This document shows positions 1 to 64,000 of a stretch of DNA of 64,000 nucleotides, piece after piece (the stretch's first letter is position 1; every line of letters starts with the position of its first letter). Origin of the DNA: Planctomycetales bacterium 10988 (GTDB lineage Bacteria > Planctomycetota > Planctomycetia > Pirellulales > Pb10988); the NCBI GenBank assembly GCA_009664345.1, contig CP043547.1:6104709-6168708 (forward strand). The letters are read 5' to 3'. A model generated the notes under the pieces. That model was not told where the DNA came from, did not search any database, and was given only the letters and a program-made list of their open reading frames with translations. A program made the translations under genes and the position numbers.

Positions 1-651
1 AAAACCTTTCACAAAACGATGAACACCGTATTTAGAAACACCAAACTTGCGAGGGCGGTGATTCACAACAATCTCGTTGATGCGAAAGCCTCTTGCGGCT
101 GCCAAGACGGGAACAAAGCGGTGTAATTCTCCATAAAGTCGAACTTCACGAACGACCTCTTTCCTATAGGCTTTCATTCCACAATTATGATCGTGAAGTT
201 TAACACCTGTTAACACGCCGACCATCCAGTTAAACACTCGTGACGGATAAACTTTATGCCAAGGATCATGGCGTGTTTTTTTATATCCACTCACGACATC
301 ATATCCTTCCTCCATTTTTTCTAAAAACTGAGGAAACATTTGTGGATCATCTTGAAGATCGGCATCAAGCGTGATAATGATATCACCATCAGCGGCTTGA
401 AAACCTTTCATCAAGGCGGCGGCTTTTCCAAAATTACGGCGAAATTTCCATCCTTGAACCTTGGGATCATCCTTTGCAATTTCTTCAATGACTTCCCACG
501 ATTGATCAGTTGATCCGTCGTCAATAAAGACAACTTCTAGTTCGTAATTTTGTTCCTTGGCTACCTGTTTTAATTCTTGATGAAGTTCACGCAAACTTTC
601 TTCTTCATTATAGACAGGTATTACAGCAGAAATATGGTAAGGATCATTCAT
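1..651 (-). CDS. Glycosyltransferase family 2, C-terminus cut by window edge
   Basis: The frame opens at an ATG at 651 and runs off the left edge, leaving 217 residues. The visible part is a GT-A fold typical of dolichol-phosphate mannosyltransferase/GtrB-like enzymes: nucleotide-binding start VIPVYNEEESL (residues 10-20), IDDGSTD (43-49) and the metal-binding LDADLQDDP (95-103). Such enzymes move a sugar from a nucleotide donor to a polyprenyl phosphate or lipid at the inner face of the membrane. The missing C-terminus would show whether it carries membrane helices. It lies 77 bases downstream of, and on the same strand as, the AglD/UPF0104-like membrane protein, a common pairing in lipid-linked sugar metabolism. 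Substrate not predictable. Confidence 0.93.
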   Translation of the reverse strand, partial: MNDPYHISAVIPVYNEEESLRELHQELKQVAKEQNYELEVVFIDDGSTDQSWEVIEEIAKDDPKVQGWKFRRNFGKAAALMKGFQAADGDIIITLDADLQDDPQMFPQFLEKMEEGYDVVSGYKKTRHDPWHKVYPSRVFNWMVGVLTGVKLHDHNCGMKAYRKEVVREVRLYGELHRFVPVLAAARGFRINEIVVNHRPRKFGVSKYGVHRFVKGF

Positions 652-728
652 GTTTTATTGTTTTGTTTGTAAAGGAACTGACACTAAAGGTAGGTCCGAG
701 AGATCAATATATTATCAAAAGTTAAGTG

Positions 729-1745
729 TTAAGGATTTGCTTCGTTGACACTTGCTTGCGTCGGGAGTTTTGATTCGAGAAACAGCGATTTCCCTTTTGC
801 TAAACCATACAAGAAGATGGAGATCGCCACTTCACTCAATGTCCAAATGATTCGTAATAGCAACGGGGCAATCAAGACTAATGTTTCATCTTGAAAGGTA
901 GTGCCTAAGGCTTCCATAAGAACCCATTCGCGTACGCCGAGACCACCAGGAATCAATGACAAGAAGCCCGCTACAAGGGATAGTGAAGTCGCCGCTGTTA
1001 ACAAGGGAATCGTCGTCAGACTTGGTGGGTTCTCTCCCCCGAGTCCTCGAATGGTTGCATAGAGACTTACTCCCATGAGGAACCAGCCAAGTACAATTCC
1101 ACTCGCTGTGCCGAGCATCGCCCGAACGGGTAAACTTTTTAATCGCTCTAAGAGTTCCGGGTTTGCCTTCCCTACTCCCATTCGCTTCACGACTTGGTAG
1201 AAAACTTGCGGAATAACGGGGATTCCGGCGGCAAGTCCTAAACCTAATCCCAACAACCAGAGGGTGGGTTGATCCGTCAACAAGCAAACAAAAAGGAGCC
1301 CTGCCAGTCCGGCTCCGATGGCCATCATGCTTAAAGTTTCATAAAAGACCGAGAGCGTGGCGGTCGAAGTGGCAACTTTTCCCCGCAGCAATCCGACTCG
1401 AAGCACCACGACTAGGGCTTTGCCGGGAACATATTTTCCAAGATGTCCTATATAATAGGCGGTCAGGGTATCGAGCCAAGAAGGCTTCGCTCCGTATTCT
1501 TGCAAAATTTTCTTCCAAAAGATCGCACAAGGCAGAAGCCCCAATAAATAGGAGACACCAGCCAGAAGCAGCCAACTAGGTTCAAGCGTGTCCCACCAGG
1601 CTTTATCGGTCTTCTGTTCGAGATTGGAGATGGAATCCCATTGGTCGGTAAGTCGGGCGGAAATTCCCCAGACGACTAGCAAGAAGAGGGCTAGCTTGAA
1701 GATGGTCATCAGCCATTTTTTTTGAAACCACTTCTTGGTCGCCAC
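729..1745 (-). CDS. Lysylphosphatidylglycerol synthase TM-domain / AglD-like (UPF0104) membrane protein
   Basis: 338 residues with a GTG start at 1745 and at least seven hydrophobic segments: an N-terminal helix near residues 12-28, then others near 57-75, 140-180, 210-232, 250-270 and 290-320. The signature ALVVVLRVGLLRG (about 108-120) and the late SLIPGGLGVREW (about 262-273) match the integral-membrane flippase-like domain shared by MprF and AglD (UPF0104). Known relatives move or modify lipid-linked substrates. It lacks the soluble aminoacyl-transferase domain of MprF, so lysyl transfer is not expected. The GT2 gene follows on the same strand, suggesting joint work on a lipid-linked glycan. 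Confidence 0.85.
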   Translation of the reverse strand: MATKKWFQKKWLMTIFKLALFLLVVWGISARLTDQWDSISNLEQKTDKAWWDTLEPSWLLLAGVSYLLGLLPCAIFWKKILQEYGAKPSWLDTLTAYYIGHLGKYVPGKALVVVLRVGLLRGKVATSTATLSVFYETLSMMAIGAGLAGLLFVCLLTDQPTLWLLGLGLGLAAGIPVIPQVFYQVVKRMGVGKANPELLERLKSLPVRAMLGTASGIVLGWFLMGVSLYATIRGLGGENPPSLTTIPLLTAATSLSLVAGFLSLIPGGLGVREWVLMEALGTTFQDETLVLIAPLLLRIIWTLSEVAISIFLYGLAKGKSLFLESKLPTQASVNEANP

Positions 1746-1804
1746 GCAGTAGACCTTTCTGGGCAGAAGGAGAAGACATCAGGAGTAAGTAGGTTTAGAA
1801 TAGG

Positions 1805-1810
1805 TATAAT
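1805..1810 (+). promoter_or_regulatory. Candidate -10 box TATAAT before the PQQ-like lipoprotein gene
   Basis: A perfect TATAAT lies 60 bases before the PQQ-like gene in the divergent gap 1746-1864. I could not find a good -35 hexamer at the right distance, so the call rests on the -10 box alone. Confidence 0.4.
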
Positions 1811-1870
1811 ACTTCAATTTTCCGGTGGAGCCTACCCGATTTCCCCCGCTCTTGTCACAAAGGGATGCCG

Positions 1871-3172
1871 ATGAACCGCCTCGCAAGCCTCTTTTTTATC
1901 CTGATTTTGACGCTCGGCTGTAGCTCAGAGCCCGTTCAGGAAATCCAAGTCACCAACTCAGGGAATCGGAACGCAACTCCCCTTCCTGATAGTTTGGCAC
2001 AAAATTGGCCCTGGTGGCGAGGTTTTTATGAAAATGGGCACATGCCGGGAAGTGAGGCCCCCAAGGAGTGGACTACTTCGGAAGGGATTCGTTGGCAGGA
2101 GAAGCTCCCTGGTTCCGGCCATTCTTCGCCGGTTTTATGGCAAGATCGACTCTATTTAACGACTGCGATCGAAGATTCCGAGAAGAAGGAGCTCTTGGCA
2201 TTTGATCGAACCACAGGAAAACAACAATGGCAGACTACTTTGCATGAGGGCGGTTGGCTCGGAATTCATTCGAAGAATACTCAAGCTTCGGCGACTCCGG
2301 CAATTGACGGCAGCCGAATTTATTGTGCTTTTATGGTAACTCAAAATGATTCATCTGGGATCTGGGTGAGTGCGGTGGATTTCGAGGGGAATCTGCTTTG
2401 GCAAGAACGTGCCGGCCCCTTTGTGTCGCAACATGGATACGGTTCTTCACCCATTCTGTATCAGGATTTGATCATCATCTTAGGAGATAATGCGTCGAAT
2501 GGATTCTTGGCAGCTCTGTCCCGAGAGACCGGCGAGATTATTTGGAGGATCAAACGGCCGCGAATGAATAATTATTCTACCCCGCTGGTGGCCAAAATTG
2601 CAGGGCGAGATCAGCTGATCGTTCACGGGGCAGAACAAGTGATTAGTTATAATCCCAATAATGGAAAAGAGATATGGCGATACCAAGGAGTTGCCCCGAC
2701 CTGTGCGAATACTCCAGTTTATGATGAGGACCATGTCTACGTTTCGGGGGGGTATCCTAAAAAAGAGGTGACCTGTATTCGAGCGGATGGAGAAGGAGAC
2801 GTTACCGAAACACATCTTGTTTGGAAAGGGCGTAAATCGGTAGCGTATGTTCCATCCATGTTAATCGATGAAGATCGATTGTATTCAATTAGCGACAACG
2901 GGATTGCAATTTGTTACGATTCCGCGACAGGTAACATCCATTGGCAAGAACGTCTTGCTGGGGCAACCACCGCCTCGCCCATTTTAGTCGGGGAGCAGAT
3001 TTACTTTTGTGACGAGAAAGGTTCGACCTACATCGTGAAAGCTTCCGATGAATACGAACTCATCGCTGAGAATTTTCTGGATGAGGCCATTTTTGCAACC
3101 CCGGTCGCATTCGAAGGGATGCTTTATTTACGAACGGAAAGTTCACTTTTCTGTCTCGGTCCGCCACGATGA
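1871..3172 (+). CDS. PQQ-binding-like beta-propeller repeat lipoprotein
   Basis: A secreted protein whose N-terminus has a hydrophobic stretch ending in the lipobox LTLGC, so it should be lipid-anchored after export. The body contains repeated blade motifs of the PQQ/quinoprotein type: LLAFDRTTGKQQWQ, LAALSRETGEIIWR, ISYNPNNGKEIWRYQG and CYDSATGNIHWQ. Such proteins are abundant in planctomycetes and often lack any bound quinone; enzymatic activity cannot be claimed. An in-frame ATG lies at 1865, but the one at 1871 has AGGGA at a suitable distance, so I start there. Its last 49 bases overlap the end of the convergent MFS gene. A paralogue lies at 37559-38896. Confidence 0.9.
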   Translation: MNRLASLFFILILTLGCSSEPVQEIQVTNSGNRNATPLPDSLAQNWPWWRGFYENGHMPGSEAPKEWTTSEGIRWQEKLPGSGHSSPVLWQDRLYLTTAIEDSEKKELLAFDRTTGKQQWQTTLHEGGWLGIHSKNTQASATPAIDGSRIYCAFMVTQNDSSGIWVSAVDFEGNLLWQERAGPFVSQHGYGSSPILYQDLIIILGDNASNGFLAALSRETGEIIWRIKRPRMNNYSTPLVAKIAGRDQLIVHGAEQVISYNPNNGKEIWRYQGVAPTCANTPVYDEDHVYVSGGYPKKEVTCIRADGEGDVTETHLVWKGRKSVAYVPSMLIDEDRLYSISDNGIAICYDSATGNIHWQERLAGATTASPILVGEQIYFCDEKGSTYIVKASDEYELIAENFLDEAIFATPVAFEGMLYLRTESSLFCLGPPR

Positions 3173-4440
3173 TTTTTGAGGGGGATACCTTCTCGTCCAC
3201 GGGTCCAGAGGATAAAGCTTACGATAAATCCGATTAGCGCGACCAAAGCGAGCAGGCTATAAGTCCATTCATCTTTGTAACTTGTGGCACTAAAGGCGAG
3301 TAACAGACCAATTGTGCCTGGTCCCAGACTGCCGATGCCGAAGCACATCATGTTACTGAATCCGTACCCAACACTCCTCCTTGCGTTTGGGATGTAGCGG
3401 GCGATGAGACTGTTATAAATCGGCTGATTCATGAAGTGAACGAACGCGGTAACGCCGGTGGCAGCCAGTCGCCAGGGGCCATCGGCAAATGCCATCCAGA
3501 GCAGACAGGGGACATTCGCAAACAGAATGGCGGGAAATAGCCACGAAAGCCGATCAGGTTTGGCAATGGAACCCGCCCAAGCTTGTCCCAAGGCACCGCA
3601 AAATAAAACCAAGGCAGTCAAGAGGTTACGGAAACTCCGGTCGCTCCATTCTTCTGGTCGCAGGCCGGTTGTGCTGAGGTATCTTGGGAGAAAATGCATC
3701 AGAGCCGCATAGAGAAAGCCGAATAATGTCCCTGCTAAAACAAGGAGGAAATATTCGGTCCAGCGGACGTGATCGGAATCGTCTACCGATGCGGAAAGGC
3801 TGGAGGTTTTGACTTTCTCTTCTTTTTCTGGGGTCGTTGAAGCTGTTTCAGCAACCAAATTCTTCCCATTTCTTGGATGACTCTCTTTCAGGCCCCATTT
3901 GAGCAAGAACGCGACAACTAAACCAGGAATCGCCAATAGAAGGTAATAGTCTCTCCAATCCATGGATGGAAAAATGAAAACGATACTCGCCAGCAAAGGA
4001 GCACAGGCAATACCGATTGAGCCAAAGATGCCGTGCCAACCCAGCGCGGGGCCTCTGGTTTCAGGGGTGGATTCGCGTGATATCAGGGCTAAGCCCGCTG
4101 GGTGATAGATACTTGCAAAGCACCCCATCGCGAACATCACCACAAACTCAAGCGACAAGGTGGGGGAAACCCAGGCTAAAATCGAGGTAAACGCACATCC
4201 CAGCAGATAGGTAATCAAGAGCGGCTTTGCCCCATAGCGATCAGCCAACCAGCCTGCCAACAAAGCTCCGAAGCCGAACGGCAATCGCCAAATGGTGCCC
4301 ATGGTTCCCGTAATATCGGGGCCAACATCGTATTCTTGACCGATTAGTTGCTCAACGCTTGGAAGTGCTAATTCATAGACATGGACAAGGGCGTGAGCAA
4401 AAGAGACAACAATCACGAGGCGAAAGAGGGCACCATTCAT
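3124..4440 (-). CDS. Major facilitator superfamily transporter
   Basis: 438 residues with about twelve hydrophobic segments. The loop 2-3 signature of the MFS is visible as GWLADRYGAKP (about residues 61-71), and a long charged central loop (about 190-225, rich in E, K and S) separates the two six-helix halves. Substrate not predictable from sequence; the arrangement resembles planctomycete MFS proteins of unassigned specificity. It is oriented toward the PQQ-like gene and the two coding regions overlap by 49 bases at their 3' ends. It lies 14 bases downstream of trpD on the same strand, so co-transcription with trpD is likely, although no functional link is obvious. Confidence 0.9.
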   Translation of the reverse strand: MNGALFRLVIVVSFAHALVHVYELALPSVEQLIGQEYDVGPDITGTMGTIWRLPFGFGALLAGWLADRYGAKPLLITYLLGCAFTSILAWVSPTLSLEFVVMFAMGCFASIYHPAGLALISRESTPETRGPALGWHGIFGSIGIACAPLLASIVFIFPSMDWRDYYLLLAIPGLVVAFLLKWGLKESHPRNGKNLVAETASTTPEKEEKVKTSSLSASVDDSDHVRWTEYFLLVLAGTLFGFLYAALMHFLPRYLSTTGLRPEEWSDRSFRNLLTALVLFCGALGQAWAGSIAKPDRLSWLFPAILFANVPCLLWMAFADGPWRLAATGVTAFVHFMNQPIYNSLIARYIPNARRSVGYGFSNMMCFGIGSLGPGTIGLLLAFSATSYKDEWTYSLLALVALIGFIVSFILWTRGREGIPLKNHRGGPRQKSELSVRK

Positions 4441-4454
4441 AGAAAAGGTCGATC

Positions 4455-5498
4455 CTAAGGTTGGCCGCCGGAGTCGGAAAGGGACTCGGGTTGATGGCTG
4501 AGGTGGGCAAGGTTTTGCAGCAGGCGGTAGGCATTACCGGAATCAATGGCTTTCAACGCTAAGCTGACCGCTTCGTAAAGGGAGGAGGTTTTCCCGGTGA
4601 GCCAAATGGCCGCTGCCGAATTTAGAGAAACGATCTCTCTGGCAGGACCATGTTCACCGCTGAGAAGTTCGCGAATAATTGTCGCACTTTCGTGACTGTT
4701 GCTTACTTTCAACTGCTCCAGCGGTACCGGTTCTACTCCGAAATCACGCGGACACCAGCGGAGTGATTCCACTTTCCCCTCCTCAACCAAGCTGACTTCG
4801 GTTGCTCCGCAGCAGGAAATTTCATCAAGACCGTCGGTTCCCCAAACGACCATTCCTCGCTGACAGCCGAGCTTGAGTAAGGCATGAGCAAGCGGTTCGC
4901 GAAGATGAGGCTTGCCGACACCGATCAATTGAAAGGGCGCCGAGGCAGGATTCGCCAAGGGTCCGATCGCATTGAAAATGGTCGGAAAACCAAGCCGTTT
5001 CCGGACTTCCGCCGCATGTTTCATGGAACCATGATAGAGAGGAGCAAAACAAAAGCAAAGGCCCAATTCATCTAGGCATTTTTCCACAACCGGCAAGGAG
5101 GCTTGAATATTCACCCCGAGTTCGGCCAGGACATCCGAGGAACCGCTTCGACTGGTAATCGCTCGATTGCCATGTTTCGCCACGGGAACGCCGGCGGCCG
5201 CGGTGACGATCGCAGAAGCGGTAGAAATATTAAAAGTCCCGGAACCATCTCCTCCGGTGCCACAGGTGTCGACGAAGATTTCGTGTTTTGTTCGGATCGG
5301 AGTCATCCCGGAGCGTAACGCCTGGGCGGCTCCGAAATAATGGTCAACGGTTTCGCCTCGAAAATGAAGACCCGTCAAGAGTTGTGCGATTTCACAAGGA
5401 GAGCATTTTCCCCCCATCACGGCTTCAATTGCCCCGCGAACATGGATGTCACTGACTTCTTGACCGGTCGCTAAGCGGACGAGTGTTTCTTCAATCAT
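4455..5498 (-). CDS. trpD: Anthranilate phosphoribosyltransferase
   Basis: Transfers phosphoribose from PRPP to anthranilate, the second step of tryptophan synthesis in the cytoplasm. 347 residues, normal for the family. The PRPP-binding glycine-rich motif DTCGTGGDGSGTFNIST spans residues 77-93 and is followed by KHGNRAITSRSGSSDVLAELG-type sequence at about 108-128, both diagnostic of TrpD. A TTG codon at 5534 would extend the frame by 12 residues, but the ATG at 5498 is preceded by GAGG seven bases upstream and begins at the normal family start. No other trp gene is nearby, so tryptophan genes are dispersed here. The MFS gene follows closely. Confidence 0.96.
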   Translation of the reverse strand: MIEETLVRLATGQEVSDIHVRGAIEAVMGGKCSPCEIAQLLTGLHFRGETVDHYFGAAQALRSGMTPIRTKHEIFVDTCGTGGDGSGTFNISTASAIVTAAAGVPVAKHGNRAITSRSGSSDVLAELGVNIQASLPVVEKCLDELGLCFCFAPLYHGSMKHAAEVRKRLGFPTIFNAIGPLANPASAPFQLIGVGKPHLREPLAHALLKLGCQRGMVVWGTDGLDEISCCGATEVSLVEEGKVESLRWCPRDFGVEPVPLEQLKVSNSHESATIIRELLSGEHGPAREIVSLNSAAAIWLTGKTSSLYEAVSLALKAIDSGNAYRLLQNLAHLSHQPESLSDSGGQP

Positions 5499-5947
5499 TT
5501 GAATTCCTCTGCCTGACTCTACCCTGAGCAACAATTCGTGGCACTTTGGTTGTTCTTGCCATTACTTCCTGCCGCATTCACCCACTACCGGATGCCTACT
5601 CCAACGCCTTGATGACATTCATCTTCTAACGATCGTGCAAAAGCTTGAAGAACTCTGCAAGCTGCAAGGTGAGATTTTCAAGTATTTTTCGCTTCCGATC
5701 TCTTAACTACCCAGTCGTGAAACGGGTGTATGCTGCTCAGATCTGCTCTTCCGCAGGTGTCTACAAGCAGTGTAATTCTGTCTCCGTTCCCTTGCTAGAT
5801 ATTGAGGAAGTCCCTAGACTGTGAAAAGCGCAAAGCAAACTGAGTAAGGGTGTCGGGAGGAAACTCGTTGCTAACGATCGCTTGAGGTTAGAACGAGTTA
5901 TCGAGATCAATTCTTCCCGATTTTGAAGTAGAGAAGACGAGGCGGAG
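5499..5947. other. Divergent intergenic region trpD / nucleoside hydrolase
   Basis: 449 bases between divergent genes. It must hold both promoters, but I saw no convincing sigma70 hexamer pair, no attenuator-like leader peptide rich in Trp codons before trpD, and no supported gene. Confidence 0.5.
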
Positions 5948-6901
5948 ATGGAAAAGAAGGTCATCATCGATACGGACCCTGGGATTGACGATGCTGTTGC
6001 CCTGGCGATGGCCCTCTTTGATCCGAGTTTGGATGTCCTGGCGATTACGGCGGTCGCGGGGAATGTCCATGCCGAACAAGCGACCAAGAATGTGCAGACG
6101 ATTCTTGACCAACTCGATCCCCCCCGCTTGCCCCGGATTGGTGCGGCGACCTCGCCGAATCCACCTTTGGAAAAGACGACTTCTCATGTTTTCGGAAATG
6201 ATGGCCTAGGCAATTCCAACTTTCCGGTGGCCGAATTACATAACCTCCATCCTTCTGAAAAGCTGCTTGTGGAGGAAGTCCGTGCCGCTCCGGATGAAGT
6301 GACGATTATTGCATTGGGGCCACTAACGAATATCGCCAGAGCAATTCATCGCGACCCGAATTGGGCCTCTCAAGTGGGCCATCTCATCATCATGGGGGGG
6401 ACCGTTTCCGCACCGGGAAATGTGACGCCAGCGGCTGAATTCAATATCTATAGCGATCCTGTTTCCGCCCAAGAAGTCTTTCGTTCTAAAATGACGAAAA
6501 CGCTTGTCCCGCTTGATATTACGGACCCACTTATCTTTAGCTATGACTTCTTGGATCGCTTGCCATCGGAGGACTCGCGTGGGGGTCGTTTCTTACGAAA
6601 GATTCTTCCGTTTACTTATCGGGCACATCGACAGGTCTTGGGTTTAGAAGGGATTTGGCTGGCCGATGCAATTGCCATGGTGGCCGCGACCAACCCTTCT
6701 CTTTTTCGAATCATGGACGATATGTCGGCCGACGTGGAAACCAATGGCTTTTTGACGAAAGGGATGACCGTCTTCGATCGAAGAGTTCATCGCAAATGGA
6801 AAGCAAACCTAGCCGTTGCCATGGAAATGGATAGCGATCAGGTCTATGAAACGATTTTGAAAGCCCTCGCACGGTGCGGTGAAAGCACGCTTGATTCGTG
6901 A
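5948..6901 (+). CDS. Inosine-uridine preferring nucleoside hydrolase family
   Basis: Hydrolyses the N-glycosidic bond of ribonucleosides, releasing base and ribose for salvage. 317 residues, usual for the family. The calcium-binding aspartate cluster DTDPGIDDA sits at residues 8-16, followed by the conserved GPLTNIA segment, the substrate loop EFNIYSDPVSA and the second acidic site LADAIAM. The ATG at 5948 is preceded by GAGGCGG with proper spacing. Monocistronic: it ends at a bidirectional terminator shared with the convergent HtrA-like gene. The base preference (purine or pyrimidine) cannot be read from the sequence. Confidence 0.93.
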   Translation: MEKKVIIDTDPGIDDAVALAMALFDPSLDVLAITAVAGNVHAEQATKNVQTILDQLDPPRLPRIGAATSPNPPLEKTTSHVFGNDGLGNSNFPVAELHNLHPSEKLLVEEVRAAPDEVTIIALGPLTNIARAIHRDPNWASQVGHLIIMGGTVSAPGNVTPAAEFNIYSDPVSAQEVFRSKMTKTLVPLDITDPLIFSYDFLDRLPSEDSRGGRFLRKILPFTYRAHRQVLGLEGIWLADAIAMVAATNPSLFRIMDDMSADVETNGFLTKGMTVFDRRVHRKWKANLAVAMEMDSDQVYETILKALARCGESTLDS

Positions 6902-6928
6902 GCTTCTTCTCCAATGCTTGAACCATAA

Positions 6929-6966
6929 AAAGAGCCAGGCACTCCCAGCGGAATGACTGGCTCTTT
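6929..6966. terminator. Bidirectional rho-independent terminator
   Basis: Perfect ten-base stem AAAGAGCCAG / CTGGCTCTTT around an 18-base loop, between the convergent nucleoside hydrolase and HtrA-like genes, with A and T runs at its flanks so it can work on both strands. Confidence 0.85.
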
Positions 6967-6983
6967 GCTTTTCTCAAGTTAGT

Positions 6984-8144
6984 CTATTGTTGTTGGCCAA
7001 GGAGTTTGCTCCGATCTCCAACGCGGACCATCAGCTTCATCTTTTGACGATTTCTCCAGACAACCAACTCCACTTCGGTATTAATGCGGGTGAGACTGAC
7101 CAAATTGATGAGATGCGTATCATTATCGACAGGGATGGAATCGTATTCGATAATGATATCCCCTTCTTTCAGTTCCGAATTATCTGCCGGGGTGTTGGGA
7201 CGAATCCGAGTGATCAAGGCTCCGAACGGGGAAGGAAGCCCTCTTCTGGTAGCATCTTCAATATCAAACTTCGGAGCCAATTCAACTCCGAGGAAAGCCC
7301 GCATGGGGCTGCCATATTCGATCAATTGTTCGGCGATCGTCATAGCCATATTGATGGGAATACTGAAGCCGATCCCTTCGTTCCCCCCGGAATTACTGGC
7401 AATCGCCGCATTAATCCCAATGACTTCTCCTTTGAGATTCACCAGCGGACCGCCACTATTGCCGGGGTTGATAGCTGCATCGGTTTGGAAGAAATCTTGA
7501 TACTCGACCTGATCGTTCCCTAGTTCAAGCCCGCGCCGGCCTTTTGCACTGATGATTCCAAAGGTCGTCGAATGGCTCAATCCAAACGGACTCCCCATTG
7601 CAAGGACAAATTGACCAATATCGACTGCCCGGCTGTCTCCCAAACGGGCACCGATCAATTGAGGAGCGGCGATTTGCATCACGGCGACATCGCTCTCGGG
7701 GTCTTCCCAAACGCGAATAGGGTTGGTTTTGCGGCTATCATCGAGGGTAATCGTGATGTTCTCCGTCGGGGCTTTATGAATGACGTGGCTATTCGTAAGC
7801 ACATAAAAATCGTATTCATTGCCTTCAATTTGGACGATGACCCCGGAGCCAGCTTCTTCAATATAACCGGAACCCATCGACGGAAGCTTTGGTTTTTTCG
7901 ATTCGATGTGAACCACCGCGGGCCGAACCAATTGAGAGGCTAACCCAACCACCCGACCTTGACGCTCGAAGAAAGAGGCCTCATCTTGAAGTTGCTGATA
8001 GAGATTTTCTCGCTCCGTCTCGGTCGCTTGGGTTCGATAATCCCCATGGATCGAGGTCAAAGGTACATTGTGCCAAATGATTCCCGTTACCACCCCGACG
8101 GTAAACAGTATGGTTCCGAACGACCCAATGCGGCGATAACCCAT
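6984..8144 (-). CDS. HtrA/DegP-like trypsin-fold serine protease with PDZ domain
   Basis: 386 residues. An N-terminal uncleaved helix (about residues 9-24) should anchor it in the membrane with the protease outside the cytoplasm. The chymotrypsin-fold triad is complete: His120 in LTNSHVIH, Asp152 in SDVAVMQ and Ser230 in PGNSGGPL. A single PDZ domain occupies about 285-380, beginning near AFLGVEL. This is the architecture of DegS/DegQ-type proteases in envelope protein quality control. The ATG at 8144 follows GAGGT by seven bases. It is convergent with the nucleoside hydrolase. Whether it degrades misfolded proteins or cleaves a specific regulator is not visible. Confidence 0.93.
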   Translation of the reverse strand: MGYRRIGSFGTILFTVGVVTGIIWHNVPLTSIHGDYRTQATETERENLYQQLQDEASFFERQGRVVGLASQLVRPAVVHIESKKPKLPSMGSGYIEEAGSGVIVQIEGNEYDFYVLTNSHVIHKAPTENITITLDDSRKTNPIRVWEDPESDVAVMQIAAPQLIGARLGDSRAVDIGQFVLAMGSPFGLSHSTTFGIISAKGRRGLELGNDQVEYQDFFQTDAAINPGNSGGPLVNLKGEVIGINAAIASNSGGNEGIGFSIPINMAMTIAEQLIEYGSPMRAFLGVELAPKFDIEDATRRGLPSPFGALITRIRPNTPADNSELKEGDIIIEYDSIPVDNDTHLINLVSLTRINTEVELVVWRNRQKMKLMVRVGDRSKLLGQQQ

Positions 8145-8470
8145 CGAATAACCTCATTTCAAGTAATAATTGCTATTTACATGCTTCTGTAAGGAGGCTT
8201 GGTAATATTGAGGAAAGAGAAAAGAGGAGTTTGACCGGATGGAGTGACGCTCTTCTATTCCACTTTATCCATAATTACGGGCGAAGCGTGTTAGATGATC
8301 TAATCCAAATCGTTGATCCGATGCTTTTGGATCGGCTAGATGGAAGAAGTGACTTATGAAAAAGAGGGAGTTTCTAGAGATCCCCTAAAAAAGACTTTTT
8401 CCATCGCTCGAATATACCTTATCGAAAGGTTAAAATCCAACGATTTAGCCAACGAAAGGGAGGAACCAAC
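8145..8470. other. Intergenic region upstream of the HtrA-like gene
   Basis: About 330 bases with no supported gene. It contains a 13-base palindrome TTAGATGATCTAA at 8291-8303 and a short inverted repeat GATCC/GGATC at 8315-8333, either of which could be a regulator site for the protease gene, but no known operator consensus is matched. Confidence 0.35.
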
Positions 8471-8512
8471 AAAAAAACCTGAGCGTTCAAAGCAAAAACT
8501 TTAAACCTCAGG
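8471..8512 (-). terminator. Rho-independent terminator of the DksA-like gene
   Basis: Stem CCTGAG / CTCAGG (8478-8483 with 8507-8512). Read on the minus strand it is followed by seven T residues (8477-8471). It lies 50 bases after the DksA-like stop. Confidence 0.8.
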
Positions 8513-8561
8513 CTTTTAGAATGATAGTGTTCACGTTGTTTCAACGGGGGGTGAAGCGGAA

Positions 8562-9017
8562 TTAAGAGAATTCCATCTCGATATCATTGATGGAAACATC
8601 TTTATCTCCGCCCGAACCATCTTCGAGCCTTCCCCAATTTCCCTTGTGAGGGAGCGAATCGAAGCCTTCTTCTTCGATCATTCGTTGGGCTTCGATTGTC
8701 ATGGTTGTATAAGGTAATGCTCGTAAACGTTCCAGGGGAATTGGTTTCCCGGTCACTTCGCAAACCCCGTAAGTCCCTTCCCGGAAACGTTCTAAGGCTT
8801 CTTCGATCTGGGAAAGTTCACGGCTGTCTGCTTCGACAAGTTGCGAACTGATCTCGTCATTGGCAGTGTCCAACGCGAAATCGACGACATCGCCCTCTGG
8901 TTTTTCTTCGCCGAGTTCATGGAGAGGGCTCAAATCTTCGGTCAACGCTCGACGGAGGGCATCCCTACGTTTGATTAAAATGTCATATAAGCGAAGTAAT
9001 GATTCTTTTCGACCCAT
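8562..9017 (-). CDS. TraR/DksA-family protein with degenerate zinc finger
   Basis: About 151 residues. A coiled-coil-forming N-terminal half (basic start, then acidic LHELGEEKPEGD and NDEISSQLVEADSRELSQIE) precedes the C-terminal GTYGVCEVTGKPIPLERL, which aligns with the DksA C4 finger. Only one of the four zinc cysteines remains; the other three positions read T, T and A (CEVT and TIEA). DksA binds the RNA polymerase secondary channel and adjusts initiation with ppGpp. The loss of ligands suggests a metal-independent relative, as known for some DksA paralogues. An ATG at 9029 exists, but GAGGTGG just before the ATG at 9017 favours the latter. Confidence 0.85.
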   Translation of the reverse strand: MGRKESLLRLYDILIKRRDALRRALTEDLSPLHELGEEKPEGDVVDFALDTANDEISSQLVEADSRELSQIEEALERFREGTYGVCEVTGKPIPLERLRALPYTTMTIEAQRMIEEEGFDSLPHKGNWGRLEDGSGGDKDVSINDIEMEFS

Positions 9018-9503
9018 GGTCCACCTCATAGTTGTATCGGTTCTTCACAACGGAGACATTGGAAAGAACGGTAGAAAGAGTGTTGTCAGTTCGCCTCCGT
9101 TTGAGTTGAGTCCTGACATGATGTTGAAATTGACAATTGAGCCTTTTCGGGCCTAGCTAACTGACTACGCGACTTTACGCGATGGCAGTTTAGATTGTTT
9201 GCTGAATTTTTGAAAAACAGAAAGGATATTCAAAAACCGATCCGACCCTTCCCGTTTGCTCTCAATACGAAGCTTGGACACCCCAATATATTCGGAGAAT
9301 CTAAAATCGTCTTCAAATTATTCATCAAAAAGTATTGATAAGTTAAACGTTTTGTCAAGGAGTAATCTAAGTTATTCGGAAATAATGATTTATGTGAAGA
9401 TGAAGTAAATGAAAAAACATTCAAAAAACCGATCCGCTGCGACTTTCTCTGGGGAAGACACTTAAGGATCGGGAGTTCTTTGCCCTTATAAATCGGCTGA
9501 GAA
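9018..9503. other. Intergenic region between the CPBP protease and DksA-like genes
   Basis: 486 AT-rich bases. No supported gene. It carries a near-identical direct repeat (listed separately) and must include the promoter for the DksA-like gene. Confidence 0.45.
9228..9436. repeat. Two direct copies of an 17-18 base sequence
   Basis: ATTCAAAAACCGATCCG at 9228-9244 recurs as ATTCAAAAAACCGATCCG at 9419-9436, differing by one A in the A run. The copies are 191 bases apart in non-coding DNA downstream of the CPBP protease gene. Function unknown. Confidence 0.6.
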
Positions 9504-10100
9504 TCACTCTTCGCTTGGTGCTTCTTCCGACTCCCCCTTTTCCTTTGCAGGTCGGTAAACCAAATACGACAACACAATCCAATCATAAACCGCATGGACC
9601 AAGATCGGGATAACCAAGTTTTCGGTCCGCCAAAAAAGAATTCCCAGGTAGACTCCGATGATCGTGACAATCACGAAATACCACTTCGTAATCGGATGGG
9701 CCAAGCCGAAGCATAGGCTAGCAATGGCAATCGCTGCCCAGGAAGGAACCCATTCTGCCAAGAGGGCTTGTAAAAATCCCCGAAAAAAGACTTCTTCACC
9801 AATTCCCGCCGCCAGGGAGACAAGCAGAAGATCGAACCAATTCAGCTTGCGAAAAATCGGAAGTAATTTGTGTTCCAAGAGGTTGTTGATTTCCTCGAAT
9901 CCCTTCCAAGGAATGACCTCTGTAATGACTAGCACGCTCAGCATGGGAAGCGTTGCAACCAAGGACCAAAGAACAGCTCCCCCTGAAAGCGACATCTCTT
10001 CCAACAACGGAATGTCCATCAGCCAGCAGCCAATGCCACCGGCCAGCAGCAAGCCCCCCTCTAAGATAGCGGTCATGAGCAATAATTGGTTGCGATTCAT
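9504..10100 (-). CDS. CPBP-family intramembrane glutamic protease (CAAX/Rce1-like)
   Basis: 198 residues, mostly hydrophobic with about six membrane segments. The active-site signature GEEVFFRGFLQ (residues 101-111, EExxxR), the first His motif FGLAHP (131-136, His135) and the second His segment LVHAVYD (167-173, His169) are all present, so it should be catalytically competent. Family members cleave prenylated or other membrane proteins; in bacteria their roles include bacteriocin immunity and signalling, and the substrate here is unknown. A TTG at 10118 would add six residues; the ATG at 10100 is chosen although its GAGG sits rather far upstream. Confidence 0.9.
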   Translation of the reverse strand: MNRNQLLLMTAILEGGLLLAGGIGCWLMDIPLLEEMSLSGGAVLWSLVATLPMLSVLVITEVIPWKGFEEINNLLEHKLLPIFRKLNWFDLLLVSLAAGIGEEVFFRGFLQALLAEWVPSWAAIAIASLCFGLAHPITKWYFVIVTIIGVYLGILFWRTENLVIPILVHAVYDWIVLSYLVYRPAKEKGESEEAPSEE

Positions 10101-10221
10101 CGGCGGGTGATTCCTCAAGGGAGTAGTTCAATCAGAATGCCGACCATTATGCTTCATCCGCCTTTGTTCGGTAAGGGAGTCCAGTGCCCTAAAAAAATCG
10201 GCATCAAGTAATTCTCCTTCC

Positions 10222-10250
10222 TTGACGAGTAATATATGTCACTGTAATAT
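10222..10250 (+). promoter_or_regulatory. Strong sigma70-type promoter before the MerR-like gene
   Basis: TTGACG (10222-10227), a 17-base spacer and TATA-like TAATAT (10245-10250). Unlike classical MerR-activated promoters, which have 19-20 base spacers, this has optimal spacing and would need no activation. The 8-mer AACACTGT begins right after the -10 box (10251-10258) and recurs in the downstream dyad at 10343-10350. Confidence 0.65.
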
Positions 10251-10340
10251 AACACTGTCTTTTATGGAGGTTGTTATCCCGAGAAGCAATAAAATTCCGG
10301 CTTACAAAGTAAATAATAATCAATACTGAATCGGTGATTT

Positions 10341-10367
10341 AAAACACTGTTCTGTTAATAGTGTTTT
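10341..10367. promoter_or_regulatory. Perfect dyad, candidate operator of the MerR-like regulator
   Basis: AAAACACT (10341-10348) pairs exactly with AGTGTTTT (10360-10367) across an 11-base centre, 18 bases before the regulator's start codon. Position and symmetry fit autoregulation by a dimeric regulator. It could alternatively be an mRNA hairpin near the ribosome binding site. Confidence 0.55.
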
Positions 10368-10384
10368 ACTTTAAGAGGTGTTCG

Positions 10385-11071
10385 ATGCGACTAACAATCC
10401 GAGAACTTACAAAGTCTGCCCGGTGGTTGCTGGAGCAGACAGGGTATTCTGGAGCGGATTCCGGACGAGTTCGGGACCTTCCCGATGAGCGAACTCTCCG
10501 CTATTACGCCAACCGGGGACTCTTTGACCGCCCGCTGGAGATGCGTGGACGAACGGCTTTTTACGGGAGAAAACATCTCTATCAAGTGGTTGCGATCAAG
10601 CAAATGCAAGCGGCGGGAATGGACCTGGAAACCATCCAAGACCGTCTCTTGGGTGCCACCGATGCACAGCTGAAAGCTTGGTCCAAAATTTCTGACGAAG
10701 CGCTGGAGCGAATCGAACAGGAAACGCTTGAGCACAAATCGAGCGTCGCGCAATCCCCGCCGGAGAAGCCGAGTTCTCATCTCCCAGAAGTCCCGAAACC
10801 CCGTCATCGCACGGCCTTCTGGGATCAGGAAGCTTCTGAGAACCACCCTTCTACCTTCTTGGAAAGTGCTGAAGTTCCTAGGTCGGATTCTACCTCTCAG
10901 CCAAAAACCTTGCTCGAAATTCCGTTAGCCCCTGGGGTCCGTCTCCAAATCGAAGGGGCCAACGGAACGAAATGGGGACCTCAGGAGCAATCGATCATTT
11001 CTCCTCTGATTCAAGTGTTGCTGCAAACTCTTCGTCGATTGGGAGTGCTCTCGGACGACAATCAACGCTAA
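10385..11071 (+). CDS. MerR-family transcriptional regulator
   Basis: 228 residues. The N-terminal winged helix-turn-helix reads DERTLRYYANRGLFDRP, the classical MerR recognition pattern, followed by the wing segment YGRKHLYQV and KQMQAAGMDLETIQDRL. The C-terminal half is low-complexity (P, S, E rich) followed by a short hydrophobic-acidic end, with no cysteines resembling a metal site and no obvious effector domain. A GTG at 10361 lies in frame, but AGAGGTG placed just before the ATG at 10385 fixes the start. It is followed after 32 bases by the VIT/vWA gene on the same strand, so the two form an operon and probably one regulatory unit. Confidence 0.92.
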   Translation: MRLTIRELTKSARWLLEQTGYSGADSGRVRDLPDERTLRYYANRGLFDRPLEMRGRTAFYGRKHLYQVVAIKQMQAAGMDLETIQDRLLGATDAQLKAWSKISDEALERIEQETLEHKSSVAQSPPEKPSSHLPEVPKPRHRTAFWDQEASENHPSTFLESAEVPRSDSTSQPKTLLEIPLAPGVRLQIEGANGTKWGPQEQSIISPLIQVLLQTLRRLGVLSDDNQR

Positions 11072-11103
11072 CTCAAATCTATTCAATAACTTAGGGGGCA
11101 AGT

Positions 11104-13503
11104 ATGATGACGAAATCTTTCTTACCAACTTTTCAACTAGAAGAGGAAAATGCGAGTCAATATGGGGGAAGTTTAGGTGTCTTGCATTCCACGGAAGGCT
11201 CTTTACCACTTGAAGTTGTGTCGATCTCCGCTCAGATAGCCGGCCTCGGTGCGAAAGTCAAGCTCGATCAAACTTTTGCCAATCATTTTGAACAACCCAT
11301 CGAAGCAACCTATATCTTTCCTCTGCCGGATCGTGGGGCGGTTACCTCTTTCTCGCTGTGGGTTGCCGGCCGGGAAGTCCAAGGGATTCTGAAAGAGCGG
11401 GGAGAAGCACGGGCAACCTATGAGAAGGCGATTTCCGAAGGCAAGCAAGCCGCTCTCTTGGAGGAAGATCGAAGAGGGACGTTTCATCTTCAGGTCGGAA
11501 ATCTACCTCCGGGGGAATCCGTCACCGTGCAATTGTGCTTGATGGTGCCGCTTGATTATCACGATGGTGAGGCGGAATTTCGCTTCCCGTTGGTGGTCGC
11601 TCCCCGTTATCACCCTGGGAATCCTGTAAGTGGTGAGAGTGTAGGCCATGGAGTTCATCAAGATACGGAGTTCACGCCGGATGCTTCCCGAATCTCACCG
11701 CCTTTGTTGCTGAAAAATTATCCTTACCCTGTTCAGCTTTCGTTGGAAGTTGTCGTTGATGCAGATTCGTATCAGCTTCAACCAGAAGAACTTGCGTCAA
11801 AATTATGCTCCAGTCAACAGGTCTTGATCGGCAAGATTGGAAGCCCCATCTATCTCCAACTTCAACCTGGCGAGCGGATGGATCGAGATTTTATCTTGCG
11901 TCTCAAATTAGGAAGTGATCATATTCAATCCTATTTCTTTCTGGAAGAATCCGCTTTGGAATGGGGTGAGCGGAACCAAGCAAGGGTCAGACTTTCCCCA
12001 GGAACCTTGAAGGAACCGCGGCATTTTGAGGTCCTGCTGTTACCTCCGAAGGAATTGCCTGAAGTAAATCGTCCCCGGGATGTCGTCTTTGTGCTCGATC
12101 GTTCTTATAGCATGAACGGATGGAAGATGGTTGCCGCTCGTCGGGCGACCGGACGCATGATCGATTCGCTCTTGGATCACGATCGTTTTCATGTCGTTGC
12201 TTTTGACAATACCGTTCTGGCCTGCCCGGAAACTGAAAGGAATCCGACATTCGCGACCAATCAGGCACGCTATCGGGCGATCGAATGGCTGAGTAGCGTG
12301 AAGCCTTCGGGTGGGACGGACATGCAACTTGGGCTGAAAAGGGCCTTCGCATGGTATCCGCCTATGTCGGAAGATCGGGATCGCGTTTTGGTGCTGATTA
12401 CGGATGGCCAAGTCGGAAACGAGGACCATTTACTCCAGCTCACAAGCCAATATGCCAATGGTCACTATCCTCATGTCTTTGCGTTAGGAATTGATCAGGC
12501 GGTCAATGCCGGTTTTTTGCGGAGAATGGCGGAACTAAGCGGTGGGTGTTGCGAATTTGTCGAAAGCGAAAACCGCCTCGATGAGAGCTTGCAAGCGATC
12601 CATCGCTCCCTTCAATCCCCAGTTTTAAGAAAGATAAACGTACAAGCGAAGGGCGGAATGTTGCTAGAACGGACGATCGCCCCTCAATTGGTTCCTGATC
12701 TTTTTCCCGGCCGTCCGTTGCAACTGTTCGGCAAGCTAGAGGATCTTGAAAAACTTCCTCAGTTGGTCATTACGGGTATCGATCAAGAAGGGGAAACTTG
12801 GGAGGTCGAGCTTGACGCCACCACCCAGACTCGGGAATTGATTGCCCATTTTTGGGGCCGTCGTCGTGTGCGAGACTTAGAGGATCAATACGCCTCGCAT
12901 GAGTATTCCAACGGGAAGGAGTTGACAAGCGAAATCGTGCAGACTTCGCTGGAAACCCAAGTCCTTTCTCGATTTACCGCTTTTGTGGCAGTTGATCACC
13001 AAACCCAGGTCGATTCGAATTCGCCACTTCATCGCATTACTCAACCTGTGGAATCTCCGGCTGGTTGGGAAGATAAACTGTGTGATGATCCTGGGGTAAT
13101 GTATGGAGGGATGGCACCGGCTTGTCCCTCCGATTTGTCTTCGCCTCGATCAACAGATTTTATGTCAGCATTATCTGAAAGGACCCCTGCACCAAAGCCA
13201 GGGAAACCACAAGTTTTCCGCAAACGTAAAGCAGTTAGTCGCGGTACAGATACTTTTGAGCCGGTAGGTCGAACGCTGATGAGGCAAAAAAGTGATTCCG
13301 ATCAGTTTGGTTTACCTTCCGGCAGTCCTGAAAAATCCTCAGGCATTTTGGGATTCTTCCTCTATTTGATCGCTTTGCTAGGACGTTTTCTGCTTGCGTT
13401 GCGAGATTTTTTCTTCAAGGCAAAGAAAAATCCCTCATCCACGGAGAAGCAGTTGAAGAAGCTATCTTCATCCTCTGAGAATAGAGAACAGAGAGAAAAG
13501 TAA
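11104..13503 (+). CDS. VIT domain and von Willebrand A domain protein with C-terminal helix
   Basis: 799 residues. An N-terminal VIT (inter-alpha-trypsin inhibitor) domain spans about residues 20-150, including EATYIFPLPDRGAV and RATYEKAISEGKQAALLEE. A vWA domain starts near 325 with an intact metal-ion adhesion site: DRSYS (332-336), Thr404 in SGGTDMQ and Asp434 in ITDGQ. The last third is less conserved, with a Ser/Pro-rich linker and a hydrophobic helix near 745-765 followed by Lys-rich sequence. No signal peptide is evident, so it may face the cytoplasm, tail-anchored. AGGGGG precedes the ATG. Such proteins bind partner proteins through the metal site; the partner is unknown. Confidence 0.9.
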   Translation: MMTKSFLPTFQLEEENASQYGGSLGVLHSTEGSLPLEVVSISAQIAGLGAKVKLDQTFANHFEQPIEATYIFPLPDRGAVTSFSLWVAGREVQGILKERGEARATYEKAISEGKQAALLEEDRRGTFHLQVGNLPPGESVTVQLCLMVPLDYHDGEAEFRFPLVVAPRYHPGNPVSGESVGHGVHQDTEFTPDASRISPPLLLKNYPYPVQLSLEVVVDADSYQLQPEELASKLCSSQQVLIGKIGSPIYLQLQPGERMDRDFILRLKLGSDHIQSYFFLEESALEWGERNQARVRLSPGTLKEPRHFEVLLLPPKELPEVNRPRDVVFVLDRSYSMNGWKMVAARRATGRMIDSLLDHDRFHVVAFDNTVLACPETERNPTFATNQARYRAIEWLSSVKPSGGTDMQLGLKRAFAWYPPMSEDRDRVLVLITDGQVGNEDHLLQLTSQYANGHYPHVFALGIDQAVNAGFLRRMAELSGGCCEFVESENRLDESLQAIHRSLQSPVLRKINVQAKGGMLLERTIAPQLVPDLFPGRPLQLFGKLEDLEKLPQLVITGIDQEGETWEVELDATTQTRELIAHFWGRRRVRDLEDQYASHEYSNGKELTSEIVQTSLETQVLSRFTAFVAVDHQTQVDSNSPLHRITQPVESPAGWEDKLCDDPGVMYGGMAPACPSDLSSPRSTDFMSALSERTPAPKPGKPQVFRKRKAVSRGTDTFEPVGRTLMRQKSDSDQFGLPSGSPEKSSGILGFFLYLIALLGRFLLALRDFFFKAKKNPSSTEKQLKKLSSSSENREQREK

Positions 13504-13530
13504 TTTTCAGCAAGTGTCTCATAAATAAAA

Positions 13531-13570
13531 AAGCTACCGTCCGGAGATTCCAGGCGGTAGCTTGATTTTT
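13531..13570. terminator. Bidirectional rho-independent terminator
   Basis: Perfect nine-base stem AAGCTACCG / CGGTAGCTT (13531-13539 with 13555-13563), flanked by an A run on the left and a T run on the right. It serves the convergent VIT/vWA and rpoN genes. Confidence 0.85.
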
Positions 13571-13599
13571 TCGCTAAGTTCTCAACTTATGAAAAGAAC

Positions 13600-15135
13600 T
13601 TAAGAGCTGTGGCCGTTGGTTTCGGGGCTTTTGGCTTTGCCGTTTCCGTTGGAAGTCCACTCGCGGCGTTGACGACTGCTGGCGATATCCATCGCTTGAC
13701 GGTATTTGGTGACCGTGCGGCGAGCGACTTTCAAGCCATGTTTTTCCAACTCAGTAACCAGGGCATCGTCGCTAAAAGGCTTCGTTTTGTCTTCCCCATC
13801 GATAATTTCTTGGAGTTTCAAACGAATGGCATCCCAGGCGACTTCTTCCCCTTGGGCATTTGTAGTTCCGCCCCCGAAGAAACGTTTGAGAGGGAACAAA
13901 CCGCGAGGAGTTTGAATCCATTTGCCATCGACGGCCCGGCTGACCGTGGTGACGTGAACGCCTACCTTGTCGGCAATTTGCTGCATTTTGAGCGGTTCGA
14001 TCCACTCAGGGCCTTTGTCAAGAAAGACGGTTTGGTGATCGACAATCGCTTGAGCCACTCGCAACAAAGTGCTGCGGCGTTGTTCGATGGATTCAATCAA
14101 CCATTGAGCGGAGGTGATTTTCTTCTTGATGAAATCCTTGGTATCGCCATTGGAATCGCCCTTTTCGAGCATGCGACGATAGTAAGGGCTGATGTAAAGG
14201 TTGGGGATTTCGCGTTCTTCCACGCGGACGACGTACTTGCCGTTTTCATCAGGTTCGACAAAGACATCCGGCGTCACCGAAGGGGCTGATTCGCTGGCGA
14301 ACTCTGCTCCGGGTTTCGGTTTGAGTTGGCGAAGTTGTTCCAAGGCGAGTTGGATGGTTTCGATCGAATAACCGGTTTTCCGCTGAATTAAAGGAAGTCG
14401 GTTGTCTTTGATGTCGTCCAAATGGCTGGAAATGAGCGTTTGGAGTTCTTCGAAATACTCCATATCCGGCGTCAGTTGGAGCAAGAGACATTCCCGCAGA
14501 TCGTGAGCCCCTACGCCTGGTGGATCGAGTTGTTGAACGACCGCGAGAGCTTGCTGCATCAGTTGGAAATCGGCCGGCGAATGATTCGGATCAAGCAAAT
14601 CCTTGAGCGAACTTTGCATGTAGCCATTGCCATCGAGGTTATAAATGATGCGTTCCACGAAGGAGCGGAGTTTGGAATCGAGATCGAACCAAGCCAATTG
14701 GTCGCAAAGATCATCTTGTAACGTATGGGGGCGAGAGGTCAAATTCGCCATTACATCATGACGACGATCGGACTCTTCTTCCATGCGTGCGGAGCTAGGG
14801 CGACTGCCGGACGGTTCGAAATGGCCATCCCATTCTTCACTCAAACTGACCAAGCGATCGAAGTCGTCCTCTTTGTGAGATTCATCAATGACAAGCTCAC
14901 GTTCTTCGTTGGTCGGAGCATCAGGAGAATCGGGGGCTTCATGATCAGGCGTCGGTAAATCCGGGTCCGTCTCACGCACTTGCAAGCAGGGATTCTCTTC
15001 CATTTCCTGTTGCACTCGATCTTGCAAAGCCATGAGGGGGAGTTGCAAGATCTCCATGGACTGGATCATCTTCGGTGCCAAGATCATCTTTTGAACTTGG
15101 CTCTGTGTTTGGTGGTGACCGACGGTTAAACGCAT
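13600..15135 (-). CDS. rpoN: RNA polymerase sigma-54 factor
   Basis: 511 residues, typical length. Region I at the N-terminus is Gln/Leu-rich (LAPKMIQSMEILQLPLMALQ), the activator-interaction part. An acidic region II follows (about 60-130), then the core-binding and DNA-binding region III. The invariant RpoN box is visible as ARRTVTKYRQ near residues 478-487. Sigma-54 directs polymerase to -24/-12 promoters and needs AAA+ activators, none of which is in this window. It stands alone between the VIT/vWA gene and recR, without the hpf/ptsN genes that follow rpoN in proteobacteria. Confidence 0.97.
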   Translation of the reverse strand: MRLTVGHHQTQSQVQKMILAPKMIQSMEILQLPLMALQDRVQQEMEENPCLQVRETDPDLPTPDHEAPDSPDAPTNEERELVIDESHKEDDFDRLVSLSEEWDGHFEPSGSRPSSARMEEESDRRHDVMANLTSRPHTLQDDLCDQLAWFDLDSKLRSFVERIIYNLDGNGYMQSSLKDLLDPNHSPADFQLMQQALAVVQQLDPPGVGAHDLRECLLLQLTPDMEYFEELQTLISSHLDDIKDNRLPLIQRKTGYSIETIQLALEQLRQLKPKPGAEFASESAPSVTPDVFVEPDENGKYVVRVEEREIPNLYISPYYRRMLEKGDSNGDTKDFIKKKITSAQWLIESIEQRRSTLLRVAQAIVDHQTVFLDKGPEWIEPLKMQQIADKVGVHVTTVSRAVDGKWIQTPRGLFPLKRFFGGGTTNAQGEEVAWDAIRLKLQEIIDGEDKTKPFSDDALVTELEKHGLKVARRTVTKYRQAMDIASSRQRREWTSNGNGKAKSPETNGHSS

Positions 15136-15509
15136 GTATCCAGTACCTTATCTTCTTCTGGCAGAAGGAAAAATCGCCGCCTTGTTGGGAGCCATTTCAG
15201 GGGTCTGCCGTTAATTTAACAGATTGAAACAAAATTCCAAAATTTCTTCTTCTGAGAATGCAGCAAGAGAGAGATACGCCTTGTCTCAGAATCGTTTCGG
15301 TTACGAGTTGGTCATTTCAGTTCAACCTTTGTTGGTAGTTCCTTGGAAAACGTTGGGATCAGAAGGTCTTTGCTGTAAGAAACACGGATCGGATGATTAC
15401 TTCTATTAAGATTGAGTTTATCACTCCCAAGCCTGTTTTCCTCTTTTATTCTGAGATCATGGATCATTTTCTGAAGAAAAGGGTTTCGGATTGGGAGGTA
15501 AGGACCAAA
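15136..15509. other. Intergenic region between recR and rpoN
   Basis: 374 bases upstream of rpoN and downstream of recR (both minus strand). No supported gene or RNA. It probably holds the rpoN promoter, but I found no strong hexamer pair and no clear recR terminator. Confidence 0.4.
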
Positions 15510-16109
15510 TTAGAACGCTTGGCGACCGTTTAACGCATCTGATAACATTTCTCGATTTGCATATTCCAACACCGTTCCGGCATTGATGCCTCGGGCAAGT
15601 CGCGTAACTTTTACAGGAAAATCTTGTAAACGATTGGAGATATACAGGGCCGTTCCATCGCCTTCGACGGTAGGATTCGTTGCCATGATGATCTCTTCCA
15701 CCGTTCCTGCTTGCACACGTTCAACTAATGGTTCAATCGTCAAATCTTCAGGGCCAACACCATCAAGAGGAGCAATTCTCCCCAATAAAACGTGATAAAG
15801 ACCTTTGTACGTCCCGATTTGTTCAAGCGCCATCACATCGCGAGGTTGCTCGACAATGCAGATCGTCGAAGTGTCTCGATTGGGGTTTTGGCAAATCTCG
15901 CACGTGGACTCTTCCGCGAGCATGTAGCAGATTTCACAATGCTGCACCCGCTCTCTGACTTGTCGAATCGCATCCGCAAGCGCAAAGGCCTCTTGAGGGG
16001 GAACTCTCAGCAAATGATATGCCAAACGTTCGGCTGATTTACGGCCAATGCCTGGAAGTCGAGCAAATTGCTCGATCAACGTGTTGACCGTTTCTCCATA
16101 ACTCGCCAC
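15510..16109 (-). CDS. recR: Recombination mediator RecR
   Basis: 199 residues, normal for RecR. It has the N-terminal helix-hairpin-helix (FARLPGIGRKSAERLA, residues 16-30), the four-cysteine zinc finger Cys58, Cys61, Cys70 and Cys73, and a following Toprim domain (IVEQPRDVMALEQ onward). With RecF/RecO it loads RecA at gaps. The start is a GTG at 16109 with AGGAG ten bases upstream. It is the last gene of the dnaX-ybaB-recR block, an order kept in many bacterial phyla. Confidence 0.96.
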   Translation of the reverse strand: MASYGETVNTLIEQFARLPGIGRKSAERLAYHLLRVPPQEAFALADAIRQVRERVQHCEICYMLAEESTCEICQNPNRDTSTICIVEQPRDVMALEQIGTYKGLYHVLLGRIAPLDGVGPEDLTIEPLVERVQAGTVEEIIMATNPTVEGDGTALYISNRLQDFPVKVTRLARGINAGTVLEYANREMLSDALNGRQAF

Positions 16110-16225
16110 CGCGATCAGACTCCTTAGCTAACAGATAATCGACCTGTTCGGATCTTTGGAAGCTTTCATAAACCGGAACTTCTGTGAGATTACGAATCCG
16201 TGAACAGGGTCCCCTGGCGGGGGAT

Positions 16226-16585
16226 TTAGGCGTCTGGTTTGCCACCCATGGAACCGAGCAGTCCTTCGATTCCACCCATTCCGAGGCCTCCGGTGAGAGA
16301 AGCCATCGCTTCTTCGTGCATTTTCCGGGCCTTCATGACCGCATCATTTCCGGCGGCGACGATCAAATCTTCAAGCATCTCATGATCGCCTTGAGCCAGT
16401 AATTGAGGGTCTATTTTGCAAGAGAGGATTTCTTGCGTGCCGTTCATTTCAATTTGGACCATGTCTCCGCCGGCGGTTCCGGTCACGCGTTTCGCCCGCA
16501 GTTCTTCAGCCATCTCTTGCATCTTTCCACCCATTTGTTGGGCGTTTTTCATCAGAGAGGCGAACTGACCTATTCCTTTAAACAT
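16226..16585 (-). CDS. YbaB/EbfC family nucleoid-associated protein
   Basis: 119 residues beginning MFKGIGQFASLMKNAQQMG, with the family's central VQIEMNGTQEILSCKIDP strand region and helical ends. These small dimeric proteins bind DNA and coat the nucleoid. The C-terminus is Gly/Met-rich. It sits between dnaX and recR on the same strand, the conserved context that makes the assignment firm. Spacing to recR is 116 bases. Confidence 0.94.
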   Translation of the reverse strand: MFKGIGQFASLMKNAQQMGGKMQEMAEELRAKRVTGTAGGDMVQIEMNGTQEILSCKIDPQLLAQGDHEMLEDLIVAAGNDAVMKARKMHEEAMASLTGGLGMGGIEGLLGSMGGKPDA

Positions 16586-16776
16586 AATCGCAGTCTTTCC
16601 TAATTTAACGGCTCAATGAGGAGCGCAGCCGAGATGATTTACATAAGTTTTACCGAGCGATGCCTCTCGTCCAGGGCAAATTTTGGCTTTTCAAATCGAA
16701 GAAGCCATCGAAAGGTCTGCGCGGAAAACAGCGATTTCTCTTGATGATTCTCCGCTGATCCTGACTCTACCAGGAG

Positions 16777-18555
16777 TTACGATCCGGACGAGGTTTCAGG
16801 TAGCTGCGCTCTGACAATCTCCGCGCGAAAGAGTTCCCGAGTGCGTTGAATTAACGGATGGTTCTCTATAGATGCAACCGGATTGGCAGGTTTTTGTTCT
16901 GAAGAAACTGCCGCTTCCTCTTCCGATTCGCTTTCTAAAAAGAACTGAACTTGAACTTCTTGACCCGTTAGCTCACGCAAGGCCTTCTGAAGTCGCAGTT
17001 GCTGATCAGGCCGTTCACAATAGCGTTTAGGGAAATGATAGCGTGCAGGGAAGTGGATTTCTAGTCTATTTGGCGCGGCAATTGCAATACGACTGCATAG
17101 CGATGCTTGCTGAGATGTCATATCTCCAAGTGATTTCAAGACTTCCTGCCAAACCTCTGTCAGATTTTCCTCACAGAGTGGGCCTAAATTTTTTTGGTTT
17201 TCTTGCTGCTCGGGCTGGTCAGTTTCCGGCTCTATTTCGTTTTTTTTTAAAGGGGCCGGTTTCTGACTAGTGGAAGTTTCACCTGCTGAAGAGGACTGTG
17301 CCGGAGAAGAGTTGGGCTTAATGGGAGGAGTTGCTTTCGGGGGATTTGAAGAATTGAGCCCGACGTTTGCTTCCAGTCTTCGAATCAATTCCGGAAGCCG
17401 AGTGAGGTGTTCGATCCGGCAGAGTTTGACCAGGCTCAATTCGACCAAAACTCGTGTTTGTGTCGTAAAGCGAAGCTTTGTTTTTGTTTCCGACAGGAGT
17501 TGCATCATATTGAGAATGGAGTCTAAGCCCAATTCTTTCGCTTGCTCTTGAACTCGCTGAAATTGATCCGGCGAGGAGAACAGAAAGCTCTCCGTTGAAC
17601 CACCGGAGGCGGCAACCATGGCATCTCGCAAGTAGCCCAACAGCTGATCAACCAACTGGCCGAGATCAACGCCTTCTTCCACGGAGGCTTCAATTTCTGC
17701 CAAGATTTTCTGGGGATTGTTGCTCACAAAGCAATCGACCATGCTACCAATTCGCTCATCGGAGGCTGTTCCCAACATCTGATGAACATCGCTGGCCGTG
17801 ATGGTTTCCCCACCAAAAGCCAGGAGTTGATCGAGCAAAGATTGGGCATCTCGCATCGAACCTGCTGCACGCCGGGCCAAGGCTTGCATGGCTTCTGGCT
17901 CGACAGTGGCGTTCTCGGAAGCGGCGATTTGGGCCAATCGTTCCGCGATGCGAGTCGTCCGAATGCCAGCGAAATCAAACCGCTGACACCGAGAAAGAAT
18001 GGTGATCGGAATCTTTTCCGGTTCAGTTGTGCAGAAAAAGAACTTCACATGTTCCGGTGGCTCTTCCAGCGTTTTCAACAACGCATTGAAGGCCTCGCGG
18101 GTGAGCATGTGGACTTCATCGATGATATAAATCTTGTATCTGGAACGACTTGGGCGAACGTTAGCATTCTGCCGCAAGGTCCGGATTTCATCAATTCCGC
18201 GATTGCTGGCCCCATCGATTTCGATCACATCGACATCTTGGCCGATGCTGATGCTCTTGCAGGTTTCGCACTGATTGCAAGGTTCGGTCGAAGTCCCTTG
18301 CTCGCAGTTCAAAGCCTTGGCCAAGACACGGGCTGTAGAGGTTTTTCCGACTCCGCGAGCCCCGGTAAATAAATAGGCGTGGGCCACGCGATGCGAGCGG
18401 ATGGCGTTCGATAGGGCTTGAATGACTGATTGTTGGCCGACCAAGTCCGCAAAGGATTGAGGGCGATACCTTCGGGCGACGACCGTATATTCGCGGTCCC
18501 CGGCGGTGGCGGTATCGTTGTTGGCAGGAGGAGGATCGGAAGGAGTCATCGCCAT
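16777..18555 (-). CDS. dnaX: DNA polymerase III subunit gamma/tau
   Basis: 592 residues. The AAA+ clamp-loader module has Walker A GARGVGKTSTA, a zinc-binding CEQGTSTEPCNQCETC insertion, the DEVHM Walker B and the SRC sensor motif (LSRCQRF). Domain III follows to about residue 380. A low-complexity Pro/Ser/Glu linker (about 395-450) precedes a C-terminal tau-like region. It loads the sliding clamp and couples polymerases at the fork. A second ATG at 18549 is better spaced from AAAGG than the one at 18555; the difference is two residues. I saw no obvious slippery A-run needed for the E. coli gamma frameshift. Confidence 0.96.
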   Translation of the reverse strand: MAMTPSDPPPANNDTATAGDREYTVVARRYRPQSFADLVGQQSVIQALSNAIRSHRVAHAYLFTGARGVGKTSTARVLAKALNCEQGTSTEPCNQCETCKSISIGQDVDVIEIDGASNRGIDEIRTLRQNANVRPSRSRYKIYIIDEVHMLTREAFNALLKTLEEPPEHVKFFFCTTEPEKIPITILSRCQRFDFAGIRTTRIAERLAQIAASENATVEPEAMQALARRAAGSMRDAQSLLDQLLAFGGETITASDVHQMLGTASDERIGSMVDCFVSNNPQKILAEIEASVEEGVDLGQLVDQLLGYLRDAMVAASGGSTESFLFSSPDQFQRVQEQAKELGLDSILNMMQLLSETKTKLRFTTQTRVLVELSLVKLCRIEHLTRLPELIRRLEANVGLNSSNPPKATPPIKPNSSPAQSSSAGETSTSQKPAPLKKNEIEPETDQPEQQENQKNLGPLCEENLTEVWQEVLKSLGDMTSQQASLCSRIAIAAPNRLEIHFPARYHFPKRYCERPDQQLRLQKALRELTGQEVQVQFFLESESEEEAAVSSEQKPANPVASIENHPLIQRTRELFRAEIVRAQLPETSSGS

Positions 18556-18835
18556 CCTTTCCCATCAATGGCAGGCGGTACAGTGGTCAATGCAGGCGAG
18601 CCGGGAAGGGTTCCTAGCTTCGAATACTTCTTGATAGAGGGTTCTTCCGGCAAAGTCTAGAGAGGGAACCGAGAGTTCAAGGATTCTTGTAGAAGTCAAC
18701 ATCGCCCTGGGGTTCGGCTTCTAGGAGAGTTCACAGTGATCAGCTTCACTTTGAGAACTCTATGTTACTATCGGCGTTCTTTCTAGAAAAGCTTGACCGA
18801 GAGCCCAAGAGGGGGCGAAGAGAGAAGGGAAATAA

Positions 18836-18957
18836 AAAACGGCCTTGGATGGGAGACCCACATGGACAAGAGATTGACTGCATGTGGCTGCTTCCGGTTA
18901 GGACCTGACCAGGTTAACAGGATCTCATTCCGTGGATCTCCCATCGAAGACCGTTCT
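18836..18957 (-). ncRNA. ffs: Signal recognition particle RNA, small bacterial (4.5S) type
   Basis: Read on the minus strand, the core contains CTGGTCAGGTCC and CCGGAAGCAGCC, the conserved asymmetric loop and GNRA-capped tip that bind Ffh. The arms pair over the length of the molecule: GATGGGAGA near the 5' end with TCTCCCATC near the 3' end, and AACGG with CCGTT at the base. A T run (18834-18839 on the plus strand as A) ends the transcript. About 115-120 nucleotides, without an Alu domain. It lies between dnaX and the SF2 helicase gene. Confidence 0.93.
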
Positions 18958-19153
18958 CTTTTAACATAAGATATACGCTGATATCGCATGCATTTCTAAA
19001 GTCGAAAAAGTTAGTTTAACAGATCTCCGCAGGCTCGTCAAAGTGCTGGGAAATCAAATTTTGCCGGGTGGTTATCTTGTTACAGAAGCCAATAATTCAC
19101 CACCAACGACTCTTCTCTTTCTCCATTAGTATCGATTACTCCGAGTGTGATTT

Positions 19154-21976
19154 GTGTATCAACCGAATATGACCGAGGGTGGTTTTCCCACCTTGGCCTT
19201 TCAAGGAAGCTTACGGCCTTCACAAGAATCCGTCGTCAATTTAGCCAAGAAGCGAATCGAAGCGGGCCAGCGTCAGCTCCATATCGTGGCTCCACCGGGA
19301 ACAGGAAAGACCATTCTTGGCCTTTATCTCTGGGCACATCTCTTTCGTTGCCCTGCGGTGGTGCTTTCGCCGAACTCTGCGATTCAAGCCCAATGGATTG
19401 ATCGAGCGGAATTGTTTCTGCCCAAGGACACCGAATCTTCATTCTTTAGTATGCAACCCAAAGAGCCACGGCTGTTGACTTCACTCACTTATCAATCGGT
19501 AACGATGCCGCGTCGGCGAGATGAGGATTTAGACAAAGAAGCGATCGCCCATTGGCAAGAAAGTTTGATTGAGAAAGAACAGGCCGAGAGTTGGGAAGAA
19601 GCGAAGAGTTGGATTGAGGACCTTCGCATTAAAAATGAAGAGTATTTCGAAGAACGACTCGCAACGTACCGGAAAGAAGCCCGAGAGCAAAAGGTTCAAG
19701 GTGGCGACATGCTCGAAATGTTGCATACGTCTTCTCGGAATACTTTTGAGCGGCTCCGCAATCATGGGGTGCAACTTCTGCTCCTGGATGAATGTCATCA
19801 CTTGATGGGGCACTGGGGCCGCGTTTTGGCCGATGCTCGGGAATACCTCGACGATCCCATCATCATCGGCTTGACCGCAACTCCGCCGGAAACCGCAGGG
19901 CAAAACAAAGAGTTGGACGGTATCTATCAAGAATTGCTTGGTCCCATCGATGTCGAAATCCCAATCCCAGCCGTGGTCAAAGATGGGTTTCTAGCCCCTT
20001 ATCAAGAGTTGGCCTACTTCGTTCGCCCGACTGCAGAAGAGATGACTTTCATCGCTCAGGCCGAAACGAAGCTCGATTCTCTCGTCGATGAACTGTGTAA
20101 GAAAAATGTTGCGAAGGATGAAAAGACGAAACCATTGAACCCCCGACTCCCATTGGAAGCTTGGGTCTTCAAAGTGCTAAAAGAACGGAAGATTTGGCGG
20201 AAAGAGGCCACTGACTGGGAGACGTTCGAACAGCGATCACCGGAGTTCGCCTGGGCAGCGAGGGTTTTTCTTTTACAGCGAAGGAAAGAACTCCCTCAAG
20301 GTGTGCCACAGCCGCAGTTGGATGGCCCTTTGATGGACATGAACCGGATGGAGTGGAGCGTTCCGGTCCTGGATGAATACGTTCGCAATTATTTACGAAG
20401 GTCCGCCTCGGAGGAACATCACGATTTGGCCGAGGAGATCATTGCTCGCTTGCGAATCTTTGGCATTCAAATTACCGAGACCGGGGCAAGGGCTTGTGCC
20501 TCGCCGGTGAGTCGCGTGTTGGCCTATTCGCAAAACAAAGCCCAAGCCCTTATCCCGATTTTGCAAAAGGAAAAAGAGGAACTTGGCGAACGCATTCGAG
20601 CAGTCGTGGTAGCGGATTTTGAGAAGAGCTCCGCGTTGGCTGCAGAAATCGAAGACGTGATGGATCGAGAAGCCGGAGGGGCCATGGCGGCGTTTCGGAC
20701 GTTGCTTTCTGATCCAAAAACGAATGAACTCGATCCTATTTTGGTAACGGGTTCTTCGCTGCTCGTGGATGACGATTTGACGGATCAGTTTCTGGAAGCG
20801 GGGCGAAAATGGCTCGAAGTCATGGAAGTTCAGGTTGAATTAAATAAGCTCAAAGCGGATGAATTCCACGTCATTCGCGGGAGTGGGTCCGATTGGAGCC
20901 CGAAGGTTTATGTCGCGATGGTGACCGAATTTTTTCAAACGGGTTTGACGAAGTGCCTCGTCGGAACTCGAGGGCTGTTGGGAGAAGGCTGGGATGCGAG
21001 CCGCACGAATGTTCTTTTGGACCTGACGACGGTGACGACTTCGATGTCCATCAATCAGCTTCGTGGGCGGTCGATCCGACTCGATACACTGGACGAACAA
21101 AAACTTGCCAATAACTGGGATATTGTCTGTATCTCACCGGAATTCGCCCGGGGGCTGGATGACTTTTCCAGGTTCATTAAGAAGCACGATGCCCTCTATG
21201 GCGTGACGGAAGAAGGTCTTGTCGAGCGGGGAGTCGGCCATGTCCACGAGATGTTTCGCGAATTGACTCCGGAGAATTTGGAAGAATCAATCGGGGTGAT
21301 CAATAGTGAAATGTTGGCACGCATCCATCGGCGCGAAGATGCCCGTAAACGCTGGAAAATCGGAGAACCTTACGAAGGAACGCCGACGCGTGTCGTTGAT
21401 TTGAAAATCGCCGAACATGCGGCTTCCCAGGGGTGGCCCCCGTTCTCCAATCGGAAGGAATTGTGGTCGGACGAATCCCTGGCTTTAGACATTGCCCAAG
21501 CGATTTTAGGAGCGATGCGAGAAGCGAACCTAATCACAGAAACCTTTCGTCTTCAGCATCAATTACGTGGAAAAAAAGGGGTGCGAGTCTTCTTGAAAAA
21601 TGCTCAACCAGAAGAGATGGAACTCTTTGCCGAGGCAATGCGGGAAGCGATGGGCCCTTTGGAGAACCCCAAATATGTGATCCCTCGCCAAGTGGATCAG
21701 GAGCAACCAAGTTGGTTCAGTTGGCTTTTGCCAAGCATCATCAAGCAATACGTCTCTCGGCGGGAACGTAAGCTGGCCATGCTTCATGCAGTACCTACAA
21801 TTTTTTGTGAATCGAAAGAAACCGTGGCACTGTTTGAACGTCATTGGCAGAAGTCTGTCAGCCCGGGACAAGCGACCTACACTTACCATGGCAAAGGCCA
21901 ACAACTTGTAAAAGAGGCTAAGAAATCAAACCAAGTTCCTTTCAATCATGTTCAACTTTCTGAACTTTTTACTTGA
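19154..21976 (+). CDS. Large superfamily 2 DEAD/DEAH-type helicase of unknown role
   Basis: 940 residues. Motif I APPGTGKT (residues 46-53), motif II DECH (212-215), motif III TATP (241-244), and in the second RecA lobe GTRGLLGEGWDA (about 604-615) and motif VI QLRGRSIRLD (about 635-644). A charged, probably helical insertion (about 120-190) lies between motifs I and II. The last 300 residues match no domain I can name; they include a hydrophobic patch WFSWLLPSIIKQYV. Lobe 2 resembles XPB/type III restriction helicases, but no nuclease or methyltransferase gene is adjacent. Start is uncertain: GTG at 19154 or ATG at 19169, neither with a good ribosome site. Confidence 0.9.
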   Translation: MYQPNMTEGGFPTLAFQGSLRPSQESVVNLAKKRIEAGQRQLHIVAPPGTGKTILGLYLWAHLFRCPAVVLSPNSAIQAQWIDRAELFLPKDTESSFFSMQPKEPRLLTSLTYQSVTMPRRRDEDLDKEAIAHWQESLIEKEQAESWEEAKSWIEDLRIKNEEYFEERLATYRKEAREQKVQGGDMLEMLHTSSRNTFERLRNHGVQLLLLDECHHLMGHWGRVLADAREYLDDPIIIGLTATPPETAGQNKELDGIYQELLGPIDVEIPIPAVVKDGFLAPYQELAYFVRPTAEEMTFIAQAETKLDSLVDELCKKNVAKDEKTKPLNPRLPLEAWVFKVLKERKIWRKEATDWETFEQRSPEFAWAARVFLLQRRKELPQGVPQPQLDGPLMDMNRMEWSVPVLDEYVRNYLRRSASEEHHDLAEEIIARLRIFGIQITETGARACASPVSRVLAYSQNKAQALIPILQKEKEELGERIRAVVVADFEKSSALAAEIEDVMDREAGGAMAAFRTLLSDPKTNELDPILVTGSSLLVDDDLTDQFLEAGRKWLEVMEVQVELNKLKADEFHVIRGSGSDWSPKVYVAMVTEFFQTGLTKCLVGTRGLLGEGWDASRTNVLLDLTTVTTSMSINQLRGRSIRLDTLDEQKLANNWDIVCISPEFARGLDDFSRFIKKHDALYGVTEEGLVERGVGHVHEMFRELTPENLEESIGVINSEMLARIHRREDARKRWKIGEPYEGTPTRVVDLKIAEHAASQGWPPFSNRKELWSDESLALDIAQAILGAMREANLITETFRLQHQLRGKKGVRVFLKNAQPEEMELFAEAMREAMGPLENPKYVIPRQVDQEQPSWFSWLLPSIIKQYVSRRERKLAMLHAVPTIFCESKETVALFERHWQKSVSPGQATYTYHGKGQQLVKEAKKSNQVPFNHVQLSELFT

Positions 21977-22328
21977 CAATACAATAATATCTAGGCTAAA
22001 ACTCATCATTAATCCTCTCCCTCCATTTCGTGAAAAATTAACATTATATCCCTCACCTTCAGGGTATTTTTTCTAATTGATAATTCTATACTGAGCATCT
22101 AATTGTTTTTTACAGACACTTCAGTGATAATCAGTAAGAAGTAGAAGGTCTGTTTCGCATTTTTCATGGATTTTGGCCTACTCGACCAGAGCGTATCTCC
22201 TACAGTACAGTAGTGAGATAGATGCACTTTCATCGATGAGTGATTCTCTCCAATCTCTCTACGAGCATAGGGAAAATCTCTTCTCGAAAAGGTTAGTAAG
22301 CGAACCCCTTCAGAATTAGCCCAGTCCT
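21977..22328. other. AT-rich intergenic region before the two-component genes
   Basis: 352 bases. TTGACA at 21973-21978 with CTAAAA 17 bases downstream (21996-22001) is a possible sigma70 promoter overlapping the helicase stop codon; it would leave a leader of over 300 bases. No gene or terminator is visible. Confidence 0.35.
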
Positions 22329-22781
22329 ATGCTTACCACAGCAGAACCCACAATGAAAAAAATTCTTGTCATGCTGGTCGAAGACAATCCAGCTGAAATT
22401 GAACTGACAAGAGAGATCTTTAGTTCTGCCTATCCACAATATCAATTGACCGTCGCCTCCGATGGGGAGGAAGCAACAACCATGTTGGCAGCGGCTTTGG
22501 AGAATCCGCGGACTTTACCCGACATCATCTTGATGGACCTCAATCTCCCGAGAAAAGATGGCCGCCAAGTCCTTGCTGAGATCAAATCTGATCCTGACTT
22601 ACGACGTATCCCGGTGATCGTGATGAGTTCCTCTTCTGCCGAAGAAGACGTGAACTACGTTTATCGAGAATGTGGAAATTGCTTTGTTAAAAAACCCTTA
22701 CAGCTTCAGGATTTCTTTGACATCATTGACGCTGTTCATCACTTCTGGGTTGAGGTTGCCACACTTCCAAGGAAATTCTAA
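22329..22781 (+). CDS. Single-domain response regulator (Rcp1-like)
   Basis: 150 residues consisting of one receiver domain. Acidic pocket VEDNP, phospho-acceptor Asp70 in LMDLNLP, the switch Ser/Thr in VIVMSSSS and the Lys in FVKKPL are all present. The long loop between beta-3 and alpha-3 and the EDVNYVY segment match the Rcp1 subgroup that partners with phytochrome-like or hybrid kinases. No output domain, so it acts by protein binding or phosphotransfer. Its stop overlaps the next start by one base (TAATG), implying translational coupling with the kinase. A second ATG at 22353 is possible; neither has a clear ribosome site. Confidence 0.92.
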   Translation: MLTTAEPTMKKILVMLVEDNPAEIELTREIFSSAYPQYQLTVASDGEEATTMLAAALENPRTLPDIILMDLNLPRKDGRQVLAEIKSDPDLRRIPVIVMSSSSAEEDVNYVYRECGNCFVKKPLQLQDFFDIIDAVHHFWVEVATLPRKF

Positions 22782-24361
22782 TGCCGGACGCAATTCATGT
22801 TTTGCTGGTGGAAGATAATCCAGCAGATCAAGAGCTTCTCACGATTCGTCTAGAGGAATCCGACAAAGAAATATTCAAGCTGTTCTATGCTGATCGCCTC
22901 AGCCAAGCTTCACAGATTGTTCAGGAACAGCCTATTGATGTGATCTTGCTTGATCTCTCTTTGCCGGATGCTCAGGGAATTCAGACTGTGAAGCAGATGG
23001 CGGAAGTCTCTCCGATGATTCCGATTGTTGTGTTGACCACGCTGCATGACGAAGCAATTGCAATGCAAACCATCCAAGAAGGGGCCCAAGACTATTTGGT
23101 CAAAGGGCGAATCGATACCGACTTGCTTCGCCGTTCCATTCAGTATTCCATCAAACGGATGATGGTCGAACAAGAACTATTCAAGAAAGAGTTGCAACTG
23201 CGGCAAAGCCAAAAGATGGAAGCCCTCGGAGCCTTAGCCGGAGGCGTTGCTCATGACTTCAACAATCTTCTCACGGGAATTATTGGTTACGCACAACTAT
23301 TGCTTTACAAACCACTTGATGAAGACACCAAAGAAGATATCTCGGCGATCCAGGACTTTGCAAATCGTGCCGCGGAATTGACCAAGCAACTATTAGCCTT
23401 CAGCCGAAGCAAGCCCCAAAAATGTGTGCAACTAGACCTGGCTCCGATTCTCCAAGATTCCTCGCGAATGCTGGAACGAATCATTGGGAGTGCCCATAAG
23501 ATCGAACTTGATGTCCATTCTGACCTTAGCCCTATTATGGCTGACCAAGGGCAAATTGACCAAGTATTGATGAACCTAGCCATTAACGCACGGGATGCGA
23601 TGCCTGATGGAGGGACTATCAAGCTTCAAGCGGATTCGTTAGAGATCACACCGCGAGATTCTCGGGAATATCCCGATTTGGTTCCAGGGAATTATGTCCG
23701 CATCCAGGTGATCGATCACGGTGTAGGGATGGATGAACATACTAAAGAAAAGATGTTTGATCCATTCTTCACCACCAAGTCCAGCGGGAAAGGGACCGGA
23801 TTAGGGTTGGTAACGGTCCATAAAATCATCACCAACTTTGGTGGAAGTATTCGCGTGTTAAGCGAAATCGGCAAAGGAACGACCTTCGAGTTGCTCCTTC
23901 CGTCCCAATCGCAAAGTGAGCAACCGCTTCCAACGGAGGATGAAAAAGCTTCGCAACCCCTAGCAGCCTCCCCGAGCTCTGATCAATCTTTGCTGCTCTT
24001 TGTTGACGATGATCCTGCTGTATTGAGGCCCATGACAAGAACTCTAAGCAACGCAGGTTATGAAGTTCTTGACGCCGATCTTCCGTCCAAGGCAGAGGCG
24101 ATCTTTACTGAGAATATCGAAAGGATCGGTTTGCTCATCACCGATATTCGCATGCCTGAGTGCAACGGACAGGAACTTTATCGCAAACTTGTCAAGAAGA
24201 AACCCAACCTGAAAGTCCTCTACATTTCCGGTTTTTTGAGTGATTGCGAACTTGATCCCGATAACCTAGGTGAGTTGGAAACGTTCTTACCGAAACCTTT
24301 TAGCCCCGATAAAATTACCCAAATCGTTCATTCATTACTTCAGAGGATTTTGGTCAACTGA
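22781..24361 (+). CDS. REC-histidine kinase-REC hybrid signalling protein
   Basis: 526 residues, no membrane segment, so cytoplasmic. The N-terminal receiver has phospho-acceptor Asp58 (ILLDLS). A short coiled coil (about 125-147) leads to the HisKA H-box GGVAHDFNNLL with His158. The ATPase domain has the N box NLAINARDAMPDGG, G1 DHGVGMD, F box FDPFFTTK and G2 GKGTGLGL. A Pro/Ser/Glu linker precedes a C-terminal receiver with Asp455 (ITDIRMP). The first receiver replaces a sensor domain, so its input is probably another kinase or the adjacent single-domain regulator. No DNA-binding domain is present in either gene. Confidence 0.94.
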   Translation: MPDAIHVLLVEDNPADQELLTIRLEESDKEIFKLFYADRLSQASQIVQEQPIDVILLDLSLPDAQGIQTVKQMAEVSPMIPIVVLTTLHDEAIAMQTIQEGAQDYLVKGRIDTDLLRRSIQYSIKRMMVEQELFKKELQLRQSQKMEALGALAGGVAHDFNNLLTGIIGYAQLLLYKPLDEDTKEDISAIQDFANRAAELTKQLLAFSRSKPQKCVQLDLAPILQDSSRMLERIIGSAHKIELDVHSDLSPIMADQGQIDQVLMNLAINARDAMPDGGTIKLQADSLEITPRDSREYPDLVPGNYVRIQVIDHGVGMDEHTKEKMFDPFFTTKSSGKGTGLGLVTVHKIITNFGGSIRVLSEIGKGTTFELLLPSQSQSEQPLPTEDEKASQPLAASPSSDQSLLLFVDDDPAVLRPMTRTLSNAGYEVLDADLPSKAEAIFTENIERIGLLITDIRMPECNGQELYRKLVKKKPNLKVLYISGFLSDCELDPDNLGELETFLPKPFSPDKITQIVHSLLQRILVN

Positions 24362-24397
24362 TTTTGTTGGAATCTTTTTGGCTCTCGATGAGGTATT

Positions 24398-25552
24398 GTG
24401 TTACGGCATCCAAACGCTCCGATCTTCCTCGACCATCACGCGACGACACCACTTGATTACCGTGTCGCCAAGAAGATGGAACCCCTCTTCTTACAACCGC
24501 TTAATGCCGGAAATCGGAGCCACGCCTGGGGCAGAAAGGCCGATCAAATCGTTCTCGAAGCGAGGCAGATGATCGCCGATTGCTTACATGCTTCCCCGGA
24601 AGAGATCGTTTTCACCAGCGGGGCGACGGAAAGCAACAACCTCGCCATCAAAGGGATTGCAGCGAAGCAGGGAGGTCATCTTGTCAGCATCGCAACCGAG
24701 CATCCTTCGGTCCTGGCACCGCTCAAACGGCTTCGTCGTCAAGGGTTCAACGTCACCATACTTCCAGTGGATCGTTGGGGAAATCTAGATTTCGATCAAT
24801 TTCAGCATTCGCTGACAGCAGAAACGGTGCTCGTTTCGATCATGCTGGCGAATCATGAAACCGCCTTGATTCACCCTATTTCCCAGTTAGCAAGCTGTTG
24901 CCGAGAGCGAAAGATTCCGTTTCACTGCGACGCCACCCAAGCGATCGGGAAGATTCCCGTTGATCTAAGCGAGTTGCCGGTCGACATACTGAGTTTTTCG
25001 TCTCATAAACTTTATGGTCCCCCTGGAATAGGAGGGTTGCTTGTGAGAAAGGAATCAGGCAGCAGACTTGAACCTCAGATGGAGGGAGGAAAGCAGCAAG
25101 CGAATCGACGAAGCGGAACGCTGCCGGTGGCATTGATTGCTGGGTTTGCCGAGGCATTTCAGCTTGCGGTCACCGAATTATCCACTCGAACGGAGATTCT
25201 CCGTGGTCAAAGAGATCGGCTCTGGCAGGAATTGAACCGCCGCCTCGACGGACTGGTCCTTCACGGTCCGGAACTCCACGAAAATCGGCTGGCTCAAAAT
25301 CTTTTCTTTGGAGTGAAAAACATCCCGCCGGACCGCCTGCTTTCTCAGTTGAAACAGATTGCCGTCAGTTCAGGCAGTGCCTGTAGTTCGGGAATCTCCG
25401 CCCCAAGTGAAGTTCTCCTGGCAATGGGATGTTCTGAAGCGTTAGCACTGTCAAGCATTCGCATCTGCCTCGGACGTTGGACGACAGAGAATGACATCAA
25501 TATTGCTGTCGAAGACATTGTCTCCGCCGTCCAAAATTTGCGAAAAACTTAG
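24398..25552 (+). CDS. Cysteine desulfurase, NifS/IscS family
   Basis: 384 residues, class V PLP enzyme. It begins with the typical IFLDHHATTPLD, binds PLP through Lys204 in SSHKLYGPPG with the supporting CDATQAIG at 177-184, and has its catalytic Cys329 in SGSACSSG. It removes sulfur from cysteine for Fe-S cluster or thio-cofactor assembly. The start is GTG at 24398 with GAGGT just upstream. No IscU, SufBCD or MnmA gene is adjacent, so whether it is the housekeeping or a dedicated enzyme is open. Its last four bases overlap the convergent DJ-1/PfpI gene. Confidence 0.94.
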   Translation: MLRHPNAPIFLDHHATTPLDYRVAKKMEPLFLQPLNAGNRSHAWGRKADQIVLEARQMIADCLHASPEEIVFTSGATESNNLAIKGIAAKQGGHLVSIATEHPSVLAPLKRLRRQGFNVTILPVDRWGNLDFDQFQHSLTAETVLVSIMLANHETALIHPISQLASCCRERKIPFHCDATQAIGKIPVDLSELPVDILSFSSHKLYGPPGIGGLLVRKESGSRLEPQMEGGKQQANRRSGTLPVALIAGFAEAFQLAVTELSTRTEILRGQRDRLWQELNRRLDGLVLHGPELHENRLAQNLFFGVKNIPPDRLLSQLKQIAVSSGSACSSGISAPSEVLLAMGCSEALALSSIRICLGRWTTENDINIAVEDIVSAVQNLRKT

Positions 25553-26145
25553 CTTGCGATCTCGACAGGAGCGCCGAGCATCTCCAAAAACTTCGCGGTC
25601 CAGACTCCGTTTCCTGGCCAAGCGGGGGCCGTAACGAGGTTCCCATCGACTTTGACATCATCCATGCCGGAACCAGGCTCAATCCAACGGGCACCAGCCA
25701 ATTCCATATCCGGCTTCAGAGCAGGGTAGGCGGTACAAGCTTTTCCTTCGAGGACCTTCGCGGCAACCAATACCTGAGGCCCATGACAAATCGCGGCAAT
25801 CGGCTTATTCGCTTGATTGAAGGCTTGCACACACTCCAGAACTTGCGGGTTGAGACGTAAATATTCGGGGGCACGACCGCCGGGAATCATCAAGCCATCG
25901 TAGTCAGAGGGATTGACTTCGGCGAATGTCGCGGTGAGTTGGAATCGGTGACCGGGTTTCTCAGTGTAAGTTTGCTCGCTCTCAAAATCATGAATCGCAG
26001 TCGCGACGGTATCCCCTTTTTTCTTATCAGGACAGACGACATGCACTTCATGGCCCAGCATCGTCATGATCTGGAAAGGGACCATGATCTCGTAATCTTC
26101 CACAAAATCGCCGACTAACACCAAAATTTTTTTCTTCTCTGCCAC
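25549..26145 (-). CDS. DJ-1/PfpI family protein
   Basis: 198 residues with the class I glutamine amidotransferase-like fold. The reactive nucleophile elbow AAICHGPQVL places Cys120 and His121, with the acidic partner earlier in LVGDFVEDYE (Glu16/Glu19 region). Relatives are described as proteases (PfpI), chaperones or glyoxalase/deglycase enzymes (YhbO, DJ-1); I cannot choose among them. The start is GTG at 26145, preceded by AAGGAG. It is convergent with the cysteine desulfurase, overlapping by four bases. Confidence 0.92.
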   Translation of the reverse strand: MAEKKKILVLVGDFVEDYEIMVPFQIMTMLGHEVHVVCPDKKKGDTVATAIHDFESEQTYTEKPGHRFQLTATFAEVNPSDYDGLMIPGGRAPEYLRLNPQVLECVQAFNQANKPIAAICHGPQVLVAAKVLEGKACTAYPALKPDMELAGARWIEPGSGMDDVKVDGNLVTAPAWPGNGVWTAKFLEMLGAPVEIAS

Positions 26146-26317
26146 GTTTCTCTCCTTCTAGTCTTTGGGGGATCGGCTGGGATTCTTCAAGGGATAGCCC
26201 TATACCATCTTATAGCGGTTTCAAGTCTGCTGCGTAGTCTAAGAGGGTGAAAAACTCTTCTTTTCCAAGCTGTAGTGAACTTGCCGATGCGGAACTCGGT
26301 CGATACCTTATTAGACT

Positions 26318-26716
26318 GCCAAGGTATTTCAGATGATCGCTGGCGAACTTTCGCGAGAGGAAAGTCCGGGCTTCGCAGGACAAGATGGTGGATAACCTCC
26401 ACCGGTCGCAAGACTAGGGAAAGTGCAACAGAAAAGATACCGCCTTAGAGTGAAAACTCGGTAAGGGTGAAATGGTGAGGTAAGAGCTCACCAGCAGGTG
26501 CGGCAACGCACTTGGCTTGGTAAACCCCATCTGAAGCAATGCCAAACAGAAAGCATGGTCCCTCGGGGCCTCGGATCGGTCCGGTCCGTGTTTTCGGGTA
26601 GGCTGCTTGAAACTCCAAGTAATGGGAGTTCTAGAGAAATGATCATCCCTCATTCGGAGCGAAGGTCTCCTTCTTTCCGATGAGAGACAGAACCCGGCTT
26701 ATCGAAATACCTTGGC
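26318..26716 (+). ncRNA. rnpB: RNase P RNA, bacterial type A-like
   Basis: The universally conserved CR-I segment GAGGAAAGTCCGGGC appears 37 bases in, and the 3' ACAGAACCCGGCTTA segment (CR-V) pairs with it. The ends form a perfect thirteen-base P1 helix: GCCAAGGTATTTC (26318-26330) with GAAATACCTTGGC (26704-26716). A T-rich stretch follows as terminator. The catalytic RNA trims 5' leaders of tRNA precursors. About 399 nucleotides, as expected. Confidence 0.96.
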
Positions 26717-26754
26717 TTTTTCTTTCTCTCCGCAACCCCTACCACTTTTCAGAA

Positions 26755-27189
26755 CTATCGGGTTTCCGACTCCGTCTCCTCTGGGGAATTCGCGAGTCGA
26801 GCTGCTTCCTCGGCCGCTTCTTTGGATTCCAGCACTTTGATCAGTTTGGCAATACAGAGTTTGTTCATGCTCGTCCGCCGCTCGTGTGCTTCCGCTTTCA
26901 AAGCTTCGTGCAAACTCTTGGGTAATCGAACGGTAATGACGGTCGTTGGTTCTTGCTTGGGAGCCATGCCGGTAGCTCGCTGACGCAGCGCGGCAAGCAT
27001 CTCTTGAATTTGACGGTATTCGTGGGTCCGTTCAAATTCCGCCATCTCTTCTGGATCGGGAAAGGCTTTGCGAACAATCCCATCCAGGCCGAGGACCTCT
27101 CCGAAGAAGGTCACCCAATCAGGATTCTGCTGATAAAACTCTCGGGCTATATCAAAAACTTCTTGTTGCTTCTTTTCATCAATCGGCAT
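26755..27189 (-). CDS. Ribbon-helix-helix (HicB/Arc-like) DNA-binding protein
   Basis: 144 residues. The centre (about 83-115) reads TVRLPKSLHEALKAEAHERR followed by TSMNKLCIAKLI, a ribbon-helix-helix fold like the DNA-binding part of HicB-type antitoxins. The N-terminal 75 residues are acidic and helical (EFYQQNPDWVTFFGEVLG) with no domain I recognise, and the C-terminus is an acidic tail. HicB antitoxins normally carry an RNase-H-like domain before the RHH and sit with HicA; neither is seen here. A transcriptional regulator is the safer reading. AAGGAG lies about nine bases before the ATG. It is convergent with rnpB, 38 bases away. Confidence 0.85.
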   Translation of the reverse strand: MPIDEKKQQEVFDIAREFYQQNPDWVTFFGEVLGLDGIVRKAFPDPEEMAEFERTHEYRQIQEMLAALRQRATGMAPKQEPTTVITVRLPKSLHEALKAEAHERRTSMNKLCIAKLIKVLESKEAAEEAARLANSPEETESETR

Positions 27190-27464
27190 TCCATGAACTC
27201 CTTAAGAATGTGAAGCCGGGTTCATTTCCATGCCTTGTACTCTTTACATTCTTTCCTGGCAAGTCAAGTGCTTTACGGATGTCATTGCTCTGACAGCACT
27301 TACTGCAAGCATTTCGCAATGCATACTTTATGTGCATTAATGCTACATTTATGTGCAATTAAAAATTGCCTAGTTTTTAGGCAGTCGGTTTTTGGTCTCT
27401 TCGCGGGCTAGGAAAATTTTTTTCGATTTTTTACAGAGGTTTAATCTGTCTATTCCCTAAAAAC
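27190..27464. other. AT-rich gap before the terminator of the oxidoreductase gene
   Basis: About 275 bases (352 including the terminator region) between two minus-strand genes. No gene is supported; it must hold the promoter of the RHH gene, but no clear hexamer pair was found. TATGTGCATTAATGC and TTTATGTGCAATTAA repeat the element TATGTGCA/TTATGTGCAA at about 27330-27360. Confidence 0.4.
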
Positions 27465-27507
27465 GAAAAAAGCCAGCTTTCCGCAGGTAGATAGCAGAAA
27501 GCTGGCT
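27465..27507 (-). terminator. Rho-independent terminator of the Gfo/Idh/MocA gene
   Basis: Perfect eleven-base stem AGCCAGCTTTC / GAAAGCTGGCT (27471-27481 with 27497-27507). On the minus strand it is followed by TTTTTT (27470-27465) and another T run. Confidence 0.9.
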
Positions 27508-27541
27508 GATAAAAGCAATTCTTCGCTTTGGTAAACGAATC

Positions 27542-28696
27542 TTAGATTTCAACCCATTCTTTGGTGCGAGCACTCTTTAAGACGGCATCGCAGACTTTTT
27601 GGGTATGCAAAGCACATTTGAAGTCTGGCTGGACGGCTTCGCCGGTTTCGAGACCTTTTAAGAAGTCGGCAACTGCATTAATGAAGGTATGCTCATAACC
27701 GATGGTGCAGCCGGGAACCCACCACTTATCCATATAAGGATGTTCGAAGTTGGTGACATGAATCCGCTGCCAGCCGGTGAGATGGTCTTCGACCTTGGCA
27801 TCGCTATTGGGATCAGCATATTTGAAGTATTGGAGAATATGCGGGTCTTCCAGATCGAAGAAGACGCTTCCCTTTTCGCCATTCATTTCGAAGGTGTTGT
27901 AGTTCTTGCGTCCGCGGGCATAGCGGGTACTTTCGAACGTTCCCATCGAGCCGTTTTCGAAAATCGCCAAGAACATGCAGGCGTCGTCGATGGTTACCGG
28001 GGTGACTTCGCCGGTTTCGGCGTGCTTGCGTTCTTTGACGAAGGTTTCCGTCGCAGCCGAAACACGGGCGATGGGACCATTGAGCCATTCGGCGGTATCG
28101 ATCGAGTGAGCCAAGAGATCACCCGTCACTCCACTGCCGGCGACTTTCGCATCCAAACGCCAAAGGGCAGCCCCCCCTTGGGGAACATCGGAGGCAATCG
28201 TCCAATCTTGCAAGTAAGTCGCTCGATAATGGAAGGTCTTGCCGACACGCCCTTCATCGACGATTTGCTTGGCAAGGGAGATCGCAGGCACACGGCGATA
28301 GTTGTACCACACCATGTTCGGGACGCCCGCTTTTTCGACCGCTTCGACCATCTCTTCGGCTTCGGTGTTCGTCATCGCCAGAGGCTTTTCGCAGAGAATC
28401 ATCTTGCCGGCTTTGGCTGCGGCGAGAGCGATTTCATGATGCGTATTGTTGGGCGAACCGATATCAATGACATCGATATCATCGCGTTCGATGAGGCGAC
28501 GCCAATCGGTTTCATACGATTCATAGCCCCAGTTTTCCGCAAAGGCTTTGATCTTGTCTTCTTTTCGAGCACAGCAAGCTTTCAAAACCGGCTTGTATTC
28601 GAGATCGAAAAAGTGATTTACTTTCGCATAGGCATTGGAGTGGGTACGCCCCATAAATCCATAGCCAATCATGCCAATATTCAGTGGTTTTGCCAT
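27542..28696 (-). CDS. Gfo/Idh/MocA family oxidoreductase
   Basis: 384 residues. The N-terminal Rossmann motif [13 protein letters not shown] binds NAD(P); the conserved CEKPLAM loop (about residues 94-100) carries the catalytic-region lysine typical of the family; the C-terminal sheet domain follows. Relatives oxidise sugars, inositols or amino sugars; planctomycetes have many copies and the substrate here is unknown. An ATG at 28714 lies in frame, but the one at 28696 has AAGG six bases upstream and begins right at the Rossmann strand, so I prefer it. Monocistronic with its own terminator. Confidence 0.93.
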
Positions 28697-28933
28697 AGGT
28701 CGCCTTGCCTTCATTCCTTTAATTCAAGAGCCAGGGTGTTCCCTAAAATGAACGTTCAATGGGGGGATTCACGGAAGATCAAAACCCGGATGATAGGTGA
28801 TTGGGCGCGGTTTGCAAGACGGCACGGCAGTGAAACCCTAGGAAAACAGAACTTTTCCCGAAAGTGAAGCAATTCGGTAAGCAGATTCCTTTCTGTCCGT
28901 ACTCGATCGTTCATCCCCCTGAGAAGCGCGCAC

Positions 28934-28963
28934 AAAAAAACCCTCTCGCAAGGAAAGGGTTTT
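28934..28963 (-). terminator. Rho-independent terminator of the tig-clpP-clpP operon
   Basis: Stem AAAACCCT / AGGGTTTT (28937-28944 with 28956-28963). On the minus strand the stem is followed by a T run (28940-28934). It lies 30 bases after the clpP stop. Confidence 0.85.
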
Positions 28964-28992
28964 GTGATCGCTTGGTTTTAGGGAACCGGAGT

Positions 28993-29583
28993 TTAGGTTT
29001 CCGGCATCGTTTCGATGACATGATCGACAAGGCCATATTCCAAGGCTTCGTTGGCAGCCATGAACTTATCGCGGTTCGTATCTTCTTCGATCCGTTCGAG
29101 CGAATGGCCCGTGTGACGGATCAAGATTTCATTCAATTTGGCCTTGAGAAGTTTAAACTCTTTGGCATGAATGAGAATCTCTTCGGCGGTTCCTTCCATC
29201 CCGGCCAGCGGTTGGTGAATCATCACGCGGGAGTGGGGCAAGCAGTAGCGTTTGCCTTTCTTCCCAGCGGTCAAAAGGACCGCCCCCATGGAAGCGGCAT
29301 GTCCAATGCAATAGGTCGCGACATCGCATTTGATGTATTGCATTGTGTCATAAATCGCCAAGCCGGCGCTGACACTTCCACCAGGGGAGTTAATATAAAA
29401 GTGGATGTCTTGCGATGGGTCGATGGCGTGCAAGTACATCAGTTGAGCAACCACGGAATTGGCGGTTGATTCATTGACTTGCGTGCCTAGAAAGATGATT
29501 CGATCTTGTAACAGACGACTGTAAATATCGAGTGCCTGCTGTTCGTCATCTTTTTTTTCAATGACAAAAGGGATCGTCGGCAT
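28993..29583 (-). CDS. clpP: ATP-dependent Clp protease proteolytic subunit (second of pair)
   Basis: 196 residues, normal ClpP length. The catalytic Ser lies in [11 protein letters not shown], the His in RVMIHQPL and the Asp in [10 protein letters not shown], so the enzyme should be active. The handle region [16 protein letters not shown] is standard. It forms a tetradecamer that degrades proteins fed by ClpX or ClpA/C. It directly follows another clpP (98 bases) and both follow tig. Start ATG with AGGAG nine bases upstream. No clpX lies downstream, unlike in many bacteria. Confidence 0.96.
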
Positions 29584-29681
29584 AGGAAAGCACTCCTGTT
29601 AGGAGGAGCGGAAAGCAGCTTGATGGCTTCCCACTTCAACTCCGAGAATGAATCGTAAAAGTAGCTTGTATTGGTATTTCT

Positions 29682-30311
29682 CTAAGATTTCGCTTCCGCT
29701 TCGCTCGATGGCGGTCGGGTCAAAATCTGATCGACAATATGGTATTCCTTCGCCGCTTCGGCAGAAAGATAGAAGTCACGATCCGTATCTTTCGCCACGC
29801 GTTCCAGCGGTTGGCCGGTATGCTTGACGATGATTTGGTTCAAGACTTCCCGCTTTCGCAAGATTTCGTCAGCTTGGATTTCGATATCGGAAATTTGCCC
29901 ACCCACGCGACCGAATGGTTGGTGCATCATGACCGTGGCATTCGGCAAGATGAAGCGTTTATCTTTCGTTCCACCACACAGCAAAATCGCAGCTCCACTA
30001 GCAGCCATTCCCACGCAGTAGGTGGCGACCGGGCAACTCAGGATTTGCATGGTGTCGTAGATGCCAAGTGTTGCGGTGACGCTTCCGCCGGGGCTATTGA
30101 TATAGAAGTGAATATCTTGCTTGCGGTTTTCGCTTTGAAGATAGAGAAGTTTCATCACCAAGTCATTGGCGACGCCGTCGTAGATTTCACCTTGCAAAAA
30201 GACAATGCGATTTTCCAACAGCAAATCGCCGATGCCCATCTGGCGCTGCCGCTGATAATCGCGATAGGCTGCCGTTGGGTCAACCGGCATTCCAGGGGTA
30301 AAGCCGCTCAT
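29682..30311 (-). CDS. clpP: ATP-dependent Clp protease proteolytic subunit (first of pair)
   Basis: 209 residues from the ATG at 30311, which has GAGGA about nine bases upstream; an earlier in-frame start at 30344 would add eleven residues of unconserved sequence. The catalytic Ser (GMAASGAAILL), His (VMMHQPFG) and Asp (KDTDRDFYL) are present. It differs clearly from the downstream clpP: it has an extra N-terminal PGMPVDPTAAYRDYQRQR segment and a different region after the catalytic His. Two diverged ClpP subunits side by side often make a mixed double-ring, as in mycobacteria and chlamydiae; that is inference here. Confidence 0.95.
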   Translation of the reverse strand: MSGFTPGMPVDPTAAYRDYQRQRQMGIGDLLLENRIVFLQGEIYDGVANDLVMKLLYLQSENRKQDIHFYINSPGGSVTATLGIYDTMQILSCPVATYCVGMAASGAAILLCGGTKDKRFILPNATVMMHQPFGRVGGQISDIEIQADEILRKREVLNQIIVKHTGQPLERVAKDTDRDFYLSAEAAKEYHIVDQILTRPPSSEAEAKS

Positions 30312-30680
30312 ACACACGATTCCTCTCATTACTGACTTCTGCATGAGCCAAGAGCGAGAGCCAAAAGAGCAGCAAACAGGTCAACTCCCTCTGGCGAAAC
30401 GCACTCACTCATGCGGCGAATGATAAACGTTTGGGAGTTGCTAACGATCTCAACAACTCCCCCAAGAGATTGGCGAGGCCGACCAACGAGCAGCCGGAGT
30501 CGTCGTTAGAGTAAGGTAAAGGTTGGAAAAAACCAATGCGAATGATCTGCTCAACCTGAAAACCCCAGGAAAATTTAACCGATCCTCTTTGCAGGGATGG
30601 ACTTAGGAAAATGGTCCGCCCCTTCGAAAAGAGGCGGATTTGAACAATCTCCTAAGTTTTCGGTAATGTCTTCCGTGTCG
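30312..30680. other. tig-clpP spacer with inverted repeats
   Basis: 369 bases with no gene. Besides the nested inverted repeat listed separately, GGGAGTTG (30433-30440) pairs with CAACTCCC (30454-30461). Neither has a long T run, so they may be RNA structures or regulator sites between tig and clpP. The gap raises the possibility that clpP has its own promoter. Confidence 0.45.
30601..30657 (-). repeat. Nested inverted repeat in the tig 3' region
   Basis: Outer arms ACTTAGGA (30601-30608) and TCCTAAGT (30650-30657) are perfectly complementary and enclose an inner pair TCCGCC (30615-30620) with GGCGGA (30633-30638). It starts about 24 bases after the tig stop codon. No strong T run follows on the minus strand, so it could be a weak terminator, mRNA-stabilising or processing structure. 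Confidence 0.6.
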
Positions 30681-32141
30681 TTAGGCTTCGGTCGGCACAT
30701 CTTCCGCTGAAGGAGCAGCCTTTGAGACACCGCCGGCAGGGAAGTTGACCGTTTCAACTTGTGAAACTTCTTGATAAGGCACATCCGTGACATTGGCGTG
30801 TTCGCGGATTAAATCAACCACCTTGCGTTCGATGATCTGATTTCTCAACACATCCATTTGATTTCGTTTTTCCAGCTGACTGCGGACACGTCGTGGGTTT
30901 TGACCCGAACGCATGGCAATCATCAGGATTTCCATTTCGAAATCTTCCGGGGAGGCATCGATCGATTCTTCTTCGGCAATCCGTTCCAAGACGAAATGTT
31001 CTTTCAAAGCCCGTTCGGTCGAGGAAAGACTTTGTTGACGAAGTCGCGATTCATGAGCACGAATTTCTTGATCGCTGAAGCCACTTCGTTGGAGTTCAAG
31101 AATACTTCGTTCCAACTCTCGACTGGCTTGGCGGCGGAGCATCGCTTTGGGCAGTTCCCAATCGGCGGCTTCGACCAACTTCGAGGTGATTTGCTCACGA
31201 ATACCTTGGCGTTGTTGATATTCCAACTGTTCTTGCATCATGCCACGAACACGATCTCGCAAGTCCGCTTCGGTCTCAAAATCCCCGAGTTCTTTCAAGA
31301 AATCGCCAGTCAATTCGGGCAATTCCAGTTGTTTGACTTCCAAGACTTCGAAGGTCACTTCGACCTCTTTGCCTTGCATCGCTTCGTCTTCGACTTCATC
31401 GGAAAGCTTCATTTTGCCGGTGCGGGATTCTTCCGCTCTTGCACCAGCAATGAGGGTGTCAAAGCCTTCGAGGTCGCCATCTTCAAAGCGGAGGGTCGGC
31501 AACAGATGAAGAGTCACTTCTTCCTCTTTGCTAAGTACTTCCTCTCCATCTTTGACGGTGATATTGGTGACGATATGATCCCCGGATTCGGCGGCACGGT
31601 CTTGAGGAACCAAGGTGCCACGATCTTTGAGGAGTTCCTTCAAACGGGCATCGACGTCTTCTTCCGAGAACTCTTGATTCGGTTTTTCGATCGCAAGTTC
31701 TTTCCATTCAGGCAAATCGAATTCCGGACGAACTTCGATATCGAATTCGAAGGTCAAAGGGCCTTCTTCCCCGATTTCAATGGTTTCCAGATCGAGATCG
31801 GGTTCGCTAATCGGAGCAAGGTTTTCCGATTCACTGACTTGTGTCAAACTATCGACTAGCAAAGAACTTTTGACTTGATCGGCAACTTCACGTTTGTAGC
31901 GACGCTCAATGAGCTGACGAGGTGCTTTCCCGGCACGGAAGCCAGGGATTTGAGCGGAAAGCATGACCTCGTCAAATGCCTGAGCATAATAGCGATCGAT
32001 ATCTTCGCGAGGGATTTCCACTGTGACATGGCGTTCGCAAGGTCCACGCGATTCCACTTGAACTTGCAAATCAAGCTTTTGCGAAGATTCGTCCGATTCG
32101 GTCATGAGGGAATCAGGTGCCTGGGGGGTGTCAGAAGCCAT
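30681..32141 (-). CDS. tig: Trigger factor, ribosome-associated chaperone
   Basis: 486 residues. The N-terminal ribosome-binding domain contains the signature PGFRAGKAPRQLIERRY (GFRxGKxP), followed by a PPIase-like domain of about 160-265 with SGDHIVTNITVKDGEE, and a long helical C-terminal chaperone domain rich in E, R and Q. The C-terminus extends past the usual end with an Ala/Glu/Val-rich tail. It binds nascent chains at the ribosome exit. GGAG lies nine bases before the ATG. Followed by clpP-clpP, the widespread tig-clpP arrangement that links folding and degradation. Confidence 0.95.
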   Translation of the reverse strand: MASDTPQAPDSLMTESDESSQKLDLQVQVESRGPCERHVTVEIPREDIDRYYAQAFDEVMLSAQIPGFRAGKAPRQLIERRYKREVADQVKSSLLVDSLTQVSESENLAPISEPDLDLETIEIGEEGPLTFEFDIEVRPEFDLPEWKELAIEKPNQEFSEEDVDARLKELLKDRGTLVPQDRAAESGDHIVTNITVKDGEEVLSKEEEVTLHLLPTLRFEDGDLEGFDTLIAGARAEESRTGKMKLSDEVEDEAMQGKEVEVTFEVLEVKQLELPELTGDFLKELGDFETEADLRDRVRGMMQEQLEYQQRQGIREQITSKLVEAADWELPKAMLRRQASRELERSILELQRSGFSDQEIRAHESRLRQQSLSSTERALKEHFVLERIAEEESIDASPEDFEMEILMIAMRSGQNPRRVRSQLEKRNQMDVLRNQIIERKVVDLIREHANVTDVPYQEVSQVETVNFPAGGVSKAAPSAEDVPTEA

Positions 32142-32254
32142 AGAATTTTACTCCGCAAACATCTAAACCATTGCATTTCAATGGCTGAGCGAAAGGGCAA
32201 AGGCCCGAAGGGCGGGAATAAGCAACCCTAGAAAAAGAGAACGCCCCCGGAAAA

Positions 32255-32270
32255 CCTCAGCCATCTGAGG
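32255..32270 (-). terminator. Short hairpin after tRNA-Gly
   Basis: CCTCAG / CTGAGG around a four-base loop; on the minus strand TTTT follows. Positioned about 50 bases after the tRNA, it could end that transcript. The T run is short. Confidence 0.5.
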
Positions 32271-32320
32271 AATGGAGGCGAGCTCACTCTAGGTGAGAAA
32301 GACAACATTGAAAAAATCAG

Positions 32321-32393
32321 AGCGGGTGATGAGATTCGAACTCACGACAACAACGTTGGCAACGTTGTGCTCTACCAACTGAGCTACACCCGC
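32321..32393 (-). tRNA. tRNA-Gly (anticodon GCC)
   Basis: On the minus strand the acceptor arm GCGGGTG pairs with CACCCGC; the D arm is GCTC...GAGC; the anticodon stem CAACG/CGTTG holds the loop TTGCCAA, giving anticodon GCC; the T arm contains GAGTTCGAATC. Discriminator T; CCA is not encoded. 73 nucleotides. Confidence 0.96.
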
Positions 32394-32660
32394 TTGTGAT
32401 GAAGAATTCTACTCAATTGAGGAAATGAAATCTAGCGTACCTAGCCGTCTTTTTCGATTTTTTCCTCATTCGAAATCGCGAACGATCCCGAGCGAATTCG
32501 TGCGGCAAGGAAGGATTATACCGACTAAGAAAGGGTCTGACTAGTGGCGGAAGAAGAAAAAAGTTGCCTTCCGTGAACCGCTCCCTCACTATCGGCCAAA
32601 TCAGATTTCCACTTTAGAATTCAGAATCATTTTGCAAGAAATTGGAGTGCTTAGAAAAGA
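32394..32660. other. Gap upstream of tRNA-Gly
   Basis: About 270 bases (up to the next terminator) between tRNA-Gly and the sugar-isomerase-like gene, both on the minus strand. It should hold the tRNA promoter; I found no protein or RNA gene in it. Confidence 0.4.
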
Positions 32661-32692
32661 AAAAAGCCTGAGGCTCGCTCGAACCCCAGGCT
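32661..32692 (-). terminator. Rho-independent terminator of the sugar isomerase-like gene
   Basis: AGCCTGAGG pairs with CCCCAGGCT (about 32665-32673 with 32684-32692, one mismatch). On the minus strand it is followed by a T run (32664-32660 and beyond). Confidence 0.8.
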
Positions 32693-32721
32693 CTTTCAAA
32701 TCGCTTCAACTGGAACGAAGA

Positions 32722-33651
32722 CTATCCATATTTTTGGACAAGTTCGTCCATGTAATTCTTGCAGGTAGCCGTCGCATCCCAGGCATTGGGCCAGAAGCAA
32801 AGGTCGATCGTCCACCAATCATCCGGCGAACCGGCATCGACAATCGCCGGCATGAAGGAATCGAAATCCAAATTCCCTTCGCCAAACGGAGGATGCGTGC
32901 TGGTGTGATCGTCGTGGAGGCTATCATCCGAATCGATCAGGTGCAGCCGACCGATTTTACCTTTCAGCCGTTGAGCCAATTCGGCGATTCCACCATCGAG
33001 GGTTTCTTTTTCGCCGGGTTGGCGGGCACCATGTACGGCAACCATGTTGGCATGGCAGGTATCGAACATGGTCGCAAAGTGATCATGATTCACCAAGTCG
33101 ATAACGCGGAAGATATCGCTCGGCTTATTGAAGGCAAAACCAGGTTCAAATTCCCAAACGACGCGAATGCCCTTGTCGGCGGCTTCTTGAGCACAACGAC
33201 GCCAAGTGCTGGCCACGCGTTTGAGGGCGGTATCATAATCAACGGTCATTTCCATCGGCTTTTCGCCAGGGACCGGACCGAGAATACCGGGGTCTTCCGT
33301 CGTATCGACGCGAATCACATCGATGCCGAGATCGTTGCAGAATTCGAGATTCTTGCGGAAGGTATTCAAGTAGGAAGTATTGTCTTCTTCGGAAATAAGC
33401 TTTTCGCTCCACAGGTCGGCAGCCAAGCCGCTGCAACCCATGCCGACGGATTCCCAAAGTTCACGAACGGCGGCTCGTTCTTCCTTGGTCGTTTGCAAGT
33501 CGGGATTCGGATGAACGCCGAAGCCTCCGAGTTCCAACCCGTCAAAGTTCAACTCTTTTAATTTTCGAACAACTTCCGGAAAGGGAACCGGGTCATTTTC
33601 ATAAGGCCCAATCGCATAGGCCCACGTCCCGATCGAGATTCGTTTACTCAT
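32722..33651 (-). CDS. Sugar phosphate isomerase/epimerase family (AP endonuclease 2-like TIM barrel)
   Basis: 309 residues. A TIM-barrel pattern with conserved metal-ligand regions: VWEFEPGF (Glu), MFDTCHANM (Asp, His), GRLHLIDSDD (His) and the C-terminal FGEGNLDFDSF (Glu), as in xylose-isomerase-like sugar isomerases and inosose dehydratases. The exact sugar is not predictable; it lacks the DNA-binding traits of endonuclease IV. AAGGAG lies eight bases before the ATG. It follows the cupin/PMI-like gene by 90 bases on the same strand, suggesting a two-gene sugar-processing operon. Confidence 0.9.
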   Translation of the reverse strand: MSKRISIGTWAYAIGPYENDPVPFPEVVRKLKELNFDGLELGGFGVHPNPDLQTTKEERAAVRELWESVGMGCSGLAADLWSEKLISEEDNTSYLNTFRKNLEFCNDLGIDVIRVDTTEDPGILGPVPGEKPMEMTVDYDTALKRVASTWRRCAQEAADKGIRVVWEFEPGFAFNKPSDIFRVIDLVNHDHFATMFDTCHANMVAVHGARQPGEKETLDGGIAELAQRLKGKIGRLHLIDSDDSLHDDHTSTHPPFGEGNLDFDSFMPAIVDAGSPDDWWTIDLCFWPNAWDATATCKNYMDELVQKYG

Positions 33652-33741
33652 CTAAAAACTCCTTGAATCGAGTCTTTCGTAGGGGGATTTTGTTTTTTAT
33701 TTTAGCAAGGTCAAGCTTGAAGCCAGGTGAAAAACCGACCG

Positions 33742-34959
33742 TTAGCCCTCAATCGTCGGGAGGTTATCGTGCGTATCCGGACCGAAGTAACGCAGGCCAA
33801 CCAGCGGTTCGGAACCGAGGTTTTCGATTTCCACTCCGTTGTTGGCGGCTTCATAAGAAATGAAGACTTCATCTTCGGTCGTTTCGCCAAAATGGATCAT
33901 CGCCGGGGTTTGCAGGGCCAGTTTACCCATGCGTCCACGACCTTGCACCGTAATCCAACCGCTGGCACCGGGGTCTTTGAGAGTGCATTTCGCCCCCGGT
34001 TCGACCGTCAGTTCCTTCGCACTGAAATACTGCGTTCCATCAACGGTACCGTACACAATCCAGCGATCAGTATAGCCTTCGCCGCTGCGGCTTTCATCGA
34101 CAATCGGCTCAAGATAGTTCTTTTCCTTGAAGTGGGTTTCGACATTCTTATCCCAATCGAGCTGGCCAATGATAAAGTCTAGGTCTTGATGTTTCTCTTC
34201 CGGTACATCTTTGACCAAGAGAGACCAGGGCACTTCGCGGCCTTCGACCAACGACTGGAACATACCGAATACATCCGAACCCCATTGCGGTTCATAGGTG
34301 CAAAGTGAACCCGGAGCATGCAGTACGCCCGGCGGAATCAACCAGCCAGTGCCTCGCTTCAAGCGATAAGCTCGACTCAGATCGAGAATCCCGTTATCCC
34401 CTTGTGACCAGTTTTCAAGGCATTTTCGCAGGTCGGCTTTGGTCGTTCCCGGTTCGAGACCCATAAAGGTATAGGCAAAGTTATTATCCACATTGTTCAA
34501 TTGCGGAGGGAAATAATAACTTTCGGGCTTCCCTTGCTGACCGACGAGGGCGGCGTCTTCGAAACCTTGGTGCATGTGGTGAGGGATCGGACCCATATTG
34601 TCGAAGAACTTCGAATAGACCGGCCATCGTTCGTACTTGTCCCACATCGCCTGCCCGATCAGGCTCGCTCCCGATTCGGCCACCGCGTCTTTCAGCTGTG
34701 CCTTTTCGCCTTCAAAGATGAAATAGCTAAGCCCTTCGTCTTCTGTCCGGTTTTCGTTGGCGGCATCGGTCGTACTGGCAAACCACCGCTCATCGATCCC
34801 CCCACGATGGGCACCAAAGGCATAATAATCTTGCGGAGCCAACTTGATCCGGCGACCCGGATGTAAGAAACTGCGAGGAACCCAAGTCGGGGTCAAGCGA
34901 AGTAACCCTTCCCCGGCGTCCATGGCACGATTTAATAGAGTTGCAACTTGCTCTGCCAT
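33742..34959 (-). CDS. Cupin protein resembling class I mannose-6-phosphate isomerase
   Basis: 405 residues with two cupin-like regions. The first has PIPHHMHQGFEDA (about residues 125-137) and the second metal-type motif GWLIPPGVLHAPGSLC (about 205-220), similar to the metal site of phosphomannose isomerases. The C-terminal jelly-roll (about 290-390, with VEPGAKCTLKDPGASGW) completes the fold. The protein is acidic and has no signal peptide. Given the adjoining sugar-isomerase-like gene, an aldose-ketose isomerase for an unusual sugar is plausible, but the substrate is unknown. AGAGG lies about five bases before the ATG. Confidence 0.8.
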   Translation of the reverse strand: MAEQVATLLNRAMDAGEGLLRLTPTWVPRSFLHPGRRIKLAPQDYYAFGAHRGGIDERWFASTTDAANENRTEDEGLSYFIFEGEKAQLKDAVAESGASLIGQAMWDKYERWPVYSKFFDNMGPIPHHMHQGFEDAALVGQQGKPESYYFPPQLNNVDNNFAYTFMGLEPGTTKADLRKCLENWSQGDNGILDLSRAYRLKRGTGWLIPPGVLHAPGSLCTYEPQWGSDVFGMFQSLVEGREVPWSLLVKDVPEEKHQDLDFIIGQLDWDKNVETHFKEKNYLEPIVDESRSGEGYTDRWIVYGTVDGTQYFSAKELTVEPGAKCTLKDPGASGWITVQGRGRMGKLALQTPAMIHFGETTEDEVFISYEAANNGVEIENLGSEPLVGLRYFGPDTHDNLPTIEG

Positions 34960-35493
34960 AATGGCCTCTTTCTTTTCGAGCTGGGATGGAGAACAGAATT
35001 AAAGGATCGGCATGCCATCAAAATTCAGTGCCGATTGAAATCAAAATGAAAGAGAAAAGCCCTGGTAAAAAGGAACATCCAATCAGGCTTTCTCAGAAAG
35101 TCGAATTATTCAAGAGTAAGTGGTTAAAGCCTCTCTGAAACAGGTAAGCACCTAAAAAAGGTTGCCCTCAAACACCTCTTGACCAGAAATTCTAAAGCTT
35201 TGAGGGTTGTTTTATTTACAGTAATCGGAGGGAATGTGCATCTTTCCCTCGGAAGTACTGGAAAAATGCAACCGTCTGTTTTAGTCTGAGCATCGGTGGC
35301 TGACAAGAACCGCTGCCTCTTCCCTTTGGCGGTTTTTAGGATTTCGCTCAATCAAATAATTAACCAGCCGTCAAAACCTCGTCGATTAGGAAACACACCT
35401 CCCGAGGGTGACAATCAACGAGTGTTGACTTTGAAAATAAGCAGCTAAAGCAACATTATAAAGAACGTTCTAGACAAACGCAGGAACATCAAG
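34960..35493. other. Gene-free divergent region between cupin gene and DUF4432 operon
   Basis: 534 bases that must contain both promoters. The only strong structure is an inverted repeat at 35165-35206 (listed separately). I saw no supported gene. Confidence 0.45.
35165..35216. terminator. Terminator-like inverted repeat with no visible upstream gene
   Basis: CCCTCAAA (35165-35172) pairs with TTTGAGGG (35199-35206), followed by TTGTTTTATTT on the plus strand; the minus strand also shows a T run (CCTTTTTTAGG at 35162-35152). The loop is 26 bases. It lies in the divergent gap, so it may end an unannotated transcript or attenuate one of the leaders. Confidence 0.5.
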
Positions 35494-36660
35494 ATGACGT
35501 CACAAGAGTGGATCCTCATTGATACTTCACAACAAATATATTTAAACAATTGGCTCTTAACAAAGGAAGAGTTTCCTGACTTACCAGAAAACATTTCTAT
35601 AGAAAAAATGCGTCTTCAAGGGGGATACCAAGACGGCGTCGATCTGTTAAAAGTTAACAGCGGCCAAATGGAACTTTTAATTTGTCCCACTAGAGGAATG
35701 GGGATTTGGCAGGCCAGTTGCAATGGGGTTCAACTTCGTTGGAATTCACCTGTGAAAGGTCCGGTGCATCCGAATTGGGTCGATCTTTATGAGCCGAGTG
35801 GAATCGGTTGGATTTCAGGTTTTGATGAGTGGCTTGTCCGTTGTGGACTTGAAAGTAACGGAGCCCCCGAATTCACATCGGAAGGACAATTAAAATACCC
35901 GCTGCATGGAAAAATCGCCAATCAACCAGCAGAAAAGCTGACAGTTTCCGTCGATCTTGAACAAAAAGAAATCGTAGTTAAAGGCTTGGTTCGTGAAGGA
36001 AGACTTTTTTGTAATCATCTGACACTTGAAGTAACCTATACACTTCCTTTTAATCAACCTTCCTTTCAATTAACGGATAAAATTGAAAACCCATCGGCTT
36101 CAGATTGTGACTTGGAACTTCTCTACCATATCAATACCGGAGAACCTTTCTTACAAGCCGGTTGTGAACTTGTTGCTCCGCTTGCGAAGATTGTTCCCAG
36201 AACCCCCGAAGCTGCGGAAGATTTAGAAAATTGGTCCAAGTATTCCGCTCCCAAAGCAGGGCAACCAGAACTTGTTTACTTTACTCAATTGATTGCGGAT
36301 AAAGATGGCTATACACCGGTGTTATTGAAAAATCCCCATGCACAACAAGGAATCCAAGTTTCTTTTCAACGGAAAACATTACCCTATTTTGTACTGTGGA
36401 AAAATTTAAACGCTTCTGATAATGGCTATGTCACCGGGATGGAACCGGCATTAAATTTTCCAAATCCGAAATCCTTTGAAAAACAAAAAGATCGGGTGGT
36501 GAGTTTAGCTCCGAAAGAAACTTACATCACAGAAATGGAAGTCACGGTTGCCAGTAATGCCGAAGCTTTAAAAAGCTTAGAAGATACAATTCAAACACTT
36601 GCTAAAAAAACGGAACCGATTATCTTTCAAAAGCCAGACCCTGAATGGGCTGCCTTATAA
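35494..36660 (+). CDS. DUF4432-type aldose-epimerase-like protein
   Basis: 388 residues. Segments CPTRGMGIWQASCNGVQLRW, SPVKGPVHPNWVDLYEP and LVRCGLESNGAPE, then YPLHGKIANQP, match the DUF4432 group of aldose-1-epimerase (galactose mutarotase) fold proteins, including the conserved HGKI histidine region. No signal peptide; cytoplasmic. It heads a plus-strand operon with an SDR (64 bases on) and a PQQ-like protein. AGGA precedes the ATG by about eight bases. Role as a sugar mutarotase/epimerase is inferred from fold; the substrate is unknown. The operon is visibly richer in A/T-ending codons than the dnaX or tig regions. Confidence 0.85.
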   Translation: MTSQEWILIDTSQQIYLNNWLLTKEEFPDLPENISIEKMRLQGGYQDGVDLLKVNSGQMELLICPTRGMGIWQASCNGVQLRWNSPVKGPVHPNWVDLYEPSGIGWISGFDEWLVRCGLESNGAPEFTSEGQLKYPLHGKIANQPAEKLTVSVDLEQKEIVVKGLVREGRLFCNHLTLEVTYTLPFNQPSFQLTDKIENPSASDCDLELLYHINTGEPFLQAGCELVAPLAKIVPRTPEAAEDLENWSKYSAPKAGQPELVYFTQLIADKDGYTPVLLKNPHAQQGIQVSFQRKTLPYFVLWKNLNASDNGYVTGMEPALNFPNPKSFEKQKDRVVSLAPKETYITEMEVTVASNAEALKSLEDTIQTLAKKTEPIIFQKPDPEWAAL

Positions 36661-36723
36661 TTGGAAACTAGAATTAAATTAACACTCGTTACAGAGATTT
36701 ATAGATAGAGAAAGTGAAAAGCG

Positions 36724-37515
36724 ATGTCGAAAGTATTAGAAGGTTTAAATGCCGTAGTTAGTGGTTCGAGTCGAGGGATCGGAAGGGCAATCGCTATTGC
36801 TTTGGCCGAAGCTGGGGCGAACGTGGCCATTAACTATAACGGTTCCAAACAAGCCGCGGAGGAAGTTGCTTCCATCTGTCAGAAAGAAGGGGTCAAAGCG
36901 GAAGTTTTTCAAGCCAACATGGGCGACCGAGAACAAGTTGAATCGATGATCGAATCGGTCACGAAAGAGTTTGGTTCTATACAACTCGGAGTTTCCAATG
37001 CCGCGTTCAGTGATCGTGAAGTTTTTTATGAAGCGAATATGGAAGGGTTTGAAAAGACGATTCAAATCAGTATGTGGGGTGCGTATTATTTCCTGCGTTC
37101 CGTGACCAATCAAATGATTTCGCAGAAAAAAGGCGGGTCGATCGTGATGGTCAGCTCCCCGCATGCGTATCGACCTTTCCCAGGTGCGATGGCCTATAAT
37201 ATGTCAAAAGCGGCCATTGATCAGATGGCCCGCACCGCAGCGACCGAGCTAATTCCACATCGTATTCGTGTCAATATTTTATACCCTGGTTGGACCGATA
37301 CACCTGGCGAACGCAAATTTTTCTCGGAAGAAAAGCTCGCCAATAAAGCAAAAGAATTGCCGTGGGGACGCTTGGGAACCCCGGAGGAAGTGGCTCGTGG
37401 GGTTGTTTTTTTCTGCGATCCCAAAAGTGATTATATTAATGGAAGTTCCTTACTGATCGATGGAGGAATGCAACTCCCGGTGGAAGAGATGCATCGACTT
37501 GAAACCCCTGAATAA
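36724..37515 (+). CDS. Short-chain dehydrogenase/reductase
   Basis: 263 residues. NAD(P)-binding SGSSRGIGRA (residues 13-22; glycines 14, 18, 20), the NAG position reads SNAAF (91-95), and the catalytic set is Ser144, Tyr158 and Lys162 (AYNMSKAA). The C-terminus has the usual IDGGMQLP. It resembles glucose/3-oxoacyl-type classical SDRs; in this operon a sugar substrate is more likely. Middle gene of the DUF4432-SDR-PQQ operon, 43 bases before the next start. Confidence 0.93.
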   Translation: MSKVLEGLNAVVSGSSRGIGRAIAIALAEAGANVAINYNGSKQAAEEVASICQKEGVKAEVFQANMGDREQVESMIESVTKEFGSIQLGVSNAAFSDREVFYEANMEGFEKTIQISMWGAYYFLRSVTNQMISQKKGGSIVMVSSPHAYRPFPGAMAYNMSKAAIDQMARTAATELIPHRIRVNILYPGWTDTPGERKFFSEEKLANKAKELPWGRLGTPEEVARGVVFFCDPKSDYINGSSLLIDGGMQLPVEEMHRLETPE

Positions 37516-37558
37516 TTTGTTTAAATCTTTCTTGTTTCTATTGAAGTAGAGGATTGCA

Positions 37559-38896
37559 ATGATGCGAAGCCAGCCTTCTTTTTGTTTGTTTTTCTGTTGC
37601 GCGATGCTATTTACTTTTCAGTCCTCACTCAAGGCGGAATGGCCAGAGTTTCGCGGTCCTTCTGGGCAAGGTCTTGTGAAAGGAGCAAAGCTGCCGATTC
37701 ATTTTGATGAAGAAAATAGCAGTGCTTGGAAGCAACCGATTCCGGGAAAAGGTTGGTCTTCGCCGGTGATTTTAGACAATACCATTTGGCTAACAACCGC
37801 TGTTGAGTCGATTCTTTCAGAAGAAGAGAAAGAACAAAAATTAAAGGAAGCTGGCTTACCTGCAAAACGTTTTGATTCTCTTCAAGCGGCTGCTGAGGTT
37901 TCACTCTTTGCTCTAAGTATCAACTTTAAAACAGGAAAGATTGAAAAAGAAATTCCACTCTTTTCTATCTTGGAACCTGAACAAATTCATTCACTGAATA
38001 GTTTTTCTTCACCGACTCCGATTTTAGAAGAAAATCGTATTTATTGTCACTTCGGCACCAATGGCACGGCTTGTATTGATACGGATACCGGTGAAGTGCT
38101 GTGGCGTCGTGAAATACATATTTTACACAGCGTCGGTGCCGGTAGTTCTCCCGTTCTTTATAAGGATTTACTTATCCTTGTTTGTGACGGACTTGATCAG
38201 CAGTTTGTAACGGCCTTGAATAAAAACACCGGGGAAACCGTTTGGCGGACGGATCGTCCGCCTTTGCGAACCTCGGAACCAGAATGTATGAAGTCTTACT
38301 GCACCCCGTTGATTATTAAGTTTCAAGGGAAAGATCAAATGATCATTCCTGGGGCGCAATGGTTCGTTTCTTATGACCCTCAAACCGGTAAAGAAATTTG
38401 GCGAGTAGATCATGGTAGAGGCTGGTCCATTGTCCCGCGACCTGTTTATGAAGATGGAATTGTTTATGCAACGACCGGGTATCCGTCGGCGGTTTTATGG
38501 GCGATTCGTGTGGATGGAAAAGGGGATGTGACAGAAACGCATACCGCCTGGAAGGAACCCCGTCAGATTCCTTTTAAACCTTCGCCGGTTTTAACGGATG
38601 GTAAACTGTTTATGGTGAGCGATTTGGGAATCGCTAGCTGTTATGAAGCGAAGACAGGGAAAAAAGTATGGATGAAACGCTTGGGTGGAAATTATTCCGC
38701 TTCCCCTATTTCAAACGGTGAGCATCTTTATTTTTCTAGCCAAGAAGGAAAGATTACGGTGATCAAAGCTTCTGATGAATATGAAGTTGTGTCAGAAAGC
38801 GAGCTTGATGGACAAATTATGGCATCGCCTGTTGTAGAAGGGGAAAGCATTCTCCTTCGCACGGATCAAGCACTCTATCGATTTGACTATCAATAA
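37559..38896 (+). CDS. PQQ-binding-like beta-propeller repeat protein, secreted
   Basis: 445 residues. A Cys-rich hydrophobic signal peptide ends near LKAEWPEFRG; there is no clear lipobox, so it is probably periplasmic. Blade repeats are visible as CIDTDTGEVLWRRE, LNKNTGETVWRTD, YDPQTGKEIWRVD and YEAKTGKKVWMKR, each close to the quinoprotein propeller consensus. It is a paralogue of the lipoprotein at 1871-3172, with the same order of segments (SPVL, ETHxxWK, IKASDEYE). Last gene of its operon and convergent with sppA. Start could also be the ATG at 37562; AGAGGA suits both. Confidence 0.9.
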   Translation: MMRSQPSFCLFFCCAMLFTFQSSLKAEWPEFRGPSGQGLVKGAKLPIHFDEENSSAWKQPIPGKGWSSPVILDNTIWLTTAVESILSEEEKEQKLKEAGLPAKRFDSLQAAAEVSLFALSINFKTGKIEKEIPLFSILEPEQIHSLNSFSSPTPILEENRIYCHFGTNGTACIDTDTGEVLWRREIHILHSVGAGSSPVLYKDLLILVCDGLDQQFVTALNKNTGETVWRTDRPPLRTSEPECMKSYCTPLIIKFQGKDQMIIPGAQWFVSYDPQTGKEIWRVDHGRGWSIVPRPVYEDGIVYATTGYPSAVLWAIRVDGKGDVTETHTAWKEPRQIPFKPSPVLTDGKLFMVSDLGIASCYEAKTGKKVWMKRLGGNYSASPISNGEHLYFSSQEGKITVIKASDEYEVVSESELDGQIMASPVVEGESILLRTDQALYRFDYQ

Positions 38897-38916
38897 TTAA
38901 AGTACATAGGCCAACA

Positions 38917-38955
38917 AAAAAAGCGATGAACAAAGAACGTCGTTCATCGCTTTTT
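38917..38955. terminator. Bidirectional rho-independent terminator
   Basis: Stem AAAAAGCGATGAAC / GTTCATCGCTTTTT (38918-38931 with 38942-38955), fourteen bases perfectly paired, between the convergent PQQ-like and sppA genes. Confidence 0.92.
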
Positions 38956-38979
38956 ATCTTTATTGAAGAGAAGGTGGAG

Positions 38980-40095
38980 TTACTTTTGGAATAAAGAGTG
39001 TAAGGTTGTTTTGGGGGAAGGGAGGCCTGGCATCCAAGCATATAGATAATATGCTTTTGGGTTATTGAGTTCACTGAGAACATCCGCGATGTGAAGGTTT
39101 TTTTCTACTTTTGCTTGTGCCGAAAAAAGGGAAAAGAAATCCACGGGGGCCTCGTATTCCACAAGATAAGCATCTTCCCGATCGATCTTTGCTAAACTTA
39201 AGGCATGATCAATCGCATCATCCAAGTAACCGATTTTGTCTACAAGTTGATGTTCTAATGCTTGATCAGCGGTAAACACTTGACCGGTAGCAACTTCATC
39301 CAGGTCTTCTTCTTTCAGCATGGGACGACCGAAGAGAACAATTTCTTTAAAGCGTTTAAAAGAGTCATTAACCAGACTTTGTAAAACCTCTTCCTCTTTA
39401 GGGGTTAACTTTGTTAACACTCCACCCATTCCTTTTAAAGGATGGCTTTTAATTGAATCCTCTTCAATTCCCCACTCTTCGGCAAAGCCAGCTAAATTGT
39501 AGTGTGGAATGATTACCCCGATCGAACCTGTCCAAGTTGTCGGTTCAGCAAAAATGATCCCTTCGTTGCCAAGTGTTTTTTGTTCTCCACTGGCCATGGC
39601 AATGTAGTAGCCACCACTAGCGGCGATCGTGCCCATACTGACAACCATGGGGATTTCTTTTTCTTTTTGTAATTCAATCAGCTTGTGATAAAGATAATCG
39701 GAGCCGCTGACCATTCCGCCGGGGGAGTTCACCCGAAGGACCATCGCTTTGATATCTTCATCTTCTTTGATTTGTTCAATTTGTTTGGCAAGATAGCTAT
39801 CTTCCCCTTCCATAATTACTTCCTCCAAACGGAGGATCGCAACTTTTTCCCCTCCATAGTTTGGATTGAGTTCATTATAGGGAACTTCCTCGACCAGGGA
39901 TTCTCCCGTTGGTGCCAAGGAAAGTGTGATCAAGAAAATAAACAATAGAAGCAGATTGAATAATACAGAGAAAATTAAACCTAACAGTAGAAGACTCGAC
40001 CAGGCGGAGCCTCCTGAAGCTGCTCGGGGAGCACTTGGTGCCGTTGCTTGTGGTGCCGGTTGGCTTTCCGTTTCGTAGTTCTCATTCGTATCCAT
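38980..40095 (-). CDS. sppA: Signal peptide peptidase SppA, short (S49) type
   Basis: 371 residues. A Pro/Ala/Ser-rich cytoplasmic start is followed by one strong membrane helix (about 33-62), then the S49 protease domain. The nucleophile Ser lies in TIAASGGYYIAMASG and the general-base Lys should be in the DSIKSHPLKGMGG segment. VNSPGG (about 121-126) is the family's ClpP-like strand. It degrades signal peptides left in the membrane. Length matches the short bacterial form rather than the 600-residue E. coli duplicate. It is convergent with the PQQ-like gene and preceded by a 600-base gene-free region. Confidence 0.94.
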   Translation of the reverse strand: MDTNENYETESQPAPQATAPSAPRAASGGSAWSSLLLLGLIFSVLFNLLLLFIFLITLSLAPTGESLVEEVPYNELNPNYGGEKVAILRLEEVIMEGEDSYLAKQIEQIKEDEDIKAMVLRVNSPGGMVSGSDYLYHKLIELQKEKEIPMVVSMGTIAASGGYYIAMASGEQKTLGNEGIIFAEPTTWTGSIGVIIPHYNLAGFAEEWGIEEDSIKSHPLKGMGGVLTKLTPKEEEVLQSLVNDSFKRFKEIVLFGRPMLKEEDLDEVATGQVFTADQALEHQLVDKIGYLDDAIDHALSLAKIDREDAYLVEYEAPVDFFSLFSAQAKVEKNLHIADVLSELNNPKAYYLYAWMPGLPSPKTTLHSLFQK

Positions 40096-40186
40096 AGAAT
40101 TTCCTTTTCATTTGACGTTTACAAAATCCTTGCTCGGTTGAGAAGGATGGATGTTAACTATTTAATTCGATTCAAAAAAAAGCATT

Positions 40187-40215
40187 TTGACCTCTTCCAC
40201 AAATCATGATATATT
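40187..40215 (+). promoter_or_regulatory. Sigma70-type promoter in the AT-rich gap
   Basis: TTGACC (40187-40192), 17-base spacer, TATATT (40210-40215), reading toward the DtxR-like gene about 500 bases away. Optimal spacing and near-consensus hexamers. Confidence 0.55.
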
Positions 40216-40511
40216 CGGTCTGTCAATTGAAGGATACACTAGATTTTCACCGTTTACTAAGCCATCCCATGATTGTGTCAGCGCTCAACTTGCTTTGAAT
40301 TTCTTAACTTCTTCCAGATCGATTATTTTACTCAGATAAAATCCTCAAACAGCAATCCTTAGGGGTTAAATAATCTTTACTATTTCGATTGACTTGCTGA
40401 AGTTGCCTCTCCTTGTTCGCTTATTCTACTGTTCTTGTTCAATTGAATCTATTGAGTCGTGAATTTAACTTCCTGTGAAAAAGGGCTTTTTTTCCTTTTG
40501 ATGGTTTCAAT

Positions 40512-40537
40512 TTAATACTACATGTTAATACTACATG
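40512..40537. repeat. Exact tandem duplication of a 13-base unit
   Basis: TTAATACTACATG occurs twice with no spacer (40512-40524 and 40525-40537). Either a recent slippage duplication or a pair of protein-binding half-sites. Confidence 0.8.
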
Positions 40538-40709
40538 GCTTGATGCCAGAAAAAATGAAGAAACTTACTAGGTTTAGTTCAATTCACACTTGCTCGATTA
40601 CGCTTGATTTGAGATGATTCAAGATAATCTTGTGATTGAAATTGTGATAGATTGAGTGTGTAAGCTAGGGAATAATTTGGATCACATCGCCTCTTTCCAG
40701 GAGGCGAGA

Positions 40710-40775
40710 ATGGAAAACTTGGCACCATTGGGTCCAGAAAGTGGGAGATTTGACAGTGGTTTCGCTGACGGTTGA
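40710..40775 (+). CDS. Possible 21-residue leader peptide frame overlapping the DtxR-like start
   Basis: An ATG at 40710 is preceded by a perfect AGGAGG (40699-40704) with a five-base spacer, the best ribosome site in the area. The frame encodes MENLAPLGPESGRFDSGFAD then G and a TGA at 40773-40775, ending 20 bases inside the DtxR-like coding region, which lies in a different frame. It may be a translated leader that couples or limits regulator synthesis. A sequencing or real frameshift joining the two is the alternative. Confidence 0.45.
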   Translation: MENLAPLGPESGRFDSGFADG

Positions 40776-41433
40776 GAATTATGTGAAAGCTATTTATACC
40801 ATCTCTTTAAATCAAGAGGGGCGGCCTGCAAGCACAGGACAGATTGCTAGTTGTCTTGAAGTTGCTCCAGGCACGGTGACGAGCATGCTTAAGGCATTAA
40901 GTGAAAGTGGGCTGGCTCAATATACTCCTTATGAAGGAGTTCGGCTTACACAAGAAGGGAAAGCCCTGGCTTTAAATGTGTTACGGCGGCATCGTTTGAT
41001 TGAGGTCTTTCTTGTTCAAACCTTGGGGATGTCGTGGACGGAAGTTCATGAAGAGGCTGAGCGTTTGGAACATGCCGTCAGCGACAAGCTCGTAGAACGG
41101 GTTGATGCCTTCTTGGGATATCCTTCCTTTGATCCTCATGGTGATCCTATTCCAACGGCGGATGGCTCTGTCTCCGCGCAAATCGGAGTTCCTCTCTCGG
41201 AATGCCAAGTCGAAGGTGAATTCAAACTGATTCGCGTTCTTGATCAGTCCCCGCAATTTTTAAAGGAACTCACCGAGAAAAATCTTTTAATTGGTCGAGA
41301 AGGAATTTTGATTTCCCCGAATCCGGAAGTGGATCATCTCGTTTTGAAGATCAATGGCGAACAAGTTCAAATCCCTAAGGAACTGGCCCATCTGATGGTG
41401 GTCAAATTTCGTTCCAGCACTTATTCTGCTTGA
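40756..41433 (+). CDS. DtxR/MntR-family metal-dependent transcriptional regulator
   Basis: About 225 residues. The N-terminal winged helix LTVENYVKAIYTISL, with TGQIASCLEVAPGTVTSMLKAL as the recognition helix region, is followed by the dimer/metal domain (RHRLIEVFLVQTLGMSW, EEAERLEHAVSDKLVERVD, FDPHGDPIPTADG), matching iron/manganese repressors; a C-terminal SH3-like FeoA domain covers about 150-225. GTG codons at 40741 and 40756 are both in frame; GGGAG suits the latter. No metal transporter gene is adjacent, so its regulon lies elsewhere. The end is two bases from the convergent DinB-like gene. Confidence 0.9.
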   Translation: MVSLTVENYVKAIYTISLNQEGRPASTGQIASCLEVAPGTVTSMLKALSESGLAQYTPYEGVRLTQEGKALALNVLRRHRLIEVFLVQTLGMSWTEVHEEAERLEHAVSDKLVERVDAFLGYPSFDPHGDPIPTADGSVSAQIGVPLSECQVEGEFKLIRVLDQSPQFLKELTEKNLLIGREGILISPNPEVDHLVLKINGEQVQIPKELAHLMVVKFRSSTYSA

Positions 41434-41434
41434 G

Positions 41435-41956
41435 CTATTTTGAATCCGGCATCGAGACGGAAGAGCGGCCATCTCGTATCGGGGGATGACCCAACGCGCG
41501 ACGCGTGACCGTGAGTTGACCGGAGTGCATCCCTTCATGCCAGATCGCTGTCTGGAAAACGGATTCGTAATTCTTCAAAAATTCCGGCGTTCCCGGCGGG
41601 GTTTCCTTTTTCAAATCTTCTTCCGTCAACGACGACAGAACGTCAAGCAACACCTCCCGACGCTCTTTCATCCGACTCCGGACTTCGTCAATCGGAGGGT
41701 ACGCGGACAAATCCGCCACCGGTTGAGACCCCATTCCAAACATTTCCGTTGCTTGAAAAGTATCTTCTTTCTTCTCTGGCTCGATCAAGGAGATGAAAAA
41801 ATCATCCGTATGAGCCAAGTGTCCAATGAACCAAAGGGCATGATTGGCCTCGGGGTGAACCTGATAGATCCAATCTTCCTCTTTCTGGAAGACTTCGAGG
41901 AGTTTTTCGGTGAACTCCCGGGTTTGGATGAGGTGTTGGAGGTATTGTTCTTTCAT
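41435..41956 (-). CDS. DinB-like metal-binding four-helix protein
   Basis: 173 residues. The histidines HALWFIGHLAHTDDF and the C-terminal AIWHEGMHSGQLTVTRR match the three-His metal site of the DinB/YfiT-like superfamily. Members act as thiol-dependent transferases or hydrolases and are not related to the DNA polymerase also called DinB. The reaction here cannot be predicted. It is convergent with the DtxR-like gene with almost no gap. Confidence 0.88.
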   Translation of the reverse strand: MKEQYLQHLIQTREFTEKLLEVFQKEEDWIYQVHPEANHALWFIGHLAHTDDFFISLIEPEKKEDTFQATEMFGMGSQPVADLSAYPPIDEVRSRMKERREVLLDVLSSLTEEDLKKETPPGTPEFLKNYESVFQTAIWHEGMHSGQLTVTRRALGHPPIRDGRSSVSMPDSK

Positions 41957-42320
41957 GAGAGTATCTATTTTCTGCTTGAATGGGCGAACTGGAAGGACAT
42001 CCGTTTCAGAATACTTCTGTTGATTAAAAGGCCCCGTCGAGAAGGGATGCTGACGGAGAGCCTGAAAAGTCTGGCCTTTGCATCGCTTGTATGGGTCTTA
42101 CGGACTTTAGAGACTAGTAAAACAGGGAGAGTTGCCGGGTTCCCCCTCCTCAATTCTCCTCTCTCATCCTATGATGAGAGTTCTAAGAAGCCAAGTGTGT
42201 ACGGAAAAGGCTGAGGAATGTGTCGAGGAGACCTTTCAAACTTCGGCTTGTTTCTTTCTGCTTGGTCGAGCGATGACGTTTTTCTCAGATGAGCGGCCTT
42301 ACTTGGAAGTCGAGGAACGA
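41957..42320. other. Divergent region upstream of glgX
   Basis: 364 bases. A perfect hairpin lies at 42161-42180 (listed separately). An open frame continuous with glgX extends back to 42132 through a TTG, but its sequence does not look conserved and lacks a ribosome site. Confidence 0.45.
42161..42180. repeat. Perfect eight-base hairpin before glgX
   Basis: CTCTCATC (42161-42168), loop CTAT, GATGAGAG (42173-42180). Located about 140 bases before the preferred glgX start; could be an operator or leader hairpin. No T run follows on the plus strand. Confidence 0.6.
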
Positions 42321-44459
42321 ATGGAGAACGAGTCAACGGTTAGCAGCCCTACAGTTTTGCCGGAAACGACTGCTTCCCCCACGATGCTCCCGACCGCACA
42401 AATGCCTTTTGGGGCTTTTTTGCAAGATGGAGGAGTTCTTTTCGTCGTCTATAGTCATTCAGCGACGGGCATGCGTGTGCTGCTGTACGACCATATCGAC
42501 GCGCGAGACCCTAGCCGCGTCATCTCGATGAATCCTAAACACGACCGCTTCGGCGATGTGTGGAGTGTCTTCGTTCCCCATTTGAAGGCAGGGCAGCTTT
42601 ATCATTTCCAGGCAGATGGCCCCTTCGATCCACATCGGGGACACCGCTTTGATGGAAAGGCCCGCTTGATCGATCCTTGGTCGCATGCCTTGGCTGGCGA
42701 TTATCAAACGGGTTCGGATAAGATTGTTCGTCCTCCACGGAGTGTGGTGATTGATGAAACCTTTGATTGGCAAGGGGACCGCCGGCTAGGTCGCCCAATG
42801 TCCGAGACGATCATCTATGAAATGCACGTTCGAGGCTTTACCCAACACCGCTCGAGTGGGGTAGAACATCCTGGCACGTATCTCGGCGTGATTGAAAAGA
42901 TTCCCTATTTGCAATCGCTGGGGGTGACCGCAGTCGAACTGCTGCCGGTGCATGAGTTTCCCATTTTAGGGACTGATGGCCGGAAGCTTTCGCGTTCGAA
43001 TTATTGGGGCTATGATCCGATGGCCTATTTTTCGCCCCATCGAGGATATGCCTGTAGCCCGGAACCGGGTGCCCAGGTCCGCGAATTTAAAGAGATGGTT
43101 CGCGCCCTACATGCCGCGGGAATCGAAGTCATTTTGGATGTTGTCTTCAATCACACTTGTGAAGGGAATGAACACGGCCCGACGATTAGTTTTAAAGGTT
43201 TAGAAAACCGAGCTTATTACATTTTAACCGATGATCGCCAGGGCTATAAAAATTATTCCGGTTGTGGAAATACCTTCAATTCCAATCACCCGGTGGTGCG
43301 GGAGTTGATTTTACATTGCCTGCGTCATTGGGTGTTGAATTATCATATTGATGGTTTCCGGTTTGACTTGGCATCCATTCTTTGTCGTGGACGCCATGGC
43401 GAAATGTTGCCGCATCCACCGATTGTCGAACGCATCAGTGAAGATCCTGTCTTGGCGGATACGAAGCTGATCGCGGAAGCTTGGGATGCTGCCGGGGCTT
43501 TCCAAGTCGGCTCGTTCCCCGGAGCACGGTGGTCGGAATGGAATGGGCGATATCGTGATGATCTCCGTCGTTATTGGCGAGGCGATCCGCATTTGGTTGG
43601 AGCCTGTGCCACGCGGCTGACGGGATCGAGCGATCTCTATCAACATAGCGGCCGCCATCCTTATCACAGTGTGAACTTCATCACCTCGCATGATGGTTTT
43701 ACGCTCAACGACTTGGTCAGTTACAATCAAAAACATAATGATGCCAACGGTGAAGGAAACCGCGACGGCGACAACAATAACAATAGCTTCAACTTTGGCG
43801 TCGAAGGCCCGACGAAAAATCGCGGCATCAATAAACTTCGCACACGTCAATTGAAGAATATGTTGTCTTCCTTGTTGTTAAGCATGGGCGTTCCCATGCT
43901 GGTTGCCGGCGATGAGCTACAACGAACGCAACGTGGAAATAATAATGCTTATTGCCAAGACAATGCCATTTCTTGGTTCAATTGGCGGTATGTTCGGAAA
44001 CATCCGGGGCTCGTTCGCTTTGTCAGAAATCTAATTCGTTTCCGTCGTCAGCAACCGTCGATTCGCCTTTCGCGTTTCTTGACAGGGCATCCTCAAGCCG
44101 ATGGCGAATGGGCCGATGTGAGTTGGTATTCTCCGAATGGAAATCCGATGCACTGGGAAGGCAGCGATTCGAGTTTGATTTGTGTTCGCCCTGGTTTGAT
44201 CGATCAACGGCATGGAACTCGCGATTTGGATTTACTATTAGTTTTGCATCCCGGCTCGCATCAACGTCATTTTCAGATTCCCCAATTTGCCTTGGGGCGG
44301 CGTTGGTATTTATTTGTAGATACGGCCGCGGAATCCCCAGAGGATATTTATCCCGATTTGGATGGACCGGAACTCCCGTTGGATGGCCGCTTGGTCCTGC
44401 CGCAACGTTGTCTCCGTTGTTATATTTCAAGACAAGAATCAACGAAAAAGAAAGTTTGA
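42321..44459 (+). CDS. glgX: Glycogen debranching enzyme / isoamylase family
   Basis: 712 residues from the ATG at 42321, which has GAGG five bases upstream; the frame is open to a TTG at 42132 but without support. An N-terminal CBM48-type domain (MPFGAFLQDGGVLFVVYSHSATG onward in shorter segments) is followed by the GH13 barrel: DVVFNHTCEGNE, nucleophile region DGFRFDLASIL, acid/base IAEAWDAAG and the third acid in FITSHDGFTLNDLV. It hydrolyses alpha-1,6 branches of glycogen. It stands apart from other glg genes. argC follows 57 bases later on the same strand. Confidence 0.95.
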   Translation: MENESTVSSPTVLPETTASPTMLPTAQMPFGAFLQDGGVLFVVYSHSATGMRVLLYDHIDARDPSRVISMNPKHDRFGDVWSVFVPHLKAGQLYHFQADGPFDPHRGHRFDGKARLIDPWSHALAGDYQTGSDKIVRPPRSVVIDETFDWQGDRRLGRPMSETIIYEMHVRGFTQHRSSGVEHPGTYLGVIEKIPYLQSLGVTAVELLPVHEFPILGTDGRKLSRSNYWGYDPMAYFSPHRGYACSPEPGAQVREFKEMVRALHAAGIEVILDVVFNHTCEGNEHGPTISFKGLENRAYYILTDDRQGYKNYSGCGNTFNSNHPVVRELILHCLRHWVLNYHIDGFRFDLASILCRGRHGEMLPHPPIVERISEDPVLADTKLIAEAWDAAGAFQVGSFPGARWSEWNGRYRDDLRRYWRGDPHLVGACATRLTGSSDLYQHSGRHPYHSVNFITSHDGFTLNDLVSYNQKHNDANGEGNRDGDNNNNSFNFGVEGPTKNRGINKLRTRQLKNMLSSLLLSMGVPMLVAGDELQRTQRGNNNAYCQDNAISWFNWRYVRKHPGLVRFVRNLIRFRRQQPSIRLSRFLTGHPQADGEWADVSWYSPNGNPMHWEGSDSSLICVRPGLIDQRHGTRDLDLLLVLHPGSHQRHFQIPQFALGRRWYLFVDTAAESPEDIYPDLDGPELPLDGRLVLPQRCLRCYISRQESTKKKV

Positions 44460-44516
44460 GAGCACTGCTTTATCAAACATTACAACAAGTAGCACCATAG
44501 ACAAACGGTTGAAGTG

Positions 44517-45533
44517 ATGGAGAAAGTAAAGGTCGCCGTTCTCGGAGCAACGGGTTATAGCGCGCTTGAGTTGTTGAAACTTCTCTTGAGACATCCTCAT
44601 GTTGAAATTACAACACTGACCAGCCGACAAGAAGAACGCCCCCATATCGCGGAGATTCACCCTTCGTTAACGGGTCGTCTCGATTTACAATGCGAACCTT
44701 TGGAGCCGGTGCAACTCGTAGACCGTGCGGAGGTTGTCTTCGGTTGTTTGCCGCATGGAGTTACTTCGCAAGTCGTCCCGGAACTGCTCGACCGAGGCGT
44801 TAAATTTATTGACTTTAGTGCCGATTATCGCTTGCATGATCCGGAAGTTTTCGCGACTTGGTATGGCCAAAAACATGGCGATCCTGACCGATTGAAGGAA
44901 GCGGTTTATGGGTTGCCGGAGCTTTTCCGTTCCGCCATTCCTTCCGCCCGGCTGATTGCCAATCCTGGCTGTTATCCCACCACGGCGACTCTTCCTTTGG
45001 CTCCTTTAGTAAAAGCGAAACTCATTGAGCCTGGCACGATCATTGTCGACGCAAAAAGTGGAGTCTCTGGAGCAGGGCGGGCCTTAAAGTTAAATACGCT
45101 TTTCTGTGAAGCGAACGAAGGGCTTTCCGCTTATAATATTGGCAAGCACCGCCATACTCCGGAGATGGAACAAATCCTGCTAGACGCTGGCGAACAACAG
45201 ATGGAGATTATCTTCACGCCCCACCTGATTCCCATGGATCGTGGCATCTTGGCGACCTCTTACAGCACTCCGGCGAGTGGCGTGACCGAACAAGATTTGT
45301 TGCAATGTTTAAAAGACTTCTATCAAGATGAACCTTTTATGGAGGTTGTGGATCATCTCCCGAGTACGAAAGAAGTTGCCCACACGAATCGTTGTCACAT
45401 GACGACTCGCCTCGTTCGTGGAAAAGTTTTAACAATCAGTGTGCTTGATAATTTAATTAAAGGGGCTGCCGGAGCCGCGGTGCAAAACTTCAATTTGTTG
45501 TGTAATTTTGAAGAGACTACGGCCCTTTTTTAA
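44517..45533 (+). CDS. argC: N-acetyl-gamma-glutamyl-phosphate reductase
   Basis: 338 residues; the catalytic Cys152 lies in LIANPGCYPTTA, and the N-terminal NADP motif is VAVLGATGYSALELL. The C-terminal HRHTPEMEQ and PHLIPMDRGI segments are also typical. It is the third step of arginine synthesis. A GTG three bases earlier is possible, but the ATG at 44517 aligns with the family start. Only 27 bases separate its end from argJ, so argC-argJ form an operon. Confidence 0.96.
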   Translation: MEKVKVAVLGATGYSALELLKLLLRHPHVEITTLTSRQEERPHIAEIHPSLTGRLDLQCEPLEPVQLVDRAEVVFGCLPHGVTSQVVPELLDRGVKFIDFSADYRLHDPEVFATWYGQKHGDPDRLKEAVYGLPELFRSAIPSARLIANPGCYPTTATLPLAPLVKAKLIEPGTIIVDAKSGVSGAGRALKLNTLFCEANEGLSAYNIGKHRHTPEMEQILLDAGEQQMEIIFTPHLIPMDRGILATSYSTPASGVTEQDLLQCLKDFYQDEPFMEVVDHLPSTKEVAHTNRCHMTTRLVRGKVLTISVLDNLIKGAAGAAVQNFNLLCNFEETTALF

Positions 45534-45572
45534 ATAAATGGCAACAACAATTTCGAATCAATGGAAAGTTCG

Positions 45573-46766
45573 ATGAGTAAACAAGGTGTGCCACAGGGGT
45601 TTCGACTTGGCGGTTGCTTTTGTGGAATTAAAGAATCAAAAAAGAATGACTTGGCGTTGATCGTTTCTGACACTCCTGCGGTAGCCGTGGGAACTTATAC
45701 AGAAAATTTAATTAAGGCTGCCCCGGTTCTATTAGATCAAGCCCGAACGCCGAGCCGTTCCATTCGCGGGGTCGTGCTCAACTCTGGTAATGCGAATGCC
45801 TGCACCGGAACGCAAGGCGATCAAGACGCCGCCACCATGTGCCGTTTGGCCGAAGAAGCCTTCGGTGCAAAACCTGAAAGTTTTCTGGTTCTCTCCACAG
45901 GTATCATTGGCGAATTCCTCCCCATGCCGGTCATTGAACAAGGGATTCAAGCTTTATCCTCGCAACTGGGCGAAAGCGAAGAACATCTACAACAAGCCGC
46001 CCAGGCGATGATGACCACGGATACCTTTCCCAAAATCGATCAACGTTCTTTTGCCCTAAGCAATGCCGCAGTTAACTTGATGGGGTTATGCAAAGGGGCC
46101 GCCATGATCGGTCCGAAGATGGCCACGATGCTGGCGGTTTTTGTGACCGACGCCGCTCTCGATCAGGCGGAAGCCCATGCCATGCTCAAGCGATGTGTTG
46201 ATCGAAGCTTCAATTGTGTCAGTGTCGAAGGGCATATGAGTACCAATGACACCGTCTTACTGTTGGCAAATGGAAAAGCTTGTCCCGAGCCCATCGCTCC
46301 GCTTGATTATGAACTCTTCGAAGAACAGCTCCTAGCCGGTTGCCAGCGACTCGCCAAGTCGATCGCGGAAGATGGAGAAGGAACCACCCATGTGGTGACT
46401 ATCGAAGTGGCCGGTTTAAAGAGCGAAGAAGATGCTCAACAGATCGCCAAGACCATTGCCAATAGTGCCTTGGTAAAAACCGCCATTCATGGTGCCGATC
46501 CCAACTGGGGCCGCATTATCTCCGCCGCCGGTTATGCCGAAATCCCTTTCGATCCCATGCAAGTGACGCTTCACGTTCAAGGGCATTTACTCTATCAGGC
46601 AGGGCAACCCGTGGCGTTTGATGCGGAAGAAGTTTCTGAAGCGATTCGCAATCAAAAGGAAGTCACGTTACGATTGAAGTTCTCTGAAGGCGATGCCGCA
46701 ACTACCTTCTGGACGACGGACCTGACTGCTGAATATGTTCGTTTAAACGCCGATTACCACACATGA
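45573..46766 (+). CDS. argJ: Ornithine acetyltransferase / N-acetylglutamate synthase
   Basis: About 397 residues. Conserved segments: GFRLGGCFCGIK, VLNSGNANACTG, KGAAMIGPKMATML (self-cleavage site, whose threonine, in ATML, starts the beta subunit) and HGADPNWGRII. It recycles the acetyl group from N-acetylornithine to glutamate. The ATG at 45573 has GGAAAG near it; an ATG at 45561 would add four residues and has no ribosome site. Its last four bases (ATGA) overlap the start of the potassium-channel gene. Confidence 0.95.
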   Translation: MSKQGVPQGFRLGGCFCGIKESKKNDLALIVSDTPAVAVGTYTENLIKAAPVLLDQARTPSRSIRGVVLNSGNANACTGTQGDQDAATMCRLAEEAFGAKPESFLVLSTGIIGEFLPMPVIEQGIQALSSQLGESEEHLQQAAQAMMTTDTFPKIDQRSFALSNAAVNLMGLCKGAAMIGPKMATMLAVFVTDAALDQAEAHAMLKRCVDRSFNCVSVEGHMSTNDTVLLLANGKACPEPIAPLDYELFEEQLLAGCQRLAKSIAEDGEGTTHVVTIEVAGLKSEEDAQQIAKTIANSALVKTAIHGADPNWGRIISAAGYAEIPFDPMQVTLHVQGHLLYQAGQPVAFDAEEVSEAIRNQKEVTLRLKFSEGDAATTFWTTDLTAEYVRLNADYHT

Positions 46767-47815
46767 ACTTTAGTAGCCCAATCAAGCGACTGCAAACCGG
46801 AGCAATCTTTCTGTTCTGTGTCTTTATTACCGCAGTATTGGGATATCGACTAAGCGGGTGGGGATGGATTGATTCGATTTATATGGTCGTGATCACCGTC
46901 TCGACAGTCGGGTTTGCGGAAACACGAGAGATGGATAGCTCGCCCGCTTTGCGACTGTTTACGATCTTTGTCATTCTCTTTGGCATGACCGCCTCGGCTT
47001 ATACCTTCGGGGGTTTCATTCAACTTTTAACCGAAGGGGAGATCAATAGAGCCTTGAACCAACGCCGTACCAATCAAGCCATTAAACAACTGAAACGCCA
47101 CATTATCGTCTGTGGATTTGGCCGCATGGGTGAAGTGGTCTGTCATGAACTTCGTCAAAGTAATCGTTCGGTCGTCGTCATTGACCGCGATAAAGAAATG
47201 TTTGACGAAGCGACAAGCCAAGATTATTTAGCTATCACCGGCGATGCGACCGAAGAAGAAACCCTCCTTGAAGCGGGTATCTTGGATGCGAATTGTTTAG
47301 TGACCGTGCTGCCAAGTGATGCCGAAAATGTGTTTATTACTTTAACGGCTAGAAATTTAAATCCTGACATTCAAATTCTGGCGCGTGGGGAACTTGCTTC
47401 TACAGAAAAGAAATTGCTTCAAGCTGGGGCAAACCGCGTGGTTCTTTCAACGGTCATCGGTGCCATGCGGATTGCCAGCATGATCACGAGACCTTCGATT
47501 GTGGAATTGATTGAACAGGTCACGGGTGGAAATAGTTTAAATGTACAAATCGACCACATCGACATTATGATCGATGAGCTTCAGATTCCTAAAGACTCTT
47601 CTTTAGTCGGAAAGTCCGTCGTCGAATGTCACATTCGCAACCGTCATGGTTTAATTGTCGTTGCCATCAAGCGACATGATAATAGTCGGTTATTATTTAA
47701 TCCTGATCATAAATTAATCTTTCAAGTGTTAGATATCATCATCGTGATGGGAAGCCGAGAAAATATTCAACGCTTTGCCAATGAATATGAGATGATTCAG
47801 GATATTTTACATTAG
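46763..47815 (+). CDS. Two-helix potassium channel with RCK (TrkA-N/TrkA-C) domains
   Basis: 350 residues: TM1 (about 11-30), a pore loop with selectivity filter TVGFA (48-52) instead of the usual TVGYG, TM2 (65-90), then an RCK domain with the Rossmann motif IIVCGFGRMGEVV (114-126) and a TrkA-C-like end. The F/A substitution after TVG changes canonical filter positions, so K+ selectivity is not certain. It likely sets K+ conductance under ligand control. The start ATG overlaps the argJ stop (ATGA), implying coupled translation, an unusual partner for arginine synthesis. Confidence 0.9.
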   Translation: MNFSSPIKRLQTGAIFLFCVFITAVLGYRLSGWGWIDSIYMVVITVSTVGFAETREMDSSPALRLFTIFVILFGMTASAYTFGGFIQLLTEGEINRALNQRRTNQAIKQLKRHIIVCGFGRMGEVVCHELRQSNRSVVVIDRDKEMFDEATSQDYLAITGDATEEETLLEAGILDANCLVTVLPSDAENVFITLTARNLNPDIQILARGELASTEKKLLQAGANRVVLSTVIGAMRIASMITRPSIVELIEQVTGGNSLNVQIDHIDIMIDELQIPKDSSLVGKSVVECHIRNRHGLIVVAIKRHDNSRLLFNPDHKLIFQVLDIIIVMGSRENIQRFANEYEMIQDILH

Positions 47816-47859
47816 AATTTTTTTAAACATTTTTTAAATAAAACAGAAGGTAGAAATAA

Positions 47860-48171
47860 ATGATTTACGTTACCGCTTTTTTAGAAGTGAAACCCGGGAA
47901 CCGTGCCAAGTTAGTGGAAGAGTTTCAAAAGATTGTTCCCGAAGTGTTAGCCGAAGAGGGCTGTTTAGGATATGTTCCCACAATTGACACTGCGGATCCT
48001 GTCGTTGATGCCCAAACCGTTCGACCGGAAGTCGTTACCGTGGTTGAGCAATGGGAAAGCCCCGCCGCCCTCAAGGCTCATCTCGATGCCCCGCACATGG
48101 CCGCCTTCCGGGAGCGAGTCGGGGATATCTTGGAAAATGTCACGCTTTATGTAACGGAACCCACCCAATAA
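47860..48171 (+). CDS. Antibiotic biosynthesis monooxygenase (ABM) domain protein
   Basis: 103 residues, a single ferredoxin-like ABM fold: MIYVTAFLEVKPGN, then VVTVVEQWESPAALKAHLDAPHM. Members are quinol monooxygenases (YgiN-like) or unassigned. The conserved small-molecule pocket cannot be assigned a substrate. It follows the K+ channel gene by 44 bases on the same strand and precedes the XdhC-like gene by 58. Confidence 0.88.
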   Translation: MIYVTAFLEVKPGNRAKLVEEFQKIVPEVLAEEGCLGYVPTIDTADPVVDAQTVRPEVVTVVEQWESPAALKAHLDAPHMAAFRERVGDILENVTLYVTEPTQ

Positions 48172-48229
48172 CGGTCTGCCTGACAGAGGTTTTCTCCTTC
48201 TACACGCCCTTTATTCTTGGGAGTAAACC

Positions 48230-49336
48230 ATGCGTACCCTCATGCAAACTTGGCTGGAGCGACAACAGCAACAGAAAACGACGATTTTCTGTCGGCTGGT
48301 GGAAACGCATGGCTCGACCCCGCAAAAGGCCGGGGCCGGGATGCTCATCTTTCCTGAAGGCGGGCAGTTTGGCACGCTGGGTGGTGGCTGTGTCGAGGCG
48401 GAAGTGCAAAGCAAAGCCCTTCAGTTGCAACCCGGTCAGCCTCCGGAGATTTTATCCTTTTCTTTAAATCATGATTATGGTTGGGATGATGGATTGATCT
48501 GCGGCGGGGTAATGAAAATTCTTCTCGACCCCGGCGGAACTTCGGATGCTAATCGCTACTTCTCCACACAGGCCCGATTATTAGCAGAAGGGACAGGCTT
48601 TACCGAAGTTTGTATCACCAATGAACAGGAAGCCGGGAGCGATTCCCAAAACCGCTTTTTGGTTCTTGAGAACGGCCGTCTTGAAGCGATTCGTTTTGAT
48701 CGTCCCGTGGATATCAAGCCAGAGCTAGATTTCAATCTGGAAACTGTTGAAAAGCTGAGAGCCGCTTTAAGGCCGCTTTCAGAACGCCCTCGGCCTTATC
48801 ATCAAGAGGGTTTTGCCTTTCTTCCTTCCCTGCCACGTTGCCGGTTAATCATTATTGGTGCGGGACATATCGGCCAAGCGGTCGCGGGTTGGGCAACGGA
48901 GTTGGATTTTGAAGTCTGGGTGGTGGATGATCGAGCTTCCTATTGTTCAGAAGAACGCTTTCCGAAGATTGAAAAGTTGGTGGTTGGCCCTTTTGAAGAA
49001 ATCCTTCCTCAACTCCCCATTGACCAGAGTACCTATTGTTTAATTGTCACCCGGGGGCATAACCACGACGAAGAGGCTTTGTTTCATTTGATTCAACAAA
49101 ATGCTTGCTATTTAGGGATGATTGGTAGCAAGCGAAAGATTCGATTGATCTTCGATGACCTTCGAGGCGAAGGGATTACCGATGAGCAATTGGAACGGGT
49201 TCATGCCCCCGTAGGATTGGAGATCGGTTCGCAAACCGTTCCGGAAATCGCGATCAGCATCTTGGCGGAAATCGTTGCTCATCGAAATTGCCAAGGGAAA
49301 ATCCCAGGGAAATCACTTTCAAGCTTGGAGCGATGA
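48230..49336 (+). CDS. XdhC/CoxF-family molybdenum enzyme maturation protein
   Basis: 368 residues. N-terminal XdhC domain with FCRLVETHGSTPQKAG and GTLGGGCVEAEV (GGGCVE), then a C-terminal Rossmann region IIIGAGHIGQAVAGWA and VTRGHNHDEEALFHL. XdhC-type proteins insert sulfurated molybdenum cofactor into xanthine dehydrogenase-like enzymes. No such enzyme's structural gene is in the window, but the overlapping MocA-like gene completes a maturation pair. Their stop/start overlap is four bases (ATGA at 49333-49336). Confidence 0.92.
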   Translation: MRTLMQTWLERQQQQKTTIFCRLVETHGSTPQKAGAGMLIFPEGGQFGTLGGGCVEAEVQSKALQLQPGQPPEILSFSLNHDYGWDDGLICGGVMKILLDPGGTSDANRYFSTQARLLAEGTGFTEVCITNEQEAGSDSQNRFLVLENGRLEAIRFDRPVDIKPELDFNLETVEKLRAALRPLSERPRPYHQEGFAFLPSLPRCRLIIIGAGHIGQAVAGWATELDFEVWVVDDRASYCSEERFPKIEKLVVGPFEEILPQLPIDQSTYCLIVTRGHNHDEEALFHLIQQNACYLGMIGSKRKIRLIFDDLRGEGITDEQLERVHAPVGLEIGSQTVPEIAISILAEIVAHRNCQGKIPGKSLSSLER

Positions 49337-49965
49337 AGTTGCAAGATCGCTTAACTCTCCCTCTTCGTGACTTTCGTTCCTTCGCGGTTTTGCCAGCGGC
49401 AGGGAAAAGTCAACGCATGGGGAGTGCAAAACTTCTTTTGCCTTTGAATAAACAAACGGTTTGGGAAACGGTCTGTTCAACTTGGTGTGAAAGTGAAGTT
49501 GATCATGTCGTTGCCGTCCTTCCGCCAGACGAACCCGAAATCCATTCGTTAACAAAACCATTTCGCATTCAACCAGTCACCCCCTCGCAACGCCCCGCCG
49601 ATATGAAAGCGTCTGTTCTTTGTGGAATTGAGTGGATCGAGCAAAACTTTCAGCCGGAACCATACGATGTTTTGTTGGTTGCCCCGTCTGATTTACCTTT
49701 GTTACAAACTTCCACCATCGACCTTTTACTATCAAAGTACTGCGGTGGAATCGACCAACTTTTACTTCCCACGCATGGTGAGAAGCAAGGACATCCTTTA
49801 CTGTTGGCTTGGTCAATGGTGAATCACATCCGAGCATTAGAAGCCAATGAAGGGATCAATCAACTGCTGAAAGATCACCGAGTGAGCTGCGTAGAAGTCG
49901 GAAGTCGACGGCAATGGGAGGACGTAGACACTCCCGAAGATTATAAAAATCTCCGAGAGTGTTAA
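49333..49965 (+). CDS. MocA/MobA-like molybdopterin nucleotidyltransferase
   Basis: 210 residues. Nucleotide-binding AVLPAAGKSQRMGSAKLLLP, VAPSDLPLLQ (metal-binding Asp) and later LLPTHGEKQGHPLLL with WEDVDTPEDY at the end, all features of molybdenum cofactor cytidylyl/guanylyltransferases. It attaches CMP or GMP to molybdopterin. With XdhC this pattern suggests MocA (cytidylyl), but the nucleotide is not fixed. The frame is open back to a TTG at 49288; the ATG at 49333, overlapping the xdhC-like stop, is more likely. Convergent with the cytochrome b gene. Confidence 0.88.
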   Translation: MKLQDRLTLPLRDFRSFAVLPAAGKSQRMGSAKLLLPLNKQTVWETVCSTWCESEVDHVVAVLPPDEPEIHSLTKPFRIQPVTPSQRPADMKASVLCGIEWIEQNFQPEPYDVLLVAPSDLPLLQTSTIDLLLSKYCGGIDQLLLPTHGEKQGHPLLLAWSMVNHIRALEANEGINQLLKDHRVSCVEVGSRRQWEDVDTPEDYKNLREC

Positions 49966-49998
49966 CTCGATTCACTTTGTTTACTCCGCCGAAGCTTA

Positions 49999-51819
49999 CT
50001 ACTTTTCATATTCTGGCGGAGGCAGGAGCCGAATCCAATCGACAATCAGTCCGATTTCGCGTTGCGAAAGAATCTCTTCAAAGGCAGGCATCCGGTCGTT
50101 GGAATCTGGGTAAAATTGAGGATGTTCCGGATTGGAGACCATTTGGATCATCCAATCACGCGAGCCATAGCCGGTTAAATCCGGGGCATAGAAGCCATCT
50201 TCATTCACTCCACGATACGCATGGCAAGCGGAACACTCATTGGTATCGTCCTTCAAATAGGCAATGCCTTCATCAAGTTCACCAGAAGCCCGGGCCTCAT
50301 CATCACGATCGCTTTGATAGGCGAGTTCTGCCTCTGCGGAAAGTGCGATGATTCCTTTTTCCAAAGCCTCCGATTGTTCTTCCTCGTAGTAGCCAACCGA
50401 ATCTTGGACAAAGTAAACCATATCGCCTTCGGCAAAGGCGGTGTTGCCAAAGTAGTCCGGTCCGGCGACATGCTCCGGATCGAGAAGTTTTTCAATCCAA
50501 GGACGACTTCCGAATCCACCCAAATCCGGCGCTGAGGCTTCTTCGGCAAGTTCATTGCCTAGACCATCATGACCGAAAACGCGATGGCAGCTCGAACAGT
50601 TGGCCTCAAACAATAAAGGCCCTTGCGAAAGGGGGTCTTCATATTTACGAGCCAAGGCCCCTTCAAAGCCTATCCCGTTTGCTTCGACCAATTCGTGAAT
50701 GCGTTCGGCTTCCCAATCGGCCTGCTGCCGGGCAATTTGGTAGTCGGGATCATTGGCGTCTTCGTACAATGCCAAGCCGCTCAGCGTGAAAATCACACAT
50801 GCCAAAATACAGAGAAACAGCAGATTGACGCGATGTCCCCATTTCCATTTTCCCCAGAAAGGCATCAAAGCCAAGAAAGTCATGATCATGCCGGGAATGA
50901 CAATCGCCCCAAAGAAAGCCGCTGGAATGACGAGACTCGAACCGAATTCAACATTGCCGTGGAAATATTTCAGCGTCTGAAAAAGGAAGAGAAAGTACCA
51001 TTCCGGCCGTGCGGCCGATGAAGGATTCGCGGGATCGGCAGGTGCCTCCAAATGAGCCCCACCAAAATAAATGACAATGGCCGCCACCACGGCGAGAAAT
51101 CCGAGCGAAGCAACAATGTCTCGCAAAAATTGATCGGGCCAATAGCCGACGACTTTCTTCTTTTCTTCCGTTTGCGGCGGAGTCGTATATCCATGACGGC
51201 GGAAGAGTTTGACATGCACAATGATGAACAGAATCAACAATCCCGGCAGAATCCCTGCATGCAGGGCAAAGAATCGCGTCAGGGTGTGCTGACCAAAAGC
51301 GACTCCGCCAACGGCCAACTTTTGAATGGAATCGCCGACAAAAGGGACCAGACCTGCCAAGTTCGTTGCCACTCCTGTCGCGCGAAAGCCACGTTGATCC
51401 CAAGGGAGAAGATAACCCGTCAGCCCCATGGCCAAGACAAGTTGCAAGAGAACCAACCCGGTCCAGAAGTTGACTTCGCGAGGAGCTTTGTAGGCACCAT
51501 GAATGATCACTTGCAACATGTGCAAGGCTAACAGAATGACCATCGCTTGGGCGGTAAAGTGGTGCAAACCCCGCAAAAACCAACCGCCTTGCATTTCAAA
51601 TTGAATGTAATAAACGCTTTCCCAGGCATTTTGCACCCCAGGGCTGTAAGCGGACCAGAGGAAAATCCCGGTGATCACCTGAACGCAGAAAGCCATCAAC
51701 AGGGTCGTTCCCCAAACGTATCGCCAGCGGGCCCCCCCGGGGATCGATAGATAAAGGGTTTCCGACACCCAAGTGCGGTAGCCTGTCCGATCGTCTAACC
51801 AAGCTGCTATTTTACTCAT
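49999..51819 (-). CDS. Cytochrome b fused to two cytochrome c domains (bc complex)
   Basis: 606 residues. The first 380 are a complete cytochrome b: b-type haem ligands in LHHFTAQAMVILLALHMLQV and LHAGILPGLLILFIIVHVKL, and a quinol-site PEWYFLF. Two c-type haem motifs follow, CSSCH (about 407-411) and CSACH (about 527-531), each with its own domain, the second with a Met-bearing NDRMPAFEE segment. One chain thus replaces cytochrome b, subunit IV and the c1 subunit. Preceded by the Rieske gene with a four-base overlap. It oxidises menaquinol and passes electrons outward. Confidence 0.94.
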   Translation of the reverse strand: MSKIAAWLDDRTGYRTWVSETLYLSIPGGARWRYVWGTTLLMAFCVQVITGIFLWSAYSPGVQNAWESVYYIQFEMQGGWFLRGLHHFTAQAMVILLALHMLQVIIHGAYKAPREVNFWTGLVLLQLVLAMGLTGYLLPWDQRGFRATGVATNLAGLVPFVGDSIQKLAVGGVAFGQHTLTRFFALHAGILPGLLILFIIVHVKLFRRHGYTTPPQTEEKKKVVGYWPDQFLRDIVASLGFLAVVAAIVIYFGGAHLEAPADPANPSSAARPEWYFLFLFQTLKYFHGNVEFGSSLVIPAAFFGAIVIPGMIMTFLALMPFWGKWKWGHRVNLLFLCILACVIFTLSGLALYEDANDPDYQIARQQADWEAERIHELVEANGIGFEGALARKYEDPLSQGPLLFEANCSSCHRVFGHDGLGNELAEEASAPDLGGFGSRPWIEKLLDPEHVAGPDYFGNTAFAEGDMVYFVQDSVGYYEEEQSEALEKGIIALSAEAELAYQSDRDDEARASGELDEGIAYLKDDTNECSACHAYRGVNEDGFYAPDLTGYGSRDWMIQMVSNPEHPQFYPDSNDRMPAFEEILSQREIGLIVDWIRLLPPPEYEK

Positions 51820-52436
51820 TGAATTTCAATTCTATCCTTTTTGCCTGCTTGGAATTGTAGGTATTGCACCCAAACTTCAGAAGCTTGGGCCAGTAAGGTT
51901 TCATCGACTTTCAATTTGTCCATGTTTCGTGGACTGACGCTGTGCTTCGGATCGTCTCGCTCGCCCTCCACCGAAAAGATGGCATTATGACAGGGGCATT
52001 CATATTGTTCGCGAGCTTCTTTAAATTCCACAAAGCAGCCGGCATGAGGACAGACCGCACTGAAGGCAATGACGTTTTCGCCTTCGCGACGAAGATAAAC
52101 TGCCCCGATGCGGACATTGTCGAAGCGATTCCAAGCATCCACCTTTTCTGCTTCGATCGGAAAGCGGCGAGGGGTGCCGTCTTCGGGGATTTCTTGCAGA
52201 TTGGCGACAAACAGGAATCCTGCTTGGGGACCTCCTTCGGTGGGTGTCTCCTCGCTATCGGGTTTCGATCGTTCTCTTTTTCTTAGCGGATCAAGATAGA
52301 CAACGATTCCACTGGCAAAAGGGACCAGGAAGAACAGGACTCCTAAACAAGCCGCGACAGCTTGCATGAAAAAACCGCGACGAGGCGGTTCGGGAGTTTC
52401 TTCCGCGGTCGAAGCTGGTTGAACATCGTTTGACAT
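51816..52436 (-). CDS. Rieske iron-sulfur protein of the bc complex
   Basis: 206 residues. A twin-Arg start is visible (PPRRGFFMQ) followed by one membrane helix (about 24-48), then the 2Fe-2S domain with CPHAGCF and CPCHN, the four cluster ligands (Cys, His, Cys, His). The PHAG sequence differs from the usual THLG, which may lower the redox potential in menaquinol-oxidising complexes. TTG at 52442 or ATG at 52436 (preferred, GGGAG nine bases upstream). Its stop overlaps the cytochrome b gene by four bases. Confidence 0.94.
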   Translation of the reverse strand: MSNDVQPASTAEETPEPPRRGFFMQAVAACLGVLFFLVPFASGIVVYLDPLRKRERSKPDSEETPTEGGPQAGFLFVANLQEIPEDGTPRRFPIEAEKVDAWNRFDNVRIGAVYLRREGENVIAFSAVCPHAGCFVEFKEAREQYECPCHNAIFSVEGERDDPKHSVSPRNMDKLKVDETLLAQASEVWVQYLQFQAGKKDRIEIQ

Positions 52437-52710
52437 GAACAATCGCTCCCATCGGCGGTTGGCTGGATTCAGGAAGGTACGGGCAATTTCGGGGGCAAGT
52501 AAGCGCTTCGCCTACTCATCCAAACTGCCTCTAGTGTGCTTAGGTTGCTAGGATTTCTCAACCCCATGGCCATTAGCTTGGGCTGCTTCCAGAGAAAATT
52601 ATAAAGCAACGAATCAATATACTTTGATTGTTTCAGCAGGAGATGTCAAGATAAGCGGCCATTCCGCCTCGAAACAGGAGTTCGAAAGAAGTTAAAAGAA
52701 GATGCTTGGG

Positions 52711-53451
52711 CTAGGCTGTCCGCTGACCGACATGGATGGCAATTTGACCTAGCATGAGAGATTTGACTTGCACCTCGGCAAAGCCATGTTCTTTCCACTC
52801 TTGGGCAAGTTCTTTCTTCGAAGGAAATCTCGCTGTTGATTCGGCCAAGTAACGATAGGCTTGCGAATCTGCCCCGTGCATCCGGATGAGAAGAGGCATC
52901 ATGACTCTCAGGTAGAGTTGCGAGCCGAACTTGAAAACGCTTTGATCTGGTTGCGACATTTCCACGCAAACGAAGCGACCGCCGGGTTTGAGAATGCGGA
53001 GGATTTCTCGATAGGCAGCGGGGCGATCTCCAACATTTCGCAGCACCCAACCCATGGTGACGACATCGGCGATTTCATTTTCCAGGTGCGTTTCCCCTGC
53101 TCCGGCAAGTTCGAGTTCGGCAGGAGAATCCGGATAGAGCACTTCGGCCTTATGTCGGGCGACTTCCAACATCTTTTCGCTAAGGTCCAGCCCGATCACG
53201 CGACCATCAGGGCCGACCGTCTCTCTTAGCAGAAAATAAAGGTCCCCGGTGCCTGTTCCTAAATCAACCACGGTATCCCCAGGAGAGACATCGCCAAGTC
53301 GAATCGCTTCACGCCGCCAAGCTTGGTCCTGTCCCAAACTCATCCATCGATTTAAGCGATCATAAGGAGTCGCAATCCGATTAAAGAGATCATTAACGTA
53401 GGCTTGCCGCTGAGTACCGTTCAATTGAGAAGCTTCCTGAGGAGTGATCAT
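52711..53451 (-). CDS. ubiE: Demethylmenaquinone methyltransferase
   Basis: 246 residues, class I SAM methyltransferase. Motif I VVDLGTGTGDLYF, the UbiE motif VTMGWVLRNVGDRPAAYREILRILKPGG in shorter segments (MGWVLRNV, ILKPGGRF) and YNDLFNRIATPYDRLNRWMS-like start are typical of MenG/UbiE. In a menaquinone organism it makes the last methylation of the quinone. It lies on the same strand as the Rieske and cytochrome b genes, 268 bases upstream, linking quinone supply to the complex that uses it. Confidence 0.9.
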   Translation of the reverse strand: MITPQEASQLNGTQRQAYVNDLFNRIATPYDRLNRWMSLGQDQAWRREAIRLGDVSPGDTVVDLGTGTGDLYFLLRETVGPDGRVIGLDLSEKMLEVARHKAEVLYPDSPAELELAGAGETHLENEIADVVTMGWVLRNVGDRPAAYREILRILKPGGRFVCVEMSQPDQSVFKFGSQLYLRVMMPLLIRMHGADSQAYRYLAESTARFPSKKELAQEWKEHGFAEVQVKSLMLGQIAIHVGQRTA

Positions 53452-53598
53452 TTTCGCTCGTGCTCTATTTAGTAGTAAAAGGGAAACCGAGAAAGTGAGC
53501 TTCTCACAACCGTAGAAATGCTATTTTAACAAGAACGCCGTTCAACGAAACGGGCAGAATCGGAAGAGAGATCGACAGGAAGGGAGATTTTCGACGAT

Positions 53599-54162
53599 TT
53601 AGAGCGGAAATCGAGAAGGCTGAGAGCGAAAGATTTCGAAGGCTTTATCCAACACCGGCCGCAGTTGTTCACTCACCAGGGGCAAAGAGGGGACTTCTCT
53701 TTCGCTGATCCACCGTAACTCTCGAATGATTGCCGGTCGGTCCCCGAAGGTGAGATGTTCTTTCTTTCGAGGGATGAAGACAAAATAGTGAACTCTCTTT
53801 TGAATCAGAAGTGTCCGGCGGCGAAAGGAATAATCGAGATAACCGATGGGAGCATGGATTTCCGGGGAGAACATCAGCCCTGTTTCTTCCAGCAACTCCC
53901 GGATGGCGGCCTCTTCCGCGGACTCGACTCCTTCTAAATGACCCTTGGGGAGTTCATAGCCCGAGGCCCGAATCCGCATGACGAGCAGTTCCGGGGTTCC
54001 CTCTTTGGTTCGCATCAAGGCACCTCCAGCTGATACCTCGTTCCTTACTTTCGAAATCGAGGGTTCATATTCGGAGGGCACGGCCGTTCTCCCAGGTGCG
54101 AAGCGACTCAAAGTGTCAAAAAAGAGAGAAGATAATGAATAATTAAGGTTCTCAAAATGCAA
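53599..54162 (-). CDS. Nudix hydrolase
   Basis: 187 residues. The complete Nudix box fits G74-x5-E80-x7-RELLEETGL (88-96), so it should hydrolyse a nucleoside-diphosphate-linked substrate, unknown here. The frame begins with TTG at 54162; the N-terminal 45 residues are poorly conserved. A perfect GGAGGT precedes the ATG at 54015, but that would drop the conserved SAGG segment, so I keep the longer form with caution. Confidence 0.85.
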   Translation of the reverse strand: MHFENLNYSLSSLFFDTLSRFAPGRTAVPSEYEPSISKVRNEVSAGGALMRTKEGTPELLVMRIRASGYELPKGHLEGVESAEEAAIRELLEETGLMFSPEIHAPIGYLDYSFRRRTLLIQKRVHYFVFIPRKKEHLTFGDRPAIIRELRWISEREVPSLPLVSEQLRPVLDKAFEIFRSQPSRFPL

Positions 54163-54678
54163 ACATTGTGTACTTCATTAAAAATGAATCAAGAGGGAAG
54201 ATCCTCAGCCTCTATTCACACGTTTCTATTATAAGTTTCCCGCCTTGCCTGGTCCAGTTTCCCGAGCGGGTGAATTGGTTATTCTCCAGGTCCTTTTAAC
54301 ATTTATTACACGGATTAAAGGGAAAATGCCTTTCAGTCCCCACTGAAAAGAACCTCTTAAATTGGCGAGGAGCTTTCGTAGACATTGATTTTTCTGTAGG
54401 AGAAACCTAAACTTTTAGAAATTTCAAAACGTAAAGAGATAAACGATAGACGGAAGAGAAGGAAGAACGATTTTCAGAAGAGGGTACCAATAAATGAGAT
54501 TGACTGTTTAAAAATACTACTCTATCCCATTAAATAGTGGTTATCACGGACTGAATTCAAGTTCTTCGCTATTATTGAGGGATTTGCCTAAGATGCTCTA
54601 TGATTGACTTTACGCTTGTTTCCAGTGCCACGATGATGGCAGGTTCGCTAGTCCTGTAGCAGTCTCTTCCAAGGCGAG
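54163..54678. other. AT-rich gap upstream of the HINT remnant
   Basis: 516 bases. A perfect seven-base hairpin TTTCAGT-CCCC-ACTGAAA sits at 54331-54348. No gene was found. Confidence 0.45.
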
Positions 54679-54873
54679 GCCTGTCCCAGCCGGGGAATTG
54701 CGGTTGATACGGAAGTCGCTAGATCGCCGCCGATTCAAGCGACTCTGATCGAACTGATTTGTGTCGGGCAGCGGGTGCCGGAGCGGAACCCCGAGGTCAG
54801 CGATCTCGAACGCTCGTGCTTCACCGATTCCGATCCGTAGACATGGCGGAATATGGAACTTCAGCTTCCCAAG
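54679..54873 (+). pseudogene. Decayed HINT/pretoxin-like domain fragment
   Basis: Translated from 54679, the frame reads ACPSRGIAVDTEVARSPPIQ, then a segment ending VGQRVPERNPEVSDLERSC, and after an in-frame TAG at 54838-54840 continues with TWRNMELQLPK. This is recognisable as the N-terminal part of a HINT (Hedgehog/intein) domain of the planctomycete Rhs/polymorphic-toxin type: Cys at the start, a VGQRV turn, NPEVSD and a WRxxxLxxPK strand. The internal stop, lack of a start and sudden divergence mark a pseudogene. It is also more GC-rich than its flanks. Family match is from memory, not a search. Confidence 0.55.
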
Positions 54874-54874
54874 T

Positions 54875-55240
54875 ATGAATTTTCACGAAATCGAGAACAT
54901 CAAAATTCCTCATCTAGACGATTGGGAAATCAGGTTAAATAAACTTTGTTATCTTTCTCCTGAGGATGCCGATGGTATCACAGGTTTAGCCAATGGAGTA
55001 ACAGTTTGGGACATCTATTTCGTACAAGATATGTTCCAGGCAGTGCATACCAAAGGAACATCTTTGGTCGACATAGGCTGGTATCCCGATGGAGATCCTC
55101 AAGGTCACTTCTGTTTGTTGGTGGTTGCCAAAAATCAGACGGACAATAAATTCGATTGGATTGAGCCAGTCAAGCAGTATGAAACACGTTCTATTGATGA
55201 TTTATTAAAGAAACTTTGGCAGATCATGGGCATAGAGTAA
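54875..55240 (+). CDS. Hypothetical protein, immunity-like
   Basis: 121 residues from the ATG at 54875. It starts MNFHEIENIKIPHLDDWEIR and has SLVDIGWYPDGDPQGHF then a DWIEPVKQYETRSIDDLL ending. The DIGWYPxxDPxG core and the trailing R-S-x-D/E-x-L helix resemble immunity-like proteins that follow Rhs/HINT toxin genes in planctomycetes. It directly abuts the decayed HINT fragment. No ribosome site is visible, and a longer frame begins at 54761, but that part lies over the remnant. Function as an immunity protein is inference. Confidence 0.6.
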   Translation: MNFHEIENIKIPHLDDWEIRLNKLCYLSPEDADGITGLANGVTVWDIYFVQDMFQAVHTKGTSLVDIGWYPDGDPQGHFCLLVVAKNQTDNKFDWIEPVKQYETRSIDDLLKKLWQIMGIE

Positions 55241-55300
55241 TGTGAGGAATGATATCCAGACCTCGCTATCACTTTGTTGCGTTTGAATTGGAGCAGATAG

Positions 55301-55393
55301 ATGCAAGACAAGGTCCGCCTCACAATTCAATTTGAGACACATGAATTAGGGGCCGATGGCAACTCAAAGGCTTTGGCTCTGAAAGATGTATAA
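55301..55393 (+). CDS. Possible 30-residue peptide
   Basis: ATG at 55301 with GGAG seven bases upstream encodes MQDKVRLTIQFETHELGADG and ten more residues before TAA at 55391-55393. It lies between the immunity-like and Bax-inhibitor genes. Either a small gene or debris of the same HINT/immunity locus; no homology recognised. Confidence 0.3.
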   Translation: MQDKVRLTIQFETHELGADGNSKALALKDV

Positions 55394-55443
55394 CGGTTCG
55401 GTATAATTTCTGGTTCCCCTTTTTAAGAACAAAGGGAAATTGT

Positions 55444-56169
55444 ATGAGTTTTGCACCCGATCAATCGAATCCTTATGCCAGTTTTGGCACGGTGGCAGAA
55501 GCCCCCGCCGCGGATCGCGCAGGCTTTTTGGCCCGCACGTATCTTCATTTACTGGGAGCGGTGATTGGTCTTGTTGGTTTAGAAGTCATTTGGTTCCAAC
55601 TTTTGCCGGCGGGTCAAATGGCCCAATTAATGATGGGCAATGGCGGTTGGAACTGGTTGATCGTTTTAGGCTTGTTCATGTTTGTGAGTTGGATCGCTGA
55701 ACGCTGGGCACATAACGATGCCAATAAACCGATGCAATATGCCGGTTTGGGGCTTTATGTGGTTGCTCAATCGTTGATCCTGTTCCCCTTACTGGCGATT
55801 GCCACTGCGTTTTACCCTGGCGTTCTGCCACAGGCTGCCATTTTGACCTTGGCAATCTTTGGAGCTTTGACGGTAGGAGTCCTAATCACCCGGTATGATT
55901 TCTCCTTCATGGGTCCGGCACTTGCTATTGGTGGGATTGCTGCTTTAGGCTTTATTGTGGTCGGCATCTTGTTCGGCTTTAATTTTGGCCTTTTCTTTTC
56001 CATTGGTATGATCGTCTTGATGTGTGGATATATTCTCTATCACACGTCAAATGTCTTGCACCATTATGGAACGGAACAATATGTAGCCGCTTCGCTAGCT
56101 CTATTTGCTTCCTTAGCGACATTGTTCTGGTACGTGTTGCAATTATTAATGGCTTTACAACGTGATTAA
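55444..56169 (+). CDS. Bax inhibitor-1 (YccA/YbhL) family membrane protein
   Basis: 241 residues with about seven hydrophobic segments. The start MSFAPDQSNPYASFGTVAEA is polar and cytoplasmic; the core follows the family pattern (RTYLHLLGAVIG, GLYVVAQSLIL, FGALTVGVLI, GFNFGLFFS, LYHTSNVLHHYG). Bacterial members are probably pH-regulated calcium leak channels or FtsH-interacting proteins; role here unknown. AGGG sits before the ATG. Followed by a terminator at 56241-56264. Confidence 0.9.
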   Translation: MSFAPDQSNPYASFGTVAEAPAADRAGFLARTYLHLLGAVIGLVGLEVIWFQLLPAGQMAQLMMGNGGWNWLIVLGLFMFVSWIAERWAHNDANKPMQYAGLGLYVVAQSLILFPLLAIATAFYPGVLPQAAILTLAIFGALTVGVLITRYDFSFMGPALAIGGIAALGFIVVGILFGFNFGLFFSIGMIVLMCGYILYHTSNVLHHYGTEQYVAASLALFASLATLFWYVLQLLMALQRD

Positions 56170-56240
56170 GACTTGTTTTCTGACACTTACGGTTGCGATT
56201 TAAAGTGTCAGAATTGAGGAATAGAAAAAGGTTGTCTGGG

Positions 56241-56264
56241 GATTGACTCGGGCAATCTTTTTTT
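56241..56264 (+). terminator. Terminator of the Bax-inhibitor-like gene
   Basis: GATTG / CAATC short stem (56241-56245 with 56253-56257) followed by seven T residues (56258-56264), overlapping the end of the convergent TPR gene. An additional nine-base inverted repeat CTGACACTT / AAGTGTCAG lies at 56180-56211. Confidence 0.5.
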
Positions 56265-59010
56265 ATTTTATCACACGCAGTGTCATTTCGATATGATGAA
56301 TTAAATTTCGTTGTTGACGGCTTTCGCGAAGTAAATGATCGAGGTCCACTTCCCGATTCGGATACTGCCGAAACCAATCTTCACTTGGGTAAAATTGGGT
56401 TGATTCCAGTTCAAAATCAATATTTAGCTGAAAAGCCATCGGTGGATTTCTTTTTCCTTCTTGTAGCCAACGACGATTTAAAGAACGGCTGTAAAGTAGA
56501 AATTGAAGGGGAGTAATCGCCCGAACGGTCATCGGGTTGTCGCGAAAAGTGTCATGATCAGGGTGTGGAACCACCACATGAATACGGGCATCCTTCGTAC
56601 AGATTCGATAGAGTTCTTTTAAGATTTGAAAGTAAACAGAATTTACTTGTCCTAAAGTATGTAAAACATAATGAAGTTCAATTTTTTCTACACTATTGTC
56701 TTCCCAAGGATAGGGAAAGGTTTCTAAGTCCCACCGATAATCCGGCTCGATAGGAGTCTCTCTCCCCAAGACATAAATTTTCTCCCGATCGACATTCACA
56801 TAATTTTTCAAGACGCGAGAGCCGCAACCTAAATTTAAACACAAACCTTTGGCAGTCTCTGCTGGAGATTGCTGATCGGTGTCAGAAGATTCAATTGGGT
56901 TAAAACGGGTACTTGGCTGCGCGGAAGAAAGAGGAACCTTTCGCGGGGGTTCCTGACTTTTCGCGGAGGTTGGAAGCACCGGTTTCACGCTCGTAGGTTC
57001 AGACGACCTCGCAGTGCTCTGGACTTTGCTATCCACAGCAATCGGAGACGTATAGCTGGCCGTTTCCCTCCGTTGGTTGGAAACAACGTGAGCGGAGGCT
57101 TTCAACGAGCTTCCTATAAAATCTTTTAATAGGTCTCGCACTCTTTCAAAGTATTCCTTGCCTGATTCGGTTTCGAGCTGTCTCTGAATCTGGACATTCG
57201 CGTACCATGGCGAAACGGCCCCGCTGTTTGCCCAGACCCAATTTCCTTCTTCTTTGGGAAGTAGCACCCAAGCCGGTTTTCCCAAGGCCCCGGCGAGATG
57301 CAACCAGACGGAATCAACCGCAATCACAAAATCCAAGCAATGGACAATCGCCGCGGCATCCAACAGAAAACCCGCTGGTTCTTCCTCCCATTCCTGGGCA
57401 AGTTGGGTCATTTCCCAAGGAAGCGATCCGCCTTCCAAATCACCCTCTGGCGGATGTAGCGCGATCCAATGCAGGCCAGAAAGCTCCTCCAAAGACTTTA
57501 GATCTGCTTGTTGAAAACCGGGCTGAGCCCCTGATTTCCAGAGAATGCCGATTCTTGGCAGCCTTTCCAGAGAAGAATGTTCTTCTTCTCCCACTTGGGC
57601 CATCGGGGCAGAGCTTTCCAAAATCGCATTCCAATGTTCGATGCGACGCTGTTCCGCAGCGAGATTTACAAAGGGAAGGGCCTCCGTTCGCGGCTGAAAG
57701 TGCAAATGGGCAGCAATATTTAACAAAGGAACATGATAATCGCAGGCAGGTTCCTTTCGTTCAGGGCGAGGTGGTTCTTCGGTGGGATAAAAACGTTCAA
57801 TCCCCTCAATCGACCTGAAGAGCGGAATCCAGGCACTTGGACAACGCAAGGCAATGCTCGCACCTGCCGACCTTAGTTTCTCAAGAAGAGACAAAAAAGG
57901 GAGCGTTTCCGCCAAGCTGCTTTCGGCCTGAACCAAACAAAGAGAACGCGAGTCGTGATTCCCCAACCACGGTTGTCCACTAAATTGAGGATATTCTTGC
58001 TCGGGACACCGCCATCGCCAGGCATATTCCAACCAACCTTGGGAAAACTCTTCCTTGCGTAACAAACAGACGCCGAGTTGACGGTGTGCTTCCGAAAACT
58101 CCTCCGCAGACTGAATTGCCCGACGGAAACAATCTTCTGCCTGCTCCCAATCATTCAATTGCTGCTGCAGATGGCCCCATTCGGTCAGTAGCTCCGGGTC
58201 GTTCGTTGCTTGATCCCACCACGGAGTTAACAGGGCGTGGGCTTCTTTCACCTGTCCTAATAAACGTAATGCCTTGGAGAGACGGCAGGCGGCCAGCAGA
58301 AGGCGAGGCTCTAACTCTAAAGCTTGTCGCAAATGTTTCATCGCCATCCGCAGCGAGGTTTCCCAATAGAAAGGCTCTTGCGAAAGCGGTAAATAATCGG
58401 CCAAAGCGAGCTGCCAGCCATTACGATCTCGAACGATCAGCCCCCATTGAATGAGGACATTCCCAAAGTGAAAGTAGGCCTCCGCACGATTGGGTTGCAG
58501 ACCGACCGCTCGTTCCAGCCAGCGAAGGGCTTCCTGAAAATTCCCTTGATGTTGATAAGCCAAGCCTAAATTTAACTGTGCGGAACCATGGTCGGGATCG
58601 TCTTGAATCACGGTTTCATAACAACGGATCGCTTCGTCGTAGTGACCTTGTAACAGATAAGCATTGCCTAAGTTGAACCGCACCGATTGATCCTGAGGGT
58701 TGCGTTGCAGCAGATATTGAAATTGCTCAGCCGCTGCCTCCCATTCGCCCTGTTGTTGCAACATATTTCCCCAGTCGTTGCGGGCTTCGTCATTTTGAGG
58801 GTCAACCACAAGTGCCTGTTGCGTCATGGTCAAAGCATCATGGGCCTTCCCTTGTTGATAGAGGACCACGCCCATCATGTGCAAAAGATGGGGATGATTC
58901 GGCTGTTGTTGCAAGAGCTTTTGATAGAGCTTTTCCGCTTCCGGCCATTGCCCGGCCTGATGAAAACGATACGCTCGCTCCAACAGATTTTTGTCATAAA
59001 GGTCGTCCAT
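56263..59010 (-). CDS. TPR - GT9-like glycosyltransferase - SAM methyltransferase fusion
   Basis: 915 residues in three parts. Residues 5-330: at least six 34-residue TPRs (e.g. AEAYFHFGNVLI). About 335-640: a GT-B/family 9-like region with RIGILWKSGAQPGF and FVIAVDSVWLHLAGALGKPAW, like heptosyltransferases and TPR-linked O-GlcNAc-type transferases. A Ser/Pro/Thr-rich linker (about 655-710) leads to a methyltransferase-like domain with the SAM motif LNLGCGSRVLKNYVNVD and later YELYRICTKDARIHVVVPHPDHD-type segments. No signal peptide, so cytoplasmic. It may glycosylate and methylate a protein or glycan; the acceptor is unknown. GAGGAG precedes the ATG by ten bases. Confidence 0.88.
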   Translation of the reverse strand: MDDLYDKNLLERAYRFHQAGQWPEAEKLYQKLLQQQPNHPHLLHMMGVVLYQQGKAHDALTMTQQALVVDPQNDEARNDWGNMLQQQGEWEAAAEQFQYLLQRNPQDQSVRFNLGNAYLLQGHYDEAIRCYETVIQDDPDHGSAQLNLGLAYQHQGNFQEALRWLERAVGLQPNRAEAYFHFGNVLIQWGLIVRDRNGWQLALADYLPLSQEPFYWETSLRMAMKHLRQALELEPRLLLAACRLSKALRLLGQVKEAHALLTPWWDQATNDPELLTEWGHLQQQLNDWEQAEDCFRRAIQSAEEFSEAHRQLGVCLLRKEEFSQGWLEYAWRWRCPEQEYPQFSGQPWLGNHDSRSLCLVQAESSLAETLPFLSLLEKLRSAGASIALRCPSAWIPLFRSIEGIERFYPTEEPPRPERKEPACDYHVPLLNIAAHLHFQPRTEALPFVNLAAEQRRIEHWNAILESSAPMAQVGEEEHSSLERLPRIGILWKSGAQPGFQQADLKSLEELSGLHWIALHPPEGDLEGGSLPWEMTQLAQEWEEEPAGFLLDAAAIVHCLDFVIAVDSVWLHLAGALGKPAWVLLPKEEGNWVWANSGAVSPWYANVQIQRQLETESGKEYFERVRDLLKDFIGSSLKASAHVVSNQRRETASYTSPIAVDSKVQSTARSSEPTSVKPVLPTSAKSQEPPRKVPLSSAQPSTRFNPIESSDTDQQSPAETAKGLCLNLGCGSRVLKNYVNVDREKIYVLGRETPIEPDYRWDLETFPYPWEDNSVEKIELHYVLHTLGQVNSVYFQILKELYRICTKDARIHVVVPHPDHDTFRDNPMTVRAITPLQFLLYSRSLNRRWLQEGKRNPPMAFQLNIDFELESTQFYPSEDWFRQYPNREVDLDHLLRESRQQRNLIHHIEMTLRVIK

Positions 59011-59127
59011 CGAGGCAATCTCCTCAATCTCTTTCAGCTATTTTTTAGGAGAACGTAAGCCTATCTATAACGAGCCTGAAAGAAAAAGCTAGATGCCGAA
59101 AAAGTTTAACCGTCGAGAACCGTCCGT

Positions 59128-60327
59128 TTACCAGCGAGGTTTTGCAACCCAATGCGGGAGAAAACAAAGAATCGCAGAAAGGCTAATGGAAAAGGGAAGA
59201 GGTTTCGTTGAGGTAAAGGTTGTGCCTCGGCTGTCGGTTTTTAACTTGGCAACGACCTCTCGATTAATCTCCAACCGCCCTTGTTTTGAAGTGAAATGGG
59301 TATCTCGATAGAGTTCAATGAGTGCCGGAGTTCCGAAATCGAGGGTGGTCTTGTCATGCATCGCCATCGAAGCTCGCACCCAACGGCAATGTCCAAGTTC
59401 AAATCCATTAGGAATTAATAAACTTGCCATAGAAATCGTCGGCTGATCGTGAGTTGTATTGATCAATGCCGCATGCCGCAGTCGCCAGATTAACATCTCC
59501 TCTTCCGGCTTTCGTCCCTTCCCTTGATAAACACGTAACTCCCGGAGTTCCCCTCGATGTCGAACTTTTTCTATTTGAAAAATTGGCTGATTCTTTAAAT
59601 AACCGGTGAGCCATAAATAGCCTTCTGAGGTTAACTGGATTGGCTCTTCAGAAACAAACATCCAAGGGAGATATTCCTCGTGTGGAATTTCTAAAGAATG
59701 TTTTAAAGTTTGTTCCACTCGTCGCGAGGAAAAGAAAAAAGTTTTCTGTGATCGTTCAACAAGTTTAACCATCTGTTCAAAGACAGATTCGATTGAATCA
59801 GGTTCCGCGACAATGGTTAAACTTCGAGGAACACGATAAGTACCGGAACCAAAACGAAGTTCCATTCTTTCCTCATCTTCGATACTTAAATGACGAATGT
59901 TTTCGTAATAAAGTCGGTATTCATTGGGAATCCCGCGAAAGATTCCGATTGAATAAATTTTTGCATGAAGTCCTTCCGGGTAAAAATCATAGAAAGACTT
60001 TGTTAAATTTTCTCGAAGTTGCCGACGGTAAAAGTTGCTATACCCCAGCAGAAGTAAAACGGTCAGGATAATCATTCCGCCGGTCAAACCGTAAGCTAAG
60101 AACGGTTGCTTAATAAATAAGTTGCCAAGTTGAAAAATGAAATAAACATTCAGAATAAATAAACAGCCAAAGATAAACAAACCTCGAGCAACGACCTCTG
60201 TATAGGGATCATCTTCCTTGGCTAGTTTCCCCGGCAATCGAAAGATACGATCTTGCTCCGGCCACTTGGGCGGGGCGGATTCGTAAACAGTCGTAAAGGG
60301 AAATGTTTTTGTTTCAAAACCTGACAT
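59128..60327 (-). CDS. Two-helix membrane protein of unknown function
   Basis: 399 residues. A cytoplasmic start is followed by two hydrophobic segments (about 50-68 and 75-97) and then a soluble part of about 300 residues. That part is mixed alpha/beta with no motif I know: LHAKIYSIGIFRGIPNEYRL and ENIRHLSIEDEERM suggest a PH-like sheet like bacterial bPH domains, but this is weak. The C-terminus ends in a short hydrophobic piece (FSISLSAILCFLPHW). It is followed by the TPR-GT-MTase gene on the same strand (117 bases) and may belong to the same unit. Confidence 0.75.
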   Translation of the reverse strand: MSGFETKTFPFTTVYESAPPKWPEQDRIFRLPGKLAKEDDPYTEVVARGLFIFGCLFILNVYFIFQLGNLFIKQPFLAYGLTGGMIILTVLLLLGYSNFYRRQLRENLTKSFYDFYPEGLHAKIYSIGIFRGIPNEYRLYYENIRHLSIEDEERMELRFGSGTYRVPRSLTIVAEPDSIESVFEQMVKLVERSQKTFFFSSRRVEQTLKHSLEIPHEEYLPWMFVSEEPIQLTSEGYLWLTGYLKNQPIFQIEKVRHRGELRELRVYQGKGRKPEEEMLIWRLRHAALINTTHDQPTISMASLLIPNGFELGHCRWVRASMAMHDKTTLDFGTPALIELYRDTHFTSKQGRLEINREVVAKLKTDSRGTTFTSTKPLPFSISLSAILCFLPHWVAKPRW

Positions 60328-60392
60328 GACGTTCTATGTATAATTATTTTTGGATGATTTAAGGGGCAATAAGAAAGCGGTCCTTAAAGAAT

Positions 60393-60420
60393 GATAGCCA
60401 CTCCCGAAGCAGTGGCTATC
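60393..60420 (-). terminator. Inverted repeat after alaS
   Basis: GATAGCCACT / AGTGGCTATC (60393-60402 with 60411-60420), ten perfect pairs around an eight-base loop, 33 bases after the alaS stop. The T run on the minus strand is short. Confidence 0.75.
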
Positions 60421-60452
60421 AACTCTTGTTAAATACTTATAGAGGCGAGCAA

Positions 60453-63152
60453 TTATTGATCGAGCGATTCGGTAATGAGTTGCATTGCCAACTCTAAAGC
60501 CTTTGGCAGATTGGCGGGGTCTTTCCCACCGGCTTGGGCAAGCTGCGGACGTCCGCCTCCTTTGCCTCCGACTTCTTGAGCGACTTTGCCAACGAGCTTC
60601 CCGGCGTGCAACCCTTGTTTGACCAAATCATCGGTTACGGCGGCCAAGAGGCTGACTTTTTCCTCCTCGGGGTCTTTCCAACCCAGCACAATTGCCGCGG
60701 TTCCCGCTTTTTGACGCAACCGATCCGCTTGAGCACGCATCGCCTCGGTCGGCGCGGCGGGGAGTTCCCCAACGATGACCTTGGCCCCGTTCAACTCTTT
60801 CGCACGTTGGAAAAGCTTATCCGCTTCCCCTTGCAGGTCTGCGACGGCTCCGCTTTTCAATTGTTTGTCGAGTTTTTTCAACTCTTGTTGAAGGGAAGCA
60901 ATCCGCTCCGGCAAGTCCTGAGGCGTACATCGCAACGTACCCGCGGCATCGGTCAGCCATTGGCGTTCCGCCTGGGTTTGTTTGAGGGCTTCCGGTCCAG
61001 TCACGCCGGTGATGCGGCGAATTCCTTTGGAAACCAACTCTTCGCCAACTAAGCGGAAAAGGCCGACTTGCCCGGTATTATCCAGATGCGTCCCGCCGCA
61101 GAACTCTTGGCTAAAGCCATCGCCCACGGTGACGACGCGGACGGTATCGCCATATTTATCTCCGAAGAAGGCTCGAACCCCTGGTAAATTTCGAGCTTCC
61201 TCCGTCGGCATTTCTTGCCATTCAACAGGCAGCGCGGAGAAAGCTTTTTCATTGACCAGACGTTCGACTTCCAGTTTTTCTTCCGGAGTCAGCGGTTTAT
61301 CGTGGGCAAAGTCAAAGGTAAAGTTCTCCGCTTTCACCTTGGAGCCGCGTTGCTCGACATGATCGCCGAGGATTTTTTGCAAGGCCCAGTGCGCCAAGTG
61401 GGTCGCCGTGTGATTGCGGCGGATATCTTCCCTTCGCTGGTCAACGACTGTCTTGGCAGGTTCGCCCGCTTCGATCATTCCAGATTCGACATAGCCTAGA
61501 TGAACGACCGCATCGCCTTGACGAATGGAATCGAGAACGCGAAACGCTCCTGACTCCTGCTTGATCAGGCCGCTATCGCCGACCTGGCCGCCAGCTTCCG
61601 CATAGAACGAAGTCTTATCCAAAATGAGGCCAGCTTGCATCGGCGGTTCTTCACCTTCGGTCGGTTGATCGATGGCCACCAGCTTTCCGTCGGTGACAAA
61701 GTCTTGCTCCAGAATCCAGCCTAAGACCTTCCCTTCTCCGGTCAGACTCGACCAGCGAAGACGGTCATCCGTCGCGGGAAGACCGCCGGATACATTGAGG
61801 ACAAGTTGCGAAGCTTTTTTGCCTCCCGAAACCTTCCGATGGTCGTCCCACCGCTTTTCGTACTGTTTCTCGTCAATTGAAAGCTTCTTTTCTTCCGCCA
61901 TTTGACGCATGAGGTCCAGCGGAAAGCCGTGTGTTGTGGCAAGTTCAAAAGCATCATCTCCTGAAATCACACCTTTCTTGCTTTTTGCTTTCTTTGCGGT
62001 TTCTTCAAATAGGGAAAGCCCACGCGCGATCGTACGATAGAAGTCTTCTTCTTCCGTACGAATGGTCTTTTCGATAAAGGTTTGTTTCTCCTTCAACTCT
62101 GGGAAGGCATCGCCCATCTCTGTAACGAGCGTTGGAACGAGCTTATAAACAAAGGGTTCTCGTTGTTCGAATTGCTGATAGCAAAAACGGACCGAACGAC
62201 GCAAAACACTTCGTAAGGATGAACCTGACCCTTGATTATCTGGCATCGCTCCATCGGCAATCGCGAAAGACGCCATGCGAACGTGATCGGCAATCACGCG
62301 GAACGCAATGTCCTTCGAATCATCCATCTTTCGCCCATATTTCAAGCCGCTGAGTTGTTCAATCGCAGTCAGCAACGGAGTGAAAATATCGGTGTCGTAG
62401 TTGCTTTTCTTCCCTTGGAGAGCCGCCACTACCCGTTCGAAGCCCATTCCGGTATCGACGTGTTTCGAAGGAAGCGTTGTCAGTTTGCCATCTTCGGACT
62501 GATTATATTGTATAAAGACGAGATTCCAGATCTCGACGACGCGGGGATCATCTTTATTGACGAGACTCCCACCACTTTTATTTTCAGTCAGGTCGATGTG
62601 GATTTCGCTACAAGGTCCACACGGCCCGGTGTCGCCCATGGTCCAGAAGTTGTCTTTCTTCCCACAATGAAGAATATGACCTTCGGGAATATCGGTGACT
62701 TTCTTCCAAAGTTCCTCCGCCTCGGTATCCGCTTCTAAGCCGAGTTCTTTGTCGCCACCGAAGATCGTCGCGTGAAGGCGATCCTTTTCAATGCCCCAAA
62801 CTTCGGTCAACAACGTCCAGGCCCATTCAATCGCTTCCGCTTTGTAATAGTCGCCAAAGGACCAATTGCCCAGCATTTCGAAGAAGGTGTGGTGATAGGT
62901 GTCGCGGCCGACTTCTTCCAAGTCATTATGTTTTCCACTGACGCGGATGCACTTCTGTGAGTTGACCGCCCGAGAGTACGGGCGAGAACCTTGACCGAGG
63001 AACACATCCTTAAATTGATTCATCCCGGCATTGGTAAAATTCAATGAAGGATCGCCGTGCGGAATCACACTCGACGAAGGGACAAACGTATGTCCGTGTT
63101 TCTCGACGAAATAATCGATGAATTGTTGACGAATTTCCTTAGCAGTCGGCAT
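60453..63152 (-). CDS. alaS: Alanine-tRNA ligase
   Basis: 899 residues. Class II catalytic core at the N-terminus (FTNAGMNQFKDVFLG, RPYSRAVNSQKCIRVSGKHNDL-type in shorter segments, GMGFERVVA), then the editing domain with the zinc-site motifs HTATHLAHWAL and CGGTHLDNTGQ, and the C-terminal oligomerisation domain with GKGGGRPQLAQAGG. It charges tRNA-Ala and edits mischarged Ser/Gly. The frame is open to 63191, but the ATG at 63152 follows AGGAG nine bases earlier and begins at the usual MPTAKEIRQ, so I start there. Confidence 0.97.
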   Translation of the reverse strand: MPTAKEIRQQFIDYFVEKHGHTFVPSSSVIPHGDPSLNFTNAGMNQFKDVFLGQGSRPYSRAVNSQKCIRVSGKHNDLEEVGRDTYHHTFFEMLGNWSFGDYYKAEAIEWAWTLLTEVWGIEKDRLHATIFGGDKELGLEADTEAEELWKKVTDIPEGHILHCGKKDNFWTMGDTGPCGPCSEIHIDLTENKSGGSLVNKDDPRVVEIWNLVFIQYNQSEDGKLTTLPSKHVDTGMGFERVVAALQGKKSNYDTDIFTPLLTAIEQLSGLKYGRKMDDSKDIAFRVIADHVRMASFAIADGAMPDNQGSGSSLRSVLRRSVRFCYQQFEQREPFVYKLVPTLVTEMGDAFPELKEKQTFIEKTIRTEEEDFYRTIARGLSLFEETAKKAKSKKGVISGDDAFELATTHGFPLDLMRQMAEEKKLSIDEKQYEKRWDDHRKVSGGKKASQLVLNVSGGLPATDDRLRWSSLTGEGKVLGWILEQDFVTDGKLVAIDQPTEGEEPPMQAGLILDKTSFYAEAGGQVGDSGLIKQESGAFRVLDSIRQGDAVVHLGYVESGMIEAGEPAKTVVDQRREDIRRNHTATHLAHWALQKILGDHVEQRGSKVKAENFTFDFAHDKPLTPEEKLEVERLVNEKAFSALPVEWQEMPTEEARNLPGVRAFFGDKYGDTVRVVTVGDGFSQEFCGGTHLDNTGQVGLFRLVGEELVSKGIRRITGVTGPEALKQTQAERQWLTDAAGTLRCTPQDLPERIASLQQELKKLDKQLKSGAVADLQGEADKLFQRAKELNGAKVIVGELPAAPTEAMRAQADRLRQKAGTAAIVLGWKDPEEEKVSLLAAVTDDLVKQGLHAGKLVGKVAQEVGGKGGGRPQLAQAGGKDPANLPKALELAMQLITESLDQ

Positions 63153-63809
63153 GAACGCGGCTCCTGCGCGAATAGTTGTTATCGCTTTCAATTCCCACTT
63201 TGTGGCAGGGAGATTGATTCACTGGTGTTGTATTGGGTTTCTCTCAGGGGCATCCTCTGCGGAGTGCCTCCCTTATAAGGAGAGATAAGAAGTTAATTTA
63301 GCTCGCATCTAGTTGAGAAAAAAGGGGTAGAGCATCGAAAGTGGTGCGAGGGGAACGACTTGATACCTTGAAAGGCAGGACCGTCTGACAAGAAGATCAC
63401 TGAGTATCGGCACTTGCCAGAACAAGTTATCCCCCGACTACGTAAAATAGGGAGGTCTTGTAAAACCCGCAAACTTTCCAGCCGCCCCCCTCGGGGGAAT
63501 GGTTTAATTTTCCAGGGTCGCTTGTCTTTTCCTAGTAACTAGTTAGGATAGTTAAGACGAACACAGAACCTGGAAGGTAATTGAAGCTCTGACATAACTG
63601 ATGTGAAAAAGTCTAAAACACTAGAACGCTGGTGATTTTGCTTTCAATCTGAAGGTTTTGTCCGAGCTACTTGGATACCTTGGAAACTCTGGTGGGTATG
63701 GACTTCGCAGCCGCGATGGGGAGGGTCGTTTAGATCCATTTCGTTGCTTAACGATGGAATCTTTCACGTTGCGGCCGGCTATTCGACCGTAACCACCGAC
63801 TACTCAATT
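63153..63809. other. Long gene-free region between alaS and nusA
   Basis: About 660 bases up to the nusA promoter (799 to the nusA start). It must contain the leftward alaS promoter. A GC-rich hairpin CCCC-CTCG-GGGG-type (63486-63497) with flanking CCA/TGG and a TTTAATTTT stretch resembles a rightward terminator, but no gene reads into it. No rimP, which commonly precedes nusA, was found. Confidence 0.45.
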
Positions 63810-63818
63810 TGCTATGAT
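63810..63818 (+). promoter_or_regulatory. Extended -10 promoter for nusA
   Basis: TGCTATGAT: TG, one base, then TATGAT (63813-63818), an extended -10 element needing no good -35. Transcription would start near 63825, eight bases before the structured leader. Confidence 0.5.
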
Positions 63819-63832
63819 TAACCCTGTATAAA

Positions 63833-63915
63833 AAGTTGTGTGGCCGACTCTGGAAAGAGACGGAGTTGGAACTTGCCAAGAAATCACTTGGCACCATCAC
63901 GACCGAATACAACTT
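63833..63915 (+). promoter_or_regulatory. Potential three-way-junction leader RNA before nusA
   Basis: Outer stem AAGTTGT (63833-63839) with ACAACTT (63909-63915). Inside are two hairpins: CCGACTC (63844-63850) with GAGTTGG (63863-63869, one G-T pair), and TGCCAAG (63874-63880) with CTTGGCA (63887-63893). It ends 36 bases before the nusA ATG. The arrangement looks like a structured 5' leader, class unknown. Confidence 0.5.
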
Positions 63916-63951
63916 AAAATAATAGCGCGGATCTTAGGGAGTTTGTACTGC

Positions 63952-64000
63952 ATGAATCCCGCCGAATTGCTGCGGCTCGTCGACGCCATCCATCGTGACA
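63952..64000 (+). CDS. nusA: Transcription termination/antitermination factor NusA, N-terminus only
   Basis: The window ends 16 codons into the frame: MNPAELLRLVDAIHRD. This matches the first residues of NusA in planctomycetes, where the N-terminal polymerase-binding domain starts MNPxExLRxVDxIHRD. AGGGAG lies ten bases before the ATG. The rest lies outside, so S1/KH domains cannot be confirmed. No rimP is visible upstream. Confidence 0.75.
   Translation, partial: MNPAELLRLVDAIHRD

What the first reader, a model, noticed from the sequence alone, without database searches (positions are those of the whole stretch)
63810..63952. Structured leader before nusA with a possible three-way junction
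An extended -10 element is followed within about 15 bases by an 83-base segment with a 7-bp closing stem and two inner 7-bp hairpins, ending 36 bases before the ATG. NusA is known to be autoregulated in some bacteria, so a cis-acting leader is plausible. The usual upstream rimP is missing.
Basis: partly seen in the sequence, partly recalled or inferred. Interest (0 to 1): 0.6.

Follow-up and report, generated by a model that had tools for sequence, protein, structure and literature searches.

The report
Structured RNA leader ahead of nusA
In this planctomycete the mRNA for the transcription factor NusA appears to begin with an unusually stable three-way-junction fold that has no relative I could find, while about half of the sampled relatives in its order carry a different, uncatalogued hairpin element at the same place, so a built-in control element for nusA is plausible but untested.

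Summary
An extended -10 (TGCTATGAT, 63810-63818) precedes a 90-nt segment that folds as a three-way junction (-34.6 kcal/mol; z -5.96, 0 of 200 shuffles; lower z than all 512 control windows), more stable on the nusA strand. nusA starts at 63952; infB and rbfA follow.

The species is alone in its family in the held data, and a covariance model of this fold finds only itself (own genome; 146 genomes of the order). Covariation of these three stems therefore cannot be tested.

Relatives gave more: 72 of 146 sampled Pirellulales genomes match a model of a nusA leader element: a TTGACA promoter followed at the predicted start by a hairpin (loop CUAAGU) and an AAGGAGUUUYG-like tail. All 52 accepted matches that could be placed lie upstream of nusA. 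Its arms covary (native pairing beats 20,000 arm swaps, z -5.9). It matches no Rfam family and is not detectable in the window. rimP is undetected order-wide, so its absence here is not special.

Most likely: a lineage-specific 5' leader controlling nusA-infB, perhaps by NusA feedback (inferred). No terminator or Shine-Dalgarno occlusion was found.

The parts
63810..63818 (+). extended -10-like element TGCTATGAT; predicted transcription start about 63825-63827
   Evidence: sequence; no consensus -35, so the promoter is inferred
63825..63911 (+). three-way-junction RNA: outer stem 63825-63829/63907-63911; P1 63835-63843/63894-63903 (U63897 bulged); P2 63844-63852/63861-63869; P3 63874-63880/63887-63893
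   Evidence: MFE and centroid agree, -34.6 kcal/mol, z -5.96; control windows; single copy
   Evidence: constrained fold -32.1 kcal/mol
63936..63941 (+). likely Shine-Dalgarno sequence AGGGAG, 10 nt before the ATG, outside the junction
   Evidence: sequence; fold of the whole leader
63952..64000 (+). start of nusA; the gene continues past the window and is followed by infB and an rbfA-like gene
   Evidence: TIGR01953 335 bits, TIGR00487 691 bits; ORFs; relatives' homology begins at the same ATG

Best explanation
63825-63911 is a structured 5' leader of the nusA-infB mRNA that begins at or within a few bases of the transcript's 5' end and folds into a three-way junction. It is most likely a cis-acting control element, this lineage's own counterpart of the leader hairpin that many other Pirellulales carry at the nusA promoter. 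The favoured mechanism is feedback: NusA, through its RNA-binding domains or by acting on polymerase paused on the nascent hairpins, recognises the leader and lowers expression of its own operon. Shown: the fold is far more stable than chance, strand-biased and single-copy, and relatives have a nusA-specific, covarying leader hairpin. Inferred: the start site, the function, NusA as the ligand, and that the window's fold replaces or descends from the relatives' element.
For: Fold z -5.96 on the + strand against -3.18 on the - strand; lower z than 512 control windows; P2, P3 and P1 form in turn as the transcript grows. Relatives' element: a sequence-only model matches 72 of 146 genomes of the order, nearly always once per genome; of 53 matches accepted, the 52 with a known nusA position are all upstream of nusA on its strand. 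Its hairpin is real RNA structure: fold z drops exactly at the predicted start (mean -1.07, s.e. 0.23, 36 leaders) and native arms pair better than swapped arms (z -5.9, 0 of 20,000; two control arm pairs give about +0.8). Autoregulation of nusA is known: in B. subtilis by NusA-stimulated termination in the leader (PMC12288461), in E. coli (work cited in PMC2965389), and proposed in S. agalactiae (PMC4448216).
Against: No homologue of the three-way junction in the own genome, in 100 relatives' loci or in 146 genomes, so no covariation test is possible. The window is not detected by the order-wide model; its best alignment falls at this spot but is not significant (17 of 400 shuffles as good over the element, 18 of 100 over the intergenic region). 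No terminator U-tract and no Shine-Dalgarno occlusion by the junction. No expression or binding data.
Confidence: 0.42

Rival explanations
1. Passive or processing element: a stable 5'-terminal structure that protects the mRNA from 5'-end-dependent decay, or a double-stranded RNase III site that sets decay, without sensing NusA.
For: It begins at the predicted 5' end, and P1 and P2 stack without a gap (18 pairs with one bulge). RNase III cleavage in the E. coli metY-nusA leader is known (PMC2777011).
Against: Nothing here separates it from the favoured reading. In relatives the loop and tail sequences are conserved as well as the stem, which suggests recognition rather than bare stability, but that element is not detected here.
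Confidence: 0.25
2. The stable fold is a by-product of sequence drift in a long intergenic region and has no function.
For: No homologue or conservation of this fold is available; the order-wide element is not detected here.
Against: z -5.96 and lower than every control window; strand asymmetry; position at the predicted 5' end of nusA.
Confidence: 0.15
3. Transcription attenuation as in B. subtilis: the leader holds a NusA-stimulated intrinsic terminator.
For: Some relatives' leaders carry terminators: 19 of 72 against 5-17 in eight shuffled sets, a few reading GGGACTYGTNCCC followed by T6, close to the rimP-leader motif of PMC2965389.
Against: The window's leader has no U-tract after any hairpin on the + strand.
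Confidence: 0.05
4. nusA is transcribed from elsewhere, and 63825-63911 is an independent small RNA or a structure inside a longer leader that starts further upstream.
For: The intergenic region is about 800 bases long, the promoter lacks a -35, and a second, weaker structured stretch lies at 63571-63690. In relatives the promoter can lie 400-580 bases from nusA.
Against: No terminator follows the element, and no better match to the relatives' nusA promoter exists in the intergenic region.
Confidence: 0.13

Closest known systems
rimP-leader attenuator of rimP-nusA-infB operons (PMC2965389)
   Same: Leader of the operon that holds nusA and infB; NusA proposed as the protein that reads it.
   Different: That is a short GGGc...gCCC terminator with a U-stretch ahead of rimP. 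Here there is no terminator, no rimP, and a three-way junction.
B. subtilis nusA autoregulatory leader (NusA-stimulated intrinsic termination; PMC12288461)
   Same: Leader of an operon that encodes NusA; feedback on NusA level is the proposed role.
   Different: Works by a terminator in the leader; the window's leader has none.
E. coli metY-nusA-infB leader (RNase III processing, PMC2777011; NusA feedback, cited in PMC2965389)
   Same: Structured RNA upstream of nusA-infB; processing or feedback.
   Different: There the operon starts with a tRNA gene and includes rimP; no tRNA here, no rimP.
Pirellulales nusA leader hairpin element
   Same: Sits at the predicted 5' end of the nusA transcript and starts with a stem; the window shares TATNNTTA and AAGTTGTG.
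   Different: One hairpin with a CUAAGU loop and AAGGAGUUUYG-like tail after a TTGACA promoter; the window has no TTGACA, no GATTRC start and a three-way junction, and the model does not find it.

Membership tests
Pirellulales nusA leader hairpin element | match to the sequence model R2 (promoter plus element) | tested here: not met
   no match in the own genome; best score near here -0.7 bits with filters off
Pirellulales nusA leader hairpin element | shared sequence by profile alignment at the predicted start | tested here: inconclusive
   best place is this element, but 17 of 400 and 18 of 100 shuffles do as well
Pirellulales nusA leader hairpin element | structured RNA at the predicted 5' end of the nusA transcript | tested here: met
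   three-way junction from 63825, z -5.96; start site itself inferred
rimP-leader attenuator | GGGc...gCCC hairpin followed by a U-stretch in the leader | tested here: not met
   no terminator in the window's leader; no Rfam match at 63150-64000 except two chance-level ones
rimP-leader attenuator | lies upstream of rimP as first gene of the operon | tested here: not met
   no RimP_N match in the genome
NusA-autoregulated nusA leaders | located in the 5' leader of the operon encoding NusA | tested here: met
   ends 36-40 bases before the nusA ATG; transcript inferred
NusA-autoregulated nusA leaders | expression responds to NusA level | not testable with these tools
   needs reporter or RNA-seq

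The most novel reading that the evidence does not exclude
The order Pirellulales has an undescribed class of nusA-specific leader RNAs, a 5'-terminal hairpin with a CUAAGU loop and an AAGGAGUUUYG-like tail, read by NusA itself, in a group with no detectable RimP; the window's lineage has replaced or rebuilt it as a three-way junction with two competing closing stems, so the same feedback loop is kept with a fast-changing RNA.
Probability: 0.25. Interest if true: 0.65.

Novelty: new variant of a known kind. Interest (0 to 1): 0.42.

Why it matters
NusA acts in pausing, termination and antitermination, and how bacteria set its level is known in only a few models. A covarying, nusA-only leader element across an order, with no Rfam match and with a different fold in at least one lineage, would be a testable case of one feedback loop solved with different RNA structures. 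The element in relatives, more than the window's own fold, is the part a specialist could act on now.

Tried and rejected
RNAalifold on the sequence-based alignment of the relatives' element gave no structure: the 3' arm shifts register between groups, so I used an arm-swap test instead. Shine-Dalgarno switch (GACUCU of P2 with GGAGUU at the Shine-Dalgarno site): 13 kcal/mol worse than the MFE (the AUG and Shine-Dalgarno probability rows of that script are off by one base and are not used). Terminator on the - strand: the A-run 63830-63834 would read as U5, but the - strand folds less well and alaS is divergent. Open frame from GTG 63838 in frame with nusA: relatives' homology starts at the ATG, so taken as chance. 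A small ORF after the relatives' AAGGAG tail: no conserved start codon by eye. tRNA or tmRNA before nusA: none. Plasmid collection: no match. NusA tree: the window sits on a weakly supported basal branch (0.48 with two Schlesneria sequences), not used as evidence. Weak matches of the window's model in other genomes (E 0.07-0.3) lie on contigs other than the nusA contig where nusA is known, so taken as chance. A first search for TSS data in planctomycetes was malformed; a second found one general paper.

Full report
What is there. The window ends 49 bases into a gene that continues in the genome as NusA (435 residues; TIGR01953, 335 bits), followed by infB (TIGR00487, 691 bits) and an rbfA-like ORF on the same strand. 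Its ATG is at 63952. Upstream lie about 800 bases without a gene, then alaS on the other strand. TGCTATGAT at 63810-63818 reads as an extended -10; there is no consensus -35. The 90 bases from 63825 fold as a three-way junction: P1 63835-63843/63894-63903, P2 63844-63869, P3 63874-63893, with UGUAU/AUACA outside P1. Minimum-energy and centroid structures agree, -34.6 kcal/mol, z -5.96, no shuffle of 200 as stable; the opposite strand gives z -3.18. A 100-nt window here has a lower z than 512 control windows from both strands of the 64 kb; the next lowest are inside ORFs or a clear terminator.

Homologues of this fold. The held data contain no other genome of the family; the nearest are in the same order, Pirellulales by the titles of related contigs. 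A covariance model built from the window's fold alone finds itself at 118 bits and nothing else in the own genome, nothing convincing in 100 relatives' nusA loci, and only weak matches (E 0.07-0.3) in four of 146 genomes of the order.

What relatives have. Reading nusA upstream regions of 115 loci showed a shared layout in many: TTGACA, 16-17 bases, TATNNT, then GATTRC, CTAAGT and a tail like AAGGAGTTTYG. A sequence-only model of 28 of these, searched over 146 genomes, matches 72 of them at E up to 0.05, nearly always once. I accepted 53 matches in genomes numbered up to G116 (51 with E up to 6e-4 and two full-length weaker ones); all 52 with a known nusA position lie upstream of nusA on its strand, 33 within 600 bases and 19 at 0.6-3 kb. 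In loci of the second kind that I read, the gene in between looks like an ABC-transporter ATPase. The eight further partial matches I checked, at E 0.01-0.05, lie elsewhere and look like chance. A class-wide search gave one marginal partial match outside the order. The model was trained on nusA leaders, partly from the same genomes, so its finding nusA is expected; that it finds almost nothing else is not.

Is the relatives' element RNA? Fold z in sliding 36-nt windows is near -0.2 across the promoter and falls to -1.07 (s.e. 0.23) where the predicted transcript begins, with a second dip after the tail. In 63 distinct elements, the duplex energy of each 5' arm with its own 3' arm averages -7.2 kcal/mol, against -5.7 for swapped partners; none of 20,000 permutations reaches it (z -5.9), while two control arm pairs give +0.8 and +0.9. 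Related sequences make swaps look native, so the test is if anything conservative. Arms were set by an anchor on the loop, and a minority (for example L067, L112, L113) pair poorly. No Rfam family matches these loci at its gathering score.

Relation of the two. The model does not detect the window. A global profile alignment puts its best match at this element, sharing TATGATTA and AAGTTGTG, but 17 of 400 shuffles do as well over the element and 18 of 100 over the whole intergenic region. Descent is possible, not shown. One family (L026, L030, L047 and others) has yet another conserved-looking leader, so lineage-specific rebuilding of nusA leaders would not be unusual.

Mechanism. Leaders of 19 of 72 relatives carry terminator-like hairpins, against 5-17 in eight shuffled sets, and a few read GGGACTYGTNCCC-T6, close to the rimP-leader of PMC2965389. 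The window has none, so B. subtilis-type attenuation (PMC12288461) is unlikely here. The junction does not pair with the Shine-Dalgarno sequence, and the alternative that would is 13 kcal/mol worse. What remains is a 5'-terminal structure that a protein binds co-transcriptionally, that makes polymerase pause, or that sets mRNA decay. I favour NusA feedback, because nusA autoregulation is established in distant bacteria and because the relatives' element is nusA-specific; this step is inference. RNase III processing or 5'-end protection is the strongest rival.

rimP. PF02576 gives no match in the own genome or in 39 genomes of the order, while 10 of 14 control genomes are positive. The missing rimP is thus an order-level feature, or a RimP too diverged for that model.

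Noticed in passing
L088, L103, L105, L106 and similar, last 60 bases before the nusA ATG: A second conserved-looking hairpin (GCGGCGGGCGAAATACGCCGC) next to a GGAG Shine-Dalgarno sequence, preceded by repeats like ACAATTYGRACAACTTGG, in one group of relatives.
   Followed up: no
L026, L030, L047, L049, L058, L059, L098, upstream of nusA: A different shared nusA leader (GGGTTGC...GGCTGCTGGTTCGCGG...GGCGCCCAT...ATGGCGTCGGC) in another family of the order.
   Followed up: partly
L012, L045, L029, L118 and others, directly upstream of nusA: An ABC-transporter ATPase-like gene sits between the leader element and nusA in many relatives.
   Followed up: partly
L016, L018, L110, L116 leaders: Terminators reading GGGACTYGTNCCC followed by T6 or more, similar to the published rimP-leader motif although rimP was not found in the order.
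   Followed up: partly
window 63571-63690, + strand: A second, weaker structured stretch (z about -3) in the alaS-nusA intergenic region, with no ORF over 100 codons.
   Followed up: no
window 13523-13571: Strong inverted repeat flanked by A- and T-runs, a likely bidirectional terminator.
   Followed up: partly
window 26321-26717 (+), 18846-18944 (-), 32321-32393 (-): RNase P RNA (class A), bacterial small SRP RNA and a tRNA by Rfam.
   Followed up: no
L128, nusA leader: About five tandem copies of a TACTGCGGTAAGCTACCGGA-like unit inside the nusA leader.
   Followed up: no
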